Shown here piece after piece: positions 1 to 64,000 of a stretch of DNA of 64,000 nt (position 1 is its first letter; the number at the start of each line of letters is the position of its first letter). The DNA comes from Pontederia crassipes (Eukaryota; Streptophyta; Magnoliopsida; Commelinales; Pontederiaceae). Where the stretch lies: assembly GCA_030549335.1 (NCBI GenBank), contig CM060188.1:10354001-10418000 (forward strand). Reading direction: 5' to 3'. The translations under genes were made by a program, and so were the position numbers. The notes under the pieces were generated by a model. The model did no database searches. It was given only the letters and a program-made list of their open reading frames with translations, and was not told where the DNA came from.

Positions 1-296
1 CCTGATATGCCGATTCAATTGTTTTTTATCCGTCAAATATCTCCTGAACTCCATATGCATTGAGCATTATGAAGTGTTTGCATGAGAGTTGATACTACAT
101 AATTTTTCAAGAGACGTTACCATATTCTTCATGCAGCTTCATCAGATATTACTACTTAGTTGTCCTTTTCCTAGTAGCAGTACCCTATGAGTATGATGAT
201 AACTTGGATGAACTCATTTTTTGCACTGCAACATAGTAATGTACTTGTTGCTGAATTCTTACAATTGGGTTGGCTTCTTGTGTGCGTACTTGGCAG
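1..296 (+). other. Intron of the PRR gene at the window edge
   Basis: This stretch is T-rich and ends in a good acceptor (tacttggcag, 287-296) directly before the Val-Thr-Ala codons of the pseudo-receiver domain. The exon expected upstream, with the receiver's acidic-pocket residues, is not in the window. A short open frame begins here but its first residues are intron. Confidence 0.7.
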
Positions 297-3200
297 TGAC
301 TGCTGTTGCAAATGGTTTACAAGCTTGGAAAATCTTAGAAGATCTGACTAATCATATTGACCTTGTCTTGACTGAGGTAGTCATGCCTTGTTTATCTGGT
401 ATTGGTCTTCTGGACAAAATCATGAACCATAAAAGTTGCAAGAATATCCCTGTGATTAGTGAGTATCTATCATTTATTACACTAACCTAGAACTTTTCAT
501 TTGATTTCTTCAAGTCATTTTTTTTATTGAAAAAAGTCATTTCCGTTTGATACTTGTAACTGCTACACCTGGTGAGCTTGTTTGCAGTGATGTCCTCCAA
601 TGATTCGATGGGTACAGTATTTAAATGTTTATCAAAAGGCGCTGTTGACTTTTTGGTGAAACCTATTCGTAAGAATGAGCTTAAAAACCTTTGGCAACAT
701 GTCTGGAGGCGATGCCACAGTGTAAGTTTTTAAAACAACTGCTAACACAAGTTGCCGCACTAAACAAATTCATACCTCATGATGTTATCCTACAAATGAA
801 AATTTGTTCAGTATCTTGAATAGTTGATAAAGTCTAGTCTTAGCAATTCTTTTATGCTCTTGTGAGCTTGTAATCGAGTTCGTTTGGATATGCTCAATTG
901 AGGACCTGGTCTAAAGGTGTCCAAGTTCCTTTCTTGTAGTTCTTAATCACAAATTTATACGGGTACAGTGGCAATGCTTATGACTTGTATGCTTGATAGG
1001 TTGAGATTTGGATAATGCAGAAAATTTGGTAATTTAAATGTGAGAAGTCATAGATACACCAAAATGAATCATGGGTTCTCATATACAAAAGTTCTTCCGA
1101 TTATGCCCTTTATAATCAAATCAAAATGTGGGATGATATTGTAGTATACATCTTTTGACCCTTCTTTCTAATTAAGTTTGTGATTTGATCCTTTTCCCCT
1201 AATATCAATTACTTATCACAAACTCAGTCTAGTGGTAGTGGAAGCGAGAGTGGCATCCAAACCCAAAAGTCCGTTAGGTCTAAAAGTGCTGATGACTCTG
1301 ACAATAATAGTGGCAGCAATGATGATGATGATGATAATGATGATAATGATAATGAAAGCAGTAGACTGAATGCAAGAGATGGCAGTGACAACGGCAGTGG
1401 AACTCAGGTATACTTTTTAGTAGAAGAAATCACTTGTATAATCCAATGGTTTCTGAGTTTTTAATGTGTTCTTTATCATATCTGATATGATAGATTAACT
1501 TGTGTATCTGTAATTCTTCATTCAAGGGAACATAATAAAGTTGTTTTTGCATGAATTTTGAAGTTGAGGTACCTTTAAGTTCAATCTGAGAAAAGGGCTT
1601 GACTATGGTGCTAAGTTTGTGGTGCTAACATCTACATACTTTATCGTGCTTTCCTTTTTATTTTGGTTATGAACAATGTACCAGTCTATCATATTGACTT
1701 TACACATCAATCACTTGGGGACTATTTGAGGTTGATTTATCTTGATATTTTGCTGTATTACTTCAGCAGTTACGTGATTTGTCCACAGTTTGTCCCAATT
1801 TCATCACTGGTTCATGAGATTGTGAAATTATGATTTGCATCTAGATATTTTTGCATTGTCTTGATATTTTATTACAATAGGCCCCACGTCCCATCCAATC
1901 CCCCCGTGGGTTTAGTTATCCTCCGTATAGTATCCCTCATGGTTCCTCTGGATTCATGTGTTAAAGAGGAAAGTTACTGGAAATTAGAAATGCCTAGTCA
2001 TTGACATTAAATCTTTCTAAATTTGAAAATTAGCACAATGAAAGTTGCCATTTTTTATTTGGCTGATTGCAACAAGAATCAAAGAAGTTGTTTCAGAACG
2101 CTTCTGAGAGTCATTGCTCAATTATATCTGAAGTTGTATGAATTCACTCAAGTTTTGTTAATTCCTGTCATTGTTTCATGTGTTTCAAGGATGCTTCACT
2201 TATCTGTCCATTTAATTATTTATAGAATGTGTGCCAAGAGAAGGCTTCTTGAAACATAGGTCCTTAAGTAATCTCCTTTGTGATAAGCAGAGCTCCTGGA
2301 CAAAACGTGCAGTGGAGATTGAGAGCCCTCAACGTGATCAGTTAGTTGATCCTCCTGATAGTACTTGTGCACAGGTTATTCACCCAAAGCCTGAAAACTT
2401 TTGGACTGACTGGGTTTCTACATCGGCTAATGGAGAATGCCAAGGACAAAAGGAACTTGATGGTATGCTCTATTTATGTAGATAAACACTTTGAAGAGTG
2501 ATCCAATTCTCAATTCTCAATAATCTCGTTAATTTGCAATCAATATTATAGATGATCTCATGGGCAAGGACTTGGAGATAGGTGTGCCAAAAAATGCAGA
2601 GAAGATATTTGATTCTTATCAAGCTGAAAAAGCATCCAAGCTAACAGACACGAAGACAGATGAATTACTTGAAACTAATGGAAAAGATGAGAGTGTTAAT
2701 GAGAGCAAGAATTTGTCGGATGAACCAAGCACTCAAGCTGCAGATCTGATGGGTGCAATTGGTGCTACTACTGATATACGGTCAGTTTCTAGAATTACTC
2801 AAGCTCCTAATGGCTTCTCGAAGATCCAAGAAGAACAAGAAAAGATTGGTAATGCTTCGTTGGAATTACCATCACTTGAATTAAGCTTGAAGAGGCTGAG
2901 ATCTACGGCTGATGGAGGAACTGTCGCTCATGAGGATCGCAATGTTCTGAGACGATCCGACCAGTCCGCGTTCACAAGGTGCAAAAATACAAATATTAAA
3001 GCAAGAACATATTTATTTTTTATAGTCCTAGAAATGCTAACTACTGCATCCTTGTGCAAGGTATCACACATCCGTTGCTTCTAATCAAGCTCCGGCAGCT
3101 AATGGAGGAAGTTCACCATTTGAAAGCAGTTCAGAAGCAATGAGAACAGAGTCTACATACAATATGATAGACAATCCAAATGCTGCCCCCCTGAAGCAAG

Positions 3201-4514
3201 GTTCCAATAGCAGCAGCAATGCCAATGACATGGGCTCCACTACAAAGAATGTTTTCACTAATCAATCAACCTACAAGGAAAAGGCATCCACACCGACAAT
3301 CAAGTGTACACAGAATGTGTCAGCTTTCCAGCCAGTACAAAACCGAGCCCCCACAGCTCAGCAACTTGTACAGGAGAAAACAGAAGATGAGAAAACAGCT
3401 ACAGCAAGAGGACAATCAAGAGGCCAGCATCAAGTCCAAGTTCAACATCACCATCACCACTATCATCACCACCACCTCCATGTTCATAACATGCAGCAGC
3501 AACAGCAACAACAACCGCCACCGCCACCACAACTGGACCGTGATGGTTTGTCTGTCAAAAATATGGCTACAGATGTTATAGAATGTGGATCATCTGATGT
3601 ATTTGGTAGACAAGTTGAAGGTAATGCCACCAATTACAGTGTGCATGGGAGCAATTCAAGCAGCAATCACGGTAGCAATGGGCATAATGGAAGTACCACA
3701 GCAGTTAAAGTTGGGGAACCAAATATAGAGAGTGTTAACGGAATTGCAGACCAGTATGGACCTGTAGGCGGAAATGGGAGTGGCAGTGGCAGTGGCAGTG
3801 GCGTAGATCAGCATCGATATACTCAAAGAGAGGCTGCCTTGAAAAAATTCCGGCAGAAGAGAAAAGAAAGGAACTTTGGAAAGAAGGTAGCTAGCAATCT
3901 TTTATTGCATCTCTTTGTTAATATTTAGTTTAATTTGTCCAACCTTTATTTGCAGAGAAGTGTATAAGCTGTCATGATTTTCTCTTGATAGATCAATGAC
4001 AGAAACCCAAAAAAAAGGGGATCATAACAAGGACTCTTCAAATACGGCAACTATCTGCTCTATTTGAATTGGAAGCTGTCCAACCTAAAGGAAAAGGCAA
4101 AAAGATAAAAAAACCCTATGAAAAACTTGAGAAATTTGCAACGGTAACAAATTGCAATGTATCATTAATAGTTTCCATTCGTTCTGAGAAAACGTCAGAC
4201 TGGTAATATTGACTATATTTGATAGTAGTTTCTCCCTTTATTATGATATTATATTTTATTAGCTTGCGATTTCTCCTGTCATTATCTTGTGTTCTCTTGG
4301 AACCTTTTCAAGGGAGGTGTGGATAGATGTGATATTGTATTTGGTTTAATCGCAGGTTCGTTACCAGAGCAGGAAGAGACTTGCAGAGCAGCGCCCCCGA
4401 ATGCGTGGGCAATTTGTGCGGCAGACTGCACGGGAAGAAATAGGTGCCAGGAAGCAGAGAGATGACAACAATGACGATTGCAATGGACACACATGTGCCA
4501 CTGAAGATAGATAA
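297..4514 (+). CDS. PRR73-like: Pseudo-response regulator, PRR7/PRR37/PRR73 clade (5' partial)
   Basis: Circadian-clock transcriptional repressor acting in the nucleus. Exons read by eye: 297-458, 588-721, 1228-1407, 2291-2462, 2552-2978, 3061-3886, 4356-4514; together they give 685 codons in one frame, and the first exon starts inside a Val codon, so upstream exons lie outside the window. Exons 1-2 hold the second half of the pseudo-receiver domain ([48 protein letters not shown]). Glu replaces the phospho-acceptor Asp, as is normal for PRRs. Next come a Ser/Asp-rich linker, SSWTKRAVE, an LxLxL EAR-type motif (LELSLKRLR) of the kind that recruits TOPLESS in PRR5/7/9, a His-rich then Gln/Pro tract near 3445-3530, and a CCT domain ([20 protein letters not shown] continuing [20 protein letters not shown]) split by the last intron. 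CCT domains bind DNA and are nuclear. Clade placement is by motif memory; the choice among PRR3, 7, 37 and 73 is not certain. Confidence 0.93.
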
Positions 4515-6065
4515 TTTCTCATTCTAAAGCAGTTATTTGATCCATAACATGGTAGTTTTCCATCTTGAATGACCTGATATTAAAAACCAAGTACTTTAGC
4601 TCTGTGTGTGTGTTGCAGAACTTGCTTTATGATTAACATGTATAAATAAATGCATCTGATACAATTTGCCATTATTCTAATTATGCCTGTTATGTTTCCA
4701 TACTATCATTTCATATTTACATTACGTAACAGGATGGATGGCATATGACTGTCATTATTTCTTGTCCCATTGTTACTTCTGATTTCTATGCTCGACTCCA
4801 TTAATGTTGCATCATTCACAGCAACAGCATTCGTATGTTTGCATGTTCTTTGCTTATGGTTGATGAATGAGATTTTTAGTAAACAATCCTTAAATCCTCT
4901 ATCTAATTTAGCTAATTGGTCATCTAGGGACATTTTATTACTAGGCGTCCTTTAGAATAAGGATTCAACTTTTGTACTATCTATTTAAATGTGTAGCACA
5001 TTCTACCTTGATGTTAGGGTTCTGCTGAATCCAACCTCGTTGGTTTGAGATCAAAATCTTTAGACCTCCTACTCTCCTCTTGCTTTATGGCCTGATAAGT
5101 GATAACTCGGCTCGGGCAGTCATTTAAAAAGCGTGCACTACTCTAAAATCTTTCTTGCTTTCTCTACGTTTATCAATTTTAATATTTATATTTACAAGTT
5201 TAGTTGTATGATGTTGCACTATAATTTTGTTTTAAGTCAACCAATTGATCCCGAGCATTGGGGCGGCTTCAAAGTTGAACAATGAAATTTGAAGAAAATA
5301 ATGAGTTTATCTCACAACTATTATCTATAATTATATTATAATGCAGTTTGTAATTAATTGCACGAACGATGGCATGCTTATTGATAGGTGCAAAAATCAT
5401 AGCACTATTCTTTTTTTTTTTGTCATCCGGTAGATCATTTAACTGATTATCATGTTCAAGCTTCTTATTAACCCTATCATAATATTTATGTCATATGTTT
5501 TGGGATGTTGAAATAAATGCAGTGGCAATATATAAATTTATCTCTGATGTATAATTATCAAAATAAGGGAGAAATGCCTTCCCGTCCACTTGCAAAAGAA
5601 AACAGTAGCGTAGATTAGTGATATAAAAGTGTAAAACTTTGTTTTCTTTCCTCTTTTACTTTTTATTATCCAAATTTTCATGTATGATAAAGACTGGCTA
5701 TAGCATAATTTTCATTGATTGCAATTTACCTCTTGGTACTGATTCAACTAATGTTTGTGAGTAAAATATCGGAGTAAAAATTTGGAAGTTAGAATGTTGA
5801 AGAAATTTATGTTTCTTGCTTCGAACTAGATATTACAAGCAATTTCGATATGACGGTTTATATAAAAAGTATCTTATTCCATTTCATGATAAATATACCA
5901 CAATCGGAAAAAAATAGCAATTGTAACAAGTAAGTCGAGCCGTTGGATGTAACTTTCTATTATTAGCTAAATTACCCAAGAAATCAACCTATTAGCAAAT
6001 GAAGAAAGATACAACGATCATGATCTAGAATTTAATGCCCAAGTACTAAAATGAAATATTACAAA
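4515..6065. other. PRR 3' UTR and AT-rich intergenic DNA
   Basis: The first 150-200 bases after the PRR stop are probably 3' UTR (an aataaatgc stretch lies near 4645). The remainder is AT-rich, with no conserved coding frame, no RNA gene and no clear repeat up to the MITE at 6066. Confidence 0.45.
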
Positions 6066-6509
6066 GAATTATTTTTTTAAATCTCCTCTAAACTATAGTG
6101 ATTTTATGATGTCTCTAAATTTATTGTAATTTTCACTTCGATTCTTACGTATGATCCTATTAATATTTATGTTATTTTTATTTTTTTATTTATAAAAAGA
6201 CTAAAGTGCCCTTATATGAATCGTGCTTTCTTTTAATGTTTTTAAAAAATAGTATAATAAAAATAATTAAAAATTAGAAAAGGATCTTTGATATTACTGA
6301 TTTATCAAAATAATTTATTTTATTTTAAATATCAAAAGAAAAAATAATACATGGAATGACATTTTAATCTTTTCATAAATAAAAAAATAAAAATAATGAA
6401 AAAGTTAATAAATTATTAAGAAGGAATGAAATGAAAATAGTGATAAAGTTTAGAAAAGTAAATTTATAGTTTAAGATTAGATATGAAAAATCGTTAAAAA
6501 AAATAATCC
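6066..6509. mobile_element. Mutator-type MITE, copy 1 (444 bp)
   Basis: Flanked by a perfect 9-bp direct repeat TATTACAAA (6057-6065 and 6510-6518). The ends are inverted repeats: GAATTATTTTTTTAA at the left, and GGATTATTTTTTTTAA when the right end is read on the minus strand. Similarity continues inward for roughly 80 bases (ctaaactata, taaatttattgtaattttca and their complements). No coding capacity. A 9-bp duplication with long AT-rich TIRs beginning with G fits a non-autonomous Mutator-like element. Copies 2 and 3 are at 14645 and 43777. Confidence 0.72.
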
Positions 6510-6518
6510 TATTACAAA

Positions 6519-7781
6519 AGTTATCTCGATTGCCAATATTTTTTTTTTTCATTCAGTAAAAAAGAAACCCAATGCTCGTCAGTTTTAACTTTAACTTTAT
6601 GTCAACGGTTGCATGGACTAATTCATAAGAAATAAATACAAAATAAAACACGACACCCGAAAAAAAAAACTACAAAAAGTCAAAGCTGTGTGCAACTTGA
6701 TATAGAAATGAATCATGAATAAGATAAGGGTGTCTTCAATAGTCAACAATAGTGGATGATATTTGAATCTTTATGTGTTAAATCAAATCTTTCGTTTTAC
6801 ATTGAGGAAAAAAAACAAATTTATTACAATGAAATATTCGCAATTCTAAATATACATCTTTGTTCTAAATTCGCTGACCCAGATTATTTATCATTAATTA
6901 ATAAAAAAACATGATAGAAAGACAACTAGAAACAAATGAAATGCATTTGCAAGATGGTTTTGACCACGTTCCGAAGGGTCCGAAGCCTCAGAAGCAAGAT
7001 GAACTAGTCATAAGTGGCTCTTAATTATCTCTAAGACTTCTTTGAGTTCTTTCACCATTAGGTAATGTACCAATATTTAATTATAATATGGAACTGCATA
7101 TGTATATGTATGTATATAATTTTTTTTTCTAATTGTAGGTAGTCAACTGCAATGAAATAAATATGGGCAAAGATAACCCCACGAAAATAGTCATATGTTG
7201 GCTTTTATTGATGAACGCAAAAAATCAATTGACAGCAGTTGACATAGAGAAATATCTTTGAATGAATAGAACATAAGACTTTTCAATATCGAAATAAATA
7301 TATATTTTTTATATCATTGAAAAGATCAAGTATATATATATATGTTAATAAACAAAATATACTTTAAAATTCTACTGTTTAAAAAAGTAACAGATTTAAT
7401 CACCTTGTATGAACCATATGCATGCTAAGCTATAAACTAATGGCATGTTGCAAACATACTCAAAATATGGAAAAAAGTCAAATGTGTACAAATGTTTTAC
7501 TGTTTTTGCTCTTTTATATTTTACAAATTTTACTTATAAATCAAATTTTCGAAAGGAAAAATACGTCGGCTCCGTCTCTAGATATCATTATAATTTTCAT
7601 AATGGCATCCGAATTCTTCAGCATCATATCAAACATATCGGCCATATAAGTTATACAATCCACGTATAAAGAAATATATGTAGAGATATACACTACTATT
7701 ATAAAATATTTCTATGATTTAAATTTTATAATATATAGAAAAAATGTATATATACACACACGATATTCAACTTTAGCATAC

Positions 7782-7823
<42 letters not shown>

Positions 7824-7886
7824 CATCACAAAATAACATTATAGTAACTTCTAGGCTTACTAGAGAAGGACAGCTAATTTGCATTA

Positions 7887-7921
<35 letters not shown>

Positions 7922-7987
7922 TAAGATCAAGGCCGTCGGTTGCGTCAAATGGACGGCAGTGATATTAAGCTATTTCTTTTTTTTTAA
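6519..7987. other. AT-rich intergenic DNA with TA microsatellites
   Basis: No supportable gene. It contains two uninterrupted TA runs (about 7786-7821 and 7890-7919) and smaller ones. Small overlapping frames around 7422-7669 have no recognisable domain and are of the kind AT-rich DNA gives by chance. Confidence 0.5.
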
Positions 7988-8111
7988 GTGTCCGTCCTAT
8001 TTACGGGAACTTTTCCATGTTCGAAATTATTAACACAATTTAATTCGAAACCGGAAAGAATAGAAAGAGACGATTCGAACACGAGGCTACTATACCCAGC
8101 GAGCTCTTGGT
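7988..8111 (-). mobile_element. Short SINE-like insertion just upstream of the PBL kinase
   Basis: Read on the minus strand, the element opens with a pol III-like head (gagctcgctgggtatagtag followed by gtgttcgaatcg, resembling a tRNA B box) and ends in an A-rich tail. It is flanked by an imperfect direct repeat: TATTTCTTTTTTTTTAA-like at 7971-7987 and TATTTCCTTTTTAA at 8112-8125. The A-to-B box distance is shorter than in a real tRNA, so the family is unsure. It ends about 240 bp upstream of the kinase ATG. Confidence 0.42.
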
Positions 8112-8353
8112 TATTTCCTTTTTAAACGGGCTTTCTATCGCTCTCATTTCTTAAATACAGTTTTTTAACTCCCGCAAGTGACTGCGACTGCATCTTCTTC
8201 TTCTTCTTTATTTCCTCTGTCACGCTCTGACTTCATCTCAGGCAAAGAAAAAGAGAGCAAGCGACGGAAAAAAGAACGGAACCGGAAAGGAGAGCAGAGA
8301 GCAGAGAGCAGAGAGAGATAGAAGGGTCTGAGCTTGAGGAAAATTAGAGGGAG

Positions 8354-11202
8354 ATGGGGGGATGCTTTCCCTGCGCTGGTGAGCCCAAGACCTTCGAGAA
8401 GGAGCAGATCCAAGCGCCCATAGGTACAGGATGAGACATCCTAAGAAAGCATGCTTTCTTTTTCAGCTATTTATTTTGTTTCATTCATTCGGTTCTTTTC
8501 TTCTGCTTGTGTGTGTGTGTGTGTGAAAGAGGGAGCTCTTTGATCGGTGAGTTTTTGGCGATTTGATGCTGGTAGTTGTTTTCCGACACGGAAAAAGTCT
8601 GGTTCTTTGAACTTTTTGATGTAGTTATTGATCACCATGAAAAGAAATGCACAAAATCTTCGATTTTTTCATCCTAGGAGGCTAGGACGATGGGAAGCTC
8701 CTGTAGAGGAGGAGGAGGAAGCTCCTCTTGTTGATGGATTGGCATCAGGGCGATGATGCGATTAGAAGTTAATAGTTGGTACAGATGGTCTGCTTGGTAG
8801 CGTAAACATCTGGTTCTTTCGGCCACATTAATTCCTGATGTGGGTAAAAGTTTAATGCACAAAGGTGATCCGAGGTTGTGCAGTAATTGGTAAAACAGGC
8901 ACCTTTTTTGTTATTTGATACCTGCGACAATTAGAGCCTGTTCATTTCTTTTTTGTCTCGGGCTTGTGGATGGAGTACAAAGTTTAAGTTCGATGCCTGT
9001 GTAACAAAAAAAATCCCTTCAAAAAAAGTGTAGCAAAAAAGATTCGCCCTTTTGTGTGAAATGGATCATGCTGTTTTTAGGTTATAATGAATCATCTTGA
9101 GCTTTGCAAGCAGATTTGTGTTCATTGAAGGGGATATTTGGTTCTATTTAAGGTTGTTCAAAGATTTGTGTTCATCTTGGCCTGTTTTTGGTGTGTGCAC
9201 TTTCGGCTTTTGCTGGTTATTGAGACTCAGATAGAAACTCCTGGATAGTGTAGTTTCATCTTTGAATATGTTTCTTGCATTTATTAGCTTTATTCGTTAT
9301 CACTCTTCTTTGCCACTGTTGAGTTATTGACCCTTAGTTACATGTTGCTCTGTGAAAATTTTTAAACAGAGAAGTCAAGATCCAATGGCTCACATGATCT
9401 TAAGAAACAGAGATCCCTAAACCAAAAGGATGTACCGAATAGTGGTTCAGGACACATTGCTGCTCAAACTTTCACATTCCGTGAACTGGCTGCAGCAACT
9501 AAGAACTTTAGAGCTGATTGCCTTCTGGGAGAGGGAGGATTTGGGCGTGTTTACAAAGGCAGGCTGGAAAGTAACAATCAGGTAAGATCTACAAAGTCCT
9601 TACCTCTTTTCTCTTTTTTTTTTTTCTTTTATGTTGTTAGTGATCTCACTAAAATGGATTGTGAAATTCGTCACTGAGACACAAAATTCAAACTTGTTGG
9701 AGATATTAAATTCTTTGTCCATTCAACTTTCTTTTGGGTTAAGCTTCTTCTAATATTATTTAGGAGTGTATGATCATAATTTCTTTAACCGTTTAATTAT
9801 TTTCTTCTAAAGATATAGGGTCATGATCATAATTTTTTTAATGCAATGAAAAGCTATCTTTTATTCCTTATATTTTTTTCGAACTCTTTGTGTATATATC
9901 GTCGATAACATAAGATCTTTCATGGAGAACAGATCGTGGCTATTAAGCAGCTTGATCGTAATGGATTACAAGGGAACAGGGAATTTCTTGTTGAAGTTCT
10001 GATGTTAAGTCTACTTCACCACCACAATCTTGTCAACTTGATTGGTTATTGTGCTGATGGGGATCAAAGGCTTTTGGTTTATGAATTCATGCCATTAGGA
10101 TCTCTAGAAGACCATCTTCACGGTATGCTACTTTCTGCAGCCTCATGATTACTTAACGCGTGATTAATTGCCAGTTATTGGCTTACACTATTATCTCAAT
10201 ATTTTTGCAACAGACCCTTCTCCAGATAGGAATCGACTTGACTGGAACACAAGGATGAAAATAGCTGCTGGTGCAGCCAAAGGATTAGAATATTTGCATG
10301 ACAAAGCCAGTCCTCCTGTTATATACCGCGATCTGAAGTGTTCTAACATTTTACTGGATGAAGGTTATCATCCAAAGCTATCTGATTTTGGCTTGGCCAA
10401 GCTCGGTCCTGTGGGAGACAACACCCACGTTTCCACTAGAGTGATGGGTACATATGGGTATTGTGCACCTGAGTATGCTATGACAGGACAGCTCACACTA
10501 AAATCAGATGTTTATAGCTTTGGTGTTGTTCTTTTAGAGCTCATCACTGGAAGGAAGGCTATTGACAACTCTAGAGGTGCAGGAGAGCACAATCTTGTAG
10601 CATGGGTAAGGATCATGACTTTTTTTGTATTTCCCTCCTTAATCTAGTACTGTTAAGTATAAATTCATTGAATGAAAAAATATGCCTCACTTCATCTTAG
10701 TGTGAAACAATTACCTGGGATTCATGAGAGGCCTTTTTCTTTCATATTTCATTGAGGAATTCTCTCTGTTGGCTAATTGTTTCTAGGAATCTTTTGTCCT
10801 ATTGGATGGAACTATTATTAAGGTTAGATATTTATTTCCACTTCTAATGGTCATTCAAAATAATATTCTTGCATTTGGATGCAGGCACGACCATTGTTCA
10901 AAGACAGGAGGAAATTTTCTCAGATGGCTGATCCTGGCCTTCAGGGTCAGTATCCTGTGCGCGGTTTATACCAGGCTCTTGCAGTCGCTGCCATGTGCGT
11001 TCAGGAGCAGCCTACCATGAGACCTCTAATAGCTGATGTTGTTACGGCTCTATCTTACCTTGCCTCACTGACTTACATTCCTGAGAAGAATCCAAATGCC
11101 TCTAGATTCACAGCACCAGGCACCCCACCTAGAGCAAGAAGAGACAGGGAGAAAAGGCAAAGTGGTGGATCAGGAAGAGACTTTCTAAGGGCAACAAGAT
11201 GA
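8354..11202 (+). CDS. PBL: Receptor-like cytoplasmic kinase VII (PBS1-like, PBL27/PBL5/6-type)
   Basis: Ser/Thr kinase that relays signals from plasma-membrane pattern-recognition or growth receptors. Exons: 8354-8423, 9370-9581, 9933-10122, 10214-10605, 10885-11202, giving 393 residues, a usual length. The N-terminus MGGCFPC offers Gly2 for myristoylation and Cys4/Cys7 for palmitoylation, so membrane anchoring is expected. Kinase motifs are complete: [11 protein letters not shown] (about 77-87), VAIK Lys near 99, YRDLKCSN with catalytic Asp near 197, DFG at 215-217, activation loop [14 protein letters not shown], and [20 protein letters not shown]. The basic Ser-rich C-terminus (to RDFLRATR) lies outside the kinase fold. 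The start is the first ATG after a purine-rich leader (about 8215-8350) and the only one giving the acylation motif. Intact and probably active. PBL subgroup assignment is by resemblance only. Confidence 0.95.
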
Positions 11203-14200
11203 AGATTATGCTTTCCAATGACAAAATGACGCCACCTTTGTTTATGCCATATAGAGGATCATGTTTCCTGTGGCCAACTCCTTGATGCCTGTTTACCAGA
11301 TGTACCATTTTGGAGGGGAGGTTGCAGCTTGCAGCTTGCTTGATCCATACCTTCATCTGTCCGATAAAGGATAGTGCATTTTGCCAATGTATGTCATTTT
11401 GGGGGGTGGATTACTTGTATTTAGTTAGGTGCAGGGTTCTAGACTCGTTTGAATAATTGTATTCTTTAAAATTCTTACAGCATAAGAAAATCTTTCTCCA
11501 ATTTGTGCTGTGGACATACTGATTACAAACTCAAAGCTTAGAATTAGGGAGTTTTGCTTCAGAACAACTTATTCCGGAGAAGGTTTTTGTTTTGACTCTT
11601 CATATCCGGAAGTGTGTGGTAAAAACATCACGCAATTCAAAGTTACAAAATGCTAAAGACACGACGCTGACCAACTTGAGCGTGCAAGCTGGTTTGAGCA
11701 ACAAATGAAAAAAAACAAGTAACCTGGTGCAAGTGATAATGATTACAGTGCCATATGATACGTGCCTCACGATGTTCTGCTGTTGAAGTACTGAGACCAT
11801 CAAATGTATATTAAGTCAGGTATATTTTGTAGATGGGCGTGGGGTATTCAAGTCATCAATTGTTCTGGATGCCAGCTGCATCTTCGCTGTCTGGCCCAAG
11901 GGTAATTAGGTAAAGGTCTGTTGTGCTGCCAGATGACCTTGTGAGCTCCAAGGCACCACCTACGGCAAAGTGTGTCCTTTGCTACGTACCGTGTACACCT
12001 GGCCTGTAATTTGAGAGCTCGTGCTGTTTTGCTTCCAACTGTGCCTCTGCTGGCATCTTCAAATAGAGTTGGCTTCTTGTGCCCAAAGGGAAAGAATGGC
12101 CTGTGTTCAGCTCATCCATTATAGTTGGAATATCTCTCAGAAAATAAACCACAACAGAACTCAAAGACATCAGAATGACGTAGACAGACTTTGAGCTCAA
12201 TGAAGTTTGCCTCTGTAAGTTAAAAATGGAAGCAGGCAAAAAAAAAAAGGATGGAAGAAAATGCAAATCTGACAAGTTTGAGATGAGCAATGCTCCACAA
12301 GTCAGAAAATGCATCCACTACTCCTATGTTCCTGGATTTTGTGATCTCAAATATGGTGCCAGTGCCATGTGTCTGCTCAATGATCAATGGCCTTTCTCCA
12401 GACAAGGTTTAGAGGAGATAAATGATGTGGCACAATTTGGAGTTGCATGCTGCTAAGATACGTTATCATGATTCCTTTCCCAATTATCAATTAGCATGTG
12501 ACCATCTAATTAATTTTTTGTTAAACATATCCGATAAGGCTGATGCCATTTATTGCTCTGTGCAGGAAGCATAGATTAGCAGCATGTAGGGCAAAGCAAG
12601 CACCAGACAGGACAGACAGAATCTCTCAAGCTTGCGTAGGCCTCCAATGGCCCCGACAACGCCATTAGGCTACCAAGTTACTGCAGACCGATACTGATCT
12701 CTCTAGTATTCTAAAGGAGTTGAGAGCATCTATGCTTCTTTTCTTAAATGACTTTATATCACCCGTTGCAGTGCATTCTCAACAATGCCAATACACTCAA
12801 TACAGATGCACAATTTTGCTATAAAATTTGATCCATGTGAATTGATACACCGTGCATGCAGTGGAATGTGGTTGGTTGCAGCACTAATGAGTGTTAAAGT
12901 TTCAATCTTGGCATCGAGAACCGTGTGAGCAACGGCAGCTTGTGTTTGTTCTTGGACAGCAGGCTTAGCATTATGTGCAATTCTACCGAGAAAAAGAGGC
13001 AAGGACTTCTGAGAATTGAAGTGGCATTAATAAGTGATCCAGGAGCACTTGGACTCGAGAAAGAAAACAAGCTATTCACATGTGGATCGACCTTGGTCGG
13101 GTGGCAGAATATTTTGAGCCTTGCAAGACTTGTTGTGTTCTGGTGTTACTGGACAAGTCATCCACACTGTCTGCGGCCATGAGAAAGGTCGCCAAGATTT
13201 TATTCGAAGTCTGAAGCTTGAAAGGAATCAGGGATCAATGGTGTTAGAATTGGGTGTCCATAATGTGGGAGAAAGTGAGTCACTTGCAGCTTCCCAGTGT
13301 ACCGAAATTTGAGCAAACAAATACCTGTCCTGACATGAGACCAAGATAAACAGAACATGGTCCAGAACCACAACTTAGGCGATTTGGGTTACAGAATTTT
13401 GTGTGGATCATCAAAGGTCCTTCTGCGAGAAGAAATTTAAATTGGTCTACGGTGGTCAGAACAACCACACTCATCCATCATCATGAAACATTTATGATGA
13501 CTGAATGTGTTGCTGCTGGATACACTCCACAGGATCTCATCATACCAAGACACAGCTCACAGTTCTTTTCTAGTGCCTCCAAGAGCACCCCGCTGTTTGA
13601 TCATATCATATGAACGAATGCTGAAGTATAATAAAGCAATCGCCATCTGTCCGTTTCAAAGCACACCAAGTCAGCAGCTTTGACAGTAAAAGATAACAAA
13701 TCAAATGTAAGTGTGCAATCCACAGAGTTTTCCTGCAATTCATGTAACTTCACTGCAGCTTTTGGTTCCTTCACATATAATAACTAAGTCAGCTGTTGTT
13801 GTCAAGTAGTTTGTGTGATCTGATAACTGCATATGGCATGAAAAAAATTATAGAAGATTAAATCTTGCATCGAGTTGTTGCAAAGTTTCTGCCGGAAATA
13901 AAAATGAAAATAAAACATTGTCGCAAAAGGAGTGATCTGTTCAACGTAACGAGGCAAATCATCTTCCTTTCCCTGTCAGTCTGAGTTGCTACCTCAAATA
14001 AAAGTGAAAGCCAACAACCTCCACGCAGTAAGTGCAATGCACTTGACGACAAGTGCGTTATGGACTGCTCACCATCCAAGTCATCTGTACTTTAGCAAAA
14101 CTGAGTAATTTTGACCCTGTGATTAAATTAACTAGAAATTAAACCATCCATTTATAATTATCCTCTTGAGTAAATCTTTTTTACCCTCAAACACTGAACA

Positions 14201-14361
14201 AGTAACTGAAAATTCTTAAGACTAAATCTATTTCAAAAGAAAGTTTATAGGATTTATTTCCATTAACCTTTACTTGAGCTAGGCCTATTTTTTCAACTCC
14301 TAAACTGAATAGTTAAACATTTATCTCTTTTGGAATATTAAAATTTTACGCCCACATCCCA
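11203..14361. other. PBL 3' UTR, then a long non-coding interval
   Basis: The first 250-300 bases are probably the PBL 3' UTR. From about 11.6 to 14.1 kb the base composition is more balanced than the other gaps, yet no frame exceeds about 110 codons and none shows a known domain. A decayed gene or a long non-coding RNA is possible; the sequence does not decide. Confidence 0.4.
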
Positions 14362-14400
14362 CCCCCCCCCCCCCCCCCCACCCCACCCCACCCCACCCCA
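14362..14400. repeat. C18 run plus CCCCA tandem repeat (G-quadruplex-capable on the minus strand)
   Basis: An 18-base C run (14362-14379) is followed by four CCCCA-type units to 14400. On the minus strand this is TGGGG repeats next to G18, which satisfies the usual pattern of four or more G tracts. It lies about 1 kb beyond the kinesin-5 stop codon, on that gene's downstream side. Confidence 0.85.
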
Positions 14401-14644
14401 CTCCCCTATATTGTCAGTACGAATGCAGCGAGAAGGCACTCATATCTAACTCTAAGGTTAGAAAATGTCGACCAAGCGTTTTGCTCCGCTTAATTTGTTA
14501 AGTTTGTCTGGGGGTTGACACGTAATAAAGGTCTGTTTTTTTCCATTCCATTTCAATAGTTAATAATCCGATCCTTGAAGCCACCAATTTCGTTTCGTTA
14601 TCAAACACTACTGGAGTAGTAGATGAATTTAAACTAAACAAAAA

Positions 14645-15008
14645 TAATTATTTTCATAAACCACCTCTAAATTATTTTGATTTTTTACATTTAGTTCAAA
14701 CTATAAATTTATTTTTTTATCTCTAAATTATGATTTTTTTAATTTGATCCCTTTCGTCTAATTTTTTTTCTTATATTTGATTTTTCTAAAAGTAAAAAAT
14801 ATTTCTCCTTTTTGCAGTCAGAGTTGCATAGACTAAAACAAAAATATAAAGTTGAGGAGAGGAGTATTTTCGATTTTTTATAAATAAAAAAATCGAAATT
14901 AATATAAAAATTGACAGAAAAATCAAGATAATTTAGGATTCAAAAAAATAAATTTAAAATTAAATATGAAAAATTATAATAGCTTAGAGGTGATTTATAA
15001 AAATCACC
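14645..15008. mobile_element. Mutator-type MITE, copy 2 (364 bp)
   Basis: Near-palindromic element. The left arm (cataaaccacctctaaattat, then aaatttatttttttatctct) is matched by the complement of the right arm (tataaatcacctctaagcta, then aaatttatttttttgaatcc). The flanks TAAACAAAAA (14635-14644) and TAAATAAAAA (15009-15018) look like a target duplication with one change. Same family as the elements at 6066 and 43777. No coding capacity. Confidence 0.65.
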
Positions 15009-15420
15009 TAAATAAAAAAGATAGCGATCAATTTTTATTGGAGGACCATTAATCGTCAAAACTTTTTATGATCTCAAGAGTTGATGATCTAGAATCAGAT
15101 GATTTTGTATAATTACTCTCAAAACATCCTTGATCTTGGGAATTAAATTACTACCGAAAGCCATGCATGGTTAATAAATGTATAAACAATAGTTCTATTA
15201 CTGAATTGAGGATGAAAACAAATGATCGTTTTGATCTTTATACAATAAAAATCTTAAACGTATGACAGTGCAAATTTTAACGATGAAGTCATACAAAAAA
15301 AGCTCATCATTGCTATCGTATTCACAAGGAATGAAGGAAAATATTATCTGGCACAATAAAATTCTAGACTATTATCTGTACATGCACAGCTAGCAGCTGA
15401 GACCTATTTACGTTTTCTGA

Positions 15421-18400
15421 CTAGTTGATTGCCGTTAGTGGAACTCTTGAATCACGCAAAGCCTGAAGTTGGGTTTCATATGCCCCTGCGAGATGCTTAA
15501 GGTCCCCATTTACTTGCTTAGAACCAGACCTCGCATCCCGGAATGATCCGAGTAATTCTTCAAAAGCTGGCGTTCTTAGCTCCTCTATAGATGCAACACT
15601 TGGGAGATTAATAGATCGCTTGCTTGGGGTCGAACATGATGGCACATCCACCTAGACAACCCACCATATAAGTTGAGTCAATGAGCATGCCAACAGAAAC
15701 CAGGCCCTCAACCAATGGATTATTCAAGCAGCAGCATCAATGTATACTTACCACATACTCTTCTTCGAGACACTTCCCTGCATCTCCAGTAATTTCAACT
15801 ATCTTATGGTAGTGTCCGCTCCTTAATTCTCTCAGCTCCCCACGGCATGGAGCAAGCATGCAATCCATGTTAGCACAAGCATCATGGTCAAGTTTCAGAG
15901 AACCTGGAAATAATACATTCTTCTTGTCACTTGCAAGTTTCTTGATGCCACCAGAAAAATATAAGGCATATAAGAGGTCAACAGAACTTACCCTCAATTG
16001 AGGATACAAGGTTTTTATTTGCCATATCAACATTGTCAAGAGTCATTGTGGCTGCAGTAGACAACTTAGAACGTAATAGCTCATTCGCATCCATTCCAAT
16101 CCTGTAAAAAGTTTAGAGCAGATCACACATGAAATTGAGTTGTCCGTCAAGGATATTAGAGAGGCCCTTGCAAACACATTGGTTTCTATTTACCTGACTA
16201 TGGAGTCTACAGCTACTACATTTACTTTATCAAGGTTTAACAATGAAGTTTGGGCATCTTGCCACTGCTGAGAGCCCGTTTTTGCCTTTTCCATGCTGCA
16301 ATTAGTTGCAAATATAGACCTTAGTAATGATGCTGAGCTCAAAGCATGGCATCGTTATTACAGCATTTGATGACACAATCAAATTGCCAAAGCAATGTGG
16401 TTCCTTACCAAGCTTTCAAACCCTCATGCAGGCAAAGTTTGCCACTATCAACTGTTGCAGCATCCTCAAGATAGTGAGCTTCAGTTTCTTCCATGTAAGT
16501 TTTCCATTGGTCTCTTGCAGAAGAAGTAAAATCACGAGCAATTGACATTTCCTTTTCAACATTATGTGATCTATCGGCAGCACTTATACGGAGGTTATCA
16601 ACTGCAGTTTGAACCTACACAAGAAGCACAAATCTCAGATCTCTGGTGATTACCAAAGCATGTCATGAACCCAGGTTCATGCCAAAGCAGATGTACTTCC
16701 TGGATGGTGGAATTTAAAGTGACTTCCCTATACAATCATTTTCATTTTATCTGCAGGGTGTAGGACGAAAAGACAATAACTAAACTCATTTCAAAAAAGA
16801 CAATAACTAAACTTGTTTTAAATTGTTGGTCCAAATCTGAGGAACTACTATCCGATCTAATGCTACTGCAACTCTAGCCTTCTGTTGAGTACACTTAAAG
16901 TGACTCTCCTATATGCAGAACCAGAAGCCAACAAGTAAGCGTTGCTTTAAATTGCCCGTGGGAATTACTATCAAATCTAGCACTTGTACAACTCTAACAT
17001 TCTGTTAGTACATTCTCTACCTACCACATGGAGATTGGTGAACCATACATTCCTCCGAGAAATGATAGTTTCGCTTATTCGTTAGATATTTTGACAAAGA
17101 GTATTTAATGGAATATGGATATTGGACTGATGCTTTAATAAAATCTCAATGTGCTCCATACCAGCTTCTTCTTCCGGGCACTTGAGCTTGCCAGCATTTC
17201 TGCAACTTTATCTAGCATTTGCTTTTCTTCATTTGCGGCACATTCCTGCAGGTATGGGCATCATATAAAAATATCAACATGACATAATTTGAATATTCTT
17301 GGCATTCCTGAGAAGTTGAAGAAGACGCACTTGGAATTTTTGCTCAAGTTCATAAAGTTGTTGATTTTGCACTCTTTGAGATTCTTCAAGAATTATGCTT
17401 AGTTTGGAAGCATGAACATCTAGTGTGTGGAACAAGTTCGCTGAAATATTGGAAATAGATCTTGATCCTTCTATGGCTCTCAAATGTCCCTACAGGAAAG
17501 GAAAATAGGAAACCAAAGTTTTCAGTGAAAACAAAAGATAGAAGTGTGGAGCTCAAATATCTCGTGTTGTTTGTAAAAGCTCACATCATGTTGCTTCTTT
17601 GCAAATGCAGCTAATTTTTCCTGTTGTTCTGTAAGGCTAACTTGAAGTTCATTCATCAAATTATCAGCCTCCAAAGCAATTCCCTTGAAGCACTACAATA
17701 GTGGGAAACAACCATTAGTCAAGTAGAAAATATCCATTGAAAAGTCTATGTAGATGCAGGGACTGACATCTTCAAGAGCAGAGGAGTGCAGTAATATTTG
17801 GGAATTTAATTTTTCAAAAGTAGACTGAGAATTGTTGTTGAGCTCGCCCGCTAAATCATCCAAAGCTTTGATGCCAGAACTGTACATGGTTTTGAGCTTC
17901 TCCACATGCCCTTTGAGCTCGCCAGTGGCCTGTGATCCAAAATATTAAATCATTAAGGGTTGAATTTTGCATACAACACCAGATGGTTGAAAATACATGG
18001 AAGAACATTTATAAATGTACCTCGGCTTTTGTAGAGACAAATGATTGCATATCTTCTTCCATTTCTTTCAGTTGGGTCTCCTGTTGCATCACAGAAGTTG
18101 AGACACTTCTATGTAAGATGTCCAACTGTTGAGTGAGTTGTGCCTGGAACTTCTGGACTAGTATTTTATTGCTATCTTCTATTTTATCTTTACGTTCTGC
18201 ATGGATATGAAAATTATATAAAAACCAAAGAAAACTAATACGCTGAATGCTTACATAACAGGAAAAAGGGGAAATAACCAACCTATTTTAGAAAACAAGC
18301 CATTAACATCTGCAGCTGCATTTTCTAGCTCAGTCCTAAGTTCATATGCACGCTCAACGAGTGACTTCTCTGTTAAAATAATGCAAGGAAAGTTGTCACT

Positions 18401-21400
18401 AGAAAAACAGGATTTACACTGTAGTTATCTGGTATCTCTTTTAACTAATCACCAACATAACATCACCAGAATGAGAAACTGCATGATGTGAGGAACCTAA
18501 GTGATCTTACTAATTAGAGTCATAGATGGGGCATCCAAACAGAAAGCTAAACAGTAAACAAGTGCACAAGTAACAATGCCAATTGATCTTATTAGTTAGG
18601 CTCTTGAAATACAGAAATACTAATGGACATTGGTTTCATATTATTGCAAAATTGAATAAGAAATACAAGCACATAAGTCTCACCTGACTTGAGGAGATTG
18701 TATATCAAAAATTCCTTCTCTTTTATGGTCACATTTGCCTGTTTATATCTTTCTTCTAAGTCAAAAAGTGCATGCTCAGTATCCTCCAACTTTTTCTGGA
18801 AAGTTCATAATAGATAAATGAGAATAAAATCCTACAGAATTTGAGTTGTTTCTGAGAAGACAGGGGGCACTTTACCTGAGTTATTTCCAGTTTGTCACTT
18901 AACTCTGCGCTTAGCAATTGTTGAGATTTGTATAGCTCTTGAAGCCCATTCAGTTGCTGGTCAAATAATAAACTACCAACTTCATACCCATGCTAACAGA
19001 AACCAAAGTACAAAGTACATATCCAAAAATAATAGGATGACGTACCTTATCCCTTGAATCCAAATCAAGTTCCAGACGTTCTATCTTCTCCGACATAGCC
19101 TATGTACGACATTAATTTGCCAAATTTATATCAGCACATTATAAGCTTTAATCAACTTCTGAAAGTTGAGTGAAAATAAGAAACAAAATTTCACCTTCTT
19201 TTCAGCTTCTTCAAGCAGATAACGATCCCTTGGAATGTAAATTCCATTCTTCTCTCTTGCAGCAAATACCTCTGTAACATTAGATTAAGTCACATTACCG
19301 TGTTAAAGAGTAATGTTTGGTAGCTTCCTTAATAATGAAAAGAACTCCGTAGATAGTGATATACTGCCATAGTGTGCATTACATGAGTGCATTCACAAAA
19401 AAATATTTCATATTCGACTTCTAAAACAAGAACCTATTTACGGTTGCCTGATAATTTGTAAGTAACATACGACGCTTTGTCGAGGCATTATATTTTCTAC
19501 TTTGAACACATATTCATCAACATTAATAAAGAAAGAGAGGGGTTTATACAAAGCAAATAAAGTGACAATAGAAAAGAATGAAGATCCATAACAAAACCTT
19601 GTTTAAGGCGATCGATTTCTGCATATAAATCTTTTATCACTGCAGATTTCATCATCTTTTGATTTACCTGTAATGGCACAAGGAGGTAATAGTTAGGCCT
19701 ATGCAAGGCTGCTTTCATCGGCAAAGAGCAACTGAAGGAAGGGACTCCTACCTCAGGCTTATTCTTTATATTCTTTGCACGATGTGCATAATCTAATGTG
19801 CTCAAAGTCTCTTCCAAACAATGTATGGAAGGTGATATGGTGGCGATAATGCATGTTTTTGTCTTCCCTCCAAGAGAATCCCTTAGTAGTCTGGTCAACT
19901 TGCTGTCCCTGTGAACCAAATGATGAACCTGTCACCCTGTCTTCAAAGATATGTCCCAAGTGTGAAAAGAGAATCAAATTGAAGTAAGCAGGATCACCTG
20001 TATGGAACATGGCCCGAATGTTCGACAAGCGCATTAATTACACGGCCAAGTGTCAACAAACTTTTATTTATCTCGCCTGCTTCCCTTGCTCTTCCCTGCA
20101 ATGATAAGTCTTGTCACAAGCAACTCCTAATTATGCAAATTATGAATGTTGATACAAGATATAAAAAATTCATTGCAGTGACATAGCAAGATGAGTTCAA
20201 TTTTCAATTTATGTCCCGACTAAATGAAACCTGAAACATCAAGATGAGATATAAACTTACATCTTTAGCACCAGATCGTGAAATATTTTCTGAGCCAGCA
20301 AGATCCACAAGATTAAGTTTCCCACACTTGATCATCTCTTCTCCCTCAGGAGTAACTTCTTTAATGTGAATGGTAATAGAAAAAATAGAGTGAGAGCGAC
20401 TGCTTTGCTTGTTGAGTAGGGTCTCAGCAGTTCGCCTCTTTGCAGAACCTTTATCCAATATTTTGTAAATTTCACCAGCTGTATAGACAACCTCCTCCTC
20501 CAGTCCTCTCACAAAGACACCACCCTTACCATCTTCCATAAGGGCTATAGGCTTCTTGGACTTCTCATCAGAGAATTTTGATTCGTCGGGGGCCAAAAGA
20601 TCTGTTATCTCTTCATTGTATAGCTCAAGAAATGTGACTTTCATGCTGTACTCCGCACACTGAGCCTCTAGTATGTCAAATATTTGCCGAACCGATCTAG
20701 GGATAACTCCAGCATCAGCTGGAAATTCTCCATTCTATAATAGATACATCTAAAACTTCAGAAACTAAGGCATTTGTCAGTTTCATTTAATATACGTTTG
20801 AAGAAGGAATATACCTTGGCCTTCCTTCCTCCTCCTTCCATGGTGTATGTTTTGCCTGTACCTGTTTGTCCATAGGCAAAGATTGTGCAGTTATAGCCCT
20901 CAAGTACCTCATTTACTATGGGAGAAACAGCTTGATCAAACAATTCCTTTTGCTTAGATGTCGGACCAAACACCTACAAACAATAGTAATTAAATCAGCA
21001 TCTCCAAGGTGAACAGGAGAAAGAAAAAGAAGGCACATTTGTGAAACAACTGAAGATGGAGGTCTACATACCTTGTCAAAGGCGAAGGTCCTATCAATTT
21101 GCTTGTTAGCAATATTCTGAGCAGCAGAAACTTCTCGCCGATACTCATTGCAGGATATTACCACTGGTGTGTTCACCCTCATCTCCTCATCGCTCAACGG
21201 CCTGTGAGTCGATCAGAATCTATGAGCCGAAGAAAAGTTGCAATCTTACACATTATAGTCAACCGTTGATCACAGTTTTTCCTACCTGCATCTCAAGATT
21301 ACTTGAACGTTGACGCCCTTCTCCTTATCAAATTTGTTGCTGGAGTTCCCATTCCCCTCAATAGATCGGAGCTCTCTCGCAGACTTGTCAGTAGACCTTG

Positions 21401-21455
21401 GCGTCTGGGAGGGTGAAACAGGGATCATTCCTCCTCTTCTCTGTGAGCTATCCAT
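15421..21455 (-). CDS. KIN5: Kinesin-5 (BimC/Eg5-type) motor protein
   Basis: Plus-end-directed tetrameric microtubule motor that crosslinks and slides antiparallel spindle and phragmoplast microtubules. Twenty-two exons read by eye: 21455-21286, 21201-21072, 20973-20815, 20734-20261, 20095-19998, 19908-19752, 19667-19598, 19271-19195, 19099-19046, 18956-18876, 18795-18684, 18369-18283, 18196-18021, 17929-17768, 17692-17585, 17489-17331, 17245-17162, 16614-16409, 16295-16194, 16101-15992, 15903-15752, 15651-15421. Together they give 1052 residues, a normal length. N-terminal motor: [16 protein letters not shown]-loop GQTGTGKT (135-142), switch [10 protein letters not shown] (from 261), switch II DLAGSE (297-302), [24 protein letters not shown] neck. 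A long coiled coil follows, then a C-terminal BimC-box-like CSTPSKR with a Thr-Pro CDK site and SIEELRTP. The start MDSSQRRGG is the first ATG in frame and matches family N-termini. Intact. The isoform letter (A, B or C) is not assigned. Confidence 0.96.
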
Positions 21456-21904
21456 CGCCCGCCAAAAAGAAAAGCAAACCTGCTGACAATTCACAGCCCA
21501 AAACGCGGATCATCATAATCCCATTGCATATTTCCAAACCAAAAGCAAATCATTCAAATTCTTAGCTTCTCGTTCCAAAAATATCCATAATGACAGTCGC
21601 AAAATCCTCACTTTTCTCCAACGCCAGCTAAGATCCAAAATCACCAGCTAAAAAATAAAGCCAAATACACAAGAAATATACAATTCGACCTCCAAAAACC
21701 CCACTTTGACATCACAAAACGAACGAATCGCACCGGAAAATCCATCGAAGAAACACGAATCGCGAATTGCACCTGGAATCACAAGCATGGAGAAGCAGGA
21801 ATGCCCACCTGGAAATGCTACAGCTGCCGGCTATGAAGGATTGAGGGCGCGCCGAGAATGCTTGAAGAGCGATCCGTGCAATCTCCGGCAGGATAGGCAA
21901 CGAT

Positions 21905-22270
21905 CTATGGACGGCACCCGGCGGGGAAGAGGAGAGAGAGAGTGAGGATGAGAGAGTGGGGAGGAGAGAGAGAGAGATAAAATGGCTCTTATTATTATTG
22001 AAATGATGGGAGGAGGAGGAGGAGGAGACGGAGGGCGTTTGAATTGAAACGGAGGAAACCGCCCAGTTGACGGCGAATCGTACCGTTATAAACTCGACCG
22101 TAGCAGCAAAGAGAATGAGACCGGCATTACTACTAGTGACCTATTTGGGCGTTTTAATTAAGACGGTTAATTAATTAATTAATCAAGTAAATGGAACGTT
22201 AGCCAAAAAAATAAAGAAATTAAAAAACAGAGAATGTAACTTGTACAATGTGTACCGTTTTAGAGAGAAA
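21905..22270 (-). promoter_or_regulatory. Kinesin-5 upstream region: pyrimidine-rich leader with MSA-like cores
   Basis: On the gene (minus) strand, 21905-22032 is CT-rich, typical of a plant 5' leader or Y patch. AACGG cores, the heart of the mitosis-specific activator element, occur at 22048-22052 (plus strand) and on the minus strand at 22083-22087 and 22255-22259. The last two share AACGGTAC. Kinesin-5 genes are known G2/M targets of MYB3R factors that bind such sites, but the core is short and chance matches are likely. Confidence 0.3.
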
Positions 22271-23050
22271 AAAATCTTTCTTTTTTTTTTGTTCTGAATT
22301 AATTGTTGTGATCCAAATAAAGGACATGGCTTGAAACATATTGATTGTGCTTGTGTCATTTAATGAGGTGCCAATTTAAGGACTTAAAATTATTTCATAT
22401 AAAGGAATTAATAAATGTCTGGAGCAGGACATTTTTTTCTTTTGTTAGTTAAAATTAAATTTGACTTTGTAATATCTTTTTTTTTTGGCATGCCTTAATT
22501 ATGAATTAATCTTTTTCGTATTTCAAATACAACATTGGAAACTATTTTAACGAAAAAATTATTATAACTTGTATTCATAGAGTTAAAAAGGTTGGGTGTT
22601 CTTACCATTAAAGAACATACTCTTTAAGAGATACCATTCTTCCTTGTTAATTATATATATTAAGTTAATACTGAGTCATATAGTGTGAAAAACCTAGTGG
22701 ACATGGTAGGTTTTAATTAGATAGGTTGTGGGAAATAATGTCTTAATATACCTCCAACACATGTAAAGGATATCTTGTAGTTAGAATGGTTTTGCAAACG
22801 TAATCAATATAAAGGATCCCCTAATCAAATCATCTTTACTGAACTGTTTCATACTGTAACCATCAAGTTTTAAATAGTTGTTTTTTGCATACATATTACA
22901 TACACTGAATTTCAAAAATAATATTTGTACTCTCATATTTAGTATGTATTCATATCATAGATGCATTGTATTACACCATACGATGATTTTTTTTTACTGA
23001 TAAATCGAAAGTATTACTTATTCCATGATTTTAAATTTTTGAATGTATGG

Positions 23051-23085
<35 letters not shown>

Positions 23086-23111
23086 CTCTTTTAAAGTATT
23101 TTAAATTGTCC
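22271..23111. other. AT-rich intergenic DNA
   Basis: No gene or RNA recognised. A TA microsatellite occupies about 23053-23083, directly before the LINE insertion. Confidence 0.5.
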
Positions 23112-23129
23112 ATTGGAACTTTGAATCCA

Positions 23130-23332
23130 GTCAGTAAGAAGAGTAGATCAAATAATTTGAAGTCCGATTAAAAGAGGGAGAGGGAGGTCAAGACGGACAC
23201 TTGACGAACTAATAGAGCAAGATCTATTGGTGAATAATATATCGAAAGGTTTGGTTACTAATAGAGCGGAATGACGTCGTATGATCCATGTAGCCGACCC
23301 CACCTAGTGGGATAAGGCTTTGTTGTTGTTGT
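23130..23332 (+). mobile_element. 5'-truncated RTE-type LINE, copy A, with 18-bp target duplication
   Basis: The 3' part carries the extreme C-terminal coding region and short UTR typical of plant RTE LINEs. Translated pieces read KRGRGRxRRTL-like, then NRAEWRRMIHVADPT-like, followed by cacctagtgggataaggctt and a (TTG)n tail. The 18-bp sequence ATTGGAACTTTGAATCCA stands on both sides (23112-23129 and 23333-23350) without mismatch. This is the mark of target-primed insertion and implies a fairly recent event. Nearly identical to the copy at 38846. Confidence 0.85.
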
Positions 23333-23350
23333 ATTGGAACTTTGAATCCA

Positions 23351-25244
23351 ATGTTTGTATTCTTAAAACTATGATTCATTTGAATTTCTACATTACATCA
23401 TTTACGTACAATAAAATTAGAGTTGATAAATAAGAGTAAAACATACACGCACTCCTATTGCATGTATCATAAGATCTTACTTAAAATTTTCAAATGTTTT
23501 TTGCCGAACAATAACAAATATTAATGATTAAAAAGGTCAATCACTTACTTGTGATAGACATTGATTCCACATATTTATAAAATCATACAATTTTGGAAGC
23601 CTCCAGTTTTCGACGCTACTGGCGGCCGACTGATCCGGAGTCGAAAAGTAGAGCTGAAATGATTTTTTTCATACCCAACATGATGGTTCCAAGACTAAAA
23701 AATAATATCTTTCTGTTAATAAAAATGTTAATAATATCTTTTCTGTTAGTGATAAATCATACATATTTATAAATAATACATTTTCATTAACATTGGAAAC
23801 CATTTCTCACCATCATCTTGAAAAATCAAATCTGATTGATTCATATGTTGGCAAGTTTAATAGCTTCACACAGTGATGAATTTGTGCAAAAAAATAAAAA
23901 TCATGAACTCGGTTTCACATCCAATCAAGTGCATGCCCCTAATTAGTGGGATAATCAAGTAGTGGAATCATCTGAGAGGCAGACAGAGCCAAACCCCAAC
24001 AATGATGTGAACAGATGCATGGCAAAAGCTAACCACTGTCCTTGTGGCCCCCAAGAGCTTTTAATTAGGTCCCTGAGAGACCATTTTCTGAGAGATTGAT
24101 CAGAAGCCTTACAGTGAGGACATTGATATATATGATCTGTTGTCCCCCTCCCTCCCCCTCAGTTATTCACCCTAAGTTAAGTTCTGATTATTAATGTTCT
24201 TGGATCAATCAGCATGCTGGTTAGCATTGGGAATGTGGCGACATTTTGCAAGGTCACCATGCAGGCCAGAAGAAGAAAAGTTTTAGCTTTGGAATCAGAT
24301 AGAAAATGTTTAGTACAGCAGGAGTAGGGAGCCATCTATTTACTTTAGTTGGAAGATATGCAGACATTTGTGAATTGTGATGGATGGTTGGTGATGCTGA
24401 GCTCTCAAATCTTCATGATGTAACACAAGTTGTTATGGTCAAAAAATGTAAGTGGTGTTACCTAATCAAACATCACTTAAAAAATTAAGGGGAAGTTGTC
24501 ATTGATAGTATATATGGTAAGATCAGTTATAGTAAATTGTCACTCACATTTGATAGGAAGGTTTGGTACAATTGAAATCTTAACCAAGATTGTAAAAAAA
24601 AGATTACAAGATAAAAAAAAAATTCTATCAAGATATTGTGAAATATTGTAAAAAATTTTACAAGGTTTGCAAAGATCTTATGATCAAGATCGAAAGAGGG
24701 GGCAACTATGACAAGATCCTAAACTTTTCGGAGTTGATGTCATAGATTTATAATGCATGAAGTTTCCAAGTTATTATGTCCTAACATTTGTTTTGTTTTT
24801 TTTTTTAAATAAAATCAACTAGAGCTAGTTGAAAGGCCCAAGTTGTGAATTCATTATAAGATGTGATCCTATGAAGAAAAGAAATGATATCGTAAAATGC
24901 GATCCAACGTAATTAAGGGGCTAAAGGGAATTAATGTGTGGATTTAAGTGGATTCACGTGAAGGGAGGATGACAGTGAGGCCGGGGCCGTTGGGCACATG
25001 CGACTGTAGCATAATATATACCTCCTCCATTTTTAAGCTAAGTAGCATAGCATATATCAACAGTACGTCACCCTAATTTTGCAAATTAAGCTAATAACAA
25101 GCGAGACTCACTGTTTATGCATGCAGAGATAGAGAGATGAAAGAAGTGAAGTGAGCCATATATGCATTTGCTGTTGAGTGTCCATAGTTTAATAGCGCCA
25201 AACTAGGGTTTAGATGTCACGAGAACCAAATGTCTAAACAGCAT
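23351..25244. other. Intergenic DNA without recognised gene
   Basis: AT-rich sequence with a somewhat more GC-balanced patch at 23.9-24.4 kb. No domain-bearing frame, tRNA or clear repeat was found. A palindromic CACGTG (24956-24961) is present but far from any gene. Confidence 0.45.
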
Positions 25245-25460
25245 CACTTCAAAAAAATCGTCGCGACGGAAAGTTTTCGACCGATAAGAATTTTTTGCAT
25301 TTTTTGACGGCATTTGCCATGGATAGAAAAAATCTTTCGAAATATCGAGGGCACAAAAATTCTTTCCCGTCGATAAGTTACCAATGGGTATATCTTTCGA
25401 AATTATCGATGGATTTAAATTCCTCGATAATTCTAAAAGTTAAAATCGTTGGTAATTATA
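25245..25460 (+). mobile_element. CACTA-type transposon terminus (fragment)
   Basis: Starts CACTTCAAAAAAATCG, close to the CACTACAAGAAAA consensus of En/Spm ends. A subterminal zone follows in which short motifs around TCGACGG, TTTCGAAAT and ATCGATGG recur in both orientations, as is typical of CACTA elements. No matching opposite terminus was found to the right, so this is a solo or truncated end. Confidence 0.5.
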
Positions 25461-27066
25461 TTTATAATAATATATATGTGATATAATATAAGTATATGTT
25501 TAATATTTTATTATTAAAATTACTGATGAGTTCGACTTTTGGAATTACCAAGTGATATTGAATCGTTCTTCAATTTGGAGTGTGATAGCGAAAAGATCTG
25601 ACAACTTTAATTTATAGTTAAATTATTTTTAAATTTTATTTTTAATAATTAGTTCTCCGATTACCGATATAGCACAATAAAAAAATAATAAAAATATTTT
25701 TTAAAAAATAATAATATAAAATAATAAATTTTAAACTCGAGTTATACTAAAGGTAAATTTTGTGCCACGCTCTAACCTCATTCGTACTTATGTGCTCTTT
25801 TTTCTCTAATGTTATATTGACCGCATTTATATTTTGGTTAATTTAGACTTCGAGCCTGAATTATCCTCCCATTTTGAACCATTTAATTAGATGGCGGGAC
25901 GACGCAACTAAATTAAATTAAAAAAAAAGATTATTATACTCGTGAGCCTGCACATCGTGATCAATTTGCCTGGACCTAATTAATATTGTGCCCATTGTTC
26001 ATAAAAATAATACCTGGAAATTAGAAAAAAAATACTTGGAATTAAATATGTTTTTTTTCTTTTCCAACCGTGCCGATTGATATGGAAGTGCATGTCAAAA
26101 TCTTACATGTTGGGAGTTTCATCTGTAACTATTATACACACGACTCGGGATGATTTTACTAAATTAATTATATTTGATTATGGATCGACTTTTCAATCTA
26201 TGATCAAATAGTGACGTATAAGTTGAACAATTGGCACTACTTCTCAGATATCGACAATTGGCTATCGAATAAACATCTCCCATGATTGAGGAAATATACA
26301 AACATGTAGTTATGTTATATGTGTGTCGACTCTACTAGTCTACTGTCTACTACGTGCACTTAGGACATGTTGGGGGCAGGCAAATAATTTAAGCCTTGAC
26401 ATGTACATATAATTTACTTATTTCTCATGAATATATTTATAAGAATAATCAAATTTATTTAACTCGTATATATGGATAGCAGGTTAAGTCTCCCACAAGA
26501 GTTGATAGCTCAAAAGATAAATTTCCCAAATTTTCAATTGGATTAAGATTTAATTATCTATTTATCTCCTTCGGGAAAAAAATATATAATGTAGCGATGG
26601 ATATGCACGTAGTCAACTTGATGTATTGGTAGTGTGAATAATATTATATATATATATATATATATTGATATTTTAGACACAAGAATATGATAATTACTCT
26701 CTTGATCACAATTAATAAAATTGCTAATCGGACTTTTCATCTGCGAAGTCGGATGAAGTATCAACGTCGACGTAGATTGCTAATCTGACGGTGCTGATCG
26801 ACGCGATCATCATACCTATAGAATATAATTAACTTCTACTTAATTAATCAACACAATTGAAACGGATCCATCAAAGCGGTCGGATCGAATCCAAGGATGT
26901 CTGATTCACAACGACAACTTCAGAACAGCTCAAATCCTGTGAACAGTCTCGCAGATGTTTTTTCCATTGAGTATTTGTTTATGACTCATTAGGCCACCAT
27001 ACGGATCCGCTCACGAAGCCCCGTAAGATGTGAATTATTATACATTTCCGCCAAATATGAAAACAG

Positions 27067-27109
<43 letters not shown>

Positions 27110-27778
27110 GCGAGGAATATACGGCGTCGTAAGATATAACATATAGTAGATCGATGAACTTATTGTATAACTAAAATTCATCTTAACAATAAGTTCATCG
27201 ACCTATTATAATTTATAATATTCGAAGTAGGTCCATCGACTTATTTATAAAAGTTAATTTTTTTGCTATACAATAAATTTCATGTATATATTTATATACA
27301 TATATCATCACAGAAAATTTGGTGACATGGTACTTGGGAAATTAATTGGTTGGACGACGACGAAGCCCCTGGCAAAATGTATGAAAGATCTCCTCTGTTA
27401 CTATGCATGTACTTCACATGCATATGAGTTGGATTTGTTCACGAACTCCACATGATGCCATGATCAGGAGAAAGCGAGACGTTCATGGAGCTGAGCTGAG
27501 ATGAGCTCACAGGCTTCAGCCACGGTTTGTGCATGCAATCAGGAGCTATAGAGCCATGCAATCAAATCAACATGGACTGTGCTGTGGAGCAAATTAAAGA
27601 AAGAAAACAGACATGGGCTCTCAATTATTGCAGAGCAGCGTCACGAGACGAGATGCCTTGTAGTGGAGGACATGTCCACTTTTCGTACCAAGTGTGAGAA
27701 AGAAGACGAGTGCTGAGAACGCCAAAATTGATCTACTGTGGGAGGGGGACATGAATTGTCTAAGCGTATCTTGAATTT

Positions 27779-27823
<45 letters not shown>

Positions 27824-29009
27824 TTGTGTGATTAATGTGGTGTAAATTAGTCGAGATGATAAAGGTATGGATTTTTATTCGATTATCTACAATCGAGTAT
27901 ACGGCATTTGATTAACAATCAAAGTGAGGATTAATAAAGGTTTCAGGAAATAAGTAAAGGTCACTTGTGTTAACTCTCTTTCGGGGGGTTAAAGAGATTG
28001 TGTTATGATTAATTTATGCTTGAAGTTGATACGTCCGTTACTATGTCCAGGGGCAAGAACCCATATATATGCTAAGACATGCAACATATTGACTGCACAT
28101 ATATTAATGTCCTATGTCTCGGACAAAAGGGAAGTTGAACCCTCTCTCTCTCACACACACACACAGCACAAGATCAAAATGTGACGAACAGACAAGAAGT
28201 TCTCTCTCTCTCTCTCTCTCGAAAAGGTTACACGGGGGGTTGGAAGATATGGCGACTGAAATCCAAAAAGGCCAGGGCGGTTCGATTTGACTTGGATTGC
28301 ACTGATATCTTTTGCTTGGGATGAAAAGGTAGATCCATGTGGTGGTATATTTGCATCAATGTTCTTAAATTAGATCGGAGATAAAACCTGTCAGTCCATA
28401 GTAGTTGATCGGTTTAATCAAATTCGACCAATTTAATCAGATTTAACTGAATTAAACTAAATTTTAAATAAAATAATATTATTTGTATTACTTCTTAAAA
28501 TATACTACAAATAAAAATAGAAAAGATAAAAAATATAATTAAATCACATTAATTATCATTTTAAATTAATCAAATAAGAATAAACTATTTTTTTATGTTT
28601 TTAATATCATTACTTATAATAATTTCAATTTTATAATATTTTAAATTTCGTGCATAATTTTATCTTTTGTTTATTTTTTATTGCTATGTTTTTGCATTTT
28701 ATTTTAAAATTTAAATTCATCTTTCAAGAATCAGTCCTTAAAATATATTTTATTAATTATTTCTCTATTTCATATTCTCACACATCATTATCAAAGTCCG
28801 CTTTTTTCATTTTTATTTATTTTTTGACGTTTTTTTTATTTTTTATGAAAATTGAAGCGAACCATTTTTTTATTCAATTCGATTTTAACCGATTCAATAT
28901 GGTTTCTTATGAAAATGGTTTTTTTTTCAAACCAAATTGACAAATCGGATGGTCGATTCACGGTGGAATCGATCATGAAAGACTTAGGAAGCTAATAAAC
29001 TCTAATTAT
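25461..29009. other. AT-rich intergenic DNA with microsatellites
   Basis: No supportable gene. TA runs lie at about 26642-26665, 27074-27108 and 27781-27821; CT/CA runs lie at 28142-28165 and 28201-28220. A 16-bp perfect inverted repeat lies at 27151-27201. Around 28400-28970 there are inverted ggtttaatc/aattcgacc-like motifs that may be an old MITE, but its ends could not be fixed. Confidence 0.5.
27151..27201. repeat. Perfect 16-bp inverted repeat with 19-nt spacer
   Basis: TCGATGAACTTATTGT (27151-27166) and its exact complement ACAATAAGTTCATCGA (27186-27201). Past one mismatch, three more outer bases can pair. It may be the core of a small MITE; no transcript evidence is available. Confidence 0.7.
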
Positions 29010-29458
29010 TAGGAGTGTTCAACGGGTCTGGTCGCCCCAGTGAACCCGACGACCCGACCCGACCTCGTTTGGTTCAGGTCGGGTTGGTGGTCACGTATCC
29101 GAACCCAACCCAAATAAGTGTACGGGTTGAAAAATTCCAACCTTAGTCGATCCGATGACTCGATATTTTTTATTATTTTATTATTTTTTACTTAATTTTA
29201 GTTCTATACTTGATTTAAAATGAAAAAATGTTAAAATAAAATATTTTAATTATAAAAATAATACTCAAATTTTCAAAAACATACTTTGTGTTTTATAATA
29301 GTTATTAACTAATTTTTTATATTAAAATAAATATAAAAAGTAAGACAAAAATTAAAAAAAGAAAAAAAGTGGTCGGGTGTCCTGACCACCCGACCCGAAC
29401 CGGATCAGATTGGGTCAGATTTTTTGCTCCTAGAGGCCTTGACCCGTGAATACCTCTA
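29010..29458. mobile_element. hAT-type MITE (449 bp), intact ends
   Basis: Flanked by a perfect 8-bp direct repeat CTAATTAT (29002-29009 and 29459-29466). Terminal inverted repeats: TAGGAGTGTTCAACGGGTC at the left and TAGAGGTATTCACGGGTC at the right, read on the minus strand. GC-rich subterminal zones hold many ACCCGACC/GGTCGGGT repeats in both orientations around an AT-rich core with no coding frame. An 8-bp duplication plus subterminal repeats fits the hAT superfamily. Confidence 0.82.
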
Positions 29459-29901
29459 CTAATTATCTTTTGAATAGGATTAATCTTAAATCCCTCACCA
29501 TTATGTGTGTAAGAAAATTCCGATCAACATGATAATATATATCCCATCTGAAAAATAAAAAAAATAATTAGAAGCCCTAAATATCTTTAAGATGATTTTT
29601 AATGCAACAAAATAGATTTGTTCAAACTAGTGCTAATTAAAAAAAAATCAAATTTTGGTTTATTTTTTATTTTATATTATTAGTTCATAAGTCATCCTTT
29701 ATTAGTGATATAATATTTTTTTTTCATTTAATATTCTTATATCACATTATGGTTAGCATTTTCAAAATTTTGATGCTACCTTTTATATTTAGATATAAAA
29801 TAAAATATATCTATATTAATTTAATTTAATATCTAAAGTCTTGAAATATTATTGTACTAACGTGGAGACTTGAAAGCCCGTCCAAAAAAAATCAACCCCT
29901 A

Positions 29902-31199
<1,298 letters not shown>

Positions 31200-31420
31200 C
31201 ACTATAAGAAAAATGAAGTTTTAGATGGACTAATTTGTCGGATAATAGAAAAATCCATCGGAAATCGAAGTTTTCGATGAATTTTATCGATCCATCGGAA
31301 AAGTGAGTGTCGCAAATGATTTTCGATGGATGCAAAAAATTCATCGAAAATTCTGACGATATAAAAATCATTGGAAGCTACTACGGTTAAGCTCGTGAAA
31401 AGTTTCGACGGCAATATTAT
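31200..31420 (+). mobile_element. Second CACTA-type transposon terminus (fragment)
   Basis: Begins CACTATAAGAAAAATG, nearly the canonical CACTA end, followed by dense subterminal motifs (tccatcgg, ttcgatgaa, catcgaaaa, tttcgacgg) in both directions over about 210 bases. It points the same way as the end at 25245, so the two do not bound one element. Confidence 0.58.
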
Positions 31421-33000
31421 ATATTGTGGTATATTTAATTATTTATATATAAATATGTGTGAATGTAGGCTTTGTTGATAAGAGGATTCAATTAAGGGTT
31501 TGTTCAGAAAAGTATCAATCGTTAATCGTTAATGCTACACACCATCAATTGGATTAATCACGTGTTTTAATAATTTTAAATTTTTATTACGGCAATTTTA
31601 AAAAAAATGGGTGTCATAAATAAGTAACACATCAAACGATCCAATTATATGCACATAGACATAGTAATAAATAATATCAAGTCATTCTTATTTGCAAAGC
31701 GCATTGCATGTGATGCATAAAATATTAAATATGTATTATTTATTTTATTTATGAAATTGCTACAACACTTTATTAATTAGTCAGTTAATTAATAAATGTT
31801 ATCTACGATGATATTAGTATTTTATTAACTCAACCAAATATTTTAATATTTTTTTATAATAAACTAAGAGTTACTTAAATGTTTTATATACTTAAATGAA
31901 TAGACAGGTAAATTCAAAATGAATTAACAAGATAAAAAAGAATGTAAGAGGTGGAGTAAAAAAGCACCATTAAAAAGAAATTCATCCGCCCCTTTTCGAC
32001 TGTGATTAAATTATTCCGATAAGGGTCGAGGAGTGAGTGTGGTCGTATTTGAGTCTTTGTAAATAAAAAAATAAAATTATTAAAATCTATATTAGTTATT
32101 ATTAAGTACGCGACACAAGACAATCATATCGAATTAATTATGTTCGATGATGACCGATTTGCAATACATAAATAATGCGTATAATCGTTAATATTACGAC
32201 AATAGAGAGGCTGGCAAACACCAAAAGATATTAATGGGAAACGATGTCATTTTCGATTCCGCCTCAAAATTCTCGGTTGCACACATAAATAATTGGATCC
32301 GCCTTGCTGGTCCCCGATTCTGGTCAAATAGGTCATGAATTGGACTCGAAATCTAACTCGAAGAAGACTTTTGATCGTGTTCAGCAATCAAAAATTGACT
32401 GGTTCGGTCAGATAAGACATGGAAACAGAATCGAGGCGGAATCGAAGAATTGAATTTTTTTTTTTAGTTTTTTTCCAATTGAAACTCCTCTCTCTCTCTC
32501 TCTCCATCCCTATTGTGAAATTAATTTTTTCTTTTCCTTATTTTAATTAACTTAGTTTTAAATTTTTATTTATTAGCTCAGTCAACTAACTCTTAATTAC
32601 AAATATTTTCATGTTGAGTTAGTTAATTAAAATATTACACTCATCAAAGTAAATATTCATTAACTAACTCACTAGTTATCTAAGTATTGTATAATAAATG
32701 TTATTAATGAACAAATTTCTAATATTTTCTTTATTAAATATATTATAGTAATTTTTAGTTATTTATCATTTTATTTTTATATAATAATTTATTTTTAATA
32801 AAATATTTTATTTTTTTTGAAAAAATGCATTTACTTTTCTGGTTCTCATATATTCTACCCAAATACTTGATAAAACTAATTTATCAAATCAAGCTTTAAA
32901 TTTTAATCTCATTTAATTTAATATTTGAAAAGATAAGCAAACCTAATTTATCGATTCAAGTCGATCAATGATTTCGCCAATCACAAAAAAGTCGTGCATG
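31421..33000. other. AT-rich intergenic DNA upstream of the DUF1218 gene
   Basis: No gene seen. A 12-bp inverted repeat (CGATTCCGCCTC at 32254-32265 and its complement at 32433-32444) brackets a GC-richer patch whose ends are otherwise unclear. A short CT run lies near 32487-32506. Confidence 0.4.
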
Positions 33001-33874
33001 ATAGATTCACGTTTCCACATTAATTTACGACTCTGCCCCTGCACGCGAAATAGAGAAGGAACCGTCGCCCCTAATCTTTTGGATTCACGGATTCATCCTC
33101 CTCTTCCTCCGGGGACACTTCTGACTTCCGAGAGGTCTCTGTTTGATTTAATTCTTGATGATAATTTTTTCCTGTATCTGAGAATTTTGATTTCTCATAG
33201 TTCAGTTTGTGTTCCAGCGGTGGGGTTTAGGAAGAAAAGACAGGATTTTCCAGGCGCTTTGATGCCTTTTTTTTCCTACTCTTTTAGTTCATGAGCAGTG
33301 ACGAAAATTTTGATCTTATTTGCTTTTATATTGTTCTAGTTATGTTTGATCATGGTTTTCGGGTCCGGTATCGTTCTGTCTTTTGAAAGACCGAGCCTTG
33401 GGAGAGAGACTTCAGGCCCCTTGTATTGATGTTGCATCGGAAAAGAAAAACAAAATTGTCATATGAATTTGAAGATACCTGGATTTTGGGTCAGAATTGA
33501 TCCTGATACAGAAGGGAAACCTTGACTATTAAGATTGCTGTAGTATGTATCTTTAAGTTAAGTCTTGGACTTGGAATCATGGTTTAAGCTTTTCTGGTCA
33601 TTGTTCTACTGATTTCAGAGGTTCAAAGTCTTTCCTTCGCTTTGGGATTTGGCATAAATTTCGTACTAACGTTCGTGTACTTGTGTTGCTTGATCTTTAT
33701 CTGTTTGTTTCTGTTTATTTTCTGATATCATGGAGTTATTATTTTGGTGTTCTGAATTTCACTGAAGTTGCGTATGGCATAATCTTCCTATACTCTTTTT
33801 TTGTTATGATTTGAAGGATTTTAAATTTCTCCAAAACTTTTGTTGTAGGATAGTTTTCTGAGTACTGGGACAAT

Positions 33875-35615
33875 ATGGCTCTCGGTCAGGCCACAAAGAT
33901 TGCACTTGTTGTGGCGTTTTTCGGGTGTCTGTCTTTCGCATTTGGTGTCATTGCAGAAAACAAGAAGGTAAATCTTATTGCTGCTGTTATATATCATATT
34001 TTCCAGCTTCAGTTTTCTTATTCTGTTTTGTTTCTATTCTGAAAAAGTCACCTCGAGTGATAAGATAGTGAAATCATATTTCAGAGTCCATTTTTTTAAT
34101 GCTTCATCTTCCTTTGAAGACTGAATGCTCTCTATCAATTTCAGTTTCGGCATATTCATATTCTATCAGATTAGATGTTTCATTTATAGTTCCTGTGCAA
34201 TGACATGTTCTTTTCTGGCCTAATCTGGTATATCAGCATTTTACTGATATGAAGTTATTATAAGCTTTTTGTAAATCTTAGTTTCTGATTTCATGTTTGC
34301 AACATACTTGTCTACCATGGATTTCTGTCTTGTCTATTAAAGTCCATAATTGGGAACACTTTGGTTTTGATGTTTCCAGTATTTTCCAGTATTTGATATC
34401 TGTTCCAGTATTTTCTTTCTACCAGTCTCATCTGCCATTTCCTATATTGTAGGATATGTTGCTTCAATTTCTTTAACTTCTATTCATGATTATGCGTTTT
34501 ATCTAAAAATTGAGCATTCTCTTATTTTGTGAACTGACATGTTCCATTTCCTTATTCACAAAATTTTCGTCTCTGAACATACAAAAGTTTCTGTAGTGGC
34601 CGAATTCTGTAGCTTCCCGTTTGGTAATGTCTAACTTGGTATGAGAGTAGTAAATAATGTATAATAATCTAATAGCTTCATGATGATTAAAACTCTTACA
34701 CTGCTAATTGTATTATCACAGCCTCCATTTGGAACTCCAATCCAGGGAAAGGGTGTTGTCATATGCAAGTTCCCAAGTGATCCAACAATTGCTTTGGGAG
34801 CTTTATCTGTGGTGACACTCTTTCTTGCTGCTGCTGTGGGTCATGTTGCTGTATATTTTCCTTACAAAGGCAAATCTGTGCCAAATGAAGCCTTGCTCCG
34901 CAGCAATGTGCTGGTTGTTTTCTTCGTGATTGCTGAGTAAGTTCCATTCCTTGTCCTCTGATTTTAGCTTTCAAGGAAATCAGGCGACTCTAAAAGGAAA
35001 CATCATGTAAGAAAATTCAAGATAGCTCCACGATATCACTTTGGTTTTGGGGATGAATCTTACATGAACAATGTGATGAAGTACATTTTGAGTGAAGAAA
35101 AAAAAATGTAACGAAGCGACATGCAAGCAGATGTATGGTAATCCAAATCTGCTGAATCAATTATGTTATGATAATATGTACATTGTAGATTTTGGAGTTT
35201 CTCAGAAGCATCAGAATTCAAGTGATGAACAGCATTGTATATATAGATATACTTGGCTCTTCAGAAATTTTGAGGTCATATTCTGATTCACTCTGACTGC
35301 AATGTCTCCTCTTTCAGGGTCGTTTCTGTTCTGGCACTGGGGATGATGATGTGGGCTACCATCACTGAGGGTCTTCATCGTGCGCGCAATGTTCATCATG
35401 ACATGGAGACTAACTGCCCTACAGCAAAGACTGGACTTTTCGGCGGCGCTGCATTCCTGTGCCTTGATGCCTCCCTCTTTTGGCTCGTCTGCCAGATGCT
35501 GACTCTGAATGCGAGGGCAGATTACTTGGATGAGGATGATGCTAAGGGAGAATATGGTGAGGTTTATGCAACTGAGTACACCAGTGGAAATGGAAATCCA
35601 ACATCTGTTGTCTGA
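33875..35615 (+). CDS. DUF1218 four-helix membrane protein
   Basis: Plant-specific DUF1218 family. Relatives MWL1/MWL2 and VCC affect lignin and vascular patterning, but this member looks like a separate clade and no function is claimed. Exons: 33875-33967, 34722-34936, 35318-35615, giving 201 residues, normal for the family. Hydrophobic helices: residues about 8-25 (ALVVAFFGCLSFAFGVIA), about 55-75 (ALGALSVVTLFLAAAVGHVA), about 95-118 (VLVVFFVIAEVVSVLALGMM) and about 150-170 (GGAAFLCLDASLFWLVCQM). Conserved Cys residues stand in VVICKFPSDP and NCPTAKTG. The C-terminal tail is acidic (DEDDAKGEYGEVYATEY). A 5' UTR intron probably ends at the acceptor near 33849, because the leader from about 33.05 kb is GC-richer and separated by T-rich intron-like DNA. 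Intact. Confidence 0.9.
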
Positions 35616-36574
35616 TGAACTACCAGAGCATATTGCATTATTTAGGAAGTATCAGAAAGAAACTACCTTCAGCTATTTCAAAAAGACAGAACTTTCTACT
35701 GCCTTCTCATGTAAATATTTTAGTGCATTATTTCAACTGTAATTTTCATTAGCAGTCTCAACTTTCTACTGATTTCATTAGCAGATACTTCGATATGTTA
35801 TTGAGGATTCTGTCATTTTTAAACACATATATCGGGAGGCAAATCAAGTCGCGAACTCCATTTGCAAAAATGGCAAAAGAAGAACTTTTAACTATTTTTT
35901 GGGAGGACTCGCTGCCTCATGAGATTCTCAACATTTTGTGTTCCAGTGTTAAAAATCAGCACTTTCCCCTACAATATTACAGTCCTTGAGTTAGAACATG
36001 ATTTAATCTGTGCGTTCAGAGTTCTTTTATTTTTCGCAAGTGCTTTCAGAAACTTCACACAACCAGTAGACATATCAAAACCTCGTTGGAGAGGGCTTTG
36101 CCCTCGTACCTCATATGCTGGCTCATTAACTAGATCGATGGCAATCAGTTTGAGCTTTTGCTGCAATCCCTGAATCCCAGGACGAAAACAATGTGAGCGA
36201 ATGATAATGCTAAATGCCACGGCTAAACCACAGTTGTAACGTTTAACATTTTTTTTTATAACCTCGAAGGAAAAAAGAAAAAAGACAGCAGATCATTGCT
36301 GAAAGAATATAAGATATCGAAGCTTTCTTGTATCCCCGTTCTTTGCACAAATGGGCAACAAGTTAAGCAACGTACAACATTAAGCGATGTACATGTTATC
36401 TTGGGATAACAAAAAAAACCCATAATGTGCTTATTAAGCAAATTTCATGTTACCTTGGAATACAAAAGCAATTCGCACAGTTAATGGTGGCAGAATCTAT
36501 CGCTTTATAAGTATTTTTTTTTATTTATCTAGATCCATTACTGCCTATGATTATTAATTGGATATTTGAACTAG
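35616..36574. other. DUF1218 3' UTR and short intergenic interval
   Basis: The first few hundred bases are likely 3' UTR of the DUF1218 gene. No other coding frame is convincing. Confidence 0.4.
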
Positions 36575-36588
36575 AATAAAAAAAGACA

Positions 36589-36834
36589 CCAACGAGAGTT
36601 GGAGTGACGGGGATAACAGCTCCTCGTGTTTTGAGTTCGAATCTTTGTAGATATAAAAAATTCTCGCTGACAGTCTCACTTGATTGCATGTTGTTCGGAA
36701 TGTCATCAAAATTAATCGGACTCGATGGGGTCAAGACTTCAACTCGTGACCAATGTACATAATTTTTAGCGTCAGATGAATTGAACGATCGATATGACTT
36801 TTCGGACACTGGGATAGCAACCAAAAAATAATAA
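36589..36834 (+). mobile_element. tRNA-like SINE (about 245 bp) with 14-bp target duplication
   Basis: Direct repeats AATAAAAAAAGACA (36575-36588) and the same sequence with one extra A (about 36833-36847) bound the element. The head has an A-box-like ttggagtgacgg and a B-box-like gagttcgaatc (36633-36643), with spacing suited to a pol III promoter. The body is non-coding and the end is A-rich with an aataata tail. This fits a plant SINE; the family was not identified. Confidence 0.6.
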
Positions 36835-36847
36835 TAAAAAAAGACAA

Positions 36848-38836
36848 ATGCCGTCCTATTTGAGAACTTTAATAATTGAGCCCGGGTCACATACTCCCTT
36901 CAATTCCAGGACACATTCTTCTCCGCAGCATCAGAGATTTTCGAAATTTAAGTCAACTAAACGTTTGAAACGATTACTCAATTATATTTTCTTTTCCAAC
37001 TCAGCCACTGAACTCTACCATAATTTTGAAGTTGTGATCATTCTGGCTAACGAAAATAAAGAAGAAGATAACAATTAAACTATTGGCATTACACTCGCAT
37101 CAATATTTTCTTTCTTCTCCATGTTAACTTTAAAAACTAATAAAAAATAAAAAAATATTATGTGGCGTCGCCTTTCGTCCACGACAAAGAGGAGCCCCTC
37201 CACCATATCAGTTCAACTGATCAATTGCGTCAGCTAAATTTGATTTGTTTCATAAATAATTAGAAATGAGTATATATCACACATTATAATAAACTGATTG
37301 ACTTATTATATAATTAAAAATTACTTTTTTCAAAAGATCCATCCACCATCCAACTAGTAGGATTGGTATATCATAATGCAAAAGTGCTCTCCATGCTCTT
37401 TTTACTCTTCAACTAATACATGATTATAATATGATATTCTCATAGCAATAAACCAGTGAATTCTTAGTCAAAGCAATTGGATAGTGACATAATTTAATGT
37501 ATCAGTCAAATTTAAGGGCTGGAGTGGAGTGCTTTGATGGTCATAAAGATTAAAGACAGACGACTCCTTATAAGACACTTGAAAGTTGTGACTATACGCC
37601 ACCTTAGGATAATGACATTGTAAAGAAAAAAAACATGGAAAGAGAAAAATACAAAATAATCACTAGAAAAATAAATTTATTATGAAGACAGAAAGTTCTA
37701 ATACTATTTAATATATATGAACTTTTCTTTGAGAAGTCTGAACGGACTGAATTTTAGATATCATGTTCATAAAAGAAAAAAAAACGTAGTGCTCCATGGA
37801 CAAATATGCATGATACATGCCATTTATTATCCACCTACAAAAATTTAACACTCGTTCACATATAAAGATTACATAAATCAAAGGGAAATTGCAAAAAGAA
37901 ATCGTTTGTTAGAAGGTTACCCTAGTATTCGTTTATTAGACAAAAAGTTCAGAAACTTAAATTTTCATTTATTAGATCTGTTCTGAACTTTTTTGTTACA
38001 TAAAAAAAACAAAGTACAAAATTAACTCATATTTGATATAACAATATTTTTTAGAAATTTATTAAATACTATATGTGCACGAGTCAATGTTATATTATCA
38101 AAATGTAAAAATAAGAAATAATATAGTTGTGTCTTCTATGTGAATCGATGATTTAAAAAAAAACAGTGTAAACAAAAATTATTTCTTCAATTAAAATAAT
38201 GTAAAACAGTGATTGAGGACATAAATATATGAATAATGAAAATATTAATGAATTATTTTTAAGAAAAAAGGCGTATTAGATATTTATTCTTCATACGAGT
38301 ATACACACATAATATTACATACAAGGCCCATTTATTCAACTAACATATTGAACACAATAATTTTCTTAAAAATATCATGAGGCTAAATATGAATAAAGTG
38401 AAAAGTTCGTCCAAAAAATAGCTTATGCTACAAAGACGGAAACTAGTAACACTTAGTAACACTAGCTCGATTCGTGAAGTCACCACTTAGTCAGTGAAGT
38501 CATCATTTTGTTCTCTCTATATTAGTCAGTTGATATCCGAGCGGGTATAAAAAAATAAACAAAAAGTTTTGGAGTTATTTTTTTCAACTCTCTCTAAAAA
38601 AAAAAAAGAGAATCATTCACTTGATCTGATTTTGGATATAGTTTTCCGAGACGTCGAACAAAATTTAAGAAAAACAACATCATTCTTAAGGTTTGGCTAT
38701 CTATTTGGCTCCTTGCAACCTTCAAGAGCATCTTTTCAACATTTTGTTCACTCAGTCCATTCATTCATTTCTATCTAGTATCAAAAGCCTAGGCGCATTT
38801 AGAAGATCGTGATAGAAAACAAAATTTAGCAACTCT
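36848..38836. other. AT-rich intergenic DNA
   Basis: No recognisable gene or bounded repeat; small frames only. Confidence 0.45.
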
Positions 38837-38845
38837 TCCAATATC

Positions 38846-39177
38846 TAGTATCTAATGGTCTTCTCTTTTTTTTTTTTTTTTTAAGAATAAGATTAGGAAT
38901 GATCATATACGTGAACGAGTCGAAGTGACTCCTATTAGTGAGAAAATTATAGAGAATTATTTGAGATAGTTTGGTCATGTTCAGAGAAGACCATTAGATG
39001 ATGAGTCCGATTAAAAGAGGGAGAGGGAGGCCAAGGCGGACACTTAGCGAACTAATAGAGCAAGATCTATTGGTGAATAATATACCGAAAGGTTTGGTTA
39101 CTAATAGAGCGGAATGGCGTCGTATGATCCATGTAGCCGACCCCACCTAGTGGGATAAGGCTTTGTTGTTGTTGTTG
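38846..39177 (+). mobile_element. 5'-truncated RTE-type LINE, copy B, with probable 5' inversion
   Basis: Translated pieces match the C-terminal end of RTE ORFs (VTPISEKIIEN; WRRMIHVADPT), followed by the shared 3' tail gggataaggctt(TTG)n. A 9-bp direct repeat TTCCAATAT lies at 38837-38845 and 39178-39186. A 16-base segment at 38852-38867 is the exact complement of 38983-38998 inside the element, with a T run between, which suggests twin priming. The element is a dead fragment lacking reverse transcriptase. Confidence 0.78.
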
Positions 39178-39792
39178 TTCCAATATTTTTAAGACATTCT
39201 CCAAATAAGCAGAAATTTAAGGTTACACAAAGCAACATAAACAAACAAGAGCTTCATTACTTTCAATGACACAATGATTTTATTTGCATTTCCAGGTTTC
39301 TTAGTTCTTACAGTGGCTCCATTATGATTACATATGATGAGCACAGTCACATGTTATTATACAATCTACAACATACATTATTTAGATGAGTTTCTAATTC
39401 AGCTCAAACAACATGTATAGCTTATTCTTGATACTCCATGACATGATACTCGCAGGCTCTGGTCTAACACAATAATCGACCCGTGTTTGTCGTTGCTACC
39501 TGCATAATTTCAGCAGATGAGAAAAATATCACAGAACATTCAAAGTCAGATGTAATCTTTTAGAGAAGGCTCTTTTTTCAAGGACAGGACACCAAAATTT
39601 ATAAAGCATGGTACTTCTAATTAAAAAAAAAAAGAAAAGAGAAAACAATGAGCTTTGCTAGATTGACTTCCGAGAGTTCCATTTCTTTTGCTCTACCATA
39701 ACAAAAGCAGATAAGCAATGTCTCATTTAGAGGAAGTGCACCAAGCTGAGGCTATAAATATCACAGTACCTGGAAGAAACATTGAGAATCCT

Positions 39793-41996
39793 TCACGCAA
39801 TCTGAACACAGGCACAAAGAGAGTTAAGAGAAAATAATACAGTATCAGAATGTTCAACCTCTGTATGTGACAAAAGAAGAAGAGGGATTGAAAGATCTTG
39901 AAAAATTTTACCCCCAAGCGCTTCTTAGTCCTAGCAAGTAACTCCTGAGGATCACGTTTGGTTTGTACATAGGCATCAATCTTGTCTAATTCCTGAAATA
40001 TTTCAACAATCATATGGTGTTAGTGTTACAAACCTACCTTTCCCAGTGCAAACTAATTTGCAAACAATTTGATATGTTCAAGATAATTTAGCAACAAGCG
40101 TGCATTGAAAATGGATGTTTTACTTATGAATATGATTGTGTTGGCCGCACACTAGGTGCAAGAAACCTCCTGGATGTAAAAGAAACCGACTGGCATAAAT
40201 GGCAATCTCTAAAGGCTATTTAGAATAGTTTTTCTGGGACATTTTAGTCTAGTTAAGCATAGCAAAACATCTCGAATGTGAAGTATACAAGACAATACTT
40301 TAATGATAATGAATTGAACACTACAATGAAGAACAAAACTCTTGATACATCCGATGTTAAATCAATCACACCCAATGCCACACAAAAAGTCACATTATCA
40401 TTAACATATTGTGTGTCACCGACTTAGAGGGCATTGACATAACAAGATGATCTATATATGCAGCACTCAGATAAAATTTCTGATCATTAAAATCAAACAT
40501 ATATATATGAAGCTCCTATGTACCTCGATCCATAATGCAAGTTTAGGCCGTCCTTTGGTGATGTCATATTTCTTCACATCCAAAAAAAAAGTCTGAAACC
40601 TTTCGATGAACGGAGCATAAGTAATATCCACCTAAGCATAACATGAGAGAATTAAAAGTTGAACAAGCAACAGATAACATCATTAAGGATTCAATTTCTT
40701 TTATCGATATTTAGCTAGAAAAAGGAGAATGTATGGCTTATCCATAGATAAATAGTTACCGACCAAACTGAATTGACCCAGGAAAAATGGCCCATCATCA
40801 AATTTTGAGAGTGCATCTTCTAGCTTGTCCAAGACAGTGTCTGCAAGTAAATTAAAGAGGCGAGAACAGATCAGCGTGGTTAGTACTTCAGTTTCTAATC
40901 ATCGGCACATAGAATCCAAGAAGAGTTATTTCCGACCAGCTTCAGCACCGACATCTTCCTTTGACATCATAGTTGCGTACATAACTTTGTTAAAGCCATC
41001 ACTATCAGCAATAAGCTCCTCTGCGAGCTGCTGCTTTGCAGGGTCCTATACAATTTCCAGCGTAAATTTAGCGACAAACTTGACAAAAAAGATCATGACA
41101 TCTATAAGACAATAAAATGATCAAGAACCCTCCTACATCTGGGAGCAATGCAGGGCCTTCAAAGTGGTCATTGATGTACTTAATCAGATCCAGGCTTTCT
41201 CCTTTCACTTCATTATTGTGCTCGAGCGACGGAACCTATTGAGCAATCAGATGGAAATCATTACAAAACCCCTATGAATACATGAAATGAAGGCACATTA
41301 GTCTTTCTTAGTGCCTCTCTAAAATGCTAGAATTAGAAAGCTCAAGCGAATCGGAAACCTTATTCTCAGGATAAAGTTTCTCCTTGTACCACGCAGGCCT
41401 GTTTCCAAGATCGAGTGGAACCAGCTCGATCTTGCTCTGCAGCCCCTGCTCCAAATATCCACATAGAATAGTTCAAAATTAGGTCGCTGACAGATGAATA
41501 TCACTAGAACAATGAGCTCTAGTGTCCCTAACCAATTGCAGAAATACCAAAGTAACCAAACCAAAAAACGGTAAACGGTTACTAATCCGATTGTTTAGCA
41601 CAAATTATCGAACCCAATTTACAAATATTTCTAGAGCAAGGTTAAGAACAGAAGGGCAAAAAATTGAGTACCTTGTAGTTTCTAGTAATCCAAGTTCTTT
41701 GTGCGTATGGGCATATGTACGCTATGTACAACCTTAAAAAAAAATTTAAACCCAGAATTCATCATCTCAGGAGCTGAGGGAAAAATAGAGGAAGAGTGGC
41801 AAAAAGGAAATGCAAAAAGCAAATCACCTGGTAGTGCCGTCAAAGATTGGAGGTGGCGGCGCACTGGAATCCAGAGTAGGTGGCAGAACTTCCTTAGGAA
41901 CACTGATTCAAAGCAATTAACATGAAAGGCGGAACTTCCATCGGAAGAAATGAATGAGAGAGAGAGAGAGAACCTTGCGGGTGCTGTAAGTGCCAT
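39793..41996 (-). CDS. GSTL: Lambda-class glutathione transferase (GSTL)
   Basis: Cys-type GST acting as a glutathione-dependent oxidoreductase; family members reduce glutathionylated flavonols such as quercetin conjugates. Exons: 41996-41974, 41902-41828, 41732-41672, 41445-41359, 41235-41137, 41045-40937, 40840-40764, 40631-40524, 39992-39912, 39801-39793, giving 242 residues, normal for GSTL. The N-terminal thioredoxin fold holds the active site YICPYAQRTWI (Cys40), then LVPLDLGNRPAWYKEK, the cis-Pro motif NKVPSLEHNNEVKGESLDL, and the helical domain with DGPFFLGQFSLVDITYAPFI and RPKLALWIEELDKIDAYVQT. No clear plastid transit peptide, so probably cytosolic. The last intron (39911-39802) has no stop in the upstream frame; if retained it would add 62 mostly hydrophobic residues ending at 39723. 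A TATA-like TATATAT lies at 42131-42137. Confidence 0.93.
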
Positions 41997-42137
41997 GAGA
42001 TCAATTTGTGCAGGCCTTTGGAATGAAAGGTGAGAAGACGACGATGAAAGGATTTGTTAAGAAGAAAGATGCAACAAGTTCGGAAAAATTGGGCCACGCG
42101 CACGCCAGCGGTGACGTGGTCGACCGAGCGTATATAT

Positions 42138-43776
42138 TCACCATCCATCAAAAACAAAATCCAACTAAGATATTTCCAAGATCATGTATGTTTTCAAAAC
42201 CGACCGTTCCACCTTATTTGTGTATATTTTCTTTATATACATATATATATATATATATATACACGCACTAAATTCATCTGAAAATAAAACGTCTCTAATT
42301 AGTTTTATGAAAAAGTTTATAAATTAGATCATAAGATGTCGCATAACTATAATTTTTTTAAAATTATTTATCTTTATGTTATATTCTTAATATTTTTCTA
42401 CGGGGTCACGATAATTTATTTCACAATTTTTATAAGAACCCCAGCATCTCTTGGTAGTATGTTTTGGCAAAGATATTACAGATGCTGCAACTACTCTGGA
42501 GGAAACAATGAATTTGGACCATAGGGGGTCCGAGTACATTCTTCAACCCACCACAATTAAATATTATTATCATTTTTCAAACTTAAAATGTTGTCCAGAA
42601 GGTTTTAAAGTAAAAAATAATCTGAACTCATTTTCAAAGAAATCAGGAGCTAGTAGTTTTTTTTTTCTAAAAGAAGTATGAAGACCAGAAATGCAAAATA
42701 GTGGATTCGAGAATAACAAATAAATTTAAATACTTCCATAAACTTTATACCAAAAAAGGCCAAAGTAATAGATGACATAAATGCCTAGAAAAAAATATTA
42801 CTATTTACGTATCTGTTCTTTTTTTTATATTTTTTATATTTAAGATTTTTTTTCATGTTATTAGGTGCGCTGGACTGCATCTTATTTGACATTATTAACA
42901 ATAAAAAGTTATGGTGTTTTATGTTTTTTTTTCTTCCGAGGCGAAAGCCCTTCGTAATACACATTGGTACATGAAAATAATAATAATAATAAAACAAAGT
43001 GCATAGAATCTTGTCATTTTGATTAGATATAGTTTGATGCAGTGTTGATTAAGAGTCTGTTTGACTTAGCTAATATAAAATAACTGATAAGTTAAAGTAC
43101 TGATAAGTATTTTATTGACTGAAACTTATTTTTAAAAAAAGTAGTTAAACGTTTGGATAAAACTACTTATATTGATAATAATTAGTTAGTTGTGAGACAA
43201 CCAACTGACTTATTTCTTAAAAAGAAAATAAGCACCCCACCCTATGCTTATTTTTTTTACTTATAAGTAGATTTGATATTTTCTTATGAGTCAAATTTTT
43301 AAGTTACCAAACGTTGATATTTTTTAAATTAACTTATAAGTGGCTTATAAGCTTAGCCAAACAGCCCCTAAAATGACCCATGATTAACTTTTATGTATTT
43401 GAATAAAAAATATAAATTGTAAAATTTTATTTTATTTCATTGAGATATTAATTATTTACCTTTTTAATTTAAATAAATTTTGTATACTAATATAATTGAA
43501 TACTTTATTGTTTGTTCAATTGTGCCATTTTATATTTATCAATTAATTTTATCGTTAAGTTTATTAAATACTTATTTATCAATATCACAAATAAATCATT
43601 AAACACTAGTCATCATTCATTATCCGTCTATTCGTCGTCAAACTGTTATTCGCTTGTCAAACCATTAAAAATATCAACGCCTAAGTATAAACTGGGTGTG
43701 GCTTATATGAAAGAAAGCTTATACCTTGTTGAAATTTTGGAAATTGTTATGTCGCTATATAATGATTTAAAACTTA
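42138..43776. other. Intergenic DNA with a possible hAT-like MITE at about 43050-43371
   Basis: AT-rich, with a TA run near 42239-42260. Within it, agtctgtttgacttagct (from about 43052) and the complement of agcttagccaaacagccc (to about 43370) form imperfect inverted ends, and taagt/acttata motifs are repeated inside. This resembles common plant hAT-type MITEs, but no target duplication could be confirmed, so the ends are approximate. Confidence 0.42.
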
Positions 43777-44385
43777 GTGTTATTTTCATAAACCTCTCAT
43801 AAATTATTACGATTTTCGTATCTAACCTCAAACTACGGACTTATTTTTTTATCTCTAAACTATCATAATTTTTTTCACTTTAATTCTTCCGTCTACTTCT
43901 GTTATGTTTTTTATTACATTTGATTTTCTCATTTATAAAAAAGACTAAATTATCCCTCCCTCCATAACACATCAGATAATAAATATAAAAAAGAAAAAAG
44001 AAAAAATCGGAGGAGGATAATTTAGTCTTTTTATAAATGATAATTTTTTTAACACCCTCCCTCTCTTCAAACGATTTTTTTTTATTTTTTATATTTATTA
44101 TTTCATATTTTTTTGGAGGGAGTGATAATTTAGTTTTTTAATAAATAAAAAAATAAAAGTAACAAAAAATATAACAGAATTGGATAGGCGGATTAAAATG
44201 AAAAAGTCACTATAATTTATGGATAAAAAAATAAGTTCGTAGTTTGAAGAGTAAAGTGAAAAAGTTGTGATAGTTTAAAAATTTAAAAAATAAATTCATA
44301 ATTTGAAGTGAGATGTAGAAAATCATGATAATTTAGGAGATGTAGAAAATCATGATAATTTAGGAGATGTTTAGGAAAATAACTC
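43777..44385. mobile_element. Mutator-type MITE, copy 3 (609 bp), longest copy
   Basis: Perfect 9-bp duplication TAAAACTTA at 43768-43776 and 44386-44394. Ends GTGTTATTTTC and, from the right on the minus strand, GAGTTATTTTC. The inverted repeats extend 100 bases or more (taaattattacgattttc; cggacttatttttttatc; ctttaattcttccgtc and complements), so most of the element can fold on itself. Near the right end a 26-27-base unit (gatgtagaaaatcatgataa and following) is duplicated in tandem at about 44313-44365. No coding frame. Same family as 6066 and 14645. Confidence 0.78.
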
Positions 44386-44394
44386 TAAAACTTA

Positions 44395-46827
<2,433 letters not shown>

Positions 46828-47382
46828 CCAGCTTAAGAAAAAAAAAGTCCAAAAAGTTTTCGCAGGGACTTTACACTAGAGAGTAGTTTTCAGTGTAAAT
46901 GCATGTTGTAATAACTCATTAAATTGAGCTAAATCAACTTCTTCTTGGTCTCACTCCAAAACAACACTTGCTCCGAAGAAAAAAAGAGAGAGGAAATCTG
47001 AGATAAGCTGGCACACTGCAAAAAAACACCTCAGTTATGACAACCCAAACTAAAATTTGCAAGCACAAAATCCAGTTGGCCGGCAAATTTACCTGCACTT
47101 TTTGAGACTGTCGAATGGAGTTCATGAACATGGAAACCAGCTTTTCACAGTCGTCGGAGCAAATGGAAACCACGATTGCTTATTGTCATTTACTTCTGGA
47201 GCAAAATTGTAAATCATCCACAAAAACATCTCCTTCATATAATATACTATAATTACTTCATAATTTGCAATTCAGGCAGCAGCTAGAACTTGAAGCTTTG
47301 ATCCTCTTAAATTTCAGCTAGTAGGGAATTCTCACCCTGGAAACTCAATCATTTTGGCAGTGGAGCATCTAAAGCTTGAGGT

Positions 47383-50300
47383 TCATGATTGTACTAGAGC
47401 AGGAACACCAGGTCCTTGAAGTGATAGTACCGGGGCATAACAGAAATTCTTACTTGTCAGGGTAGGTTCTAGAAATAGGACTATAACAGTTATGTCATCA
47501 TGAAAATGCCTCCTGACCCCACGGTCAATCTTTTTCAGGTCAGAGTACCTCATCTCTCTTTTCTTTGCTGCTTCTCGCATTGCAGCTTTTACAAGTCTTC
47601 TTGCAATTCCCTGCATGATCATAGAACCTGGTCATGATAATAGTTCCAACGAGACAATCAAAGCAAAAAAAAGCAGCCTGGTTAAACCAATTCCAAATTG
47701 CAGAGCCAAAGCAGTAACAAATTAACAGCATAGAAAAGTGTCAATGTTTTCATTGTGGGTGCTAATAACAAGTCAAACATCTAAACTAGAAAGAAACAGA
47801 TCCACGTTGTTAAATGTCATTAGAAATCTCCTGAGGCAAAAGGGACACCACCTGAAAATCAAACCCATGACAACCTCATGTCTATGCATTTCAGTTTCAG
47901 AATCAGGATAAAATGGATAAACATGACACTGTATTCACTAAGTACCAATATTTTTCAACTTAACATAACAACTTCTTGTCATATCTACCACAACAACTTG
48001 AAGAAATCAAAGATATTTATAACAAGAGTGTTTCCTGTAATCAAGAGTGTGATTCACTGGTATATATAAGTATACAGATCCTGAAGCAAAATCAGTATAT
48101 ATATACATATACCATGATCAAAATTTCACAAGAAGTGAAAGACAAGTATGAGAAATGCAAAACATTTGCATACATAACTGAGAACTTATATATAAAAAAG
48201 GCAAAAATGAACACCACAATAAAGAAAAGACAGTAAAAACATAGTTGAGCGCATTGTACATTTCGAGGGGAGTTATGAACAATATCAACTGCTTCTTGGT
48301 TGCTCAAATGTTCCCAGAGACCATCTGATGCGAATATAAGGAATTGATCTTCAGCACATAATTTATGAGTTACTACCGCTGGTTCAGCAATGAGGATCGA
48401 TTTATGGAAGGGTTCTGGCAGACGAAACTTAGGTAGTAATGGCTCACGGTTAAATTCAGCATCTTTCAAATAGGCATCTCCAATAGATCTTGAGACCTGC
48501 ACAAATAAAAACTCAATTAACAATCAATATACGAATGATTGCTTTCTAATTCTTACTAAAATCTAAAGTTCTTAAGATAGCATGGGAAAGGAAATAAAAA
48601 CAGGCAGATAAAAAAATATCCAAAGATTACGTTACAACGAAGTTCCATATTTTGATACAAGGTATAAACCGATTCCAGACTTCGTGAAAAAGGAAGATTG
48701 AGGATCCCAAAAAGAAAGATCTTAGGCATAGTCAAGTTTGCTAAAATTATGGGCGAAATAAAAGTAAACTATAGAAAGAAAATACATTTTGTTAGGTGCA
48801 AATTGCATAGAAAAAGTTACTTATTTGGACCACTCCTATGATGCAAGTAACATGCAATCTACTACCATTTATGCTTCAAAATTTGTTAAACTTATGAGAT
48901 ATGACATCTCATGGATGACTTACTTGGCAAACAGTATATGGTCATCCAATCTGCTGCACCTGGTTGTGGATAAAACATATTAGAGGTAATGACATGCTAT
49001 CAGCACCCAATTATGTTCATTTATCCAAATCATCAGTGTTGGCATGCACAACACATTTGTGAGTGTGGAATACAGGTTCATTTATCCAAATCATCAGTGT
49101 TGGCATGCACAACACATTTGTGAGTGTGGAATACAGGTTGGAAATGTAATATGAGAATAGAATATGGACAGAGAAAGATTTTCTGCAAAATTCAGCTGTG
49201 GACCACATTTCTAAACTTTATTCTTAATGTACAAGAATGATCAAATACATATCCAAGTGACAGAAAATTATCAGGACAAAGTTTTACCTGTATTAGACCT
49301 TTGACACGCCAAACTTTATTCTTCAAAAATACAATCTGTGGATCATCAGGGTGCATGGACCGCAGCTCCTCCCTCACAGTTTCTAAGCTAGCATTGTGTT
49401 CATCACACATCTGCAGGGCTGTGATTTCTCTAATACCTTTCTCATACCTACCTAACACAGCACGGGAATCGCCAGCATTTGCAACATAAAGCATCCCACC
49501 AGATACAACACCAACCAAACAACAGGAACCAACAGAAGCCAATTGCGGCTTGTTGAGCCATTGCTTCCGAACAATAGATATAAAACCTTCTTCCGTGGCT
49601 GCATATGATTTCTTTATTACATCCACTGACATCCTTTGTTCTTCAGATGCATATTCTGCAAATATAATCAGCAATTAATACCACAAATTCATTTCTAAAA
49701 CAAAGGAATTCAAAATACGGCCATGCTAGGACATCTGAACACAAGTTACAACCCTAACTTAACAAAGCTCTATCAGCCATTTTGTCGAGGCATGGACAAG
49801 TTTGAATTCTACATACGATACTTTTAACTAATCTTCGTAGCTCAAAAGTAGAAAACATGAATGCAAGTAAATGAAAATCAAACAACAAACGTATGCGTTA
49901 ACAGCGTCACTATTTGTAACGTACGGAGATTGGGAAAGCTCGATCACATCAAATTTCATCCGATTCCTTCTAAATTAATTGAAATTCCTATTTACCACAC
50001 CCTTTCCAAACAAATCGACATAAGGCCCTACTCTCCAATTCCAAGCAAGAAACTCTGATCGGTATCATAGAGATGAAGAAAAGCAGAAGAAAATATTGCC
50101 GTACTTTTGAGATTGCGGAACATATGCTCGACGATGTACCGCGACGTCTCCGGACCGCCGTGCCCGTCGTAGACCCCGACGAACGTCCCCTGCGGCGGCG
50201 CGGCCTCGTGGAAGCTCAGCGGCCCTGACTCGATCTGGCTCCCGTCCTCCAGCAGGCTGTTGGCCTGCACCACGGCCATGGAGAACTCTCCGGCCGCGTG

Positions 50301-50453
50301 CCTCCCGAGGTCCTTGTACCACAGCAGGCCGTCCGCCCGTCCCGCGCGGCTGCGCCCCGCGTGATCGCAGGCGACCCCCTTGCCGCCGCTCTCCGGCGAT
50401 GGCTTCCAGCAGGGGCTCACGATCCTCATCAGCGCGGAGGACCCACCGGCCAT
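47383..50453 (-). CDS. PP2C: Protein phosphatase 2C, clade D
   Basis: Mn/Mg-dependent Ser/Thr phosphatase. Clade D members dephosphorylate the C-terminal Thr of plasma-membrane H+-ATPases and are inhibited by SAUR proteins. Exons: 50453-50105, 49655-49288, 48496-48260, 47610-47383, giving 393 residues, usual for the clade. Motifs: the N-terminal clade marker [10 protein letters not shown], then [24 protein letters not shown], metal-binding [35 protein letters not shown] with [44 protein letters not shown] and [11 protein letters not shown]. All metal-ligand Asp positions appear kept. The first exon is strongly GC-rich and the others are not. The start chosen is ATG at 50453 ([12 protein letters not shown]); an in-frame ATG at 50429 (MRIVSPCW) is equally plausible from family alignments. 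Intron 2 carries a 61-bp tandem duplication. Confidence 0.95.
49015..49136. repeat. Perfect 2 x 61-bp tandem duplication in PP2C intron 2
   Basis: The unit beginning gttcatttatccaaatcatc and ending gagtgtggaatacag occurs at 49015-49075 and again at 49076-49136 without mismatch, so the duplication is recent, or the assembly should be checked. It is intronic and does not touch splice sites. Confidence 0.95.
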
Positions 50454-50629
50454 TCCCCTCTCATCCGAACCGCCCAATCCGTCGCCCGACGGCGATATCT
50501 GTGGACGAGGGCGCTGCGATCGCCGCCGGGATCAAACGAGGGACCGAAAATATAAATTCCGAAGCTTTTACAGGAAGCGGTGGAGGTACGGAGGAGTAAT
50601 TGTTGTGATGTGAGAGGGGTTCATATAAA

Positions 50630-51768
50630 ATAATTATTCCTCCTGGGAATTCGAGAGGGACGATGTTGCAATTTTTTTAATCTCTCGAGTGGAAACGAAA
50701 GAAAGAGATGGCTTTGTCGGAAGGGAGAAAGCAAAAGAAATGGCTGCCCCTTTTTAAGGGCATTTATTTCCTATTTATTAACTCCTTTGTTAAACGATGG
50801 CGTCATCATTAGACGCGCTAATTATTTTATTTTATTTAGTGGAACTATTTAAAAAGTCTTTATTTAGGAGGTTTGACCGAGAAGGCCGTGTTGTTTTAGC
50901 AAAACTTGTTATATTAGCTTTTACTATACATTCTTTTTTTCATTTTTAAAATATAATTATTTTTGTTGTTGTTATTACTTAATTCCTGATTGGGGCGTAT
51001 TTGGTGTTGCTGGTGATAGGAGGACCGAGTTATAAGATAAGGGAGAGCACTTCTATCGGCTTCTTATATGGACATAATTTTGTGTTAATTTCTGCCACCT
51101 CTCTTTTGAATTCTGCTTCCCTTAAACCAGTGCAACATTTAAATATAAAATTTGATATGTCTATCTTCGTACTTTTTATGCTGATATAGTCATATATTTT
51201 GCAATTTTTTTAAGCATTCTTCTAGGATATAGAATCGAAGCATCTAACATTAACTTTTTTTTAAAAAAATGATCTCGCGACACATTGATTGGAGTTCTTC
51301 TCTTTCATTGAAATATTCACCTACTGATTTCAGATTTTTTTTTCTCCCATCCGGGAGCTTTGAAAGACTGAGAATGTTGATTCCAGGAAAAGAACTACTT
51401 TCACGATAACAAAAAAATATTCTGCTCAGATAGCATCCGACCAAGTGGTAATTCTTTTTGGCAGCCATGAAAACTTGGCATTTGTTAGGCCATTCCATAG
51501 AAAGCAAGCCTGATTTCAACCATGCAAGATTGACAAACTTCCTGTACAACTATAAGTCTATAATCGTGCAAAAGAAAACAACAGAAACAAATTCAAGAGC
51601 AGAGTTCAAGATATCCTGCAGCAAAGGCTAAAGTGTTTTAGCTCCTATAAAAATTGATTTAATGAAGTTTCTTGTGCTATAGACAAACTTTTCATTGGTG
51701 GTAGATGTCCGGAAAATCGAAACTTCAGCAGATTCTTTTAATTGTTGCTGCAGTAACTACTTCAATAT
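50630..51768. other. PP2C upstream region and intergenic DNA
   Basis: This is the interval between the PP2C 5' end (to the right of 50453) and the stop of the coiled-coil gene at 51769. The first 150 bases probably include the PP2C leader and promoter. The part nearer 51769 is probably 3' UTR of the coiled-coil gene. No other gene seen. Confidence 0.45.
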
Positions 51769-54700
51769 TCAATAAGATCTATGCCAAGTTGTGGATGAAT
51801 TGTGAGAGGATGCCTGAGTAGCAAGAAGCTCCTTCTGTGTGTAAACATTAGCTCTTTGCTGAAGTGAGTAGAGCAATTGCTGCTTCACAGTTCGAAGGGC
51901 TAGAAGAACATCCTGCACACTTTCTCTGGTTTGTGCCTTGGCCTGCTCTGGTTTTGGCTGGTGACTAAAGGGCACAAGAGCAAGCATATTTTCTTCACTA
52001 TCAGGTTCCTGTATGTCTATCTCTTGCTTGTCATCATAATCCGAAGACACCCTGTGTGTCGAAGAAGTGAAGAACAGATCAGGCTATTGAATGGCATTAA
52101 TTTTTTATCAAAGAAAAGAAGATGAATGGAAACAACTAAAGAAAATTTATCAAAAGTAAATTTAAAATTTTCCAAAAAGTCCTGATGTTTTTCATTGCTC
52201 ATCACATGAGTTGGGAAAAACTGTCATATTCTGCTATTGCTCTTTAGGTAACTGTTCTGATTTGTGACTTCTTCAACAAACTTTATCCAATAAAGTTATG
52301 GTAATTGAGATATAATGAAAACATCAAGACTGACGCATGCCTAGAAAATTATACAACAGACAAAAATGTTTCTTGGAATAGCAGGCTGTCATTCATGAGG
52401 TATATGCTGCTAAAGGTCTGATGGTACTCAAATCATGAAGAATGAAAGAAGTTGTGACACGAAAGAAAAACTTTGAAGCTTTCTTCGTAACCAGAATATG
52501 AACATCTTGATGTAAGGCAAGAAAGAGTATCAGAAAATTTCGTGCCCCAATATCTGTAGCACAAAATGCATTGGAGATACAATGGATTCTGTATACCTTG
52601 CACAAAAGATGATTTAATTCACTCCTGAGTTGTCAGACAACATATGAAGTGTTCATCTACAAGTATCTTGTGTGCCTTGAGATAATAAACATCAACACTA
52701 TAGTTTCTTGAGGAATTTTGATTCAAGAAGTTATGCTCACCATAAGAATTAAGTGGAGAGAGACAATGGAAAAGCCCATCCTGAGACATGAACTATTATT
52801 TTATGCCTAAATAAAGAGACAAATCGCTTTGGCTTTTCCTTGCGCTTCACCAGGCATCAGAAGCTTATCATTTTATACGTCTGTTGCTTTTTCAACAGAT
52901 CTTAATTGCCAAAGTAAAATAGGATACATCATTTTAAAGTTGTTCGCAAGGACATCTACATGGACTCTTATATAAGCTTTTTGTAACAAGACATGCAATT
53001 AAAGTGAATAGTCTTATCAGAAGAAGGAAAACAAACACGGAATGGACATGGACTTGGATTCTTTTTCCCTTGAAACATTTATTGAAAAATTAAGGATTTG
53101 GTTTGAAGTGCATCTAAATCTCGCTTGTGAAAATGAGAGGATTTATGTTTGTGATGTGGGTTGATGCATGCTCATTTATATATACTTTTTACACTTTAAT
53201 AATTTAAATTTGAATAAATCATGCATCAATTTTCATTATTTTTAATTAGACTTTTATTAGAATTTTGTTTTTAGAGTTATATCTACTCATGCTCTATTTT
53301 CTTCTTAGGAGAGTAAAATGGAGCGTGGAGTGTCCTGCTAATCCCTGAACAACACGGACCGCGTCTCATTAAAATGGTCCATGTCTGAGAAGAATCACAT
53401 GAAGTTCATGCGATCACGAAGTCGACGAGCGTCACGACGACAGAAGACAACACGGTCCACATAATTAATAATGCGATTCGTGCTAATTAATTCACCAGAT
53501 TTGGCGCAACTAGGAGGGGGCCGCATGATTAGAATAATAAGCAACACGACACATGTCATTAATAACACGGTCCGTTTTGATTCCCTGTTTTTGGTCGTCA
53601 GTGGCTACAAAAAGGCTTCCCTTTCACCCAATAGAGGCATCCAATTTGAGAGAGAAATATCCAACTTTTAATTAAAAAAAGAGAGCCATTTTGTGTCTAC
53701 TTGGTTGAGATTCACATTTGAAGCTTTGGAATTTTATTTTCTTGCTCATTTTTGTAGTCTAATTTTCTTTTCATGACGTTTGATACTCCATTTATGGAGT
53801 AGTGCTCTTATTAGGCTTTTCTTTGTTGAACTCTGCTATCATTTGAAATAAACGATCTTTTATAATTTTTTAGTATGAATGTTGTGATTTTATTGAGAAT
53901 CTCATAACTCTCCCATATCTACTAGTGAGATTTAGAAGGTTGTGGATTTAGACGCACTCAGTTAAGGAGTCTTTAAGATTATTTGAATTACATATCATTT
54001 TGCTCATAAATATTTGAAGAACGACTAGGTTGAACTTTCTTCAAATATTTTATTGATAAAACAGATAGGACATCCAGTTGGAGTCCTACATCATATTTCA
54101 ATTATTCCATCATATATGTTTTTATTACTCATTTCAAATAATAGTAGAGGAATACTTAGTAAAGTCTAATGTTCTCTTTTTTTATATTTTACATCTTCTC
54201 TCGGTTGGATTTATTTCTTTACTTTTTCATCAGAACTCTTAAACATCACTTCTTTAAAATTCTCATCTAATAAGAATAAGATAAAAAGTTCTCATGGGAT
54301 CGATATCTTTTCAAACTACTTGTGTGACCGGTACACTTGCCCTCTTTTCTACTTTATAGAAAAATCGCATCATGGGTCACAATGACAAAAGGTCTCATAT
54401 ATAAAACTTCAAAGTAATGTATTATAGAAATTGGTCGATGCTATTAAAGCATTTTTTAACTTATGCAATATTCTTTGATATGATTAAGTTTGAACAATTG
54501 ATGAAAAATTAACCTCATCTCTTATAACAGGCAACGGAAATTGAAAAAAAAAAACATCTATTGCAAATATGTTAAAGGAGAAATGGATGCTCAAACAAAA
54601 AGTTTGGGATCAATCAAGGCGGATTTGATGAGTAGAGATATTGCATCTTTACAAAAATTGTGCCATTTCTGATCAAGTCTCGTCTCATTAAAATTCATGC

Positions 54701-55857
54701 ACATATAATAGGTTTTTCATTCGAAAGCTTTCAAATAAAATTATTCGGGTTGACCCTGTGACTTCTATAGTCCTTTTTCAGTGGATGTATCTACAGAGCA
54801 TTTAAGATCTAAAAAAATTCACAAGTTTGTGCAGTTGGATGTTCAATCTGCAGCAGATAACTTCCAGCAATGTGCCCAAACCAGGTCTAAAAGATCTAAA
54901 TGAATTTTATGACACATACTTGAGCAAACAGGTGCAGATAAATCAGTCATCTTTAAGATGCAAATATAAGAATCTCATCATTTCAGACATTGCATCAGAA
55001 GTGAAAACTAAGAGCAATCACAAAGCCATTGTAGACATTTACCTCAAAGAATCATCAGGCAACTCCACTTCACTCTTAATTGGGCAGGTTTCGCCCTTAA
55101 AATGGGACTGTGCAGTCCCTTCCGAACTCCAGCTGCCATCATCCACTGAGGCAAACTGATGAGATAAGGTAGCAGACGAAGCATCCGAAAGGCAATCAGA
55201 GCCTGCTGATACTGCCGCCGCCTCTGGCAAGCCGCATTGTCCTGAACCCTCCGCCGGCGGGCAGGATTGCATTCCTTCTGCTCCCTCGCGTCCCATGAAG
55301 CACCGGGAAGATGAGGAACTCGTTGAGCTTGTAGGGAAGTCCACTGCGCTGCGATCGTCCAAAAGATCAAGCGATCTCAGCTTCTTGACTGCATACTGCA
55401 GCCTCCTCTCAGCTCTGCTCCTGAACTTGATCTCTTCCGCCAGCTTCTTTTCCAGCTCCTCCAACTGTTGGAAAACAATAAAAAAGAGGAGCAGCAGCAA
55501 AAGAAATGAATAGTTACTGCTTGTGTACGATGACGATCCTGGATGCAATCCAAGAGGAAATGAGCATACTCTTTTAGCCAGATGCCAAGCCTCTTCCTTG
55601 GCGACCTTGGAGGTCGCCCTCTCGGCCTGCAGCCTCCCTATCAAGCAGTCGATCGTCCTCAGTCTATCATCCTCTTCGGTCCTCATAATGTCTCTGCTAA
55701 AAACAGCAACGAGAATCAAATTTTTATCGTAATCACACACTGCACGTATACATATATGGAATTTTCAGGAGATTGGAGGGTCATGCTACCTGCATTGGAC
55801 CTTTGCAGCAAGCATCCTGTAATGTGATTGAGGAGATCCTCTTACCAATGATGGCAT
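51769..55857 (-). CDS. Plant coiled-coil protein of unknown function
   Basis: Not recognised as a named gene. Exons: 55857-55790, 55693-55570, 55464-55043, 52051-51769, giving 298 residues in one open frame. The start MPSLVRGSPQSHYRMLAAKV is followed by a heptad-rich region (RLRTIDCLIGRLQAERATSK; EELEKKLAEEIKFRSRAERR; LQYAVKKLRSLDLLDD) that predicts a coiled coil from about 25 to 105. A Ser-rich, Cys-containing disordered stretch comes next, then a last exon with acidic EIDIQEPDSEENMLALVPF and a second helical segment (ESVQDVLLALRTVKQQLLYS). The third intron is about 3 kb and holds no recognisable gene. No membrane segment or signal peptide. Joining the last exon is supported by matching splice phase (AG|G) and by a helix of similar style. 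A separate gene is less likely, as that exon has no good start of its own. Confidence 0.75.
52052..55042 (-). other. Long intron (about 3 kb) of the coiled-coil gene
   Basis: Bounded by gtaaat at 55042 and the acceptor cacacag at about 52058-52052 on the minus strand. The interior is AT-rich. Small frames (for example 54827-55159 plus) overlap exon 3 in antisense and show no domain. Confidence 0.55.
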
Positions 55858-58456
55858 AAAGGCAGCGGCATCTCACGACGCCTCTACTTTTGTTGGACAG
55901 TTTCAACTGTGAGAAAGGGGAGGCCAAACGCCAAGGAGAGTTTTAAGAGGAAACCATGGGGCTGTTGGATTTACCAGGACTGGTACCACTAGTAGGACTG
56001 GAGACTTAAACGAAGCGTTTTATAGTTGCTCAGGTGTTGTCAAAGCTGCGATCTTTTGCTTTTTCCTGGCCTTGTTGCTTGGTGCATGGCTCCTAAAAGT
56101 GGACACGCACTGTTCACCATGGGCTGGCTCATCGAGGGTCATCCCGTGATGTATAGATGGTGGACCTGCTCATACTCAGATTGCCTGGATCTTGGATTTT
56201 TTGAAATTTAAGGATTCAAAATTGTTCATAAGTCTAGTGCTCACGTGAGTGCAGTTCGCAGTAAATTTTTTATGCCCCGTAGTTCACACTTCACAGAAAA
56301 CCGAGAGCCGCAATAACTCCACGCAGAAGGACCTCATTATTGTTACAGACCAGACATCGCTGAAGGGAGCTCATTAATCTCAGTCAATCACAATGAAATC
56401 GGAAAAGATTCAGATCATAGATTCGCATCAGCACTTTCGTAACCTTTTAGGAAAGCTTAGAATTCTGGAAAGGTAGAAGAAACTCGAAATGCACATGCAT
56501 TGTTTCTCTGTTTTTCTTTGCCGATTTCAGAAGAAAACTCAGTACAAGATTTTTGCCTTCAACAAAGAATCAAGACCGACAATTCCTGGGCACAAACAAT
56601 AAGATGTTTGTTCACGATTCTGCATCCCGGAATGTTCTAAGCAGGACTGTGGTGGTGAACTTCTGATGTCATCTCATGCATACTGTTTTCAGTTTCTGGA
56701 CACAACCTGGGGCTGTCAAATTCGTCTACAGAACACATCGATAGAATTAGTTATAAATGTATCATACAAGTAAAAACCTTTGTCCAAGTAGTATTTCCTG
56801 CCATGGCACTCTCATCATCATCGCCGTCCTCGTCGTCGTCGTCATCATCAGCATGTAAAATAAAACGATGCCAGTGACATTCTCATCATGGATCAAGAAC
56901 AACCTCCTATGAGCATTAGCCGCCTAAGTTCCTAGGTCAACGTGCTTTCCACTTGATTGCATTTGAGTTCCCTAAATGGAATTGACATCATTACTCATCA
57001 ATGACACATCTTACAAGCTGGTAATCCTTCAGAATTATGTCAGGATAATGCACTTTGGTTGTTCCTGAGTTGTCCAGATGAAAAAAAGGAGGTTCCACTT
57101 CTTCAGTTGTGTCACATATGCCGCTTCTTTTCTCATAGGTTAGGCCAAATGACTGACACGCCTCAGTGAACCATAATTTTTGAGTTGGCTTGGCTTGCAG
57201 TTTAAGCATAGGGGCCACGGACACACTGGGCAGGAAACAAATGCAAATTGGTTACCGCATCATAACATTCATTCTAGCTTCCAGTGGAGTAGGTTCGGGC
57301 TCTTGTGTTCCAGACACTACAGCCAGGACTAAGAAGGGTTTGATTTATAGACGGTAAAAAAGAGGCTGTAAGTGAACTTTGAGAATTCTGCTGCTTGGAG
57401 CAGAGATGTTGCTCCGTGCAGGAGGATGCATCTGAACTCTGAGGGCAGAACGAAGTGAGAGACGGGACAAAGCCAAACTGGAGACTTCACTGCAGAGAGA
57501 AGCAGCGGGAGAATGTTTTGGGAGTGATTCCTCATATTTTCACACGGGGCGGAAGAGGAAATGGCCGAGATGCATGTGATCCTGGCCATTATTTTACTAC
57601 CGGGTTAACAGAGCCATACAAGAAACAGAGACGAGAACCTGCACAAGTTCTGTAAAATAGTGAAATAAAATAAAATAAACTCCCTCATCCTCTTCTCTCT
57701 GTCTCTCTCTCTCTCTCTCAACTCAGTACCTAAGCCATGTTTATCATCCCAAAAAGACCTGCGATTACCATCCATAATTACTAGACTAGTGCCGTTTCTT
57801 TTCGTGTTGATCTGCCATCTTCTACCAATTGGTGTTACGGAGGGTACCGTCACGTGCACTGCACGTTAGAATTCGACAGAATCAATGCTGGTAAATTGTA
57901 ATGCGGATCTTTAACTTAATCGATAATGGAGAATAACACACAAATGGAACACAGGAAGTCACTTGGTTCACATCAACTAAGAACAGGAGAAAAGCTGGGA
58001 AGTGAAGCCTCGATCCAATCCATAAATTTTTAACTTTTGTGGGTTGTAAAATTTTCTGGTTAAAAGCACATAAATTGATCCTAAATTGATTAGCTTAAGC
58101 TTTAGTCAAGTGGAACAACATAGGTAAAGCAACCTTATGGCTATAAGTTTGTTTGAACAATTTTTTGGAAAAAGAATCAACAGGAAAATAAGAACTCTCC
58201 AACAAGTTATAACCAAACATAGGATGAGAAAAAAAAATCAATCATTTTCCTAGTATCAAACCAAGCACAGGGAAACACCTGGACAATATTTCTCCAAATC
58301 TCCGATCAAAGCAGAGTACAAAGAGAAAATACCAAATCGAAACATCATCAGAGGCAGGCTTGGACTTTACGCAACTCTAACAAAGCATATAAAGTCGTTC
58401 CTATTGCATTCTAGCGCATATTCTTGAGTTCTGCACATAGGGTATGTATCCATCCA
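55858..58456. other. Intergenic DNA; one unexplained 77-codon frame
   Basis: No recognised gene. The minus-strand frame 57224-56991 (from VSVAPMLKLQAKPTQKLWFT to the end YQLVRCVIDE) follows a possible acceptor (cctgcccag near 57230), so it could be a terminal exon of an unrecognised or decayed gene. A CT run lies near 57699-57719. Confidence 0.4.
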
Positions 58457-59371
58457 TTATGCCAGGAATTTTTCTAGTTGATCTGAATCATATGCATTTT
58501 CATCAACACCAATATCAGCTTTTAATTCAGATTCAAATGCACCTTTGTTAACAGCATAGTCAGCTTTCAACTCAGAATCTAATTTATCTTCATCAACACC
58601 ATAGTCAGCTCTCAACTCAGAATCAAATGTATCTTCATCAACACCATTGTCAACTCTAAACTCAAAATTAAATGTATCTTCATCAAAATCAACGCCAACT
58701 CTCAACATAGAATCCATGTCCTCATCCATCAGCACATTGATTAAAGCAAGCAACTCCCGCTTCATATCATTCGCCGCTGCCCTGTTCATTTTCTCCAAGT
58801 TAGAGAACCAAAGCTGATCATTTTCCTGGTCTAATCCAGAATCGCACCACGCACAAATCTCCCTCGTGATCGCCATTACGAACATTCCAGAGTCTTCAAA
58901 ATGTGTCTGCTGGGGTGTCCTGCACTCCAGAAGCTCTGGGTATCCAAGAAACGGCTTTAGTACATCGCAGAGCTTTCTTGAATGAGGCTCGTTTGTCTCC
59001 TCACAGCTGTCATAATGCAAAAATTGGTTCTGCTTCTGAACATAGACAAGCAAACTCCAGTGCCTGCATGTCTGGTTGTCCGATGCATCATCCCAATCAT
59101 GTACCACAAAAATTGAGACTTCCTTCTCTCTCAGGCCATACTTGCCTACTATCTCATACAGCTTCTCAAAGTCCTCAAAGTTGACAATGGAGGATGAGAC
59201 TGAAGTCGGAACGAGAAGCACATGGCCAGCACGAGTGTGCTGTGATGCTTCTGAGAGAAGGCTGAAGTAGAAATCGATGATGCGGCTGTTGATGCAGCAA
59301 GGCTCACTGAGGACATCAAGATCGGAACAGTTCAAGGAAAACCCTTTGTTGAAAAGGAGTTGTTCATCAAC
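58457..59371 (-). CDS. NEDP1/DEN1-like C48 (Ulp1) protease homologue with Ser at the nucleophile site (5' exon not found)
   Basis: Homologue of the deneddylase NEDP1/DEN1/SENP8, which in active relatives processes or removes RUB/NEDD8. This exon encodes 304 residues from the acceptor at 59372. The frame upstream is closed by the TAG that forms the acceptor, and no in-frame ATG precedes the domain, so a short 5' exon is missing. Family signatures (numbered from the exon start): SDLDVLSEP, INSRIIDFYFSLLSE, RHWSLLVY with His104, FLHYDS with Asp121, PQQ (Gln154/155), then FEDSGMFVM where Ser161 (codon TCT, 58891-58889) stands in place of the catalytic Cys of the usual DCG motif. The C-terminus adds five degenerate 15-residue acidic repeats (VDEDTFDSELRADYG, VDEDKLDSELKADYA and others), absent in Arabidopsis DEN1 (about 226 residues). 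Likely a pseudoprotease, unless this base is an error. Confidence 0.82.
   Translation of the reverse strand, partial: VDEQLLFNKGFSLNCSDLDVLSEPCCINSRIIDFYFSLLSEASQHTRAGHVLLVPTSVSSSIVNFEDFEKLYEIVGKYGLREKEVSIFVVHDWDDASDNQTCRHWSLLVYVQKQNQFLHYDSCEETNEPHSRKLCDVLKPFLGYPELLECRTPQQTHFEDSGMFVMAITREICAWCDSGLDQENDQLWFSNLEKMNRAAANDMKRELLALINVLMDEDMDSMLRVGVDFDEDTFNFEFRVDNGVDEDTFDSELRADYGVDEDKLDSELKADYAVNKGAFESELKADIGVDENAYDSDQLEKFLA
58460..58690 (-). repeat. 45-bp tandem repeat encoding an acidic 15-residue motif, about 5 units
   Basis: Coding repeat at the end of the NEDP1-like gene. On the plus strand it appears as recurring atcttcatcaacaccat/agtcag-ctctcaactcagaat units. Translated units: FDEDTFNFEFRVDNG, VDEDTFDSELRADYG, VDEDKLDSELKADYA, VNKGAFESELKADIG, VDENAYDSDQLEKFL. 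Divergence between units shows the array is not brand new, while the preserved frame suggests selection for coding. Confidence 0.85.
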
Positions 59372-59619
59372 CTAGTTGTTATTGGACTGTGTAAGCAACC
59401 TGTCACAATACCTAGAGAAGAATAAGAGTGAATACATAAAAATCTCACAACTTTTGTTTTAGACCAATTGAATGAATAAACTTTCAGGTATTATGCATTC
59501 ATATGGGGACCTGGAAGACATTACTAGCATTCGGCATTATTATTAGACAAGAGCTAACTTAAATCCCAAAAACTTAACAAAAAAATTAAAGGTGTTTTCA
59601 TAAAAAAAAAAAGAAAAAC

Positions 59620-59712
59620 ACAACAACAACAACAAAGCCTTATCCCACTAGGTGGGGTCGGCTACATGAATCATACGACGCCATTCCGCTCTATTAGTAA
59701 CCAAACATTCGT
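59620..59712 (-). mobile_element. RTE-type LINE 3' tail, copy C (minus strand)
   Basis: On the minus strand this is ggttactaatagagcggaat, then catgtagccgaccccaccta, then gggataaggctt and (TTG)n. It is the same 3' end as the copies at 23130 and 39178, here cut to about 90 bases. It lies upstream of the NEDP1-like exon, possibly in its first intron. Confidence 0.75.
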
Positions 59713-62123
59713 TGATCCATGTTCATAAGATTCGACAGGATTTTATGCTGACTGTCGGGAACTAACACAAGTCTTAGTAGATGGCTTAGTAGATGGCTAC
59801 TCAAATGATGTAGTCATACTTTTCCTTTTGAAAGAAAGCAGCCCTAGTATGGCATGTGTCAACATGTTAATGAAGTTTCCACAATCTAACTGGAAAGTGA
59901 AATTATGTTTTATACAGAACATATAATTTATACATTCAGTAGAACAGCTTGGCATAACATGATTCGTGACTTTTGCACTACTACACCAACGAAGTACTAA
60001 TGTTTGAATCCAAGATTCGGAAAACAGCTTATGAAACCATATTGTAGTGCAGAAATGTACACTAGAAATAGGCAGCACACAAAAAATGCAGGTCAATTGA
60101 TCTCTTTTTTTTTTCTCCTATAGAAATTTTCTTGAATGTAAGATTACTTATAGTGAACAGGTCTGGGCCTTTGAGGACAGAGTAGACTCATTAAGATAAT
60201 ACCTAGAATAATAATTCTCATAGGCCCGCTTGGTTAAGATGCAGACAAGACTTTATTTCTTTCTTAGTTATTCTGTCAAACACTCAAGGTCATCACTAAA
60301 AACTGTTGACTTAATCAAAATATTAGTAATCTTCATCTCATAAAAACCAACTTCTCAACTTTCAATAAAATTAAATAACCTCTTCAAACTAGACGCTAGA
60401 CAAGAATACCCTCCTAGAATAATAAATTTTATTGAATAATTTTCTAAAATGATTAAAACTTAAAAATAATAATCAATCAAACCAAACAGGCCCAACTTAA
60501 TACGCCCCTCTGATTTTGTCAAGATGATCCAACACCTATCCTGTTCTTTATTTTGTTAACCTTAATCGCCCTCTTACCAGTTACATCAATTAACAGAAAC
60601 AAATGAAATAATAACCAAAAATCACTCCCCCACACCGTCTGGGTTGTCATGGAGGCATCTCCCTCCCCCTTTCCACCCCACTTCCTCCAAAAGAACAAAC
60701 ACGAAAAAAGAAAGAACAAGAACTGATCATAATGACGAACACCGTGTTCAAACATCTGGTCTGGGAGGGGAGCAGAATGAAACCGGAACGCCATGCATGC
60801 CATGCAATGAGGAGGGGGAAGAACGATCGCAGAGGAATCGATCATGCACACGCGAAGATGGAGGGCTGGGGAACGAACCTTTGAAGCCCGGACTGGCCGG
60901 CAGTCGCCATTGTTCCTGGGTCTTCGGAGCCTCGTCGGGGGTTTTGGCGGTTGGGATGATCTCGCGTTCGTCTTGCGACTGGCGGTTTTAAACTGACAGG
61001 TTTCCCTGGACTCCGCGGTTTTAAAGTTGCACGCGAATTTCTTGGGAACTTTCTTCCCCACTAACGACCATTGGTATTTCGTTAAGCCGCAAGTCATCGC
61101 GTTAATTAAGTGGCGCATCTACAGGTAATTTAATATAAACAAATATATTAGTAAGCTTTTATTTATTTTTTTAAATAATAAAAATGACTAAATGAGGTTA
61201 AAATATATAATAAAAAGAATAGAGAAAGTCAAAATAAGGCGATATTTTAATAATGTCAACAGGTGAAATGAAAGTACGCATCTGATTTCGTTCCCCATTC
61301 CGATTTATTTCCTTCTAATTTCCGAATTGGAAATAGCAGATTGTTAGGAGTAAGGGTTTAAAGCACCTGGTGGGCTTTCCAGGAATTACGTTCTGAATTT
61401 AATTGCTGAACTGTCTTGCTTTGGTGTTCTAATATCACTCCGAGCAGCCGAAATATTAAGTATTTCATCTTTATCTCCTGTTGTCAAAGAAAATAATTGT
61501 TAACAAATATTGCATATGAAAAGGATGATTGGAAGAGTATGATCAAAGCTTGGAACAAGCAGATAATACGTTAACAAAAAAATGTGTGTAAAGATATCGC
61601 ATTCCACAGTCAAATCCATCTTTACTTTGGATGCATACTTTGTACATTTCATAGTTCAGGACACTTACTCAAGTTAGTAGTCATCTTTTCCTCCTCAAAA
61701 AGATATTTGTACGGTTCTCACGATATAAGTAGAATATGCATTAAGTGCTAGTACAAAGATCTTAGCTCAGAGCAGAATCTACCAATTAGATTGATTCATT
61801 CTGTTTTGAATCTTTTGATCCATCTCGACGCAATGTAGGCTTTTTGGCCGATCTAAATGTCAGCATAATTGTTTGGTATTCCAGTAAATAATAGAAAGAC
61901 GTCAAGCATAAATCTAAAAAGGTTAGATATGCATTAGTGCTAGAGTATATTGACCACAGTATGAATTTGATCTGATGCAAAAAGAAAATTATTTTTTATG
62001 ACTACCTAGTACATATATGTGATTATTGTCTCATACTACTGTCGCAACTAAAATATTGTGCAGCTTATCTCCCAGTCTGCAGATGAGGAGAACGACTCCT
62101 CTTCCCTTAAATCGCTTCTTCTC
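59713..62123. other. Interval between the NEDP1-like gene and the PPR gene, with a GC-rich island
   Basis: Contains imperfect hAT-like inverted ends at about 60223-60494 (GGCCCGCTTGGTT at the left; GGCCTGTTTGGTT from the right), without a confirmed target duplication. A GC-rich island at 60.64-61.02 kb has open frames on both strands but no domain. On the minus strand it holds a short ATG frame (MATAGQSGLQRF, from about 60915), which makes it the best candidate for the promoter and 5' exon of the NEDP1-like gene, although splice phase does not join cleanly. From 61.12 to 62.12 kb it is AT-rich; the part next to 62124 is probably PPR 3' UTR. Confidence 0.4.
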
Positions 62124-64000
62124 TTATTCTGTGCTCTCCTCGTGCAGTTCCTCAACAAAACAGTAACCCTCTTCCCTCATCAATCCAAGCAATTGCTCCA
62201 AAACAAGGTAAATTTCTTCGCACCGTCGATGAAGGGTATCGCGAGCAACAAACACCTCCAATCCATCGCACGTCTCGATCCAACTGCAACCAGGAAACTT
62301 CGTCAACCCAATGCCCTTCATCTTGTCCCTAACCGTTTCGGCGTCCTCCCACTTCTTGGCCTTCGAGAATAAGTTAGCCATGACAATGTAATTCCCAGTG
62401 TTCTGGGGTTCAATCTCAAATAACTGCTCAAAAGCAAGTTTCCCAATTTCAACATCTCCGTACATTGCTGCTCCGCTGAGCAAAGAACCCCATGCTTTTG
62501 CATTTGGTTCAAAGGGCATCTTTTCAATCAGGTCAGCTGCTTCTTGGAGCATACCACTGCGACTGAGCACGCCAACCATGCAAGCATAATGCTCTGCTCC
62601 TCTTGCAATGCCATACTCTGAAAACATAGTATCAAAAATCTGGTGAGCCTTTTCCACTGCTCCAGCATGAGCGCAAGCTGTGAGTAGCGCAGTGAAGGTG
62701 ACGGCATCTGGCTTAGTGCCACATTCGAGCATACGATAAAACAAAGAGAATGTAGCATCAGCATCACCATGAGATGCATAAGCAGATATGATTGATGTCC
62801 AAACAATCACATTCCGCACCCTAGTCAGCTCAAAGAGCTGCCCAGCTCCTTCAAGAAACCCAGCTTTGGCATAAACGTCAATAAGACCAGTTGCAACGTA
62901 AATGTTCTGATCAAAGTCTTTTCTGATAGCATAGGCATGTACCTCCTTCCCTCCCCAAATGTTTGAAAAGAAGGCAAGGGCAGGCAGCAGACTGGACAGA
63001 GTAACTGCATTCGGCTGATAGCCAGATGCCTGCATCTCATAAATTAAGTTTGGTATATCACCATGGTGATTGTTCTGCATGAGACCAGCCACCACAGCGT
63101 TCCATGTACTAAGAGTTGGATTTTCGAGTTGCCGAAAGAGGTCCATTGCCTGGTTCACAAATCCATAACTCATATACCCAGTAATCATTGCACTGTAACT
63201 CACTGCATCCTTGTCACTCATCTGTTCAAACAAACCTCTCGCATACTCCAAGCTCCCACACTTTGCGTAGAAGCCAATGATCGAGTTCCAAACAACAGCA
63301 TCCGTCTCGATACCAATCTCCACAATAAACCGATGAACTTCCATACCAAACGCGAGGTCTTTGAGGTGAGAACAAGCCTGGAAAACGCTCACTGCAGTGA
63401 CTGCATTTGGCACCATCCCATCCGTTCCTTTGGCCATCTCCCGATACAACTGCAAGCATTCCTCGTAGTGGCCGCATTGTGAGTATCCTGAGATCATCGA
63501 ATTCCAAGAAACAGTGTCCTTTTTTGGCATTCCATCGAACAACTTTCTCGCCGAAGTTACTTCATTAGCGTGGGCGTAGACCGCTATGAGCCCATTGCAG
63601 ATAAAGAGGTCCGAATCAAACCCAAGCCGAAGAACGAAGGCGTGCAAGTATTCCTGGATGGAGCGAGGAAGGGAGAACGGAGGGACGGAAAGGAGGGACT
63701 TCAAGACGGACGAGAGAGTGAAAGCATCGGGTCGGAGGTGCGGAGGGAGGGAGGGAAACATGCGGAGGGCGTCGGTGGGGCGGTCGTGAAGGGCGTAGGC
63801 GATGAGCATGGAGTTCCAGGCGAAGAGGTTCTTGTGAGGTATATTGTCGAACACGCGGCGGGCGTCGTCGATGCGGCCCCACCGGGAGTAGAACGAGATG
63901 AGCTTGGAGGCGAGGAAGTTCGAGGGCTGGGCGCCGGCGAGGCAGAGGACTAGGCGGGCGTGGAGCTGGCGACCCTCCCGGAGGAGGCCGCGGTCGGCGC
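62124..64000 (-). CDS. PLS-class pentatricopeptide repeat protein, E subgroup (5' partial), At2g37310-like
   Basis: Organellar RNA-binding protein of the type that specifies RNA editing or processing sites in mitochondria or plastids. A single uninterrupted frame runs from the stop at 62124 to the window edge, 624 residues. The true start lies beyond 64000, so the targeting peptide is not visible. It begins LLREGRQLHARLVLC, then a series of P, L and S repeats with typical cores (RVFDNIPHKNLFAWNSMLIA; KLFDGMPKKDTVSWNSMISG; GLFEQMSDKDAVSYSAMITG; HIPxxG-like steps). It ends with an E domain (EPNAKAWGSLLSGAAMYGDV; EPQNTGNYIVMANLFSKAKK; GCSWIET) and no DYW deaminase domain. The motif run VSYSAMITGYMSYG / STWNAVVAGLMQNNHH resembles Arabidopsis At2g37310 from memory. 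Intronless and GC-rich at its 5' end, normal for PPR genes. Confidence 0.92.
   Translation of the reverse strand, partial: ADRGLLREGRQLHARLVLCLAGAQPSNFLASKLISFYSRWGRIDDARRVFDNIPHKNLFAWNSMLIAYALHDRPTDALRMFPSLPPHLRPDAFTLSSVLKSLLSVPPFSLPRSIQEYLHAFVLRLGFDSDLFICNGLIAVYAHANEVTSARKLFDGMPKKDTVSWNSMISGYSQCGHYEECLQLYREMAKGTDGMVPNAVTAVSVFQACSHLKDLAFGMEVHRFIVEIGIETDAVVWNSIIGFYAKCGSLEYARGLFEQMSDKDAVSYSAMITGYMSYGFVNQAMDLFRQLENPTLSTWNAVVAGLMQNNHHGDIPNLIYEMQASGYQPNAVTLSSLLPALAFFSNIWGGKEVHAYAIRKDFDQNIYVATGLIDVYAKAGFLEGAGQLFELTRVRNVIVWTSIISAYASHGDADATFSLFYRMLECGTKPDAVTFTALLTACAHAGAVEKAHQIFDTMFSEYGIARGAEHYACMVGVLSRSGMLQEAADLIEKMPFEPNAKAWGSLLSGAAMYGDVEIGKLAFEQLFEIEPQNTGNYIVMANLFSKAKKWEDAETVRDKMKGIGLTKFPGCSWIETCDGLEVFVARDTLHRRCEEIYLVLEQLLGLMREEGYCFVEELHEESTE

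Follow-up and report, generated by a model that had tools for sequence, protein, structure and literature searches.

A DEN1-like gene family with serine at the position of the nucleophilic cysteine in Pontederia crassipes: four copies of a putative pseudoprotease under purifying selection

The window, that is, the whole stretch of 64,000 nucleotides that was analyzed (C6:10354001-10418000), encodes a protein with the DEN1/NEDP1/SENP8 fold on the minus strand at 58460-59371. According to the frame translation, its frame comprises 304 codons from stop to stop with no internal stop. The features of the locus used below, with the source of each assignment, are as follows.

58457..59371, minus strand: DSG DEN1-like open frame, 304 codons plus stop, without a start codon of its own (sequence, phmmer)
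59294-59296, minus strand: codon of residue 26 of the window frame, Cys (alignment)
59060..59062, minus strand: codon of His104, equivalent of the catalytic His102 (coordinate computed from the frame)
59009..59011, minus strand: codon of Asp121, equivalent of the catalytic Asp119 (coordinate computed from the frame)
58907..58909, minus strand: codon of Gln155, equivalent of Gln157 (coordinate computed from the frame)
58889..58891, minus strand: Ser codon TCT, residue 161, at the position of human Cys163 (alignment)
58485..58714, minus strand: 45-bp tandem repeat, 5.1 copies, encoding an acidic C-terminal tail (repeat analysis)
59372..59374, minus strand: TAG immediately upstream of the frame, AAG in the C5 homeologue (sequence comparison)
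59435..59437, minus strand: in-frame upstream ATG, which opens the C5 frame and is severed by the TAG in the window copy (sequence comparison)
59619..59790, minus strand: insert which we take to be SINE-like, present in C6 and missing from the same site in C5, edges approximate (C5/C6 comparison)
55042..55500, minus strand: neighboring exon, synteny anchor (copies in all four places)
3140..3925, plus strand: exon with CCT domain of a presumably PRR-like gene (as PRR37/PRR73), second synteny anchor (synteny search)
62127..63854, minus strand: presumably PPR-like gene, anchor for the homeology of C5 and C6 (synteny search)

The window frame matched human SENP8 over residues 13-174 (phmmer E 5.8e-18), and the codon TCT at 58891-58889 stood where human SENP8 has Cys163, giving D-S-G for D-C-G. 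The replacement of the Cys nucleophile by Ser, which had been reported in an earlier note on this DNA, was thereby confirmed. The intact 304-codon frame described in the same note was uninterrupted from stop to stop; as a translatable gene it was not intact, the start codon being absent. The Pfam Peptidase_C48 scores, with a cut-off of 20.7, were 25.3 bits for the window copy on C6, 23.4 for C5, 16.1 for C13, and 15.6 for C14.

Four copies with the D-S-G motif (DSG copies) were found in a protein search over the 1.13 Gb assembly, namely, the window copy on C6 and those on C5 (96% protein identity to the window frame), C14 (72%), and C13 (70%). All four use the Ser codon TCT, compared to TGC for the Cys of a gene on C12, and the fixation of Ser concerns these four paralogues within one genome. 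The C12 gene (C12:39747731-39748420; L022:4732-5424) is uninterrupted over 230 codons from its ATG, keeps D-C-G (in H-D-C-G), has 34-39% identity to the DSG copies (35% in the protein search with the window frame), and matched human SENP8 better than the window frame (E 2.4e-28). Judged by its sequence, it is the canonical DEN1 of the genome, and the search for an intact D-C-G paralogue in the same genome that the earlier note had proposed was thus successful. Canonical DEN1 was found once, in repeat-rich surroundings. A homeologue of it on C11 gave no match in the protein search or among the gene-located DNA matches; this absence is not proven, given the repeat content of the flanking DNA and the restriction of scoring to the top candidates. 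Four further weak matches in the protein search (E 0.03 to 8.2) lay on C12, C10, C2, and C8. Other C48 matches, on C8, C7, C6, and C5, carry in-frame stops that may reflect introns or degraded copies. A 2-base insertion near the end of the C14 copy, placed by alignment, alters its last residues, and the endings of the C13 and C5/C6 copies are alike (DSD-x-x-E-x-FL).

The neighbors of the four DSG copies occur in the same order. On each of C6, C5, C13, and C14, a copy of the exon at 55042-55500 lies on the same strand as the DSG gene and approximately 3.0-3.6 kb downstream of it. The PRR-like gene lies farther downstream and is encoded on the other strand in each case; its distance is approximately 55 kb for C6 and 58 kb for C5, compared to 194 kb for C13 and 205 kb for C14. 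For the PPR-like gene near the window copy, the top match (98%) was located close to the C5 copy, and the second-best match reached 38%. By these shared neighbors, C5 and C6 look like homeologues, as do C13 and C14, and an older duplication, segmental or of the whole genome, appears to have given rise to the two pairs; the genome is probably tetraploid. The simplest reading of the shared order is also that Ser replaced Cys before the older duplication. For the DSG gene, NG86 gave a dS of 0.12 for both C5-C6 and C13-C14, against 0.89-1.12 when the pairs were compared with each other, and the YN00 dS between pairs was 0.59-0.93; as the two methods differ, the age is only rough. The dS of the flanking gene, which rests on the neighbor at 55042-55500 only, was 0.079 for C5-C6, 0.058 for C13-C14, and 0.54-0.57 between pairs. 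For dS against C12, NG86 gave a value in one of the four comparisons and YN00 in none.

Selection was analyzed with a GY94-type codon model on 213 of 227 alignment columns, with columns gapped in any Ser copy dropped. The Ser clade had an omega of 0.234, and fixing it at 1 cost 2dlnL 65.6 (P = 5e-16), which rules out decay of the whole family. Neutrality was also rejected on the terminal branches alone (P = 6.6e-6) and on the C5/C6 tips (P = 2.7e-4), and no difference was found between internal and terminal branches (P = 0.48). The omega of C12, near 0.084, is unreliable since the C12 branch had reached its upper limit in all models but the first. The family combines a missing catalytic residue, a kept fold, and a frame under selection, the features of a pseudoprotease. 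The earlier view that the locus does not reflect simple decay is upheld for the family by purifying selection and is not supported for the window copy as a gene, given its absent start codon. This selection pattern fits a family in use, in which the lesion of the window copy, if disabling, is recent.

The window frame opens with GTT directly after the TAG (59374-59372), and the first Met of its protein is residue 163, beyond the Ser. The ATG at 59437-59435 is in frame and is separated from the domain by this TAG; the C5 homeologue has AAG at the TAG position and is open from the ATG 66 bases upstream. The C13 and C14 copies begin at their own ATG (MLTLAQS...), with some resemblance to the start of the C12 DEN1 (MATLSG...). 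The codon matching this ATG reads TTG in both C5 and C6, so that the ATG was either lost before their separation or gained in the C13/C14 pair. The window copy probably lost its start recently, and the full-length protein may no longer come from it. The chances that the window copy itself, as opposed to the family, is a young pseudogene are about even. The TAG ahead of the frame with no usable ATG, the upstream SINE-like insert, and a Cys in place of Trp at the second residue ahead of the catalytic His, restricted to the window copy among the four Ser copies, point to a pseudogene, whereas the window branch alone had an omega of 0.18, for which neutrality was rejected only at P = 0.045 and which did not differ from that of the other branches (P = 0.73). 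A further point against it is the AG found just before the domain in all four copies, by which the TAG could conceivably serve as a splice acceptor in C6, though in a poor context (pyrimidine fraction 0.44). An element related to the SINE-like insert of C6 is located in C5 approximately 700 bp farther upstream.

For each protein, residues 1-235 were compared with residues 2-178 of human SENP8, whose numbering is used for the active site. Human SENP8 and the C12 DEN1 agree at 63 positions, of which 32 were kept in all four Ser copies, 29 were altered in all four (two as gaps), and two were mixed. The kept residues include His102, Trp103, Asp119, Gln157, Asp162, and Gly164, and the family's His, Asp, and oxyanion Gln are thus retained as first described. 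The good similarity claimed across the whole fold applies to the fold; it does not extend to the 29 altered positions, several of which lie around the active site. In all four copies, Asp29 is replaced by Ser, Cys163 by Ser, and Tyr166 by Phe, and Asn91 and Asn93 are changed as well. In the loop before the His, Gly99 is replaced by Thr, Gly100 by Trp (Cys in the window copy), and Ser101 by Arg; before the nucleophile, Asn159 is replaced by His and Ser160 by Leu or Phe, with Glu at 161. At position 26, the human protein has Trp and C12 has Phe, whereas each of the four DSG copies has Cys, which thus sits at the place of the aromatic di-Gly clamp.

The residues holding the C-terminal tail of the modifier in relatives were taken from the available portions of two papers (PMC11130253, PMC4961225), with NopD residues placed on human 26 and 29 by spacing. 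From these comparisons we infer that the loss of the nucleophile was accompanied by a reshaping of the tail groove. The pre-His loop (VR-3) has the same length in the Ser copies as in the C12 DEN1, with Gly99-Gly100-Ser101 replaced. According to the accessible text of PMC4961225, this loop guides and holds the NEDD8 tail through backbone bonds, so that a change of side chains in it does not necessarily prevent binding, and backbone contacts could survive the loop changes. A contact between Arg101 and Glu161 is suggested.

The CE fold of the modelled DSG protein was predicted to be closest to NEDP1. In the window model, the PQQ block (151-160) had a pLDDT of 52 and residues 94-102 were under 50; the AlphaFold2 model of the C13 copy had a mean pLDDT of 48.0 and was set aside. 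The acidic C-terminal tail is encoded by a 45-bp minisatellite within the coding frame. C5 has an additional unit relative to C6, and the tails of C13/C14 are much shorter. A Pfam search for known motifs in the tail gave a sub-cut-off match to DUF5406 in C6 (10.5 bits against 25) and listed none for the C5 tail. The tail repeats of C5 and C6 have four base differences over 90 aligned codons, too few for selection on the tail to be judged.

The best explanation as a whole, which we regard as likely, is a four-copy DEN1-like pseudoprotease kept by purifying selection in a non-catalytic role. A duplicate of DEN1 would have lost its nucleophile by the change from Cys to Ser and would have rewritten the groove residues that hold the C-terminal tail of a ubiquitin-like modifier. 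The changed gene would then have doubled with its chromosomal segment, and both segment copies would have doubled again by tetraploidy, with the family retained under purifying selection. The DSG protein would be a putative binding module; the candidates for what it binds are NEDD8/RUB, a different ubiquitin-like protein, or a partner in neddylation, and engagement would most likely occur via the globular face of the CE fold, not by gripping the tail. Similarity, substitutions, synteny, and selection were computed and the fold was modelled; the role as a binding module is what we infer. Several observations count against this explanation. The scores of C13 and C14 are under the Pfam C48 cut-off, the window copy has no start codon, the pLDDT is low in the PQQ block and at residues 94-102 of the window model, the C13 model is poor, and the backbone bonds of the pre-His loop could still hold the NEDD8 tail. 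In addition, His, Asp, and Gln, which a pure binder would not need, are kept in all four copies. With 32 of 63 positions kept, simple counting gives a chance of approximately 0.125 that three given positions are all kept.

A classic NEDD8/RUB decoy, in which a dead DEN1 grips the NEDD8 tail and shields or buffers NEDD8, is an unlikely reading, and the retained binding or decoy role toward RUB/NEDD8 proposed earlier is weakened. Position 26, Asp29, Gly99-Gly100-Ser101, and Asn159-Ser160, among them the residues by which relatives hold the tail, are replaced in all four copies and alter the tail channel. A decoy made by loss of the Cys alone is weakened by these further groove substitutions, and a plain NEDD8 decoy thereby becomes less likely than a repurposed binding module. 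A decoy is nevertheless possible, since a suitably altered dead human DEN1 (C163A + H102R + S160D) binds free Nedd8 tightly, with a Kd of 6.3 nM, as given in the available part of PMC11443517. The DEN1 fold, the length of the pre-His loop, and Trp103 are kept, the family Arg at 101 and Glu at 161 adjoin two positions changed in the engineered binder, and the contacts of the loop with the tail are made by the backbone (PMC4961225, available portions).

It is quite improbable that the DSG protein is a clan-CE protease with a nucleophile switched from Cys to Ser that still cleaves some ubiquitin-like modifier, with a groove remade for a new substrate. His102, Asp119, Gln157, Asp162, and Gly164 are kept around Ser163 in all four copies under strong purifying selection, as such an enzyme would have it, and the channel residues are nevertheless changed. 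Human NEDP1 with C163S was inactive on the substrates tested, with no deneddylation of PCNA or DNA-PKcs in cells as far as the accessible text of PMC5876183 and PMC7250858 describes, and cleavage by the DSG protein is therefore unlikely. An error of sequencing or assembly as the source of the Ser codon is ruled out for practical purposes, since TCT is read at four separate loci with 70-96% protein identity to the window frame.

Plant hormone signaling uses cullin ligases, which are regulated by neddylation. A pseudo-deneddylase kept by selection beside a Cys-bearing DEN1, as in the preferred explanation, would indicate an added layer of control on neddylation, and the set of four copies, one with a fresh lesion, offers a natural comparison for probing the role of the protein.

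In comparison to DEN1/NEDP1/SENP8 (C48, clan CE), the DSG family has Ser for Cys163, replacements at position 26, Asp29, Gly99-Gly100-Ser101, and Asn159-Ser160, and in the C5/C6 copies an acidic repeat tail. Plant DEN1 is At5g60190 according to the available text of PMC6117577. The DSG copies share with the canonical C12 DEN1 a domain in one uninterrupted frame and an equal length of the pre-His loop; unlike them, the C12 gene keeps LND, GGSH, and NSHDCG and sits elsewhere in the genome. Regulatory roles are known for dead relatives of ubiquitin proteases, which act by allosteric activation or as scaffolds, and like the DSG family these pseudo-DUBs have lost a catalytic residue and kept the fold (PMC10919355, accessible sections). 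The pseudo-DUBs named in those sections belong, unlike the DSG family, to ubiquitin-protease families, with no pseudo-SENP8 among them. No retained pseudo-DEN1 or pseudo-deneddylase was found in the available text of the open-licence literature searched, which is weak evidence of absence. The engineered free-Nedd8 binder eDEN1 is likewise dead and carries charged residues by the catalytic His and before the nucleophile; it is engineered and has Ala at 163, whereas the DSG family has Arg101, Glu161, and an altered tail channel (PMC11443517, available part). Copies of the C48 domain in plant genomes are also known from the Kaonashi C48 genes of MULE elements (PMC6117577, available text). The four DSG genes differ from Kaonashi in that they occupy syntenic places, are under constraint, and resemble DEN1 most closely.
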